NCBI GenBank assembly: GCA_025355175.1
Contig: JANYAF010000137.1
Span: 1-35,814, forward strand
Direction: 5' to 3'
Source of the DNA: Deltaproteobacteria bacterium
GTDB lineage: Bacteria > Desulfobacterota > Syntrophia > Syntrophales > Smithellaceae
DNA: 35,814 nucleotides
In this document: positions 1 to 35,814 of the stretch, piece by piece
Position numbering within the stretch: the first letter of the stretch is position 1
Layout of the letters: each line of letters opens with the position of its first letter
Position numbers and translations under genes: made by a program
The notes under the pieces: model-generated
Told to the model about the DNA's origin: nothing
Database searches by the model: none
Seen by the model: the letters and a program-made list of their open reading frames with translations, nothing else

Positions 1-1
1 A

Positions 2-247
2 CGGATGGATGGGTCCGGCTACCCCAGAAATCTGAAAGGGGAAGACATTCTCATGGAGGCCCGTATTCTTTCTGTTGCCGACGTGGTGGAGGCGATGGCT
101 TCCCACCGTCCCTATCGTGCCGGCTTGGGGATTGATGCGGCTCTGAATGAAATCGAGAAGAACAGGGGTATCTTTTACGACGAAGCTGTCGTAGACGCCT
201 GTCTGAGATTATTCCGGGAAAAAGGGTTTAAACTGGAAGGGGTTTGA
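2..247 (+). CDS. HD-GYP domain phosphodiesterase, 3' end only
   Basis: This is the C-terminal end of an HD-GYP protein; the 5' part lies outside the window. The frame is open from the left edge and begins with R-M-D-G-S-G-Y-P, the GYP signature that follows the HHE metal ligands in this family. It continues with the typical 'ARILSVADVVEAMASHRPYR' helix, in which the Asp of VAD and the HRPYR segment are conserved. HD-GYP proteins hydrolyse cyclic di-GMP (some act on cGAMP), usually fused to sensory or receiver domains. Those N-terminal domains cannot be seen here. The stop is TGA at 245-247. No clear terminator follows. Confidence 0.9.
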   Translation, partial: RMDGSGYPRNLKGEDILMEARILSVADVVEAMASHRPYRAGLGIDAALNEIEKNRGIFYDEAVVDACLRLFREKGFKLEGV

Positions 248-418
248 TTTTCAGCGGTAATCCTCAACACAATTCGACATCGAGAGTCATTGATTCGTAC
301 TTGCTATCGGGCTTTGATCTCTGTTTCACGCCCGACGCCTGATTCCTATCGTCTCGCGCTCTTCTTTGCACCTCTGTGCCGCTGCTCCTTTGTCCTTCAG
401 GTTTTCACCATCAGCCTT
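248..418. other. Convergent intergenic spacer
   Basis: This is the 171-base space between the HD-GYP gene and the converging flavin oxidoreductase gene. It is pyrimidine-rich on the plus strand. I see no strong hairpin with a T-run, no repeat and no convincing gene. The open frames crossing it are antisense to the oxidoreductase. Confidence 0.5.
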
Positions 419-2341
419 TTATATTCTCAACCCTATCGCATACCCTTCTGCAATGGCATCCAGGGCTTTGCGGATTTTTACGGCGTCTCCAATGCTGAAG
501 AGCTCTGGAACTTTTCCCGCCAGTATTCCGGAAAGTTCGTTGCAAGGCTCTACACCCATAGCCAGAACAATCGTGTCATAAGAACCGATGTTTTCTTCGC
601 GGCCGTCTTTTTCAATGATCAGGCCGTCGGGTCGAAGCTCTTTGACCTTGGCGCTTAAGTAAATCCGGACGTTTTTCGCCGCCAGGTCCTTGAACAAAAA
701 CTCTCGGGCCGAGAGCGTTACGTCCTTTGCGATCTCGGGCTGCATCTCCACAATCGTCACATTCTTACCGTGATGAGCCAGATGGTTGGCTGTTTCCGTG
801 CCGATCATTCCTCCGCCGACGACGGCGACACGGCCTTTGACATTGGCTTTTCCTTCCAGAACATCCTGGGCAGTCACGATATTGACCTTTGGGGGACAGG
901 GTAAGGTCATAGACATTGGCTTACTTCCCGTGGCGATCACAACAACATCCGGTTTCTGCTCGCTGATGATGCTCTGGGTAAGCTCCGTCTGAAGATGGAT
1001 GGAAACATGGTGATCAGCCAGTTGCTTTTTCTGCCAGATGATAAATCCTGCTATTTCGCCTTTGTGCGGCGGGATGGCGGCGGTATAAAATTGCCCGCCA
1101 AGCTTTTCGGACTTTTCAAAAAGATGAACCTCATGCCCTCGAATGGCTGCAACCATGGCGGCCTCCATTCCGGCTGGTCCTCCCCCCGCAATGAAAACCT
1201 TCTTGCGAAGATCTGCCGGCCGAATCTGAAGCTCCATTTCTTTTCCCAGGGTGGGATTGACCATGCAGGTGGCGGGCTGGTAGAGTGATATTCTGCCGAT
1301 GCAGCCCTGCAGGCAGCCGATGCAGGAATTGATATCGGCAATTTGACCCCTCGCGGTTTTGTTGAGAAACTCGGGATCAGCAAGCGAAGCCCTGCCCATG
1401 GCCACCAAATCGGCCTTGCCGGAGGCCAGAATTTCTTCGGCAAGATAGGGATCATTGATCCGACCGACCGTGATGACCGGAATTTGAACAACGCCTTTTA
1501 CCTCACGGGCATAATCGGTAATCCAGCCGTGGCTGATGGCGGCAGGCGGTGCTATGCCGTAAAAGCTGCCATACGTGCCGGCGGAAATGTGAATAGCATC
1601 AATTGAAGCCTCCTCCAGCATGCGGCTGATGGCTTTCGTGTCTTCAATATTCCGTCCTCCGGGAACCAGTTCGTCCCCCGATATCCTGAAAAGGACAGGG
1701 AAGTCTTTCCCGACTTTGGCGCGGATGTTGGCCAGAATTTCCAGGGGAAAACGCATCCTGCTTAGTAAATTTCCTCCATACTCGTCGGTTCGCTTATTTG
1801 AATAAAGCGACATAAACTGGGCAATCAGGTAACCGTGACCGCCGTGGATTTCAATGCCGTCAAAACCCGCTTTCTTTGCCCTTCGCGCGCAATCACCAAA
1901 TTGTTCGACAATCTCAGCAATGTCATCACGCGTGAGTTCGCGGGGAATTTCCTGAATCATCGGGCAGGCCAAAGGCGAGGGCGCTACCGGTTGGCTGCCG
2001 ATCAGAAACTGGGAGGTCTGTCTTCCGGCATGATAGATCTGGGCGAAAATCCGGCCGCCGCTTTCATGAATCCTTTGAGTAAATTTGGCGTGGCTCGCGA
2101 TCTGGTCGTCGTTCCAGAGGCCCGGAATGTTCGGGAATCCTTTGCCGGTGGGGGACACCGCATAATCTTCTGTAATGATCAGGCCCCAGCCGCCCCGGGC
2201 CTTCGCTTCATGATAAGCGGTATATCTTTCTGTCGCCGTGCCGTCGGTATTGCAAAAGTTCATGACCATGGCCGGCACGACCAGCCTGTTGGGAATTTCC
2301 AGTTGAGCAATGCGGATGGATGAAAAAATATTTGTGAACAT
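419..2341 (-). CDS. Old yellow enzyme family flavin/Fe-S oxidoreductase (2,4-dienoyl-CoA reductase type)
   Basis: This 640-residue protein has the layout of FadH-type 2,4-dienoyl-CoA reductases and the bile-acid-inducible BaiCD/BaiH group. Residues about 1-330 form an FMN-binding TIM barrel, with HAGRQ near 104 and the His pair H166/H169 in EIHGGHGY. A [4Fe-4S] motif follows at C340, C343, C347 and C359. Residues about 380-640 form an FAD/NAD(P)H domain with GGGPAG at 386-391 and a second dinucleotide fold (VVGGGMIGTE) near 510. Such enzymes reduce activated C=C bonds of enoyl-CoA or related substrates. The substrate cannot be read from the sequence. The ATG has an AAGGAG site just upstream. 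The amidohydrolase gene lies 245 bases upstream on the same strand, which suits catabolism of ring or unsaturated acids, but that link is inference. Confidence 0.9.
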   Translation of the reverse strand: MFTNIFSSIRIAQLEIPNRLVVPAMVMNFCNTDGTATERYTAYHEAKARGGWGLIITEDYAVSPTGKGFPNIPGLWNDDQIASHAKFTQRIHESGGRIFAQIYHAGRQTSQFLIGSQPVAPSPLACPMIQEIPRELTRDDIAEIVEQFGDCARRAKKAGFDGIEIHGGHGYLIAQFMSLYSNKRTDEYGGNLLSRMRFPLEILANIRAKVGKDFPVLFRISGDELVPGGRNIEDTKAISRMLEEASIDAIHISAGTYGSFYGIAPPAAISHGWITDYAREVKGVVQIPVITVGRINDPYLAEEILASGKADLVAMGRASLADPEFLNKTARGQIADINSCIGCLQGCIGRISLYQPATCMVNPTLGKEMELQIRPADLRKKVFIAGGGPAGMEAAMVAAIRGHEVHLFEKSEKLGGQFYTAAIPPHKGEIAGFIIWQKKQLADHHVSIHLQTELTQSIISEQKPDVVVIATGSKPMSMTLPCPPKVNIVTAQDVLEGKANVKGRVAVVGGGMIGTETANHLAHHGKNVTIVEMQPEIAKDVTLSAREFLFKDLAAKNVRIYLSAKVKELRPDGLIIEKDGREENIGSYDTIVLAMGVEPCNELSGILAGKVPELFSIGDAVKIRKALDAIAEGYAIGLRI

Positions 2342-2380
2342 GATAAATCTCCTTATTAAATCGTCATGCCGGTGAATAAC

Positions 2381-2529
2381 CTAAAGGTCACGAGTGCCGT
2401 CATCCAGAATTAATCGATTATCCTGGATTTACCCTAATGACCTGATGACCAGAAGGTCACACGAGGTCACACGGGGTCACCCGAGGTTCGGACTACATTG
2501 CCTCTTCGCTTGCCCGGAACGCGTGACCT
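2381..2529. promoter_or_regulatory. Cluster of TGACC/GGTCA half-sites upstream of the flavin oxidoreductase
   Basis: GGTCA or TGACC half-sites recur in both orientations at about 2386, 2438, 2446, 2455, 2465, 2475 and 2524. One pair, TGACC-agaa-GGTCA at 2446-2459, is a perfect inverted repeat. The stretch 2451-2490 is an imperfect tandem decamer close to ACGAGGTCAC. The cluster sits about 45-190 bases upstream of the minus-strand oxidoreductase start, where an operator array would be expected. No regulator gene is adjacent, so the binding protein is unknown. Low-complexity duplication is the alternative explanation. Confidence 0.4.
2402..2428. repeat. Imperfect inverted repeat with TAATCGATTA core
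   Basis: ATCCAG (2402-2407) and CTGGAT (2423-2428) are inverted arms around the perfect palindrome TAATCGATTA (2411-2420). The element is 27 bases long and lies 60-87 bases upstream of the oxidoreductase start. It could be an operator for a dimeric repressor. No T-run follows on either strand, so it is not a classical terminator. Confidence 0.45.
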
Positions 2530-2586
2530 GAAAGGTTATGACAAAAATTAAAAATTACTCTCCGGAAAATGGCTTGATCTCCGGTC

Positions 2587-3528
2587 TTAATTGGAAGCAT
2601 CTGCCAGGCCGAAAATCGCTTTAGCGTTGCCGCCCAGAATCAGTTCGACTTCTTCTTTTGTAAAATGGATACCGGCAGGCGCTTTTTGAGGCAGGTCCCG
2701 GATAAACTGGACCATTGTTTTAATCGGATACAGAAGCGTCTGGACGGGAGCATCAGAACCGAACAGAATTTTTACGGGACCGACCAGATCAATGACTTCG
2801 CGCATTTGAAGGCAGAACAGGTCGTAATTTTTATAGGCCAAGGTGTCCCATACCGCCAGGTCCCCGTACAGGTTGGCTTGAAAGGCCGCCAGAGATGCCC
2901 AGGGCCGCCAGTTGATATACCCGCCCAGGTGAGCGGCAATCACTTTTATTTCCGGAAAGTCCACGGCGATATCGGCCAGCATCAGGGGTTCGGCAAATTT
3001 GCAGCGCCCTTTGGGCATCAGTGGCCCGGTGTGGGTAAGAAGAACTCCTTTATGTCTGGCCAGGATTTCCAGAACTTTGTACGATTCCGGGCCTGCCGGA
3101 TCAAAACCGTGATCCGGGTGATATTTAATGCCCCGCAGACCATATTCCTCAAAACACACTCTGGCCATCTCCGCTGCTTCCGGTCGTCTCGGGTCAATGC
3201 CCGCAAGGCCGATAATACGGCCGGGATGCCTGAGGGTCGCCTCCCCCAGCATCCGGTTCTGCTTTTGTATTTTCTCGGGAGTAACCAGCGGAAAATTTGA
3301 GTTGTCCACGTTCATGGCGATGGTGATATCAATGCCCGCTTCGTCCATCTTGCCGATGAGCTGGTCCGCCAGGGGATCTCCCCAAGTCTGCGCGGCAGTT
3401 TTTAACAGCGTTTCATAATCCGGGTTCATCCCCATCTTTTTCGCCTCATGGAAGATTAATTGAACCATCTCCGCGGCTCCTTTTTCACTCATGGCCGTCA
3501 TGTAGTGATAATGCGAATCGATGATCAT
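2587..3528 (-). CDS. Amidohydrolase family metal-dependent hydrolase/decarboxylase
   Basis: This 313-residue protein fits the amidohydrolase-2 (ACMSD-like) group. The N-terminal MIIDSHYHYM carries the HxH metal ligands H6 and H8. Later conserved metal and barrel motifs are KYHPDHGFD, LTHTG, IAAHLGG and the C-terminal FGSDAP with the catalytic Asp. Family members hydrolyse or decarboxylate small cyclic or aromatic acids. The substrate here is unknown. The start ATG at 3528 has a good AAGGAG site. It lies upstream of the oxidoreductase on the same strand with a 245-base gap, so co-regulation is possible but a shared transcript is uncertain. Confidence 0.85.
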   Translation of the reverse strand: MIIDSHYHYMTAMSEKGAAEMVQLIFHEAKKMGMNPDYETLLKTAAQTWGDPLADQLIGKMDEAGIDITIAMNVDNSNFPLVTPEKIQKQNRMLGEATLRHPGRIIGLAGIDPRRPEAAEMARVCFEEYGLRGIKYHPDHGFDPAGPESYKVLEILARHKGVLLTHTGPLMPKGRCKFAEPLMLADIAVDFPEIKVIAAHLGGYINWRPWASLAAFQANLYGDLAVWDTLAYKNYDLFCLQMREVIDLVGPVKILFGSDAPVQTLLYPIKTMVQFIRDLPQKAPAGIHFTKEEVELILGGNAKAIFGLADASN

Positions 3529-3581
3529 GCTTTTCTCCTTATTTGTTTTTAACCCTGACTTCTGACCTTCGGCCTTCTACC

Positions 3582-5534
3582 CTAAACATCCCAAATGAAA
3601 ATCACACCACTTGTCGGGAAAACCCATTCCTCGTTGGAAATTTTAATGTTGATTGATTTGCCTTTGCTGGCCTGTATAGCGGCCTGGGGATGACGGCCGG
3701 CAAAGAAGCTTTCCGCCCGGACATTTTTAAGCCCGGCATGTTCATAGTGAAAATTGATCTCGAGGCCGCGCGTTGGATACAACAGATACACGGGGAATGT
3801 CCTATTGCCCTTGGCTTTCTTGGTGAGGATTTCGATTTCGATCTTCACTTCCTTGTTGATCTTTTGTTTAAGCTGATCGCTGCCGCACCAGACTTCATAA
3901 CCGCGGTTGGTCTTTTTGGCTTCCATGATCGGAATGTCTTCGCCGTCGATGCGCATTTTCTCCACGGTAAAATCGCGTTCGATCACCAGATCATCGCCGC
4001 CGAGTATCCAGCGGTATTCGCAATGCTCGTCTTCAATGAGTGCTGCCAGCTGTGCGCTATCTGAGGCGCAACCGATCATGAAAATGTCGCTGCGGATGGT
4101 TTTCTTGTATTCGACATGGGTGCGCAACTGGAAATAAGCGTCCGCGCGCCTTTTATGATCGGCGGTTTCCGGCAGTTGTGAAATAGTAATATCGTAGCGG
4201 AAACAGGAGCGCAGTTCCAGCTGGCGGTCTTCCTTGCCAAACAGGGTTTCAAACATTTCATAGTAAATAGCGTCGCCCAGTTCCTCGTCGCGTGTGCGGG
4301 TTTGCAGACAATGCCGGATGATGCTGTCGATGCGCGCGATGGATTTTTCTTCGCCGGGCACAAAAATTCTGCGCAGTCTCGGCTCCACCGCATCGGTTTT
4401 TCCTTTTTGCAAAAAGACGCGCGGGGCGCGTTTACCCAGTGCACAAAGGACCTCGTAGCTGATGGTTTTGGCCTTGTCGGCAATTTCATTGGCGCTGATG
4501 TATTCGTCGTGCTGTCTGCCCAGTAAAACCACTTCATCTCCGACTTCGCAGTCGGGAATATGCGTGACGTCCAGTGTGCACATGTCCATGGACACCCGCC
4601 CGATGACCGGCGCGCGCCGGCTGCGAATGAGTGCTTCGCCCTGGTTAGACAGAATGAAAGGGTAGCCGTCGCCGTAACCCACCGGAATAGTCGCCACGCG
4701 GGTTTTACCTTTGGTGATATAGGTTCTGTTGTAGCCGATGCCGTAGCCTGCGGGGAATTCCTTGACGAGAACGATCGTCGTTTTAAAAGACATTACAGGC
4801 AGTAGCGTGGCGTTACGCTTGGTTTTTTCCGAGGGATAAATGCCGTACGTCATGATGCCGGGACGCGCCATTTCCAGTTTCAACGTCGGGGAATTCAGGA
4901 TCGCGCCGCTGTTATCCATATGCTTGATGGGAATGTCGATGCCTAACCGTTGCAATTCGCCAAGCAGTCCGGAAAACAACCGCCACTGCTCATCGTTGTA
5001 AGGCGTCATCAGTTCACTTGCGGCAAAGTGGCTGAACAGGCCCTCCAATGTGATATGGGGCAGTGTTTTAATGTGGCGGATCAAATCAATAGCTTCGCTG
5101 TGCATGGTGCCGCCGCGTCCCATGCCGGTATCGACTTCCACGTGAACGGATAATGTCCGGGAGGCGTGGGCCAACTGCTCTTCGAGAGCGCGGGCGAACC
5201 CCGCATCGGAAACAGACGGTGTGAGGTGGTATTTGATCATGTCGGGTATTTCCGACAAGGTGGAAGGCCCCAAAATGACAATGGGCGCCTCAACGCCGCT
5301 CACGCGCAACTGAATGCCCTCGTCGGCATTGGCTACACCCAGCATCCGTGCGCCCGCGCGCAAAGCGGCATGGGATATTTCAATCGCACCATGACCGTAA
5401 GCATCGGCCTTGACGGTTTGCATGAAATCAACCGCGTCGCCGAGCAGGCGTTTAATTTCCCGGAGATTGGCGGTAAAATTGTCCAGGTCCACTTCCACCC
5501 AGCTGCGGTATTTCTGCTCGTTTTTCAGGGGCAT
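3582..5534 (-). CDS. alr: Alanine racemase with a long unassigned C-terminal extension
   Basis: Residues 1 to about 375 are a complete PLP-dependent alanine racemase making D-alanine for peptidoglycan. The PLP lysine is K42 in VKADAYGHG. The second catalytic base is Y268 in GIGYNRTY. The ARPGIMTYG, TIPVGYGDGY and RVSMDMC motifs are intact. A normal Alr ends near residue 375, but this frame continues without interruption to residue 650. The extra part of about 270 residues starts near LRRIFVPGEEKS. It has a helical, charged first part and a second part rich in predicted beta strands that ends in a W-x-F-P-x-S-G-V pattern. I do not recognise the extension. The start has only a weak ribosome site (GGATTTGAAAT). 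The cyclase gene lies 66 bases upstream on the same strand, separated by a perfect palindrome. Confidence 0.9.
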   Translation of the reverse strand: MPLKNEQKYRSWVEVDLDNFTANLREIKRLLGDAVDFMQTVKADAYGHGAIEISHAALRAGARMLGVANADEGIQLRVSGVEAPIVILGPSTLSEIPDMIKYHLTPSVSDAGFARALEEQLAHASRTLSVHVEVDTGMGRGGTMHSEAIDLIRHIKTLPHITLEGLFSHFAASELMTPYNDEQWRLFSGLLGELQRLGIDIPIKHMDNSGAILNSPTLKLEMARPGIMTYGIYPSEKTKRNATLLPVMSFKTTIVLVKEFPAGYGIGYNRTYITKGKTRVATIPVGYGDGYPFILSNQGEALIRSRRAPVIGRVSMDMCTLDVTHIPDCEVGDEVVLLGRQHDEYISANEIADKAKTISYEVLCALGKRAPRVFLQKGKTDAVEPRLRRIFVPGEEKSIARIDSIIRHCLQTRTRDEELGDAIYYEMFETLFGKEDRQLELRSCFRYDITISQLPETADHKRRADAYFQLRTHVEYKKTIRSDIFMIGCASDSAQLAALIEDEHCEYRWILGGDDLVIERDFTVEKMRIDGEDIPIMEAKKTNRGYEVWCGSDQLKQKINKEVKIEIEILTKKAKGNRTFPVYLLYPTRGLEINFHYEHAGLKNVRAESFFAGRHPQAAIQASKGKSINIKISNEEWVFPTSGVIFIWDV

Positions 5535-5565
5535 ATTTTATTTCAAATCCTTTTATTACAAACCA

Positions 5566-5595
5566 CGTAGGGAACGGTCGCGACCGTTCCCTACG
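5566..5595. repeat. Perfect 30-base palindrome between cyclase and alr
   Basis: The half CGTAGGGAACGGTCG (5566-5580) is followed immediately by its exact reverse complement (5581-5595). No T-run follows on either strand, so it is not a standard intrinsic terminator. The GTAGGG lead-in recurs at 16499 and 27466 in front of other palindromic or half-palindromic cores, which suggests a dispersed intergenic repeat family. Confidence 0.85.
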
Positions 5596-5600
5596 ATCTG

Positions 5601-7865
5601 TTATTTCTTCGTCATCACAAACACCCCATCCCACGGCTCGGTCGGCGGGCGTTCCTTCAAATTTTTGCACCTTTCCATGTACATCGTCGATACGAAATCG
5701 CCGGGCCGGATGTCCAAGACGCACTGGAATGCTGCAATGGCCTCATCCCATTTCCCTTCCCGGTAGCGCGCCAAGCCTTTGGCAAAAGCATCGGTCAAAT
5801 CTTTAAAATTCGCTTCGTCTTTCTTTTCACCCAGCAGTTCATAAATTTTGACCGGTTTGATTTTGCCTTTGACGCGCACCCCGTCCAGTTCGCGGCAGCA
5901 GATGCTGTCTTTCACTTTTTCGTAAGTAAACTCACTGATGATAATGTTGGTGCCGTATTCCTTGTTGGTGCCTTCCAGCCGCGAGCCGAGGTTAACCATG
6001 TCTCCCATGACGGTATAGTCAAACCGCATCTCTGAGCCCATGTTGCCCACAACCATGTCGCCGGTGTTAATGCCGATGCCGATGTCAAAGACGGGGCGTC
6101 CTTCGTCTTTCCATTTTTTCTGCAGCTGACGCAACGCCTTCATCATCGCCAGTGCGGTGAGGCAGGCCCGGTGGGCATGATCCGGCTGATCAAGCGGTGC
6201 GCCGAATATGGCCATGATGGCGTCGCCCATGTATTTGTCGAGCAGGCCGTCGTGCTGGAACACCTCATTGGTCATGGCCGTGAGATATTCGTTGAGAAGC
6301 GCAACCAGCGCTTCCGGCGTCAGTTTTTCAGAAATGGCGGTAAAGCCGCGGATATCCGAAAATAAGACGGTTAAATCTTTCTTGTCGCCGCCGAGTTTGA
6401 GCTTGGTCGGGTCTTTGAGCATTTCGTTAATGACCGAGGCGGTCAGATAGTATTGAAACGCGCCGCGAATTTTCTTTTTCTCCCGCTCTTCCTTAAAATA
6501 ATGATAAATCGTGATGCCCAGATAGATCATCGCCATGGTTACAAACGGATAAACCAGGTTCAGCCAGATGTTGAATCTGAAAAAAATAAAAAAATTGACG
6601 GCGACAAACGCGGCAACCATCAGAAAGGCGGCGATCATCCCGGAGATCGGCCGCAGGCGTGGAATCAAAAGACCGACGGCCAGGCCGAAAAAGATAATCG
6701 CGCAAATATCCATAAAGTGTGTAAACGCGGAATGGGTTAGGAAATTCTGGTGCAAAATGTTATCAATAACGGTGGCGTGAATTTCCACGCCGGGATAAGT
6801 GGATGAAAAAGGCGTCACGCGCAGGTCATAGATGCCGACGGCGGTTGCGCCGACGAGAACTATCTTGTTTTTGAAGGTTTCCGGGGGAATTCTGTCTTCT
6901 AAAATATCAGCAACGGAATAGTGGGGAAATGTCTGGGGAGGCCCCCGATAGTTGATCAACAATTGCCCCGATTCATTCGTGGGAATAAGAATATCACCAA
7001 TGACGACGTTCTTTGCGCCATAGGTTTCCAAGTTCAGGGACAGAGCCGGAAAATCAAGATAGGCATGAACCAGTGAAACAGCCAGCGAGGAATAATAATT
7101 GTTTCCAAAAGCGATGGCCAGAGGCGACCAGCGGTAAGAGCCGTCGCTGTCCGGCAGCATGTTGAAATAGCCGCCGTTTTGCGCGGCGTCGGCAAGAGTT
7201 GAAATGTTGGCCTCTGGTGCGTAAGCACGCGGCAGATAGGAATCATCAGGCTTGTCTGCGGTGGAGTTGATCATTGCATAACGGGAATTTTCTATGCGCG
7301 CGGCATTATCGGCAATTCTATGCGCTGTGATATGCGCCAGGTCTTTTTCATGCCCCTTGCGTGGAAAATGAAAAAAGTAGCCTAGCGTGATGTTTGCGGC
7401 TTTCTGAATGGATGTGGCCAAAATCGCATCCGTGTCGGCTGCGGTTCTTTTCTTGTTCAGCAGGCTGATGACATTCGAATCGGAAACGCCGCTTTTTTTC
7501 ATTTCGGCGGCCAGCGCGTTGATGGTTTTCAGGTTGGTGTTGTCGTCCGGTTCGGAAAAAACAATATCAAAGCCGACCGCTTTGGCGCCTCCCTTTTTTA
7601 ATTGATCCACCAGACGGGCAATCGTTGTACGCGGCCAGGGCCAGCGTCCCAGTTCAGAAACGCTTTGTTCATCGATGGCGGCAATGACTGTTTCACCGCC
7701 AGGTGCAAGTTTGCCGCGTGACGCCATGCGCAGATCCAGCGTTTTAAGTTCCACGAGCCGCAAAAACTGAAAATCAAACAAAAACAGCATGAGCGCAACC
7801 AGAATCACAAAGATGGTTATTTTGAGAGGCGTGATCTGTAAAAGTGTTTTCAATTTTTGATTCAT
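5601..7865 (-). CDS. CHASE2-domain class III adenylate/guanylate cyclase
   Basis: This 754-residue membrane protein synthesises a cyclic nucleotide in response to an external signal. An N-terminal membrane helix (about 14-34) is followed by an extracytoplasmic CHASE2 sensor (about 35-375), with the typical DERSVSELGRWPWPR-like start (here DEQSVSELGRWPWPR). Three or so transmembrane helices span about 380-460. The cytoplasmic catalytic domain (about 495-680) carries the metal-binding Asp in VLFSDIRGFT and in KYMGDAIMAIFG, and the DYTVMGDMVNLGSRLE motif. The C-terminal tail (about 685-730) resembles one or two TPR-type helices (FAKGLARYREGKWDEAIAAF). Catalytic residues look intact. The Lys before YMGD favours ATP as substrate. 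An AGGGGAAG site precedes the ATG. Confidence 0.92.
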   Translation of the reverse strand: MNQKLKTLLQITPLKITIFVILVALMLFLFDFQFLRLVELKTLDLRMASRGKLAPGGETVIAAIDEQSVSELGRWPWPRTTIARLVDQLKKGGAKAVGFDIVFSEPDDNTNLKTINALAAEMKKSGVSDSNVISLLNKKRTAADTDAILATSIQKAANITLGYFFHFPRKGHEKDLAHITAHRIADNAARIENSRYAMINSTADKPDDSYLPRAYAPEANISTLADAAQNGGYFNMLPDSDGSYRWSPLAIAFGNNYYSSLAVSLVHAYLDFPALSLNLETYGAKNVVIGDILIPTNESGQLLINYRGPPQTFPHYSVADILEDRIPPETFKNKIVLVGATAVGIYDLRVTPFSSTYPGVEIHATVIDNILHQNFLTHSAFTHFMDICAIIFFGLAVGLLIPRLRPISGMIAAFLMVAAFVAVNFFIFFRFNIWLNLVYPFVTMAMIYLGITIYHYFKEEREKKKIRGAFQYYLTASVINEMLKDPTKLKLGGDKKDLTVLFSDIRGFTAISEKLTPEALVALLNEYLTAMTNEVFQHDGLLDKYMGDAIMAIFGAPLDQPDHAHRACLTALAMMKALRQLQKKWKDEGRPVFDIGIGINTGDMVVGNMGSEMRFDYTVMGDMVNLGSRLEGTNKEYGTNIIISEFTYEKVKDSICCRELDGVRVKGKIKPVKIYELLGEKKDEANFKDLTDAFAKGLARYREGKWDEAIAAFQCVLDIRPGDFVSTMYMERCKNLKERPPTEPWDGVFVMTKK

Positions 7866-8025
7866 ACGGCATGCTTCCCCTGTTAGAAAATCATACCAAA
7901 GCGCCGGGTAAAGTCAAGCTGTCCTTTGTTTCGCCGATAAAAGTTTTTGCCGATGATCCGGCTGCGATGATGTTTAACGGAATTTACTCGATGCGTAAAA
8001 AAATGGATAAAAAATCAATCAATGC
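7866..8025. other. Divergent intergenic region upstream of the desulforedoxin-like gene
   Basis: This space separates the minus-strand cyclase from the plus-strand small gene at 8118. A 61-codon plus frame crosses it but shows no family features and overlaps the cyclase start. Apart from the promoter annotated next to it, I see no hairpin or repeat. Confidence 0.4.
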
Positions 8026-8054
8026 TTGAAAGAAAATTATTTTTGGACTAAAAT
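8026..8054 (+). promoter_or_regulatory. Sigma-70-type promoter for the desulforedoxin-like gene
   Basis: TTGAAA (8026-8031) and TAAAAT (8049-8054) are separated by exactly 17 bases, each one mismatch from the -35 and -10 consensus. Transcription would begin near 8061, giving a leader of about 57 bases before the ATG at 8118. The surrounding DNA is AT-rich, as expected for a promoter. Confidence 0.65.
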
Positions 8055-8117
8055 CAAGTAAAATAGATTGCCAGAGGGCGAAAGTTAGTACCCACCAACA
8101 ACGAGGAGGGAGTGCAA

Positions 8118-8402
8118 ATGTCAAAATTAAAGCCTGGTGATGTTCTGAGTTGTGAAGTATGCGGACTTGCTGTCATTGTGGATGAGGAATGCGGCTGTAT
8201 GATCACCGAACTGATCTGCTGCGATGAGCCGATGGGCAACAAAGGTCCCAAACCGCCAAAGAAAGCGGTCGCGGCGCCTAAGAAAAAAGCGGTTGTGAAA
8301 AAGGCAAAACCGGCTGTGAAAAAATCTGTCGCGAAGAAACCGGTGGCGAAAAAAGCAGCTGCTAAAAAACCGACAGCAAAAAAGAAACCGGCCAAAAGAT
8401 AA
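8118..8402 (+). CDS. Desulforedoxin-like metal-ribbon protein with H1-like Lys/Ala/Pro tail
   Basis: This is a 94-residue protein. Residues 1-40 resemble desulforedoxin, or the N-terminal domain of desulfoferrodoxin: LKPGDVLSCEVCG supplies C12 and C15, and C34-C35 form the adjacent pair, the four expected metal ligands. Two further cysteines, C25 and C27, are extra. Residues 43-94 are a low-complexity basic tail of KKAxAKKP-type repeats, like bacterial histone-H1-like tails that bind DNA. Redox or metal binding joined to nucleic-acid binding is inferred. The ATG at 8118 is preferred over an in-frame GTG at 8112, because GGAGGG (8105-8110) is correctly spaced only for the ATG. The gene has its own promoter and a downstream terminator, so it is probably monocistronic. 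Confidence 0.85.
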   Translation: MSKLKPGDVLSCEVCGLAVIVDEECGCMITELICCDEPMGNKGPKPPKKAVAAPKKKAVVKKAKPAVKKSVAKKPVAKKAAAKKPTAKKKPAKR

Positions 8403-8440
8403 TCAGGACAAATGATTGTGGCCATGGCTGGCAGTCTCAG

Positions 8441-8469
8441 GCCCCAGATTTTATGGGCTTGGGGCTTTT
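8441..8469 (+). terminator. Probable intrinsic terminator after the desulforedoxin-like gene
   Basis: GCCCCA (8441-8446) pairs with TGGGGC (8460-8465), followed directly by TTTT (8466-8469). The loop is about 13 bases and the T-run is short, so strength is moderate. The position 40 bases after the stop fits a terminator for the upstream gene. Confidence 0.6.
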
Positions 8470-8527
8470 CATTTGCTGATTGCTGACGCCGATTTTCAGC
8501 TGCATTTAAATTCAGTCGTATATTTTT

Positions 8528-8722
8528 ATGAAAAAAACTGTTCGTCAAACCGATGCGGATGCGGTCCGGCTTCCGCCAGCGCAAAAAAACGGCAGGGATA
8601 ATATCTGGTGTGACAAGTTCAGTTATTTTATCGATCTGGATGCCTGTTCAGCGCGGTCATATCAGAAGAGCGTCTGTCGCCGCTGTTATGCGTCTCTCCT
8701 GCAGGTACCCTTGCCTTTTTGA
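8528..8722 (+). CDS. Possible small cysteine-containing protein, unknown function
   Basis: This is a 64-codon frame with an amino-acid pattern unlike a random frame: a polar start, then WCDKFSYFIDLDAC, then VCRRCYASLLQ, ending in PLPF. The four cysteines, with a CxxC near the end, could bind a metal. I do not recognise the family. The ribosome site is poor (only AT-rich sequence before the ATG) and no promoter of its own is obvious. It lies between the terminator at 8441-8469 and the SDR gene. Confidence 0.4.
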   Translation: MKKTVRQTDADAVRLPPAQKNGRDNIWCDKFSYFIDLDACSARSYQKSVCRRCYASLLQVPLPF

Positions 8723-8920
8723 TTAAAAATGTTTACTTGCGGTGTGCGCCACACAGCAGAAAACCCCGGAAACCTCGGGCGATTCACCGTATGACCGATG
8801 AACTGATGGTTCGGGACAGACTCTTGGAACGAATCAGACGTATTCCCCATCGCCGATTATTTGACAGAATCCTTAACAATAGTCTTATTTTGATATAAAA
8901 AAATTAGGAGGGCAAAAATC
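8723..8920. other. Leader region upstream of the SDR gene
   Basis: This 198-base stretch has no gene. GTGTG-CGC-CACAC (8742-8754) is a short inverted repeat. A TTGACA near 8862 resembles a -35 box, but no good -10 lies 16-18 bases downstream. A strong AGGAGGG ribosome site lies just before the ATG at 8921. Confidence 0.4.
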
Positions 8921-9682
8921 ATGGGCAATATTTTCAATTTTTCAGGTAAAACAGCGATAGTCACCGGTGCGGGCAGAGGCATTGGCCGGGTGATTGCTCT
9001 AGGATTGGCGGAAGCAGGAGCCAACGTTGTTTTGTGCAGTCGGACCAAAGCCGAAATTGACGGCGTCGCGGATGAAATCCGCAAAAAAGGCGGCAAAACT
9101 CTGCCCGTTGTGACCGATCTGACGGACAATGAACAATTGGACAATCTTGTGAATTCAACGATTAAGGAATTTGGCCGGATCGACATTCTAGTCAACAACG
9201 CCGCCCGCAGCTTTCTGCGCGGTCTGCTCGATTTGCGCGAGGACGGATGGGACAAGTGTTTCAACACCAACGTCAAGGCTGTCTGGCTTTTGAGCCGTCT
9301 GGTTGCGCGTCAGATGATTGAACAAAAAAGCGGAAAGATTATCAATATTACCACAGTCGGAGCGGATAAGGCTGAAGCGGGCATGGCCGCCTACGGATGC
9401 AGCAAGGCGGCGCTCAAGATGCTTACACGTTGCATGGCCCGCGAATGGGCGCAACTGGGTATCAATGTGAATGCCGTCGCGCCCGGATTTACCCGCACGG
9501 ATTTCAGCAAACCCATCTGGTCCAATCCCGACATTGAAAAGCTGATTTGTAACACCATTCCCAAGGGAAAAATCGCCGAGCCGGAAGACGTTGTCGGGGC
9601 GGTGCTTTTTCTGGCGTCCAGCGCCGCCGACTATATCACCGGTGATACGATTTATGTGGACGGCGGAACGATGACCACTTAA
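8921..9682 (+). CDS. Short-chain dehydrogenase/reductase (SDR), 3-oxoacyl reductase type
   Basis: This 253-residue classical SDR has the NAD(P)-binding TGAGRGIG at 15-22, the structural NNA at 92-94, N117, and the active-site Y158-x3-K162 (YGCSK). The PG motif and the C-terminal GDTIYVDGG are also present. The usual catalytic Ser 13 residues before the Tyr is Thr (INITTVG, T145), a substitution that can keep the hydroxyl. Related enzymes act on 3-oxoacyl or sugar-acid substrates; the substrate is not deducible. A strong AGGAGGG precedes the ATG. The crotonase gene lies 123 bases downstream on the same strand, so a pathway for acyl-CoA processing is plausible. Confidence 0.9.
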   Translation: MGNIFNFSGKTAIVTGAGRGIGRVIALGLAEAGANVVLCSRTKAEIDGVADEIRKKGGKTLPVVTDLTDNEQLDNLVNSTIKEFGRIDILVNNAARSFLRGLLDLREDGWDKCFNTNVKAVWLLSRLVARQMIEQKSGKIINITTVGADKAEAGMAAYGCSKAALKMLTRCMAREWAQLGINVNAVAPGFTRTDFSKPIWSNPDIEKLICNTIPKGKIAEPEDVVGAVLFLASSAADYITGDTIYVDGGTMTT

Positions 9683-9805
9683 TCAGCTATAAAAATAGTA
9701 TTGAAAATGTCTCATTAAAAGGATAAAAGTTAGTCCAGTTGGATGGTAAAGGCGCCATAAAAGCTGTCCTGAACAGTTTAAAAATATCGAGAAAGAAGAA
9801 AAATT

Positions 9806-10516
9806 ATGCCGATTGAAATCAAGATGGAAGGCCAGGTGGCCGTTGTGACGTTGAATGAAGGGGAAAACCGTTTGAATCTGGATTTCCTGGAGAAGTTTAT
9901 GGACGCCCTGGATCATGTGGAAAAAGAAACGGACGCCAATGTCCTGGTTGTGCGCGGCGCGCATGAGAAAATCTTCAGCAACGGGATCGATCTGGAGTGG
10001 CTGCTGCCGATCATGCAAAAAAGTGACCAAGTGACTGCCAAGAAATTTATTGAAACAATGATGAGTCTTTTTAAAAAAATTCTACTCTATCCGATGCCCA
10101 CGATTGTAGCCCTTACCGGGCATGCCTTCGCCGGCGGCGCGATTCTGTCCTGCTACTTTGATTTTCGTTTCATGCGGTCGGATCGGGGCTTTATGTGCTT
10201 TCCGGAAGTTGACCTGGGCATTCCGTTTCTGCCGGGCATGCTCACGGCGATGAGAAAGGCTATCCCGCGTTACAAACTCGAAGAAATGATTATCACCGGG
10301 AAACGCCTCACCGCGCAGGAATGCGAGGATCATCATATCATTACCAAGGCCTGCCACATCGATCAGTTGATGGACGAGGTCATGAATTTTGCCAAACTCC
10401 AGAATAAACGACGGGTGATTGTTGCCGCCATCAAAGAGGAATTGAACAAGGATGTTGTTTACGCGATAGAGCATGATGATCCGCCGATTATAGAGTCCGG
10501 GCGCTTTTATGTTTGA
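9806..10516 (+). CDS. Enoyl-CoA hydratase/isomerase (crotonase) family protein
   Basis: This 236-residue protein is slightly shorter than typical hydratases (about 260). The first oxyanion-hole segment is EKIFSNGIDLEWL (about 54-66) and the second is TGHAFAGGAILS (104-115). An acidic residue, E134 in FPEVDLGIPFLPG, aligns with the catalytic Glu of delta3,delta2-enoyl-CoA isomerases, and the residues after it resemble that isomerase branch more than true hydratases. Isomerase is therefore my preferred role, with moderate certainty. The ribosome site is weak (AAAGAAGAAA). It is convergent with hisD; the 79-base gap shows no clear terminator. Confidence 0.85.
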   Translation: MPIEIKMEGQVAVVTLNEGENRLNLDFLEKFMDALDHVEKETDANVLVVRGAHEKIFSNGIDLEWLLPIMQKSDQVTAKKFIETMMSLFKKILLYPMPTIVALTGHAFAGGAILSCYFDFRFMRSDRGFMCFPEVDLGIPFLPGMLTAMRKAIPRYKLEEMIITGKRLTAQECEDHHIITKACHIDQLMDEVMNFAKLQNKRRVIVAAIKEELNKDVVYAIEHDDPPIIESGRFYV

Positions 10517-10595
10517 TTAAGATTGATTCAACGAGCAGACGGTATTAGAAAAGAGCCTCCGGGACGTTTGTATAATTGTTCCCTTATTGTGTTAA

Positions 10596-11897
10596 TTATT
10601 TATTTTTACCAGTCAGGCTGCGCACATAAACCGAATTGGCATGTGCCTCCAGCCCTTCCATTTGGGCAAAATGCCGTGTTTGCAAGGACAGCTTCTCGAA
10701 AGCCGCCTGGGTGAAAGATAGCACGCTCATCCGCTTGTAGAAATCATAAACACCCAGGGGCGAGGAAAACCGCGCCGTTCCTTCCGTGGGCAAAATATGA
10801 TTGCTCCCGGCGATGTAGTCGCCCAGGACTTCTGGTGTATAGGATCCCAGAAAAACAGAACCGGCGTTGCGAATTTGTTCTAAAATATCCTTCGGATTTT
10901 CCACCATCAGTTCCAGATGCTCCGGCGCGAAGAGATTGGTCAGCTCCACGGCCTGACCGATGCCGGATGTGATGATGATCGCGCCATATTGAGCCAGAGA
11001 TTTTTCAATGATCCCTTTCTTGGGGAGCTTCTGCAACTGCTTTTCGATCTCTCCCGCCACGCGGCAGGCCAGATCGGGATAGGGCGTGAATAAAACAGCC
11101 GCCGCCATTTCATCATGTTCGGCCTGCGCCAGCATATCCGCCGCCGCATAAGCGGGATTGGCGGTTAGATCGGCAATGATCACCACTTCACTGGGGCCGG
11201 CGATCATATCAATGGCGACCTGTCCGAATACGAGTTTCTTGGCCGCGGCGACATAGGCATTACCCGGTCCCACAATTTTATCCACGCACGGTATAGTTTG
11301 CGTTCCATAGGCCAGTGCGGCGATAGCCTGCGCGCCACCGATCTTGAAGATGCGGTCAACGCCTGCGACGTCGGCCGCTGCGGCAATGAGCGGACTGAGT
11401 TGACCGTCTTTCACGGGGCTTACCAGGATGATTTCCTGGACACCTGCAATGCGCGCCGGAATGGCCGCCATCAGCAGCGTGGAAGGATAAAAAGCCTTGC
11501 CGCCGGGCGCGTAAATACCTGCCCGTTGCAAGGGCAGTATCCGCTGACCCAATTCCACGCCGTCTTCATCAACAATCGAATACCCCGAAGCGATTTGGTG
11601 ACGATGATATTTTTCAATCCGCTGGGCGGCAAGTCGGATCATGTCCCGGTCCTGCGTTTTTACTTTGGCCAGCGCTTCTTTTCTTTCCGTGTCTGTTACT
11701 TCGAGCGTCGCTGCGGTCAAGTCATGGCCGTCAAACTTTTTGGTATAATGAAAAAGTGCTTCATCGCCGCGCACGGAAACATCGTGAATAATCTGGGCCA
11801 CATTTGCCAGCAGATCCGGCTTAAACGCACCGCCTCGCCGCCGTAATTTTTGAAAAAAATTCCGAAATTCCGTTGCGTCTGCTCGAATAATTTTCAT
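10596..11897 (-). CDS. hisD: Histidinol dehydrogenase
   Basis: This 433-residue enzyme has the usual family length. It catalyses the last two oxidations of histidine synthesis (L-histidinol to L-histidine, NAD+ and Zn2+ dependent). Recognisable motifs are YAPGGKAFYPST, VGPGNAYVAAAKK, DMIAGPSEVVIIAD, AEHDEMAAAVLFT, the FAPEHLEL zinc/base segment and GSNHILPTEGTARFSS. The start lies one base from the murA stop, so hisD is translated as the distal gene of prmC-murA-hisD. In many Desulfobacterota this block also contains prfA and hisG; neither is present here. The C-terminus (LTGKNK) ends normally. Confidence 0.97.
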   Translation of the reverse strand: MKIIRADATEFRNFFQKLRRRGGAFKPDLLANVAQIIHDVSVRGDEALFHYTKKFDGHDLTAATLEVTDTERKEALAKVKTQDRDMIRLAAQRIEKYHRHQIASGYSIVDEDGVELGQRILPLQRAGIYAPGGKAFYPSTLLMAAIPARIAGVQEIILVSPVKDGQLSPLIAAAADVAGVDRIFKIGGAQAIAALAYGTQTIPCVDKIVGPGNAYVAAAKKLVFGQVAIDMIAGPSEVVIIADLTANPAYAAADMLAQAEHDEMAAAVLFTPYPDLACRVAGEIEKQLQKLPKKGIIEKSLAQYGAIIITSGIGQAVELTNLFAPEHLELMVENPKDILEQIRNAGSVFLGSYTPEVLGDYIAGSNHILPTEGTARFSSPLGVYDFYKRMSVLSFTQAAFEKLSLQTRHFAQMEGLEAHANSVYVRSLTGKNK

Positions 11898-11898
11898 C

Positions 11899-13149
11899 TT
11901 ATTGTTTCACCCTTTGTATGTCCGCACCCAGCGCGGAGAATTTCTTTTCAATATTCTCATAACCGCGGTCAATATGATAAACCCTCGAAATTTCAGTTGT
12001 TCCTTGGGCAACTAACGCCGCCAGAATCAGCGAGGCGGAAGCCCGCAAATCCGTGGCCATGGTTTGCGCGCCGTAGAGCGTCGGTGTGCCCCGGACAATG
12101 GCGCTGCCGCCCTGAATTGTGATATCCGCGCCCATGCGCATGAGTTCGCTCACATGCATGAAACGGTTTTCAAAAACCGTTTCCGTAATCACGGAAAGGC
12201 CGCTGCCAATGGACATGTAAGCCATGATCTGCGCCTGCAAATCCGTGGGAAAGCCGGGGTGGGGAAGGGTTTTCACATCAACACTATGGATTTTACGACC
12301 GGCGGCGACTTTCAGTCCTCCGTCAATGGATGTGATTTTCATACCGGTGTCGCGCAATTTGTTGATCAGAGCTTCCAGATGCTGGGAGTTGCAGCCTAAC
12401 ACATTGATTTCACCCTGCGTCATTCCGGCGGCGATCATAAACGTGCCGGCTTCGATGCGATCAGGAATAATGGACGCTTCAGTCCCTGTAAGCGATGTTA
12501 CGCCGGTGATCGTGATGACATCCGTTCCCGCGCCGCTGATTTTGGCGCCCATACCTTTAAGAACATCCGCCAGGTTGATGATTTCCGGTTCCCGCGCGGC
12601 ATTGTTGAGCACCGTAGTGCCTTCCGCCAGTGTGGCCGCCATCATGATGTTTTCCGTGCCGGTGACCGTCGGCAGATCAAAATAAATATTGGCGCCTTTG
12701 AGTCTATCCGCCGTCGCTTCAATATAACCGCCGCGCAATTCCACGGAAGCGCCCATATCCTGGAGCGCTTTAATGTGCAGGTTAACAGGCCTTGCGCCGA
12801 TGGCGCAACCGCCCGGCAGGGACACCCGGGCCTTGCCCATGCGCGCCACCAGCGGCCCCAAAACCAATATGGAGGCGCGCATCGTTTTGACGAGATCATA
12901 GGGGGCGACGCTGTTTACGATTTTATCAGCGCTGATTTGCACGGTGCTGTCGCCTTCAATTTCCACACCCATATTTCTTAAAAGCTTATAGGTGGTTTTG
13001 ATATCGACCAGATCAGGAATATTATGAAACGTACATGTTCCTTCCGTCAGCAGCGCCGCCGTCAGAACCGGCAGTGCGGCGTTTTTCGCGCCGCTGACCT
13101 GAACATCTCCATGGAGCGGCTTACCGCCGTGAACGACTATTTTATCCAC
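11899..13149 (-). CDS. murA: UDP-N-acetylglucosamine 1-carboxyvinyltransferase
   Basis: This 416-residue enzyme carries out the first committed step of peptidoglycan synthesis, transferring enolpyruvate from PEP to UDP-GlcNAc in the cytoplasm. K22 in SGAKNAALP and the loop cysteine C115 in [12 protein letters not shown] are intact, so the protein should be fosfomycin-sensitive. The start is GTG at 13147-13149, directly behind the prmC stop, with GGAAGGAG upstream inside prmC. Tight packing with prmC and hisD indicates one transcript. Confidence 0.97.
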
Positions 13150-14031
13150 TTATTTTCTCCTTCCTTTGATTACGCGCGAAAGGCCCGCGTAATCAGCGCG
13201 CACATCAATACGATCATAAAAACCGGCATTTGCCATGATGGTGCGCACACTTTTGCCCTGTTTAGCGCCGATTTCGAGCAAAAGCCAGCCATTTTCTGTA
13301 AGGTGGCTATGTGCCTGATATATTAATTTTTCGTAAAATTCCAGACCTGTTTGTCCGGACAGGAGCGCCTCGCGTGGCTCATAATCTTTAACACCGGCGG
13401 CGAGCGTCTCATATTCATCGGCTCCGATATAGGGTGGATTGGAAACGATCATATTAAATTCGCCATGAACCTGTTCGAATAAATTACTCTGAAGAAAGGT
13501 AATCGAATTTTCCAGTCCCAGAGCGCAAGCATTTTTTTGGGCCAGTTTCAGCGCCGCCGCCGAAATGTCGGTGGCCGTGATTTGTGTCTCGGGAATTTCT
13601 TTGGCCAGGGCCAGTGCAATCGCACCGCTGCCCGTACCGATATCCAAAATACGTGGCTGGTTAAAAGCCTGAGTCCGGCAGATGGCGAGGGCTTCTTCGA
13701 CAATCACTTCCGTATCGGGCCGAGGAATCAGCACGTCATGATTGACTTCCAGTGTGAAGGACCAGAAGGCCTTGCGTCCGGTAATATAGGCGACCGGCTC
13801 GAAGCGCAATCGCCTGTCGAGAAGTTTTTGGAAGGCTGCCATTTGAGCGTTGCTTAGTGGTCTGTCGGGATTCTTGATAAATTCCAACCGGTCGCAGTTT
13901 AGACAAAAAGCCAACAGAACTTCTGCGTCCAGTCTGGCCGAAGGAATTCCCACGGCTTCCAGTTTAATAATTATCTCGGAAATAATGTCGCGAATCGTCA
14001 TGGGGGTTCGTTTTCTTTCGTTGCAAGTCAT
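13150..14031 (-). CDS. prmC: Peptide chain release factor N5-glutamine methyltransferase
   Basis: This enzyme methylates the GGQ glutamine of release factors with S-adenosylmethionine. The SAM site is ILDIGTGSGAIALALA and the catalytic NPPY is in MIVSNPPYIG; the N-terminal helical domain is present. The length is 293 residues from the upstream ATG at 14031, which has AAGGGAA very close to it. Family alignment favours an internal ATG at 14001 (MTIRDIISE), giving 283 residues, but that start has no clear ribosome site, so the start is uncertain. It is first gene of the prmC-murA-hisD block. The expected neighbour prfA is not in the intergenic DNA upstream. Confidence 0.95.
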   Translation of the reverse strand: MTCNERKRTPMTIRDIISEIIIKLEAVGIPSARLDAEVLLAFCLNCDRLEFIKNPDRPLSNAQMAAFQKLLDRRLRFEPVAYITGRKAFWSFTLEVNHDVLIPRPDTEVIVEEALAICRTQAFNQPRILDIGTGSGAIALALAKEIPETQITATDISAAALKLAQKNACALGLENSITFLQSNLFEQVHGEFNMIVSNPPYIGADEYETLAAGVKDYEPREALLSGQTGLEFYEKLIYQAHSHLTENGWLLLEIGAKQGKSVRTIMANAGFYDRIDVRADYAGLSRVIKGRRK

Positions 14032-14053
14032 TTCCCTTAGAAAACTTGTTGAA

Positions 14054-14098
14054 TCCCGCTTAAGCGGGACGAGCGTTCATTCTCCGTAGCGAGCTCGC
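14054..14098. repeat. Double-palindrome repeat module, copy 1
   Basis: The perfect palindrome TCCCGCTTAAGCGGGA (14054-14069) is followed, 35 bases start to start, by the perfect palindrome GCGAGCTCGC (14089-14098). The same pair with the same spacing recurs at 14220-14264. This matches REP/BIME-style intergenic repeats rather than a single terminator, because no T-run follows. Confidence 0.8.
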
Positions 14099-14120
14099 GA
14101 TATAATGACGTTCATTTCAT

Positions 14121-14157
14121 ACCTCGACAGCGAGCTCGCGAGGTGGTTGATTAAATC
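14121..14157. repeat. Second GCGAGCTCGC hairpin with conserved 28-base unit
   Basis: ACCTCG (14121-14126) and CGAGGT (14139-14144) flank the GCGAGCTCGC palindrome at 14130-14139. The 28-base unit 14130-14157 matches 14255-14282 with two mismatches. It therefore belongs to the same repeat family but lacks the CCCGCTTAAGCGGG half. Confidence 0.75.
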
Positions 14158-14219
14158 TACAAGAAAATATTCATCTATTTATATATCATCTACATCATAA
14201 GGTCAAAGTGTGCTTTTAA

Positions 14220-14282
14220 TCCCGCTTAAGCGGGACGAGCATCAATTATCCGCAGCGAGCTCGCGAGATGGTTGATTAAGTC
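14220..14282. repeat. Double-palindrome repeat module, copy 2
   Basis: The palindromes TCCCGCTTAAGCGGGA (14220-14235) and GCGAGCTCGC (14255-14264) are spaced as in copy 1, with a CGAGC lead-out common to both. The tail GAGATGGTTGATTAAGTC matches the tail of the element at 14130. Three related units within 230 bases make a small composite array. Confidence 0.8.
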
Positions 14283-14609
14283 AATCCTAAAACGCCGGGC
14301 ATGTCGGATCAAAACCATTCCAATTTAAAGGACCCAACTGGAAAACTTTTTGTTCAGGAAATGGTTTGGGGTCGCTAAATCACTCGCCGGCAGAAAACAA
14401 TCCCTTCCTGAAGAGGTGACATTTCGGTCGTGCCCCCGTGACAAAAGCGTCGCCATCTTCTCTGCCCACCGCTGTATGCATTTGGCGAGTTGTGCACAAT
14501 GCGGGCCATCTTCGTCTATGACATCAGTGTCGTTTTGTTGTCTGTTGTATTTCTTCATCCGATTAAGTGATTCCAATGATAACGGTGGGTTGTGTCAAAA
14601 AAAAGCAAT
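14283..14609. other. Intergenic region between repeat array and ATPase promoter
   Basis: No gene can be supported here. A minus-strand frame (14325-14576) begins with TTG or an internal ATG, has no good ribosome site and no recognisable motif. A plus-strand frame overlaps it and is no better. The DNA could hold activator sites for the sigma-54 promoter just downstream, but I see no clear paired inverted repeats. Confidence 0.4.
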
Positions 14610-14625
14610 TGGCATGGCTGTTGCT
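14610..14625 (+). promoter_or_regulatory. Sigma-54 (-24/-12) promoter of the N-ATPase operon
   Basis: TGGCATGGCTGTTGCT matches the RpoN consensus TGGCAC-G-N4-TTGCW at all defined positions but one (T for C). The invariant GG (14611-14612) and GC (14623-14624) are exactly 10 bases apart. Transcription would start near 14636, giving a leader of about 110 bases to the atpD start. It points towards atpD and no other gene. RpoN promoters need an enhancer-binding activator, which is not encoded nearby. Confidence 0.65.
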
Positions 14626-14743
14626 ATTATAACAAAACATTATAAAGAGGCTGTCCGCTTCTTTTAATAGTCGTAATAAAGAAGGAAAATTATGCTTCAT
14701 TAATGGGAAATACTCCCATGAAAAAATAAAGCGAGGTGAATGA

Positions 14744-16502
<1,759 letters not shown>

Positions 16503-16523
16503 GGCGCGTTCTTCGAACGCGCC
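16503..16523. repeat. Palindromic hairpin between atpC and atpQ
   Basis: GGCGCGTTC (16503-16511) and GAACGCGCC (16515-16523) form a perfect 9-base stem with a TTC loop. GTAGGG (16499-16504) leads into it, as at 5567 and 27466. There is no T-run, so it may stabilise or process the operon mRNA, or be a dispersed repeat, rather than end transcription. Confidence 0.75.
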
Positions 16524-16560
16524 GCGTTGACCATAAAGCTAGCAATGTAGAGGATCAAAT

Positions 16561-16893
16561 ATGGTTGAAATAAAACGAACATCTGATTCACGGCGCCGGA
16601 AGATGGCGGATCATTTCACCGAAAAGGTCGCCCAAAGAGAGGCTCTGCGAATCAGGGGACTCAAACATAAAAACGAAACAGTCTGGTTTGGTTTGGGGAT
16701 GTTCGGCATTATTGGATGGGCGGTGGCTATTCCCACGTTGATTGGAGTCGCCTTGGGACTCTGGATTGACCGGACATGGCCCAGTCAGTATTCCTGGGCT
16801 CTGATGTTTCTCGTCCTCGGCGTTATCGTCGGATGCATTAATGCCGCCTACTGGGTCAGAAAAATACGTGGACAGATTATAGAAGAGGATTGA
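16561..16893 (+). CDS. atpQ: N-type ATPase accessory membrane subunit AtpQ
   Basis: This 110-residue protein is related to the small AtpI/AtpZ-like membrane proteins. After a basic, hydrophilic N-terminus (1-40) it has two hydrophobic helices (about 42-68 and 78-98) with a WIDRTWPS linker and a basic end. AtpQ occurs only in N-ATPase operons and is proposed to help assemble the c-ring or move ions. Its place between atpC and atpR is the standard order. GAGGATCAAAT precedes the ATG. Confidence 0.88.
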   Translation: MVEIKRTSDSRRRKMADHFTEKVAQREALRIRGLKHKNETVWFGLGMFGIIGWAVAIPTLIGVALGLWIDRTWPSQYSWALMFLVLGVIVGCINAAYWVRKIRGQIIEED

Positions 16894-16894
16894 A

Positions 16895-17197
16895 ATGAAG
16901 ATGAACGCGATGTTTATCATTGTCCTGATGTTTGCCGTGGGACTGGCTCTGGGGGCTTTCTACTTTATCAGTCTGTGGCAGACCGTACAAAGGCTGGGAC
17001 AGACCCAAAGCCGCGCGCGACTGCTGGTAATCAGTTATGTATTGCGTCTGTCGGTTGTTTTAACGGCATTTTACTTTCTTCTGAGGGACGGTCATTGGGA
17101 GTGGCTGGTGGCGGCCATGATCGGATTTGTGGTGATGCGCAAAATCTTCACTTATCATTTTGGGCCGCAAAAGACGATGGAAGCCGTTCATGAATAG
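16895..17197 (+). CDS. atpR: N-type ATPase accessory membrane subunit AtpR
   Basis: This 100-residue, very hydrophobic protein has three predicted membrane helices (about 5-28, 42-62 and 68-85). R51 in VLRLSVV lies inside the second helix, a buried charge that is notable for a membrane protein. It starts one base after the atpQ stop, with GAGGATTGAA as ribosome site. AtpR is the second N-ATPase-specific protein; its biochemical role is not established. Confidence 0.85.
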   Translation: MKMNAMFIIVLMFAVGLALGAFYFISLWQTVQRLGQTQSRARLLVISYVLRLSVVLTAFYFLLRDGHWEWLVAAMIGFVVMRKIFTYHFGPQKTMEAVHE

Positions 17198-17232
17198 AAG
17201 GCGGGTATAGATCAATCTTTAAAGGAGTTCAT

Positions 17233-17958
17233 ATGGAAGTCGTATCTCTCAACCAAATCAGCCCGGATCAGGTGATTATCTGGAGTTGGAGGTTTATTAT
17301 CCTCAATGCGACCATTCTCTATACATGGTTGGTGATGGCCATCCTGGTCGTCGGCTCCTGGCTGATCACACGCAATCTTTCTTCGGAAATGCATGCGTCG
17401 CGCTGGCAGCATTTCCTGGAGGTGGTTATTTCCATCATTCGGGGCGAAATCAGCGAGATGACGAAAAAGGGTCCGGATCATTATGTTCCCCTGGTTGGCA
17501 CGCTCTTTTTGTTTATCTGTGTGTCTAATGTGTTGGTGATTGTGCCGGGGTTTGTTGCGCCAACGTCGTCCATGACGACCACTGCGGCGCTGGCTACCTG
17601 TGTATTTATCGCTGTTCCCTTCTATGGAATATCGCGAAATGGCGTTTCTCATTATGTGAAAGAATATTTTCAACCCACGTTTATTTTTTTCCCGTTCCAT
17701 GTCATGGGCGAAGTGTCCCGGACGCTGGCTCTGACCGTTCGTCTTTTCGGCAATATTATGAGTCATGAAAAAGTCATCGGGATTTTGCTGGCGGTCACGC
17801 CCTTTCTGTTCCCGGTCGTCATGCAAATCCTGGGGCTTTTAATCGGTGTGATTCAGGCCTACATCTTTGCGATCCTTTCCATGGTTTATATAGCCTCCGC
17901 GCTTAGCGCCGAGGATGATTATCCAACAGAAGTAAAGAAAGAAGGCTCTCCAGCCTGA
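17233..17958 (+). CDS. atpB: N-type ATPase F0 subunit a
   Basis: This 241-residue ion-channel stator subunit has five to six membrane helices. The essential stator arginine is R170 in LTVRLFGNIMSHE, and the last long helix carries Q208 and Y210 (GVIQAYIFAILS). Polar residues E160 and R163 at the start of the R170 helix are kept. The ribosome site is AAAGGAG. It sits before atpE and atpF, as in all F-type operons. Confidence 0.95.
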   Translation: MEVVSLNQISPDQVIIWSWRFIILNATILYTWLVMAILVVGSWLITRNLSSEMHASRWQHFLEVVISIIRGEISEMTKKGPDHYVPLVGTLFLFICVSNVLVIVPGFVAPTSSMTTTAALATCVFIAVPFYGISRNGVSHYVKEYFQPTFIFFPFHVMGEVSRTLALTVRLFGNIMSHEKVIGILLAVTPFLFPVVMQILGLLIGVIQAYIFAILSMVYIASALSAEDDYPTEVKKEGSPA

Positions 17959-17985
17959 TAAAATTGAATTAAAGGAGGAGTATTT

Positions 17986-18252
17986 ATGGACAGTGTAAGT
18001 CTCGTCGCGATGGCCTCGATTATCGGTGCAGGTTTGGCAATGGGGATTGGTTCAATCGGTCCCGGTCTGGGTATGGGGCAGGCAATCGCCCAGGCTCTGT
18101 CAGCGATTGCTCAACAGCCGGATGAAAGAAACTCTTTAACCCGAACACTGTTTGTCGGATTGGCCATGATAGAATCCATTGCCATCTACTGCTTTGTTAT
18201 TTCCATGATTCTGATTTTCGCCAATCCTTTCTGGGGTTTCATTATAAAGTGA
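17986..18252 (+). CDS. atpE: N-type ATPase F0 subunit c (rotor ring)
   Basis: This 88-residue hairpin forms the membrane rotor ring. Helix 1 contains GSIGPGLGMGQA, the loop is QQPDERNS, and helix 2 carries the ion-binding carboxylate E63 followed by S64 and Y68. E-S-x3-Y matches Na+-binding c subunits such as that of Ilyobacter. However, the residue aligned with their helix-1 Gln (Q32 there) is M30 here, and a Gln appears two positions later as Q32. Most N-ATPase c subunits I recall have Glu at that site. Ion specificity is therefore unclear. A strong AAGGAGGAG precedes the ATG. Confidence 0.95.
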   Translation: MDSVSLVAMASIIGAGLAMGIGSIGPGLGMGQAIAQALSAIAQQPDERNSLTRTLFVGLAMIESIAIYCFVISMILIFANPFWGFIIK

Positions 18253-18264
18253 GGGGGATGATCC

Positions 18265-19035
18265 ATGCATATCGACTGGTTTGTTTTTTTAGCGCAAATC
18301 TTTAATTTCCTCCTGCTCATGTATTTGCTGAAACGCTTTCTTTACGGGCGGATTATCAAGGCCATGGATGACCGGGAAGCAAAAATTGCCGCGTGTTTTG
18401 CCGAAGCCGAACGGCTGAAAGAAGAAGCCAGCGAGGCAGTCGAGCTTTATGAAAAGCGCAACATGTTGCTCGGCCAGAAGAAAGAGCAGATGATCAACGA
18501 GGCAACAATGGCTGCCGATGCCAAGCGCAAGGAGCTGATGGAGAAAGTACGAGAAGAAGTCGATGCGGTTAAAGCGCGCTGGCAGGATATGCTGGTCCGG
18601 GAAAAGGATGCCTTTTTTTATGATCTGCGGCAACGGGCGGCTAAGCAATTATATGCCACGGCTCGCAAGGCGCTCGCTGATCTGGCAGACGCCGATCTGG
18701 ATGACCGGATTGTCGATGAATTCCTCCGGCGTGTCAAAACACTTGATGCCGAAAAAAGCGTTCAGATCCGCAAAGCGATCAGCGGAGTCAACAATCAGGT
18801 CATTATCCAGAGCGCTTTCGATATTTCCGCCTCGAGGCAGGTACAGATTGAGGAAGTCTTGAAAAAGCAGATCACTAACGGTTTTAAGGTCCGTTATCTG
18901 CGTGAGCCGGATATTGTATCAGGCATCGAATTGCGGGTGAATGGGCATAAGATCGCCTGGAGTCTTAATGAGTATCTGGAGACCCTTGTGGAAAATCTGA
19001 CCGAAACGCTCCAGAAAGAGGCGCATGCCACATAA
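18265..19035 (+). CDS. atpF: N-type ATPase F0 subunit b with delta-like C-terminal domain
   Basis: This 256-residue protein is much longer than a usual b subunit (about 160). Residues 1-25 are the membrane anchor, about 30-135 the charged coiled-coil stalk. From about 178 to 245 the sequence resembles the C-terminal domain of the delta subunit: VIIQSAFDISASRQ, then KVRYLREPDIVSGIELRVNG, then AWSLNEYLETL, matching delta's conserved 'G-[IV]-x-[IL]-[RK]-x-[GN]' and 'S-[LV]-x-x-x-[LR]-x-x-L' pattern. A separate atpH is missing from the operon, so this fusion probably supplies the stator contact to alpha. Start ATG follows GGGGG closely after atpE. Confidence 0.92.
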   Translation: MHIDWFVFLAQIFNFLLLMYLLKRFLYGRIIKAMDDREAKIAACFAEAERLKEEASEAVELYEKRNMLLGQKKEQMINEATMAADAKRKELMEKVREEVDAVKARWQDMLVREKDAFFYDLRQRAAKQLYATARKALADLADADLDDRIVDEFLRRVKTLDAEKSVQIRKAISGVNNQVIIQSAFDISASRQVQIEEVLKKQITNGFKVRYLREPDIVSGIELRVNGHKIAWSLNEYLETLVENLTETLQKEAHAT

Positions 19036-19093
19036 AGTAAGGCTATCGGCTGAAGGCTGAAGGCAAAACGGAAAAGATGTCAGGAGGCGTAGA

Positions 19094-20662
19094 ATGAATT
19101 CAGAGGTTAGCAAACTGGAAAATCAGGAATTAAAGACCTTTCTAGACGACACGTTTGACACGATGGATAAGGTTCTGGATGGGCAGAATCCTGATCTGCG
19201 GCAATATGAGGTAGGCCAGGTGGAATTTGTCGGACGTGATATTGCCAGAGTCAGCGGTCTGCCGAATATCCGCGCGGAGGAGCTGGTTCGCTTTGCAGGA
19301 AATTATATGGGACTGGTTTTTAATATCGACCCGAAGGAAATTGGCGTTGTTCTTTTGGATCCCAGTGAAAACCTGCAGGTCGGGTCGGAAGTGCAGCGTA
19401 CCAAGCGTGTTCTCGATGTGCCGGTGGGAGACGGGCTTTTAGGACGGGTGGTCGATCCCCTCGGACGGCCGCTGGATGGCCTGGGCGAAGTCAATACGGT
19501 CATGCGCCTGCCGGTGGAAAGACCCGCGCCAGCGGTTATGGACCGCGCGCCGGTTGTCGTACCGCTGCAGACAGGCATCAAGGTGATCGATGCACTGATT
19601 CCCGTCGGTCGCGGCCAGCGCGAATTAATCTTGGGCGACAGAATGACCGGCAAAACGGCCATTGCCATTGATACGATTATCAACCAGAAGGAAACCGGCA
19701 TTATTTCTATTTATTGCGCCACCGGCAAGAAAAGCGCTGATGTGGCCAAGGTGATTGCCGATTTGCGGGATCACGGCGTGATGGGATCATGCATTGTGGT
19801 GGTGGCCACCGGTGAAGACACACCGGGCTTGCAGTTTATCGCGCCTTACGCGGCCACAAGCATGGGGGAATATTTTGTAGAGCGTGGCAGGGACGTTTTG
19901 ATTATCTATGATGATCTGACATCTCATGCACGGGCCTACCGTGAAGTGTCGCTGCTTTTGCGGAGACCTCCCGGACGTGAAGCTTTTCCTGGTGATATTT
20001 TTTATATCCATTCCCGACTGCTTGAGCGCTCCACGCATATGAAGCCGGAATTGGGCGGCGGGTCGTTGACGTCATTGCCGATTACGGAAACAGAAGCGCA
20101 GGATATGTCGTCTTACATTCCGACCAACCTGATTTCCATTACGGACGGGCAGATTTATCTCTCGCCGGTTCTTTTCAGCAAGGGCATTCTGCCGGCGGTG
20201 GATGTCGGTAAATCCGTATCGCGGGTGGGCGGCAAGACGCAATTGCCCGCATACCGTTCCGTGGCGGGCGATCTTCGACTGTCCTACTCGCAGTTTGAAG
20301 AGTTGGAATCCTTCTCCCGTTTCGGCACAAGGCTTGATGAAGCTACGCGCCGCACGTTGGAACGCGGCTGGCGCGTGCGTGAAATTTTGAAGCAGGGTCA
20401 ATACAAACCGCTGCGCGCCTCCGAGCAGATTGCCTCTCTACTTTCTGTTACCGGCGGCGCTCTGGATCTTGTCCCGACGGACAAGATTCGTGAAGTGGAA
20501 AAACACCTGTTGCAAGCCGTCAATGAACAACTGCCGGAATTGTGCAGCCGGATTGAAGCGGGGAAAAAACTGGAAATGGCGGATCGCGACAGCATTATGA
20601 ATAAAATCAAACCGATTATTAAACCTTTTGAAGTGGTTGAGGACGCTAATGCAAACAACTGA
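19094..20662 (+). CDS. atpA: N-type ATPase F1 subunit alpha
   Basis: This 522-residue non-catalytic nucleotide-binding subunit alternates with beta in the F1 head. The P-loop is GDRMTGKT at 181-188, where ordinary alpha subunits have GDRQTGKT, so Q is replaced by M. The [27 protein letters not shown] and [21 protein letters not shown] segments are intact. AGGAGGCGTAGA precedes the ATG. The end overlaps atpG by 14 bases. Confidence 0.95.
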
Positions 20663-21539
20663 GTCCCTGAAAAGAAGAATGAAGAGCGCTGGTGATCTTT
20701 TATCAGTTGTCAAAACGATGAAGGCACTCGCGGCGGTGAGCATACGGCAATACCAGAAGGCGGTCGAATCACTCACCGATTATAACCGGACGGTTGAAAT
20801 GGGTCTGCAAATTGTGCTCAAGGAACGAATGGGCGCAACCCTCAAGAGAAAGGCGTCCTCCATGAAAAGTTTGGGGGTGATTGTCTTCGGTTCCGATCAG
20901 GGCTTATGCGGACAGCTCAATGACCAGATATCTGTTTTTACGCTGGATTACATCAAAAAAACCGGCGTTAAAAAGGAAAAGCGGAAAGTACTTTCCATTG
21001 GCGCCCGCGTCGCCGACTATGTCGAAGATGCCGGACAGCCGGTGGACGAGTTAATGGGTACGCCTGCTTCCACGGCGGGTATCACGCCACTGGTTCAGGA
21101 AATCATCATGATTATCGATGAGTGGCATTTCCGTCAAAACGTTGATCATTTCCTTTTGTTTTATAATAAATATGTCAGCGGAGCGATCTATCATCCCCAC
21201 ATGGTTGAACTCCTGCCTGTCAACAGGGAGTGGCTCAAGGAAATCGCACGAAAAAAATGGGATTCCAAGTCGCTGCCCATTTTCCGGATGGACGGCGATC
21301 AGATTTTTTCCTCGCTAATCCGGGAATATCTTTTTGTGTCGCTTTATCGCGCGTTTGCCGAGTCACTGGCCAGTGAAAATGCCAGTCGTCTGGCGTCCAT
21401 GCAAAATGCCGAGAAAAATATTGAAGAACAGTTGCAGGATCTGCACATGCAGTTTCACCGCACGCGGCAGATGACAATTACCGAGGAACTTCTGGATATC
21501 GTTGCCGGTTTTGAGGCGATGCAGGAAGAGGCATCATAA
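20649..21539 (+). CDS. atpG: N-type ATPase F1 subunit gamma
   Basis: This is the central rotor shaft, 296 residues from the ATG at 20649. I chose that start over an upstream TTG at 20628 because GAGG lies seven bases before it and it begins [17 protein letters not shown], the usual start of gamma. Long N- and C-terminal helices form the coiled coil ([19 protein letters not shown] near the N-terminus and '[24 protein letters not shown]' region split across residues about 250-280). The core has [14 protein letters not shown]. It completes the nine-gene operon. Confidence 0.93.
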
Positions 21540-21565
21540 AGTATTTCAGAAAGGAGAACTGGCAT

Positions 21566-22372
21566 ATGTCAACAGGTTCGGATAAAAGAATTTGTGTCAT
21601 CTGCGCATGGCGCGAGAACTGTATGAAACGTTATCGGGTCAAGGCCAATGCCTTGTTTGATGTGAATTGTCCCGACTATACCAGAGATGTCAAACTCAAG
21701 GAAAAGGATGTCGATAAGCTGGTTGAAGATCAGGTGATACGCTGGCAGAAAGAAAAGAAGGAGAAGCCGGGGAGTGTCATCACGCTCTCCAGCGAAGCTG
21801 GCGCGGGCGGAGGCTGGGTCGCCCGGATTCTGGCTACGGAGCTGCAGATGAACATTGTCGGCAGCGAGCTGATTCACAAGGTTGCCGAAAGCGCCCACAT
21901 GAGCGACAAGGTCATTAAATCGCTTGATGAGAAGAGTATTTCTTTTTTCGATAGTCTCATTAGTTCTTTCTTTGAATCGCGTCATATCTGGCCCAACGAA
22001 TACATCCGTCATTTGTCGCTCGTGATGCACACCAACGCCGAGCACGGTAATATCATCATTATTGGTCGGGGCGGCAGTTTCATCCTGAAGGACAAGGCGT
22101 TTCGCGTGCGGATTATCGCGCCGCTGGAAACACGGGTGGAAAAGGTGATGCGTGATCGCAAAATGTCGCAAAAAGAAGCGCTGGAGCATGTTAAGAAATA
22201 CGATGGAGATCAGATTGCTTTTATCCGGAAGTACTTTAATGAAGATATCAAAGATCCAAATCATTACGATATACTGGTGAACACGGAAAACGTAGGGATT
22301 GAAACCGCGGCGGAATCAGTTAAAAAAGCGTTTCTGGCATGGAAAGCCTTACGCGAAAACAGCCAGGGATGA
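21566..22372 (+). CDS. Cytidylate kinase-like family protein
   Basis: This 268-residue protein belongs to the cytidylate-kinase-like group. Residues about 65-85 hold the nucleotide-binding ITLSSEAGAGGGWVARIL. Later come IIIIGRGGSFIL, a DRKMSQKEALEHV lid-like segment with basic residues, and a DILVNTENVG beta strand typical of the family. The first 40 residues carry cysteines (CVICAWRENCMKRY and VNCPDY) that could bind metal. Cellular substrates of this group are not well defined. It begins 26 bases after atpG with AAGGAG, so co-transcription with the ATPase is likely. Confidence 0.85.
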   Translation: MSTGSDKRICVICAWRENCMKRYRVKANALFDVNCPDYTRDVKLKEKDVDKLVEDQVIRWQKEKKEKPGSVITLSSEAGAGGGWVARILATELQMNIVGSELIHKVAESAHMSDKVIKSLDEKSISFFDSLISSFFESRHIWPNEYIRHLSLVMHTNAEHGNIIIIGRGGSFILKDKAFRVRIIAPLETRVEKVMRDRKMSQKEALEHVKKYDGDQIAFIRKYFNEDIKDPNHYDILVNTENVGIETAAESVKKAFLAWKALRENSQG

Positions 22373-22402
22373 CCTAACATTAGTCAATGAGGGCGATCCG
22401 CG

Positions 22403-22597
22403 ATGACCCGATATGAACGTGCTCTGCTTCTGGGATTGGCGGAGGAAATTATTTTGCAACTACGCAACCGGCTCACCGAGATTGAAAATCTTCATCCTCG
22501 GGAGTCGGTTCTGGGTATTGCCACGTTCCAGGAGCGTCTACGCAATATCGAGGATTTGCTTGATTGCGTTAAAAAAGATCGTGAATCATGTGTCTAG
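22403..22597 (+). CDS. Small helical protein of unknown function
   Basis: This 64-residue frame is compact and charged: ERALLLGLAEEIILQLRNRLTEIEN, then ATFQERLRNIEDLLDCVKKD. Two amphipathic helices are predicted. I do not recognise the family. The ribosome site is weak (GGGCGATCC). It begins 30 bases after the kinase-like gene and its TAG abuts the stop codon of the convergent sensor-kinase gene with no gap. Codon pattern and helical character argue for a real gene. Confidence 0.55.
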   Translation: MTRYERALLLGLAEEIILQLRNRLTEIENLHPRESVLGIATFQERLRNIEDLLDCVKKDRESCV

Positions 22598-23830
22598 TTA
22601 TGATGAAGTGCCGTCGGGGGTTGCAGCCAGATAAATGGAAAAGGTTGTGCCGACGTCGGCAAGCGATTCCACGCTGATCAGACCATTGTGGTATTTAATG
22701 ATGGAATCGCAGATGGCAAGCCCCAGACCGATGCCGCCGCGTTCCTTCTTTTCTTTTGTTGTGAAATAAGGATCAAATATCTTTGAGAGATTTTCGCGGG
22801 GAATGCCGATACCGCGGTCCTTGATAATGATGCGGACATAATTGCCTTCGCCCAGGGTCCGAATGTTGGTTCCGGTTGTTGTGTTTTCCGCAATAACTTC
22901 CACAACACCGCCGTCCGGCATCGCTTCTTTCGCGTTCGTAACCATGTTTTCAATTACCTGTTGAATCTGCATCGCGTCGATATCGGCCAGCCAGAGGTTG
23001 GAGGAGATAACCGGTTGGCACGTCACATTCGAGCCGGCCAGCACTTTCTGGAGAGCCTCTTTAATTAAAGGATCAACTTTCTCTAATTTTTTTACCGGGT
23101 AACCGCCCTGGGCGAAGGTGATCAGCCGGTGCGCCAGCTCCTTGGCCTGCAGGCCGGCCCGTTCCGCTATCGCCAAACCGTTTTCCAGAATCTTATCTTC
23201 TTCATTGGCGGAAATTTTGGCCAGGAAAACATTGCGCAGGATGGCTGAAAGCAGGCTGTCAAAGTCTTTGGCCACACCGTCCGCAAAGGTCCCCAGCGAT
23301 TCGAGTTTAGTTCTTTTGAGGAGTTCTTCTTCCGCCGTTTTCTGATCCGTGATGTCTTCCAGGGTCTCCATGGCGCCGAACATATTGCCACGTGAATCGC
23401 GAAGGCCTGCCGCGGTAATCCGGAACCATTTCCCCTTTTCACCCAGTTCCGGGAAAAATTCCGTTACTTCATAGGCTTCTTTCAGCAGTTTGGACTTAGC
23501 GACCTCTCCCGAGTAAAGGATGGAGGAATTGATTATTTTGTCGTTTAAAATCAAGTCAGCCATACAGGACCGGGGTGATGCGTAAAAGGCACGCCATTGC
23601 TGATCTGTGCCGATCACTTGATCCACCTTGATGCCGGAGAGTTCCTCCAGTGCTTTGTTCCAGTGAAGGATTTTATGATCTGTTGAAATAACGAATATTG
23701 GAATTGGAGAACTCTGGATAATGCTGCGGAGTATTTGTTCGACATTGCGGCCCCGCCAGATAGCATAAGCAAAGCTGACGATAGCCGTTGTCGCCAGTAA
23801 CAAAATAAAGAGAAGGAAATGAACTTGCAT
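22598..23830 (-). CDS. PAS-domain histidine-kinase-like protein lacking the phospho-acceptor histidine
   Basis: This 410-residue protein has an N-terminal membrane helix (about 5-25), a PAS domain (about 32-165) with a short coiled linker, a dimerisation helix pair (about 170-245) and a HATPase_c domain (about 250-402). The ATPase motifs look intact: N box N295/N299 in ENMVTNAKEAM, G1 DRGIGIP (338-344), F box FDPYFTTK, and G2 GGIGLGLA (365-372). The H box normally reads GIAHDFNN, but here it is GVAKDFDS, with K188 (codon AAA at 23267-23269) where His should be. It may be a pseudo-kinase, or may act through another residue such as H234. There is no response regulator gene beside it. Confidence 0.88.
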   Translation of the reverse strand: MQVHFLLFILLLATTAIVSFAYAIWRGRNVEQILRSIIQSSPIPIFVISTDHKILHWNKALEELSGIKVDQVIGTDQQWRAFYASPRSCMADLILNDKIINSSILYSGEVAKSKLLKEAYEVTEFFPELGEKGKWFRITAAGLRDSRGNMFGAMETLEDITDQKTAEEELLKRTKLESLGTFADGVAKDFDSLLSAILRNVFLAKISANEEDKILENGLAIAERAGLQAKELAHRLITFAQGGYPVKKLEKVDPLIKEALQKVLAGSNVTCQPVISSNLWLADIDAMQIQQVIENMVTNAKEAMPDGGVVEVIAENTTTGTNIRTLGEGNYVRIIIKDRGIGIPRENLSKIFDPYFTTKEKKERGGIGLGLAICDSIIKYHNGLISVESLADVGTTFSIYLAATPDGTSS

Positions 23831-24086
23831 TATGGGCTCCCGTATTTCAAACCTTTAGCCTAAGAAATCCCGATCTGGTCATATCTTCAAATGAACCGTA
23901 AAATCGCTGCAACGCTGCCTTCAACATTTTCTAGCGTCATTGCATAGCAAGGTTAGTCTGAAATTGCAAGATTGGAAAAAAGCGAATCGATGGCGCCGGA
24001 TTTTCATGGCATATCTTGTTGAAATTTAATCTCTTCGGGTTCTATTCCCTATAGCTTGCTGCGGAGTGGTTCATTTAAAAATATTC
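23831..24086. other. Divergent intergenic region between sensor kinase and mnmA
   Basis: This AT-rich spacer of 256 bases carries upstream sequence for both the minus-strand kinase gene and the plus-strand mnmA. I see no gene, repeat or strong hairpin. The promoter annotated at 24087 is the only clear signal. Confidence 0.45.
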
Positions 24087-24115
24087 TTGACAAATGGTGA
24101 CGGTTGGATTAATTA
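24087..24115 (+). promoter_or_regulatory. Sigma-70-type promoter for mnmA
   Basis: A perfect -35 box TTGACA (24087-24092) is followed after 17 bases by TAATTA (24110-24115) as -10. Transcription would begin near 24122, leaving a leader of about 128 bases before mnmA. The -10 box is imperfect. Confidence 0.6.
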
Positions 24116-24249
24116 CTACTAAAAAGATAGTGATAATAGACTTTGGCGGAACAGTGAGACGTTGCAAGCGATCACACTGACCGATTTGATGCGGATTTGC
24201 AGTCGGAAGGCGTGTGATAATTTACTGAATGATAGGTGAGTGAAAAAAC

Positions 24250-25338
24250 ATGGATGGTTCCAACAGTCCTTTAAAGAAAAAAGTTCTTGTGGCGATGAGT
24301 GGAGGGGTTGATTCATCGTTGGCGGCTCTGTTGTTGAAAGAGGCGGGTTATGCGGCAACCGGTGTCACGATGTGTCTGGGTATCCGTCAGGAAGGCGACC
24401 GCGCGAGCTGCTGCGGCGGCGACGCCATAGAAGACGCCAAGCGTGTTTGCAGTCAACTGGAAATTCCGCATTTTGTTTTTGACTTCGCTCACCTGATGGA
24501 AGAGTTGGTGATCAGCAAGTTTACAACCGAATACTTAAACGGAAGAACGCCGAATCCCTGCGTGGACTGCAACCGCCATCTGAAATTCGGATCTCTTCTG
24601 GAAAAAGCCCGTGGTCTGGGTTTTGATTATTTGGCCACCGGCCATTATGCCAGGATCGAGCATACCGGTGAGGCCTGGCATCTCAAGCGCCCGGAGGATA
24701 AAAATAAGGATCAGACGTACTTTCTTTATCCAATTAAGAAAGATGATTTGCCATGGATTCTTTTCCCGCTGGGAAGTCTCAGCAAACAGGACGTCCGCGC
24801 GCGAGCCAAACAAGCCGGGTTGCATGTGGCGCACAAAGCGGAAAGTCAGGATATCTGTTTTGTCACGCAGGGAAAGTACGGACAGTTTTTTAAAGAAAGA
24901 AATTTGTCGGCCGCCGCAGGCAATATTGTCGATCAAGAAGGCAAGGTTCTGGGGCGTCATCAGGGAATTATTTACTATACGATCGGCCAGCGCAGCGGTT
25001 TAGGAATCAGCGCAAAGAACCCCTTATATGTTCTTCGTTTTGATGCCCGGACCAATTCGGTTATTGTCGGGAATAAAGCAGACCTATTCGCATCGGGATT
25101 AATAGCCGGCGATCTGAATCTTCTGACCGATCGCTTTCCCGAAGACGTAGAAGCAAAAATCCGTTACAGGAAGAAACCGGCGCGCTGCATGGTGACAAAA
25201 GAAAACGGGAAATTGAGGGTTATTTTTAAAGAAACCCAGGAGTCGATTACACCGGGGCAGGCCGTTGTCTTTTACGCGAGCGATGAAGTGCTGGGCGGTG
25301 GTGTCATCGAGGACGTCATCCGTGATGTAGATCGTTGA
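24250..25338 (+). CDS. mnmA: tRNA-specific 2-thiouridylase
   Basis: This 362-residue enzyme adds sulfur to U34 of tRNA-Lys, -Glu and -Gln. The PP-loop is VAMSGGVDSSLAA (14-26). The catalytic cysteines are C107 in NPCVDCN and C203 in SQDICFV. C104 is an additional Cys at the position where E. coli MnmA has Asp (NPDxxCN), giving a three-Cys set that could hold an Fe-S cluster. Another Cys group, RASCCGGDAIEDAKRVC, lies at 51-67. The GATGHYAR and KDQTYFLY motifs are kept. The ATG at 24250 has a GTGAG-like site; fdhD follows 6 bases after the stop. Confidence 0.96.
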   Translation: MDGSNSPLKKKVLVAMSGGVDSSLAALLLKEAGYAATGVTMCLGIRQEGDRASCCGGDAIEDAKRVCSQLEIPHFVFDFAHLMEELVISKFTTEYLNGRTPNPCVDCNRHLKFGSLLEKARGLGFDYLATGHYARIEHTGEAWHLKRPEDKNKDQTYFLYPIKKDDLPWILFPLGSLSKQDVRARAKQAGLHVAHKAESQDICFVTQGKYGQFFKERNLSAAAGNIVDQEGKVLGRHQGIIYYTIGQRSGLGISAKNPLYVLRFDARTNSVIVGNKADLFASGLIAGDLNLLTDRFPEDVEAKIRYRKKPARCMVTKENGKLRVIFKETQESITPGQAVVFYASDEVLGGGVIEDVIRDVDR

Positions 25339-25344
25339 GGAGTT

Positions 25345-26112
25345 ATGGAAAAATTTCCAGTTGTATTAATTGATCAGGACAAAAGGACGACCGTCGAAGT
25401 GCCGGTGAGCGAAGAAGTGCCCCTGACCCTTGAAGTCAATGGCAAAGAGCTGGCTACATTGCTGGCAACACCGAAGCATCTGAAAAATCTGGTGACAGGG
25501 TTTTTATTCACGTCCGGTTTTATTCGCGAAGCCGCGCAGGTTAAGGACATCCACATCGATCAGGAACGCTGGAAAGCCGAGATCACTGCGGAAGGAGAAG
25601 GTTTTGCCGACGATCTTGTTTTTAAAAGAATCTATACATCCGGCTGCGGCAGGGGCGTCATTTTTTATAATCCTCTGGATTTATTGAACCGGATGAAAAT
25701 TGTCAGCGACTTTCAAGTAAAGAGCGAATCGGTTCGTGGAATGATGAAGGCGTTTCAGAAACAATCCGAAGAGCATCAATTGACCCGCGGGATTCACAGT
25801 GCCGCTCTGGCGTCACGCGACAAGCTGATGATCTTTCGTGATGACATTGGCCGGCACAACGCCATCGACAAGGTGATTGGTGAGGCTTTATATTCGCATA
25901 TCGAATTTGTGGACAAAATACTTTTTACCAGCGGGAGAATATCCTCGGAGATCCTGTCCAAGGTTCTCCGGTGTCGAATGCCCGTGATTGCGGCCATCGG
26001 TGCTCCGACCAATCAGGCCGTGAAACTGGCCCGTCAGGCGGAATTGACAATCGCCGGTCTGGTGCGGGGCTCGAAGATGTTTGTCTATAGCGGTGAAGAA
26101 AGATTATTTTAG
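25345..26112 (+). CDS. fdhD: Formate dehydrogenase accessory sulfurtransferase FdhD
   Basis: This 255-residue protein transfers sulfur to the molybdenum/tungsten cofactor of formate dehydrogenase. The EVPLTLEVNG start, the TSGCGRG loop, the GIHSAALAS segment and RDDIGRHNAIDKVIG are all recognisable. The loop has one Cys (C101); the second Cys of the CxxC found in E. coli FdhD is Gly here. GAGGAG lies just before the ATG, in the end of mnmA, so the two are probably co-transcribed. Formate dehydrogenase genes themselves are not in the window. Confidence 0.94.
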   Translation: MEKFPVVLIDQDKRTTVEVPVSEEVPLTLEVNGKELATLLATPKHLKNLVTGFLFTSGFIREAAQVKDIHIDQERWKAEITAEGEGFADDLVFKRIYTSGCGRGVIFYNPLDLLNRMKIVSDFQVKSESVRGMMKAFQKQSEEHQLTRGIHSAALASRDKLMIFRDDIGRHNAIDKVIGEALYSHIEFVDKILFTSGRISSEILSKVLRCRMPVIAAIGAPTNQAVKLARQAELTIAGLVRGSKMFVYSGEERLF

Positions 26113-26166
26113 CCGTATGTCCTCAATCAACGTTTCATCGACATCGAAAGAGAAAGGATCATTGAA

Positions 26167-27459
26167 ATGAGTAAAATTGACAGCCAATTAAAAATAGAAA
26201 CACTTGTATTACATGGGGGACAGGAAGCGGACCCGACAACCGGCTCGCGGGCTGTGCCCATTTATCAGACAACGTCCTATCAATTTAAGAATACCGATCA
26301 TGCCGCCTCGCTCTTCGGTCTGACCGAATTCGGCAATATTTATACGCGGCTGATGAACCCGACAACCGATGTGCTGGAGAAAAGGATCGCGCTTTTGGAC
26401 GGCGGCATAGGTGCGCTGGCTGTGGCGAGCGGCCAGTCCGCCATCACGCTGGCTTTGCTGAATATTGCCAAAGCCGGTGATGAAATCGTCTCAGCGGATA
26501 ATCTCTATGGCGGGACCTACACGTTATTTCATTACACCTTTCCCCGCCTGGGCATCCAAGTGAACTTTGTTAAGTCCAATGACTTAAAGGCGCTGGAGTC
26601 CGCTATCACGCCGAAGACAAAAGCTGTTTATGCGGAATCCATCGGGAATCCTAAAATGGATGTGGCTGATCTGGAGGGCATCGCCGCAATTGCGCACAAA
26701 CACGGTATTCCGTTTGTTCTGGATAATACCGTGTCGCCCTACATCCTGCGTCCCATTGATTTCGGTGTGGACATTATTGTTTATTCCGCAACCAAATTTA
26801 TCGGCGGTCACGGCACATCGCTGGGTGGTGTTATTGTTGATTCCGGGAAGTTTGACTGGACGAACGGGAAGTTTCCGCTCATTGCCGATCCTGATCCGAG
26901 TTATCATGGTCTGAATTTTGTCGAGGCCTTAAAATCCATGGGCAATTTGGCGTATATTCTTAAAGCCCGTGTAACTCTTTTGCGCGATCTAGGACCCGCT
27001 TTATCCCCATTTAACGCTTTTCTTTTTTTGCAAGGATTGGAAACGCTGCATCTGCGTATGCCGCGCCATTGTGAAAACGCGCTGGCGGTAGCTCAATATC
27101 TGGAGAAACATTCCAAGGTGAGTTGGATTAATTATCCGGGGCTGGCATTGAGCCCGGAATGTGACAGAGTGGCTAAATATCTCCCCAAGGGCGCGGGCGC
27201 CATTCTCGGCTTTGGCGTGAAGGGTGGGATGGAGGCAGGAAAGAAATTTATCAATTCCCTGCAACTGATTTCGCATCTGGCCAATATCGGCGATGCGAAA
27301 ACCCTGGCGATTCATCCGGCATCCACAACGCATCAGCAACTGTCGTCGGAAGAACAACTGGCCACAGGTGTTACGCCTGATTTTATCCGCTTGTCGATTG
27401 GGATTGAGCATATTGACGACATTCTGGCGGATATTGAGCAGGCGTTAGATAAAGCATAA
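26167..27459 (+). CDS. metY: O-acetylhomoserine sulfhydrylase-type PLP enzyme
   Basis: This 430-residue Cys/Met-metabolism PLP enzyme makes homocysteine from O-acetylhomoserine and sulfide. The PLP lysine is K210 in [12 protein letters not shown]. Other family marks are the [16 protein letters not shown] start, the VASGQSAI phosphate loop, [13 protein letters not shown] and the C-terminal [17 protein letters not shown]. The length and the GG-H-G-T motif fit MetY better than the shorter cystathionine gamma enzymes. The ribosome site is AAAGGATCATTGAA. The cysteine synthase gene follows 38 bases downstream. Confidence 0.92.
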
Positions 27460-27465
27460 TTGCAA

Positions 27466-27480
27466 GTAGGGGCACGACGC
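27466..27480. repeat. Half-copy of the GTAGGG palindromic repeat
   Basis: GTAGGGGCACGACGC lies between metY and cysK. It has the same GTAGGG lead-in as the palindromes at 5567 and 16499, but no inverted second half follows. The cysK ribosome site (AAGGAGG) starts a few bases later. It may be a truncated member of the family. Confidence 0.4.
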
Positions 27481-27497
27481 ATATAAGGAGGCAGGCA

Positions 27498-28457
27498 ATG
27501 AAAAATATTTACAGTGACAATTCACAATCCATTGGCAATACGCCACTGGTTAAATTAAACCATGTGACGGACGGTGCTAAGGCAACCGTTTTAGCAAAGA
27601 TCGAAGGCCGCAATCCTGCTTATTCCGTGAAGTGCCGCATTGGGGCAGCCATGATCTGGGATGCCGAGGAAAAAGGGCTGCTTAAACCCGGTGTGGAAAT
27701 CATCGAACCGACCAGTGGCAACACGGGTATCGCTCTGGCCTATGTCGCGGCAGCGCGTGGCTATCGGCTTACGCTGACCATGCCGGAGACGATGAGCATT
27801 GAGCGCCGGAAAGTCCTTGCGGCCTTCGGAGCCAATCTTATCCTTACGCCCGGCGCGGAAGGCATGAAAGGAGCGATAGCCAGAGCGGAAGCCATTGCGG
27901 CGTCCGACCTGAAGAAATATTTTCTGCCGCAGCAGTTCAAGAATCCGGCCAACCCGGCGATACATGAAAAGACGACCGGTCCGGAAATTTGGAATGATAC
28001 TGAAGGGGCCATTGATGTTCTGGTTGCCGGTGTTGGTACCGGCGGAACGATTTCCGGCATTTCCCGTTACATTAAAAATAAAATGGGCAGGAAAATTATT
28101 TCTGTTGCTGTGGAACCCAAAGAAAGTCCGGTGATCAGCCAGAAGATGGCCGGAGAGGAGTTAAAACCAGGGCCGCACAAAATTCAGGGAATCGGTGCGG
28201 GTTTCATTCCCGATACGCTGGATTTGTCTGTTGTCGATCGCGTTTTGCAGGTAGATAGCTTAGAGGCTGTGGTATTCGCCCGGCGTTTAGCCAAAGAAGA
28301 AGGCATTCTTGCGGGTATTTCCTGCGGCGCTGCGGCAGCGGCAGCCATTCGTCTGGCCAAACTCGATGAGTTCGCCGGAAAGACAATCGTTGTGATCCTG
28401 CCGGATGCCGGAGAGCGTTATCTTTCGACCGTACTGTTTGAAAACATCGGCGCATAA
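27498..28457 (+). CDS. cysK: Cysteine synthase (O-acetylserine sulfhydrylase)
   Basis: This 319-residue PLP enzyme joins O-acetylserine and sulfide to cysteine in the cytoplasm. The PLP lysine is K45 in YSVKCRIG. The substrate loop is TSGNTG (72-77), the phosphate loop is VGTGGTISG, and the C-terminal [10 protein letters not shown] closes the fold. A strong AAGGAGG lies before the ATG. The metY-cysK pair would feed inorganic sulfide into both sulfur amino acids and, through them, into the thiolation enzymes encoded just upstream. Confidence 0.97.
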
Positions 28458-28646
28458 ATCTTCAGATAGGTGTTTGTAATTCAAAAGACTCCACAGGACC
28501 TCCAGTTTAATTTCATGCTCGGATGATTTTTCCCGCAGGTCACTCATCATCCGTTTGAAAATGCTTATAGATGGACGGCCATTCTGATCGCTTAAACAAT
28601 CTTTATTATTGCTCTTTATTGCATATTCCCCCGATTGCTCAACCAG
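28458..28646 (-). other. Unexplained minus-strand open frame, possible gene remnant
   Basis: On the minus strand a frame is open from a stop at 28647-28649 down through this gap and on into cysK (to 28287). The part in the gap reads like a normal hydrophilic protein, with KSNNKDCLSDQNGRPS, SIFKRMMSDLREKSSE and HEIKLEVLWSLLNYK. There is no good start codon or ribosome site at the upstream end; the first ATG is at 28550. It could be a decayed gene, a small gene starting at 28550, or chance. Confidence 0.3.
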
Positions 28647-28670
28647 TCAATTTAGGCAGGCCATCTCTCT

Positions 28671-28853
28671 ATGAAATTCTTGACAAATAAGGAACATCTT
28701 TATACAAGCATAGCTATTGAAAAATTGACCATGATGTATGCATCTGTTGAGCAGGACGTGAAATCAGCCAAAAATCTGTATGAGAAGCTTGTTTCCAAAA
28801 AAGAAATGATCTTAGATATATTTTTGAATGGAGTGAGGAAACATGACAATTAA
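28671..28853 (+). CDS. Possible small protein before the efflux operon
   Basis: This 60-codon frame encodes a helical, charged peptide (SIAIEKLTMMYASVEQDVKS, then LYEKLVSKKEMILDIF). It overlaps the first TolC gene by 11 bases, as translationally coupled genes do. However, it has no ribosome site, and the likely promoter of the operon lies inside it. It might be a regulator fragment or spurious; no family is recognised. Confidence 0.35.
   Translation: MKFLTNKEHLYTSIAIEKLTMMYASVEQDVKSAKNLYEKLVSKKEMILDIFLNGVRKHDN
28680..28708 (+). promoter_or_regulatory. Possible sigma-70-type promoter of the efflux operon
   Basis: TTGACA (28680-28685) is a perfect -35 box. After 17 bases TACAAG (28703-28708) matches four of six -10 positions. 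Transcription from about 28715 would give a leader of about 130 bases to the first TolC start and would exclude translation of the small frame at 28671. Confidence 0.45.
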
Positions 28854-30177
28854 AATCCGGTGCATATTGGCAGTGACGTTTGCCGTCTTGTTATTTCTTC
28901 CTGTACCCATCAGGGCGGTCCAGCCTTTAACGCTTGAAGAGAGTATTTCTATCGCGCTCAAGAACAGTTTGGTGATTCATATCGCCAAAGAAGGAGCAAG
29001 GGGAGCCGAAGCCAGGAAGCGTGAGGCAATGACCGGATTTCTTCCCAGATTAAGCACGTCATACAGCTATACGCGCCTCAATGAAGAACCGAGTTTCTAC
29101 TTTCCAGGAATTCCTTCTCTGATTCCCGCCAGTAACATGACCACCGGAACGGTCAATAATTATAACTGGGTCATCGAAGCCCGTCAGCCGCTTTTTGCAG
29201 GCGGGGGAATACTGGCCAACTATCAGGCCAGTAAAATAGCCGAGGATGCCGCTCTTGTTGAAGAGGAGGCTAAGTCCCAAGATGTGGTTCAGGACGTTAA
29301 AATTACCTATTACAACATTTTACGGATGCAAAGGCTCCGGGACACGTCGCGCCAGGCGGTAGGGATGCTGGCCGCGCATCGTGATGTTGCGCAGAATTTC
29401 TATCAGGTCGGTTTAATCCCCAAAAATGACCTGCTGCAAGCCGAGGTGGAACTGGCCAATGGCAGGCAGGCGCTGGCCAGAGCGCAAAATGCCGTGGAAC
29501 TGGCGAAAGCACGTTTGAATACCGTTTTGAAACGGCAATTATTATTGCCCGTGGAAGTTGTTGATGTTCTCGACTATAAACCGCTCAATCAATCATTTCA
29601 GGACTGTCTGGAGATCGCCAGGCAGCATCGACCGGAACTCAAGATCTCCGCACTCAAGGCCGAGCAGGCAGGCCATGTGGTCCGTGCCGCGCAAAGTGAA
29701 TTCTTCCCCTCAGTCAGCCTTGTCGGTAATTATGCGCGATTTGGCGATACCCCATCCGTTTCCGGCACCGAATATAAAAACATGGAAAGCTGGCAGGTGA
29801 TGGCGTTGGCCAGTTGGAATTTTTGGGAATGGGGGAAGACGAAATTCCGGGTTGATGCCGGAAGAGCCATGGAAAATCAGGCCATTGATCAAGCCAAGGA
29901 GTTAAATGACCAGATTGCGTTGGAGATCAAGAGTGCGTATCTCCTGTTACAGGAAGCCGAAAGCCAAATCGCCGTTTCGCAAAAAGTGATCGATCAGGCC
30001 GAGGAGAATTTCCGGATTTCCGAAGCCCGTTATAAAGAAAGGGTGGCGCGTTCAACGGAAGTGCTTGATGCTCAAACGCTTCTTACCCGGGCCAAATCAG
30101 AGTATGCGAATGCTTTGGCTGATTACAATATTTCTTACGCCCGCCTGCAAAGAGCGATGGGCGTCATCAGTCGATAG
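28843..30177 (+). CDS. TolC-family outer membrane efflux protein (first copy)
   Basis: This 444-residue TolC-type channel has a signal peptide (about 1-25, ending PIRA). LTLEESISIALKNSL is the conserved start of the mature domain. Long alpha-helical repeats follow, each ending in a beta-barrel strand segment, such as LSTSYSYTRLNEE and VSLVGNYARFGD. The two halves are internally similar, as in all TolC proteins. GAGTGAGGAAAC precedes the ATG. It should form the outer-membrane exit duct for the RND pump encoded in the same operon. Confidence 0.92.
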   Translation: MTIKIRCILAVTFAVLLFLPVPIRAVQPLTLEESISIALKNSLVIHIAKEGARGAEARKREAMTGFLPRLSTSYSYTRLNEEPSFYFPGIPSLIPASNMTTGTVNNYNWVIEARQPLFAGGGILANYQASKIAEDAALVEEEAKSQDVVQDVKITYYNILRMQRLRDTSRQAVGMLAAHRDVAQNFYQVGLIPKNDLLQAEVELANGRQALARAQNAVELAKARLNTVLKRQLLLPVEVVDVLDYKPLNQSFQDCLEIARQHRPELKISALKAEQAGHVVRAAQSEFFPSVSLVGNYARFGDTPSVSGTEYKNMESWQVMALASWNFWEWGKTKFRVDAGRAMENQAIDQAKELNDQIALEIKSAYLLLQEAESQIAVSQKVIDQAEENFRISEARYKERVARSTEVLDAQTLLTRAKSEYANALADYNISYARLQRAMGVISR

Positions 30178-30213
30178 TTAAGAGTTTTTGTGACAAGGAA
30201 AGGATTTTTGAGA

Positions 30214-31527
30214 ATGAAGAAAGTATCGTCATGCCTGATGATTCTGTTTGCCGTCGTCCTTATGTCCACGTCTGTCGGACTGACGCAGGAATATGCCTTA
30301 AAAGATCTGTATCAGCAGGCGTTGCAAAATTCTGAAAAAATAAAGTATGCCCAGGAAAATCTCTATATCGCGCAGATGGGCAAGAATAAGGCCTGGGCGG
30401 TTTTAATGCCCAGGGTAACGGCGTTCGGCACGTATAGCCATTTCACGGAAAACAAATACGGCGCACCTCCTGCTTACAGCACTGTCCTCATTCAGCCTAA
30501 TGAGTCCGGAACGTGGGGAGTTCGTGCGGATCAGGCTTTTTCTCTCTCCGCGCGCGAGCTGGATGCTTTGAAATTTGCCGGGCAGTCTATTACAAAAAGC
30601 GAGTTTGATCTGGATGCCGCCAAATCGGATTTTGTCCTTGCTGTTGCGTCTTCCTATTATGATGTTCTCAAGGCGAAAAAAGCGCTTGAAATCGCGGCGG
30701 CCAATGTGGAGCGACTCACGCAATACCGTCATTTTGCAGAAAAGAGAGTGAAGGTCGGCGAAGCGACCAAAACCGCGCTTTTGCGGGCCGACGGTGAATT
30801 ATCGGGTGCCCGCGCCGATTACCTTCGAGCGACTAATGCGCTCAAGCTTGCACGCGTTGCATTGATCCGCATTACGGGCATTGAAGATACCTTTCGGGTA
30901 AAAGATGAAGAAATCCCTTCATCCGAGTTTAATCAATTTGAAAAATTACGCGAGACGGCCTTGACCGCAAGAACTGATTTGAAAAGTTATGATATGCAGA
31001 CGCAAATGGCCGAGCAACAGGTGAAATATGCCAGAGGCGCCTTCTGGCCTAATGTGGGGTTGTTTGCCATTTATAACGGTGCGGATCAATATCCCATGGT
31101 CGGAACATTCAACCGGGAAAATGTTTTAGCCGGCGTGTCGCTGACCTTTCCTTTTTTTGAAGGCGGCTTGAGAATAGCTGAACTTAACGAAGCAAAGGCC
31201 AAAGAGCGTCAGGCGCGCCTGGCGTATGAAGATTTCAGGAAAAATATCACGATCGAACTGGAGGGCGCTTATCTGGACTTGGAAACACAAAAAGGCGCGC
31301 TGAAATTTCTGCAAGATCAACTCGTTTTTGCCCAGGACAATTACAATGCCGTCTTGAGACAGTATGAAAACGGTCTGGCAACGAGCCTGGATGTCATGGA
31401 CGCCAATGCCCTGCTTTTATCATCGGAAAAAAATTTGGCGGAAGCTTTGTATGGTTATCAGTTCGCGAATTTGAAGGTCAGACGATCCAGCGGCACGTTG
31501 TTGAAGTTTGTTCAAGAAGGGATTTAA
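30214..31527 (+). CDS. TolC-family outer membrane efflux protein (second copy)
   Basis: This second TolC-type protein has 437 residues from the ATG at 30214. That start is preferred over the GTG at 30190 because it begins directly with a signal peptide (MKKVSSCLMILFAVVLMSTS). YALKDLYQQALQNSEKI is the conserved mature start. The later GVSLTFPFFEGGLRIAELNEAKA is the 'F-x-G-G' hinge typical of the family, and TSLDVMDANALLLSSEKN its C-terminal half. It lies 36 bases after the first copy. Two channel proteins in one RND operon are unusual; one may be used with another transporter or the two may form mixed trimers. Confidence 0.9.
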   Translation: MKKVSSCLMILFAVVLMSTSVGLTQEYALKDLYQQALQNSEKIKYAQENLYIAQMGKNKAWAVLMPRVTAFGTYSHFTENKYGAPPAYSTVLIQPNESGTWGVRADQAFSLSARELDALKFAGQSITKSEFDLDAAKSDFVLAVASSYYDVLKAKKALEIAAANVERLTQYRHFAEKRVKVGEATKTALLRADGELSGARADYLRATNALKLARVALIRITGIEDTFRVKDEEIPSSEFNQFEKLRETALTARTDLKSYDMQTQMAEQQVKYARGAFWPNVGLFAIYNGADQYPMVGTFNRENVLAGVSLTFPFFEGGLRIAELNEAKAKERQARLAYEDFRKNITIELEGAYLDLETQKGALKFLQDQLVFAQDNYNAVLRQYENGLATSLDVMDANALLLSSEKNLAEALYGYQFANLKVRRSSGTLLKFVQEGI

Positions 31528-31569
31528 CGCAACGATGTTCGCTAACATGTTATGAGGAGGGTGAGGTCA

Positions 31570-32691
31570 ATGGGGGTTCAGAAAATAACTTTTTCCGGCA
31601 GCACGATGCCTAGGTGGTCGTCTGCTGCGGTCTTATTTGTAGCGGTGTTGATGGTGTTATCCGTCTTTTCTTTAACAGCCTGCCAGAAGGAAAAGAAAGC
31701 GGAGCCGGAGAGATTGGTGAATGTACGTGTCTGGCCTGCGGAAATAAAGAAAGTTCAACCCTATCTGGAAACAACCGGAACGCTGAGAGCCGACGAGGAA
31801 GTCATGGTCAGTTCCGAAGTGGACGGCCTTATCAAAAAAATTCATGTGAAAGAGGGAATGCCCGTCAGTGCAAGAACACTTCTGATGGAAATCAACGAAA
31901 CCGATTATCAATTGGACTGGAAAAGATCGGAAGCCGCATTCAAACAGACACAAGCCTCTCTGGACAATGCGCAGGCTGAATATAAGAGAAAGGATGCCTT
32001 GTATCAGGAAGAACTCATTACCAAGCAGCAGTTCGATGATATATCCACAAGAGTAAGCTTGGCGGAAGCCGAACTGGAAAGGGCAAAAGCGACCCTGGCG
32101 ATTTCCCGGGAGAAGCTTGTCCGGACTAAAATTTATTCGCCGCTTGTCGGCGCGGTAAAAGATAAGAAAGTGTCCGTCGGCGATTATGTCCGCAACGGAA
32201 CGCCGCTTCTGCAGTTGATTAAAATCGATCCGCTCAAACTCAGTTTTACGATCAGTGAAAAAGATGTTGCCGGATTGAAAACAGGTCAGAAGGTTGTTTT
32301 TACCGTCGACGCTTTTCCCGGTCAGCAATTTCAGGGCAATGTCAGCTTGCTTTATCCGAATGTGGAGGAAAGAACGCGGACCCTGCAGGTGGAGGCGATG
32401 GTGCCCAATGCCAAGCATATTTTAAAGCCGGGATACTTTGCCCGGATACAGATATTTACACAGGCGTCGCGGGATGCAGTGGTTATTCCCATTACAGCGC
32501 TTCTGTACGACGGTGCCACGGTTCGTATCTTTGTTGTCAACGGGAATAAAGCGCAGGAAAGAATTATCAAAACAGGTAATAAATATGGCGAAGTTGTGGA
32601 AGTTCTGGAAGGCCTCAAAGAAAAAGAACAGATTGTCGTGGTCGGTCAGAACAATTTGTCGGAAGGAGTGAAGGTTAATGTGGCTCGCTGA
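31570..32691 (+). CDS. RND efflux periplasmic adaptor lipoprotein (HlyD/MFP family)
   Basis: This 373-residue membrane-fusion protein has a lipoprotein signal ending LTAC, with C38 as the lipid-modified residue. The lipoyl halves are around TTGTLRADEEVMVSSEVDG and YSPLVGAVKDKKVSVGDYV, separated by a hairpin of two coiled helices (about 115-180). The beta-barrel part is LKLSFTISEKDVAGLKTG. It should link the inner-membrane pump to the outer-membrane channel. I chose the ATG at 31570 over an in-frame ATG at 31552, because AGGAGGG is well spaced only for the former. It overlaps the pump gene by 14 bases. Confidence 0.92.
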   Translation: MGVQKITFSGSTMPRWSSAAVLFVAVLMVLSVFSLTACQKEKKAEPERLVNVRVWPAEIKKVQPYLETTGTLRADEEVMVSSEVDGLIKKIHVKEGMPVSARTLLMEINETDYQLDWKRSEAAFKQTQASLDNAQAEYKRKDALYQEELITKQQFDDISTRVSLAEAELERAKATLAISREKLVRTKIYSPLVGAVKDKKVSVGDYVRNGTPLLQLIKIDPLKLSFTISEKDVAGLKTGQKVVFTVDAFPGQQFQGNVSLLYPNVEERTRTLQVEAMVPNAKHILKPGYFARIQIFTQASRDAVVIPITALLYDGATVRIFVVNGNKAQERIIKTGNKYGEVVEVLEGLKEKEQIVVVGQNNLSEGVKVNVAR

Positions 32692-35600
32692 TACTTCCGT
32701 CAAACGCCCGGTTTTTGCCACCATGGTGATCATGGCCCTGGTGGTGCTGGGCATTGTCAGTTATCCGTCCATTGGCGTTGATCTTTTCCCCAGGATCGAT
32801 TTTCCCATTGTCACCATTACGACGACATTGAAAGGCGCCAGTCCCGACGTTATGGATGTCGACGTTACTGATCGAATTGAAGGTGCCGTCAATACCATTA
32901 ACGGGGTCAAGAGCATTACGTCCACGAGCTACGAAAGCATGTCGCGGACGACCATCGAATTCGTTTTGGAGCGGAATATCGATCAGGCCGTTCAGGATGT
33001 GCGTGAAAAAGTGTCCGGAATTCGCAACAAATTGCCTGCCGATATTGAAGAGCCCAGGATTGCCAAGGTGGATCCCGACGCATCGCCGATTTTGTTTCTG
33101 AATCTTTCCGGGAACCGGTCGGTTCGCGATTTGTCAATGTATGCTGATGAAGTGCTCAAGGAGCAACTTCAGCGTATCAACGGCGTCGGCGACGTCATTT
33201 TCTATGGTCTCAGGCTCAGACAGGTGCGCATCTGGCTGGACGCCGCCAAAATGCAAGCCTATCAAGTGTCTCCGGGCGACGTGGTCCTGGCCCTGAAACG
33301 TGAAAATATCGAGCTGCCGGGTGGTCGCATTGAAACGCAAACAAAAGAATACACGGTCCGAATTAAAGGCGAATTTGCCAAAATCCCTGATTTCAATGAC
33401 TTGATCATCAGTTACTACAAAGGCGCGCCAGTTCGTGTCCGGGATATCGGCAAGGCGGAAGACGGCGTGGAAGAAAAACGATCCCTGTCGCGCTTCAACC
33501 GTATTCCGGCCGTCGGTATGGCCATTCAGAAGCAGTCGGGAACCAATACGGTAGAAGTGGCCAACCGTGTCAAAAAGGAGCTGGCAAAGATCAACAAAAC
33601 ACTGCCTCCCGGAATGAAAGTCAATATCGCCGTGGATCAGTCACTTTTTATTGTCCGTTCGATCGATGAAGTGCAATTCCATTTAATCATCGGCAGTATT
33701 TTTGCCATTCTGGCTGTTTTTATTTTTTTGAAAAATGTACGCACGACTTTAATCAGTGCCGTCGCTCTGCCTGTTTCCGTCATCTCGACTTTTGCTTTGA
33801 TCAACGCTTTTGGTTTTACCTTTAACAACATGACGATGCTGGCTCTGTCGCTTTCGGTGGGTTTGCTGATTGACGACGCGATCATTGTTATTGAAAATAT
33901 TTACCGTCACGTGGAAGAGGGCATGGAACCGCGCGAGGCGGCAACTTTTGGCACGTCGGAAATCGGCCTGGCCGTTATGGCCACGACGTTTGCTATTGTG
34001 GGTATTTTTCTGCCTGTCGCCTTTATGAAAGGGATTATCGGCAGGTTTTTCCTCCAGTTTGCCTTGACGATTATTTTCGCCATCCTGGTTTCGCTGCTCG
34101 TTTCCTTTACCTTGACGCCGATGATGGCATCCATTTTTCTCAAATCTCATAAAAAATCCATCTCCAATCCGCTGGCCACGGGCATGAGTGGCGGTGGAAA
34201 CGGAAATGGCAAAAAACCCATTTGGGCTAGACTCGGCGATTATATGGAGCATTATTATAGAAAACTGGAATCGTTTTACCGTCGTGTCTTGGAATTTACC
34301 TTGGGCTATCGCAAAACGGTGCTTGTGGCTGCCTTGATTATATTTATTTTGAGTCTTGGTCTTACGGTATTTATCGGTAAGGAATTTACGCCGCCCGAAG
34401 ATCAAGGCGTATTTATGATTCGCATGGAAGCGCCGATTGATTATTCCGTGGATCAGATCGAAAAATATTTTGGCAAGACGGAAGCCATAATGCAGGAAAT
34501 TCCGGAAATAAAATCTGTCTATTATGTTCAGGGATACGGGGGTTATGCCAATCGCGCTCTGATGATGCTCAACCTGCGTCCGAAGGCCGAGCGCAAAAGA
34601 AATCAGGAAGAACTTAAAAAAATAGCACGAATCAAATTGCGGCAGATTCCGGGGTTGAAAGTATCTGCGGAAGATATTTCGGTTGTGGGAGGCGGTCAGA
34701 GGCAGGTACCGATTCAATATAGTATTCGTGGACAGGACCTCGCTGCATTACAGAAGTACGCAAAGCAGGTAACAGCAGAGTTCTCCAGGCTGCCGGGGAT
34801 CGTGGATGTGGATACATCTCTGGAAGTCGGCAAGCCGGAATTCAAGGTCTACATTGATCGTGACCGGGCGGCGAATCTGGGTGTGGACGTGGCAACCGTT
34901 GCCGAGGCCATAAATCTGCTGATCAGCGGGGAATTGGATATCGCCCGCTATAAAGACGAGCAAAAAGGAAAGCGTTATGACCTCAGGGTGCGATTGAATC
35001 CTGAGGATCGGGAAAGTAGTGGAGGTCTGCAGCGGATTTCCGTGCGTGCCCGCGATGGAAAACTTGTTGAGCTGGCCAATGTGGTTAAAGTAGAAGAAGG
35101 CGCCGGACCCAGTGTCATCAACCGTGTTGACCGGCAGAGAGCCATTACCATATTCGCTTCTCTGGAGGGAAAACCTCTGGGTCAGGCCAAAGACGAACTG
35201 GATTCCATTGCCGAAAAAATACTGCCCTCGGATTATTTGCCCAAATATCAGGGAATGGCTGATACCATGCAGGAATCTTTTGGCTATCTACTTTTTGCCC
35301 TGATGCTGGGTGTTATCATGGCTTATATGATTCTGGCCGCGCAATTTGAAAGCTTTGTTCATCCTATTACGGTATTGCTTTCGCTGCCTCTATCTTTTGT
35401 CGGAGCGTTTGGTGCCTTGTTTATTACGGGTAAGACGCTCAATATTTACAGCTTTATCGGCCTGATTCTGCTCATGGGTCTGGTGAAGAAAAACGCCATT
35501 TTGCTCGTAGACTATACCAATGTTTTACGGGAGAGAGGTTTGTCACGTCGGGAAGCAATACTCCAGGCGGGACCTGTCCGGATGCGTCCGATTCTTATGA

Positions 35601-35814
35601 CGACTTTTGCCATGGTTTTCGGCATGCTGCCGATTGCTCTGGGGGTGGGAGAGGGCGCGGAAACGCGTGCTCCGATGGGTATATCGGTGATTGGCGGACT
35701 CTTAACATCACTAGTATTGACGTTGATCGTTATTCCATCCGCCTATGATATTTTTGACGACTGGCAGGAAAAGTTCAAGAACCGGAAAAAATCAAAAGAA
35801 CAACTTGCTGAAAA
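32678..35814 (+). CDS. AcrB/HAE1-type RND multidrug efflux pump, 3' end cut by the window
   Basis: This proton-driven inner-membrane pump is open for 1045 codons to the right edge, so only a few C-terminal residues are missing. It begins [21 protein letters not shown], the usual first helix. Porter-domain segments follow ([40 protein letters not shown]). The proton relay residues are present: D399-D400 in [17 protein letters not shown] and K938 in [15 protein letters not shown]. The ATG overlaps the adaptor gene and has a GGAAGGAG site. Substrates cannot be told from sequence. Confidence 0.95.

What the first reader, a model, noticed from the sequence alone, without database searches (positions are those of the whole stretch)
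3582..4410. Unassigned C-terminal extension of about 270 residues on alanine racemase
Alr normally ends near residue 375; this frame goes on to 650 with well-formed protein sequence, starting helical and charged and ending beta-rich. The part is uninterrupted and in frame, so it is not a simple read-through into junk. It may be a new regulatory, binding or localisation domain joined to D-alanine production, and it lies beside a membrane cyclase that could share a signal.
Basis: partly seen in the sequence, partly recalled or inferred. Interest (0 to 1): 0.65.

Follow-up and report, generated by a model that had tools for sequence, protein, structure and literature searches.

The report
Alanine racemase with unknown extra domain
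In an entire order of anaerobic bacteria (Syntrophus and Smithella relatives), the enzyme that makes D-alanine for the cell wall carries a second, undescribed domain of about 275 residues, together with a switched active-site residue, which suggests a lineage-specific way of controlling an essential and well-studied enzyme.

Summary
Window 3582-5534 (-) is one 650-residue frame: a normal alanine racemase (Alr, residues 11-375) followed by ~275 residues matching no Pfam, NCBIfam, PHROGs, PADLOC or PDB sequence family. It is no frameshift: the fused gene occurs in 139 of 155 genomes of the order (53/53 genera), and every apparent absence that could be examined is an assembly gap or a contig end. 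It was absent from all ~379 sampled genomes of the rest of the phylum. Extended Alrs form one clade. The extension has two parts: a 66-residue helical connector of invariant length that is more conserved than the racemase itself, and a ~210-residue beta domain whose predicted fold resembles the N-terminal domain of M1 aminopeptidases (structural lead only; profile comparison gives nothing). All 92 distinct extended Alrs also carry Glu133 where ordinary Alrs have the carbamylated lysine (Lys129), plus clade-specific changes at the substrate entryway. Most likely the extension docks on the racemase dimer and modulates it; this is inferred. A CHASE2 cyclase gene precedes alr in 42 of 73 loci, and D-Ala-D-Ala ligase follows in many. 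New variant of a known kind.

The parts
4410..5504 (-). Alanine racemase catalytic domain (residues 11-375): PLP lysine K42, second base Y268, PLP/substrate arginines R140 and R224, Y360
   Evidence: TIGR00492 E 7e-103; PF01168 and PF00842; catalytic residues invariant in 92 sequences and shared with non-extended Alr
5136..5138 (-). Codon of Glu133, at the place of carbamylated Lys129 of Geobacillus Alr
   Evidence: Aligned to K129 of 1sft/1bd0; E in 92/92 extended Alrs; K in 28/28 non-extended Alrs of the phylum
4212..4409 (-). Connector and helical hairpin of the extension (residues 376-441), length 66 in 91 of 92 sequences
   Evidence: Mean pairwise identity 78% against 69% for the racemase domain; length and gap count; helices predicted at 399-415 and 417-432 with low confidence
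3585..4211 (-). Beta domain of the extension (residues 442-650), invariant Cys489 and Cys505, ending W-x-F-P-x-S-G-V-x-F-x-W
   Evidence: AlphaFold2 pLDDT mostly above 85 in this part; Foldseek to M1 aminopeptidase N-terminal domains E 4e-6, 3kd4 TM 0.41
5601..7865 (-). CHASE2 - class III nucleotidyl cyclase - TPR protein, gene directly upstream of alr (66 bp gap)
   Evidence: Pfam CHASE2 and Guanylate_cyc; conserved neighbour in 42 of 73 loci

Best explanation
This is the sole housekeeping alanine racemase of the Syntrophales, to which one C-terminal module was added once, in the ancestor of the order. Shown: the fusion is order-wide, single-origin and under purifying selection; the racemase catalytic residues are intact; the active site differs from that of all sampled relatives by a fixed Glu in place of the carbamylated lysine and by changes at the substrate entryway. 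Inferred: the invariant-length helical connector packs against the racemase dimer instead of acting as a loose tether, and the beta domain binds an effector or partner, so that the extension tunes racemase activity (autoregulation by a C-terminal extension). Glu133 would supply permanently the negative charge that positions the PLP arginine, which in other Alrs comes from CO2 bound to lysine or from a chloride ion.
For: Order-wide fusion, 53/53 genera, 90/92 good genomes, both exceptions cut by contig ends; absent from ~379 other phylum genomes; one Alr per genome in the 11 order genomes of the phylum sample. One clade, SH-aLRT 100, long stem of 1.15 changes per site. Connector 376-441 more conserved than the racemase and without indels in 91/92, as expected for a docked interface. 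Glu133 and the entryway changes S173 and E174 fixed in step with the extension. Other PLP enzymes are autoregulated by C-terminal extensions, e.g. ALAS2 and CBS (PMC9081730). A negative charge at the Lys129 position is held to be critical for placing the arginine (PMC2743695).
Against: No ligand, effector or contact was shown. The full-length model leaves the connector at pLDDT about 40-45 and the domain arrangement undefined (pTM 0.54). High conservation would also fit oligomerisation or partner docking. Clade-specific active-site residues may have been fixed on the same long stem without any link to the extension.
Confidence: 0.42

Rival explanations
1. Docking or scaffold module: the extension brings the racemase to D-Ala-D-Ala ligase or to another cell-wall or membrane partner (possibly the CHASE2 cyclase), so that D-alanine is made where it is used; it does not alter catalysis.
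For: Genes for D-Ala-D-Ala ligase lie directly downstream on the same strand in at least 23 of 69 loci, two ligase paralogues in a row in L140; the cyclase lies upstream in 42 of 73. Fusions of cell-wall enzymes restricted to single lineages are known (MurB/C, MurC/Ddl: PMC4803751).
Against: In the Smithella-type genomes the ligase gene is inverted or absent from the neighbourhood and the cyclase is often absent too, yet the extension is just as conserved. No transmembrane segment in the extension (highest 19-residue hydropathy 1.17).
Confidence: 0.27
2. Oligomerisation or stability module: it only holds the dimer together or makes a higher oligomer.
For: Alr is active only as a dimer (PMC3146814); the connector is very conserved and of fixed length.
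Against: A 210-residue beta domain with many invariant residues, among them Cys489, Cys505, Arg508 and Arg589, is more than a clamp needs.
Confidence: 0.18
3. Second enzyme: the extension is itself catalytic, giving a bifunctional protein.
For: About 275 well-conserved residues with invariant Cys, Tyr, Arg and Trp.
Against: The closest folds are non-catalytic N-terminal domains; no known catalytic motif or family.
Confidence: 0.08
4. Artefact: two genes joined by sequencing error or read-through.
For: Draft assemblies only for the window itself.
Against: Same fusion in more than 130 independent assemblies, including a single-contig genome (G458, L140), with dN/dS far below 1.
Confidence: 0.01

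Closest known systems
Alanine racemase (Alr; TIGR00492, PF01168 + PF00842)
   Same: Full two-domain racemase, all catalytic residues, one copy per genome
   Different: About 275 extra C-terminal residues; Glu for the carbamylated Lys129; S173 and E174 in place of the Ala-Asp of the substrate entryway; Gly before the catalytic Tyr
B. anthracis Alr with chloride in place of carbamylated lysine (PMC2743695)
   Same: Another natural replacement of the carbamylated lysine that keeps a negative charge next to the PLP arginine
   Different: There Asn plus a chloride ion, accompanied by Thr316; here Glu with Ser315, and an added domain
Other Alr fusions: MurF-Alr of Bacteroidota (NF008897, example L182) and membrane-bound VanT serine racemases (NF033132)
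   Same: Alr domain joined to another module
   Different: In both the extra part is N-terminal and of known kind; here it is C-terminal and matches no family
N-terminal beta domain of M1 aminopeptidases / LTA4 hydrolase, and 3kd4 (putative protease BDI_1141)
   Same: Predicted beta-sandwich fold (Foldseek E 4e-6, TM about 0.35-0.41)
   Different: No sequence or profile similarity; no protease domain follows; different partner enzyme
C-terminal regulatory extensions of PLP enzymes (ALAS2, cystathionine beta-synthase; PMC9081730)
   Same: C-terminal addition to a PLP enzyme, lineage-restricted in ALAS
   Different: Other PLP fold types; unrelated sequence; regulation not shown here

Membership tests
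Alanine racemase (TIGR00492) | Full-length match above the curated cut-off | tested here: met
   344 bits against a cut-off of 168
Alanine racemase (TIGR00492) | PLP lysine, catalytic tyrosine, PLP arginines | tested here: met
   K42, Y268, R140, R224 invariant in 92 of 92
Alanine racemase (TIGR00492) | Carbamylated lysine at the Lys129 position (usual, not obligatory) | tested here: not met
   Glu133 in 92/92; Lys in 28/28 non-extended relatives
Alanine racemase (TIGR00492) | Racemisation of alanine | not testable with these tools
   Needs enzyme assay or complementation
M1 aminopeptidase N-terminal domain (PF17900) | Profile match | tested here: not met
   No Pfam hit; hhalign probability about 1%
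M1 aminopeptidase N-terminal domain (PF17900) | Shared fold | tested here: inconclusive
   Foldseek E 4e-6 but TM 0.35 and rmsd about 8
DUF3857 (PF12969) | Profile match | tested here: not met
   No Pfam hit; hhalign probability below 1%. That 3kd4 is a DUF3857 protein is from memory
Membrane-bound VanT racemase | N-terminal membrane domain before the racemase | tested here: not met
   Racemase starts at residue 11; NF033132 scores 206 against a cut-off of 900
MurF-Alr bifunctional enzyme (NF008897) | N-terminal MurF domain | tested here: not met
   316 bits against a cut-off of 804; only the Alr part matches

The most novel reading that the evidence does not exclude
An order-defining, allosterically gated alanine racemase: the extension is a sensor domain that controls D-alanine supply, coupled to an active site made independent of CO2 by a built-in glutamate, and tied to the signalling of the co-located CHASE2 cyclase.
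Probability: 0.15. Interest if true: 0.75.

Novelty: new variant of a known kind. Interest (0 to 1): 0.55.

Why it matters
Alanine racemase is one of the most studied cell-wall enzymes and a drug target, and it is normally a bare two-domain dimer. A whole order of syntrophic anaerobes has a permanently altered form: an added domain of a sequence family not in the libraries, and a third natural answer (after carbamylated lysine, and asparagine with chloride) to how the active-site arginine is held. If the extension gates activity, it is a built-in control point of D-alanine supply in slow-growing, energy-limited bacteria, and the contrast of full-length and truncated enzyme makes that directly testable.

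Tried and rejected
Frameshift or read-through: rejected. Known domain: none in Pfam, NCBIfam, PHROGs, PADLOC or PDB, by sequence or profile. Mobile or viral origin: no relative in viral contigs, none in plasmids, only a chance-level hit in phages. Paralogues of the extension elsewhere in nine order genomes: none up to E 10. Homology to M1_N or DUF3857 by hhalign: none; but M1_N and DUF3857 do not find each other either, so this negative is weak (a first run, picked wrong strands for some rows and is discarded). Other long Alr frames in the phylum: the longest listed (729 codons, G288) is an upstream run-on, with Alr ending at the usual place. Surveying other phyla with the profile was not possible because the search centre must be a genome of this phylum.

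Full report
OBSERVATION. The minus-strand frame 3582-5534 encodes 650 residues. Residues 11-375 are a complete alanine racemase (TIGR00492, 344 bits; PF01168 and PF00842). Residues 376-650 match nothing in Pfam, NCBIfam, PHROGs, PADLOC or the PDB by sequence, nor as a 46-sequence alignment.

DISTRIBUTION. A genome-wide scan with the extension gave 105 relatives; the best 80 are all from Deltaproteobacteria, Syntrophaceae, Smithella or Syntrophales records or loosely named MAGs, and phmmer places the extension behind Alr in the same frame nearly everywhere. In the order, 139 of 155 genomes have it, 53 of 53 genera, 90 of 92 good genomes. In a sample of 395 genomes of the phylum only the 16 order members do. 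I re-examined the 16 genomes without a match and four with doubtful ones: 13 have no Alr C-terminal domain in the assembly, 6 have Alr cut at a contig end, 1 has the full fusion. No genome of the order was found with a complete Alr frame that lacks the extension. Each of the 11 order genomes in the phylum survey has a single Alr. The single-contig genome G458 has 3,179,300 bases, which from memory is the size of Syntrophus aciditrophicus SB; this identification was not tested. Nothing related was found in viral contigs or plasmids, and only a chance-level hit in phages.

ORIGIN AND SELECTION. A tree of 45 extended and 28 ordinary racemase domains puts all extended ones on one side of a branch with SH-aLRT 100 and a stem of 1.15 changes per site (quick method, the careful search was not finished). 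Median dN/dS is 0.14 for the racemase domain, 0.09 for residues 376-441 and 0.20 for 442-650; mean pairwise identities are 69%, 78% and 57%. The 66-residue connector has the same length in 91 of 92 distinct proteins. A flexible tether would not be conserved like this, so I infer that it packs against the racemase or its dimer partner.

STRUCTURE. AlphaFold2 of the extension alone gives mean pLDDT 80 and pTM 0.74: two helices (ext. 20-37 and 41-56, low confidence) and a well-predicted beta domain. Foldseek finds the N-terminal beta domain of M1 aminopeptidases (best E 4e-6; TM about 0.35) and 3kd4 (TM 0.41) in the PDB, and an M1-like protein of Tupanvirus in the viral library. Low TM and rmsd near 8 make this a fold-level lead only. 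Profile comparison with M1_N and DUF3857 sequences collected from the phylum gave probabilities near 1%, so membership in either is not claimed. The full-length model (pLDDT 77, pTM 0.54) does not define how the domains sit together.

ACTIVE SITE. Comparing extended and ordinary racemase domains showed fixed differences. The most striking is Glu133, aligned directly with Lys129 of Geobacillus Alr, which is carbamylated and holds the PLP arginine. It is Glu in 92 of 92 extended proteins and Lys in 28 of 28 ordinary ones. A DNA pattern for Glu-x-Asp-Thr-Gly-x-Gly-Arg hit all 16 order genomes of the phylum sample; among the nine other hits, those that could be translated were not Alr genes, and none of the nine loci encodes an Alr detectable by phmmer. 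Outside the phylum I looked at few sequences: Lys or Gln in six plasmid-borne Alrs. Published work describes Lys (carbamylated) or Asn with chloride at this place and holds a negative charge there to be critical (PMC2743695; PMC3146814). Glu would supply it permanently (inference). Further fixed changes are Ser173 and Glu174 for the Ala-Asp pair of the inner and middle substrate entryway, Gly267 before the catalytic Tyr268, and Gly141 after the PLP Arg140. The specificity tyrosine (Y360) is kept, so alanine remains the likely substrate.

NEIGHBOURHOOD. A CHASE2-cyclase gene lies within 400 bp upstream on the same strand in 42 of 73 loci with enough sequence; the L140 copy is 60% identical to the window's. 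D-Ala-D-Ala ligase follows directly in at least 23 of 69 loci, in L140 as two paralogues with a putative outer-membrane protein between them and MlaD further on. In many Smithella-type genomes these neighbours are missing or inverted while the extension stays.

VERDICT. Real, ancient, order-wide and undescribed in the libraries and papers I could search. The most likely role is control of the racemase by a docked C-terminal module; a scaffold role is the main rival. What is shown is the architecture, the distribution, the selection and the linked active-site change. The mechanism is inferred.

Noticed in passing
window 14747-21536 (+): ATP synthase genes in the order beta, epsilon, two small membrane proteins, a, b, alpha, gamma with no delta subunit, which from memory is the order of N-ATPase operons.
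   Followed up: no
L140 9128-12580: Two D-Ala-D-Ala ligase paralogues next to the extended alr, separated by a putative outer-membrane protein without a Pfam match; both paralogues match D-Ala-D-Ala ligase subfamily models. Tandem ligase hits recur in several other loci.
   Followed up: partly
window 8057-8584: The longest frame here (-) is probably the antisense of a small lysine-rich protein with a cysteine motif (GDVLSCEVCGLKVIVDEECGCATIDLICCEEPM in L063) on the + strand, upstream of the cyclase or of alr in about 8 of 47 loci.
   Followed up: no
L067 and L074: Two MAGs have the extended alr split by a frame change inside the racemase part, at a similar place in both; probably assembly error.
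   Followed up: no
L135 2390-5500: In a non-extended relative outside the order, alr is directly followed by genes that look like mlaE, mlaF and mlaD; in the order the ligase genes stand between alr and the Mla genes.
   Followed up: no
window 10599-14031 (-): Genes that look by sequence like prmC, murA and hisD lie end to end a few kb from alr, so a second cell-wall gene is near.
   Followed up: no

Follow-up and report, generated by a model that had tools for sequence, protein, structure and literature searches.

Is the sigma-54-like element in front of the N-ATPase operon of a Smithellaceae bacterium a genuine promoter, and if so, what turns it on? The element lies in a stretch of 35,814 nucleotides (contig JANYAF010000137.1 of assembly GCA_025355175.1), the whole of which is here called the window. 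An original prediction had placed a near-perfect sigma-54 promoter there and proposed that RpoN and an enhancer-binding activator control the rotary ATPase. Based on comparison with related genomes, we hold with a probability of roughly 0.86 that this is a real sigma-54 promoter of the N-ATPase operon, for which a dedicated two-component pair of the NtrC type would serve as the switch.

The operon and its promoter element

The operon is intact, runs in the order beta, epsilon, gene 1, AtpR, a, c, b, alpha and gamma, and carries the features by which an N-ATPase is recognized (Table 1). Operons of this type were reportedly described by Dibrova et al. in 2010. An F-type beta subunit is encoded on another contig and shares 53% identity with the N-type atpD product among the matches listed. 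As for the coupling ion, helix 2 of the c subunit contains Glu-Ser, and the helix-1 Gln that is included in the Na+ c-ring motif seems, by eye, to be Met. The N-ATPase of B. pseudomallei is described as H+ specific in the accessible part of PMC5376962.

Table 1. Coordinates of the features discussed, in the window unless a contig is given.
Feature	Position	Strand	Remarks
Putative activator site 1, TGACATTTCGGTCG	14417..14430	+	GAC-N6-GTC palindrome; core perfect in 13/16 genus loci; the remaining 3 each have a single core change
Putative activator site 2, TGACAAAAGCGTCG	14439..14452	+	22 bp (two helical turns) past site 1; core perfect in 13/16 genus loci
Putative activator site 3, TGACATCAGTGTCG	14519..14532	+	91 bp upstream of promoter; core perfect in 16/16 genus loci
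Sigma-54 -24/-12 element, TGGCATGGCTGTTGCT	14610..14625	+	consensus match, conserved in relatives
Remnant, 3' end of RsbRD_N-like gene, YASLMGNTPMKK and stop	14691..14729	+	12 codons; relatives YMALMGAxPKKK and stop
atpD, N-ATPase beta	14747..16132	+	NCBIfam TIGR03305 alternate F1F0 beta, above cut-off; GTG start
atpC, epsilon	16122..16502	+	PF02823
N-ATPase gene 1 (atpQ type)	16561..16893	+	PF09527, TIGR02230
atpR, N-ATPase-specific subunit	16895..17197	+	PF12966, TIGR03165
atpB, a subunit	17233..17958	+	PF00119
atpE, c subunit	17986..18252	+	TIGR03322, above cut-off
atpF, b subunit	18265..19035	+	TIGR03321, above cut-off
atpA, alpha	19094..20662	+	PF00006/PF00306
atpG, gamma	20628..21539	+	PF00231
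Activator orthologue of the window's genome (L263)	G000 C140:6854-8194		

The place of the element, its GG-N10-GC spacing, its one mismatch and its leader of about 110 bases facing atpD had all been predicted, and the sequence bears out each of them. GG stands at 14611-14612 and GC at 14623-14624 with 10 bases between them, within the TGGCAY-N5-TTGCW context expected of a -24 GG and -12 GC. Compared with TGGCACGN4TTGCW there is a single mismatch, T for C, at a position where the sigma-54 consensus usually has Y, so that T is tolerated. No other place in the window matches with 0-1 mismatch. The element is separated by 121 bases from the GTG of atpD (14747), and from this position and an assumed transcript start near 14636, about 12 bases past the GC, the predicted leader is about 110 nt long. 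The genome encodes one RpoN (single match, C255, E 4.5e-65) and has 17 sigma-54 activator domain matches, some of them weak or partial.

A lone 16-mer match is nevertheless near chance level genome-wide and is weak evidence alone. Perfect sites are expected by chance 0.017 times in the window and 1.4 times in the genome, where three are found, and when one mismatch is allowed the genome has 40 matches against 19 for the reversed pattern. The other two perfect sites lie at C123:3242-3257 and C144:13346-13361. A different concern is that a constitutive sigma-70 promoter might mainly drive the operon, with the sigma-54 site modulating or repressing it, since binding of a site by the sigma-54 holoenzyme need not lead to its opening. 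We consider this quite unlikely, because a crude consensus scan of 14032-14760 found nothing resembling a sigma-70 site in the direction of atpD and one such site on the opposite strand, compared with 1.4 expected in shuffles.

Conservation of the promoter among relatives

Among the matches listed in 99 genomes there are 60 N-type atpD loci, 42 from the family of the window (window included) and 18 from elsewhere in the order, and their upstream sequence was read to 9 kb where contigs allowed. G066 contributes two of these loci, while a truncated second atpD of G009 (C38) and a fragment of G082 (C236) were excluded. The atpD matches of G036, G048 and G084 are split or partial; in G084 (L187) and G036 (L188) the match is broken in two, as a frameshift or an assembly error would cause.

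In the 1.5 kb upstream of the 42 family loci, TGGCAYGN4TTGCW occurs perfectly in 27 and with at most one mismatch in 39, compared with 0.05 and 0.6 loci in dinucleotide shuffles and 0 and 2 on the other strand. The close relatives agree with the original prediction, as all 16 same-genus operon loci have the site at 0-1 mismatch. When 2.1 kb are read, 47 of the 60 loci (among the matches listed) have such a site. These loci share ancestry and their counts are non-independent events; the stronger argument is the contrast with a diverged background. When the 16 genus loci are aligned, all nine core columns of the promoter are invariant (100%) and the palindrome cores described below average 98%, against 58% for the rest.

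The remaining 13 of the 60 loci lack a site at 0-1 mismatch. Seven genomes (G023, G030, G055, G059, G066, G073, and G087) retain the activator discussed below despite this; in G030 and G066 a contig end truncates the sequence, and in G059 the palindromes accompany a site with two mismatches. Upstream of the four F-type beta genes checked, the best sigma-54 match has 3 mismatches and the palindrome pair is absent. The combination of site and palindromes is likewise found upstream of none of 80 more remote named loci of the N-type and F-type, two of which (L107 and L158) held almost no upstream sequence. Three of the 80 have a one-mismatch site (L088, L118, and L133), and in L088 a palindrome pair lies 2 kb from it, as chance may give.

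Tandem palindromes upstream of the promoter

The region upstream of the promoter holds three GAC-N6-GTC palindromes, which we regard as putative activator sites and which are the only perfect TGACANNNNNGTCR matches in the window (starting at 14417, 14439, and 14519). The motif was first spotted in the genus of the window and then sought at all loci as a tandem pair, no more than 1 of the 12 core bases being allowed to differ. Such a pair lies 156-394 bp upstream in 47 of the 47 loci that have the sigma-54 site, with a rate of 0.2% per locus in shuffles. Its spacing is 21 bp in 30 loci, 22 bp in 14 and 23 bp in 3, and the consensus of the two palindromes over the 47 loci is YGACATTTAAGTCR and TGACATAAATGTCG. 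The motif thus recurs in other genera and families, the third site being found mainly in the window's genus. It is this conservation and the linked palindrome array, not the match itself, that place the promoter beyond chance. That the 16-mer is a chance match, as the genome-wide counts taken alone would allow, is extremely unlikely; barring errors in the alignment and the loci, what is seen in the relatives has already refuted it.

The strict tandem-site pattern matches the window's genome at a single place, the N-ATPase promoter region. A wider regulon is not claimed, as 20 genomes of the genus give 12 strict matches, 9 at the N-ATPase and 3 elsewhere, and the reversed control also gives 3. 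An IHF site between palindromes and promoter is not supported, since one with at most 1 mismatch is present in 13 of 47 loci compared with 7 expected, and in the window there is none. Palindromic intergenic repeats occupy 14049-14282, between prmC and the activator sites (TCCCGCTTAAGCGGGA twice and GCGAGCTCGCGA three times), and in G006 a similar repeat sequence lies between the promoter and atpD.

A candidate activator and its kinase

At 24 loci the gene directly upstream of the palindromes encodes an NtrC-type activator of about 450 aa, with a receiver, a sigma-54 AAA+ domain and a Fis-like C-terminus (G020, G021, G026, G027, G029, G031-G033, G035-G037, G041-G043, G045, G047, G048, G052, G053, G059, G062, G072, G085, and G089). 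In these relatives the palindromes follow the activator gene and precede the promoter, the first sometimes overlapping the stop codon of the activator, and where reading and gene calling reached far enough a PAS histidine kinase gene stands ahead of the activator. The same arrangement, cut by contig ends, is seen in G016 and G038. In G034, G014, G028, G005, and G007 the distance to the activator is 4 to 80 kb, and in other genomes the activator is on another contig. The last applies to the window's genome (G000), where kinase and activator form a pair on C140 with reading frames that overlap by 4 bases. Its activator is 68% identical to the orthologue of G035, the next paralogue being at 42%, and among the matches listed each genome has one orthologue at 61-90% identity with the next paralogue at about 43% or lower.

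The activator also tends to occur where the N-ATPase does. It is present in 52 of 60 genomes with the N-ATPase vs. 4 of 39 without (Fisher p ~1e-14, a value that ignores shared ancestry; among the matches listed), and in the other families of the order in 13 of 18 vs. 1 of 30 (among the matches listed). Presence was scored by hand; G082 was counted as an N-ATPase genome, and G016 was scored as lacking the activator, though its C-terminal part sits at a contig edge beside the promoter. The four exceptions (G003, G039, G040, and G098) have the activator and no N-ATPase among the matches listed.

By eye the C140 protein shows LLDLLMP around the phospho-Asp, GESGTGKEL as Walker A and GITLRQLQRKL as helix-turn-helix (HTH). 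Pfam finds the receiver and AAA+ domains in the G035 orthologue and gives no HTH match there. In NCBIfam the activator comes closest to AtoC and NtrC, but since the scores of 377-388 bits fall far below the equivalog cut-offs (714 bits for AtoC), it is neither of these. The kinase on C140 has no clear membrane segment (top 19-residue hydropathy mean 1.96), and therefore its signal is probably cytoplasmic. Its C-terminal receiver-like part seems, by eye, to be without the phospho-acceptor Asp (VVSEIRLKG).

One residue of the activator in the window's genome deserves attention. Its loop reads GVFTGA, where the other 35 of 36 orthologues read GAFTGA. The change A216V in NtrC is reported to cause a defect. 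According to the available part of PMC2941729, GAFTGA-loop substitutions usually impair activation, most of them severely, and the activator of this strain may hence be weak, altered or miscalled. It could therefore be argued that the promoter is real but that in this strain another activator drives it, for which the 17 activator domain matches offer candidates, or that the promoter is being lost, as the unlinked position of the orthologue and its unique loop might suggest. We regard this as unlikely, since the promoter and all three palindromes of the window are intact, the sister genomes G006, G008, and G015 keep GAFTGA, and the codon differs from that of G006 by a single base that may be an error in a fragmented, partly contaminated assembly (280 contigs, 5.7% estimated contamination).

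Genes between the promoter and atpD

Most relatives have one or two RsbRD_N-like genes between the promoter and atpD, whose products measure about 155 and 280 aa. Similarity of the shorter proteins to RsbRD_N and HisK_N is weak (8/10 and 5/10 members, respectively, at E up to 0.1), the longer protein ends in a hydrophobic, probably membrane, part as judged by eye, and the products match no solved structure. One may ask whether the promoter belongs to these genes and the N-ATPase is merely read through. This is very unlikely in our view, as 11 genomes have no intervening gene and the promoter faces atpD directly (G000, G002, G006, G008, G009, G014, G015, G016, G018, G046, and G050), two of them, G046 and G050, belonging to another genus than the window's. 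The leader of the window holds a 12-codon remnant, which together with its stop resembles the last codons of the gene in G013 and G019 (translations compared by eye) and is part of no intact frame. It thus appears that the lineage of the window lost the gene and kept the promoter, which now faces atpD. Elsewhere in the genome, C185:10304-11223 encodes two paralogues (39-44%) of the lost gene in tandem, and a similar tandem pair is present in most of 11 genomes searched.

Proposed mechanism and comparison with known systems

Taken together, the conserved site, the candidate NtrC-type protein and the palindrome array support the proposal that RpoN and an enhancer-binding activator would control the N-ATPase. 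In the mechanism we propose, a soluble PAS-domain histidine kinase would phosphorylate the REC-AAA+-HTH activator, which would bind the GAC-N6-GTC palindromes, located about 90-190 bp ahead of the promoter, reach the sigma-54 holoenzyme by looping and open the promoter, the operon presumably staying silent without the signal. In the window's genus the pair, whose genes are retained at an unlinked place, would act in trans, promoter and putative activator sites having been kept. A broader scenario, which we put forward tentatively and at somewhat less than even odds, is that the order possesses a demand-driven second rotary ATPase: a dedicated PAS pair would have the operon as its sole strict target in the genome, co-transcribed RsbRD_N-like sensors would tune the signal or the enzyme, and the lineage of the window would have shed the sensors, moved the regulator and kept the switch. 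A candidate activator, its putative sites and a promoter whose start can be predicted make the role and timing of the N-ATPase open to testing, and finding what the PAS kinase senses would tell when the N-ATPase is needed. If control is strictly activator-dependent, a machine that consumes ATP or pumps ions could be kept entirely silent until the cell needs it.

In systems of the NtrBC, AtoSC, and ZraSR type, a -24/-12 promoter is preceded at 100-400 bp by tandem palindromic sites, and a REC-AAA+-HTH activator is encoded beside its kinase. The predicted N-ATPase switch would have the same architecture, but its target would be a rotary ATPase and its activator scores far below the equivalog cut-offs. 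Known N-ATPase operons share the beta-epsilon-X-X-a-c-b-alpha-gamma order, AtpR, and gene 1, and the accessible part of PMC11738941 describes no activator or sigma factor for them; the operon studied here differs by its predicted activator-dependent promoter and, in relatives, by extra leading genes. The original prediction named energy, salt or stress as possible signals; in a cyanobacterium, N-ATPase transcripts were not induced under salt, as far as the available portion of PMC3468840 reports. A mainly open-access literature search gave no joint match for N-ATPase and sigma-54 control, the words co-occurring solely in the reference list of PMC3543383. ATP synthase is not mentioned in the accessible parts of the sigma-54 papers PMC4641369, PMC3162934, and PMC3333781, nor is sigma-54 control of a rotary ATPase found in those of PMC5606693 (Smithella) and PMC8762339 (Chlamydia). 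The nearest parallel is Corynebacterium glutamicum, where SigH controls the F1Fo operon in response to pH, so that an alternative sigma factor likewise stands over a rotary ATPase operon; SigH, however, is of the ECF type, the operon is F-type and no enhancer-binding protein is mentioned in the part of PMC3917460 available, whereas here the predicted factor is sigma-54 and the operon is N-type. The two-component sigma-54 mechanism is thus of a known kind, and the rotary ATPase as its target appears to be new, within the open literature searched.
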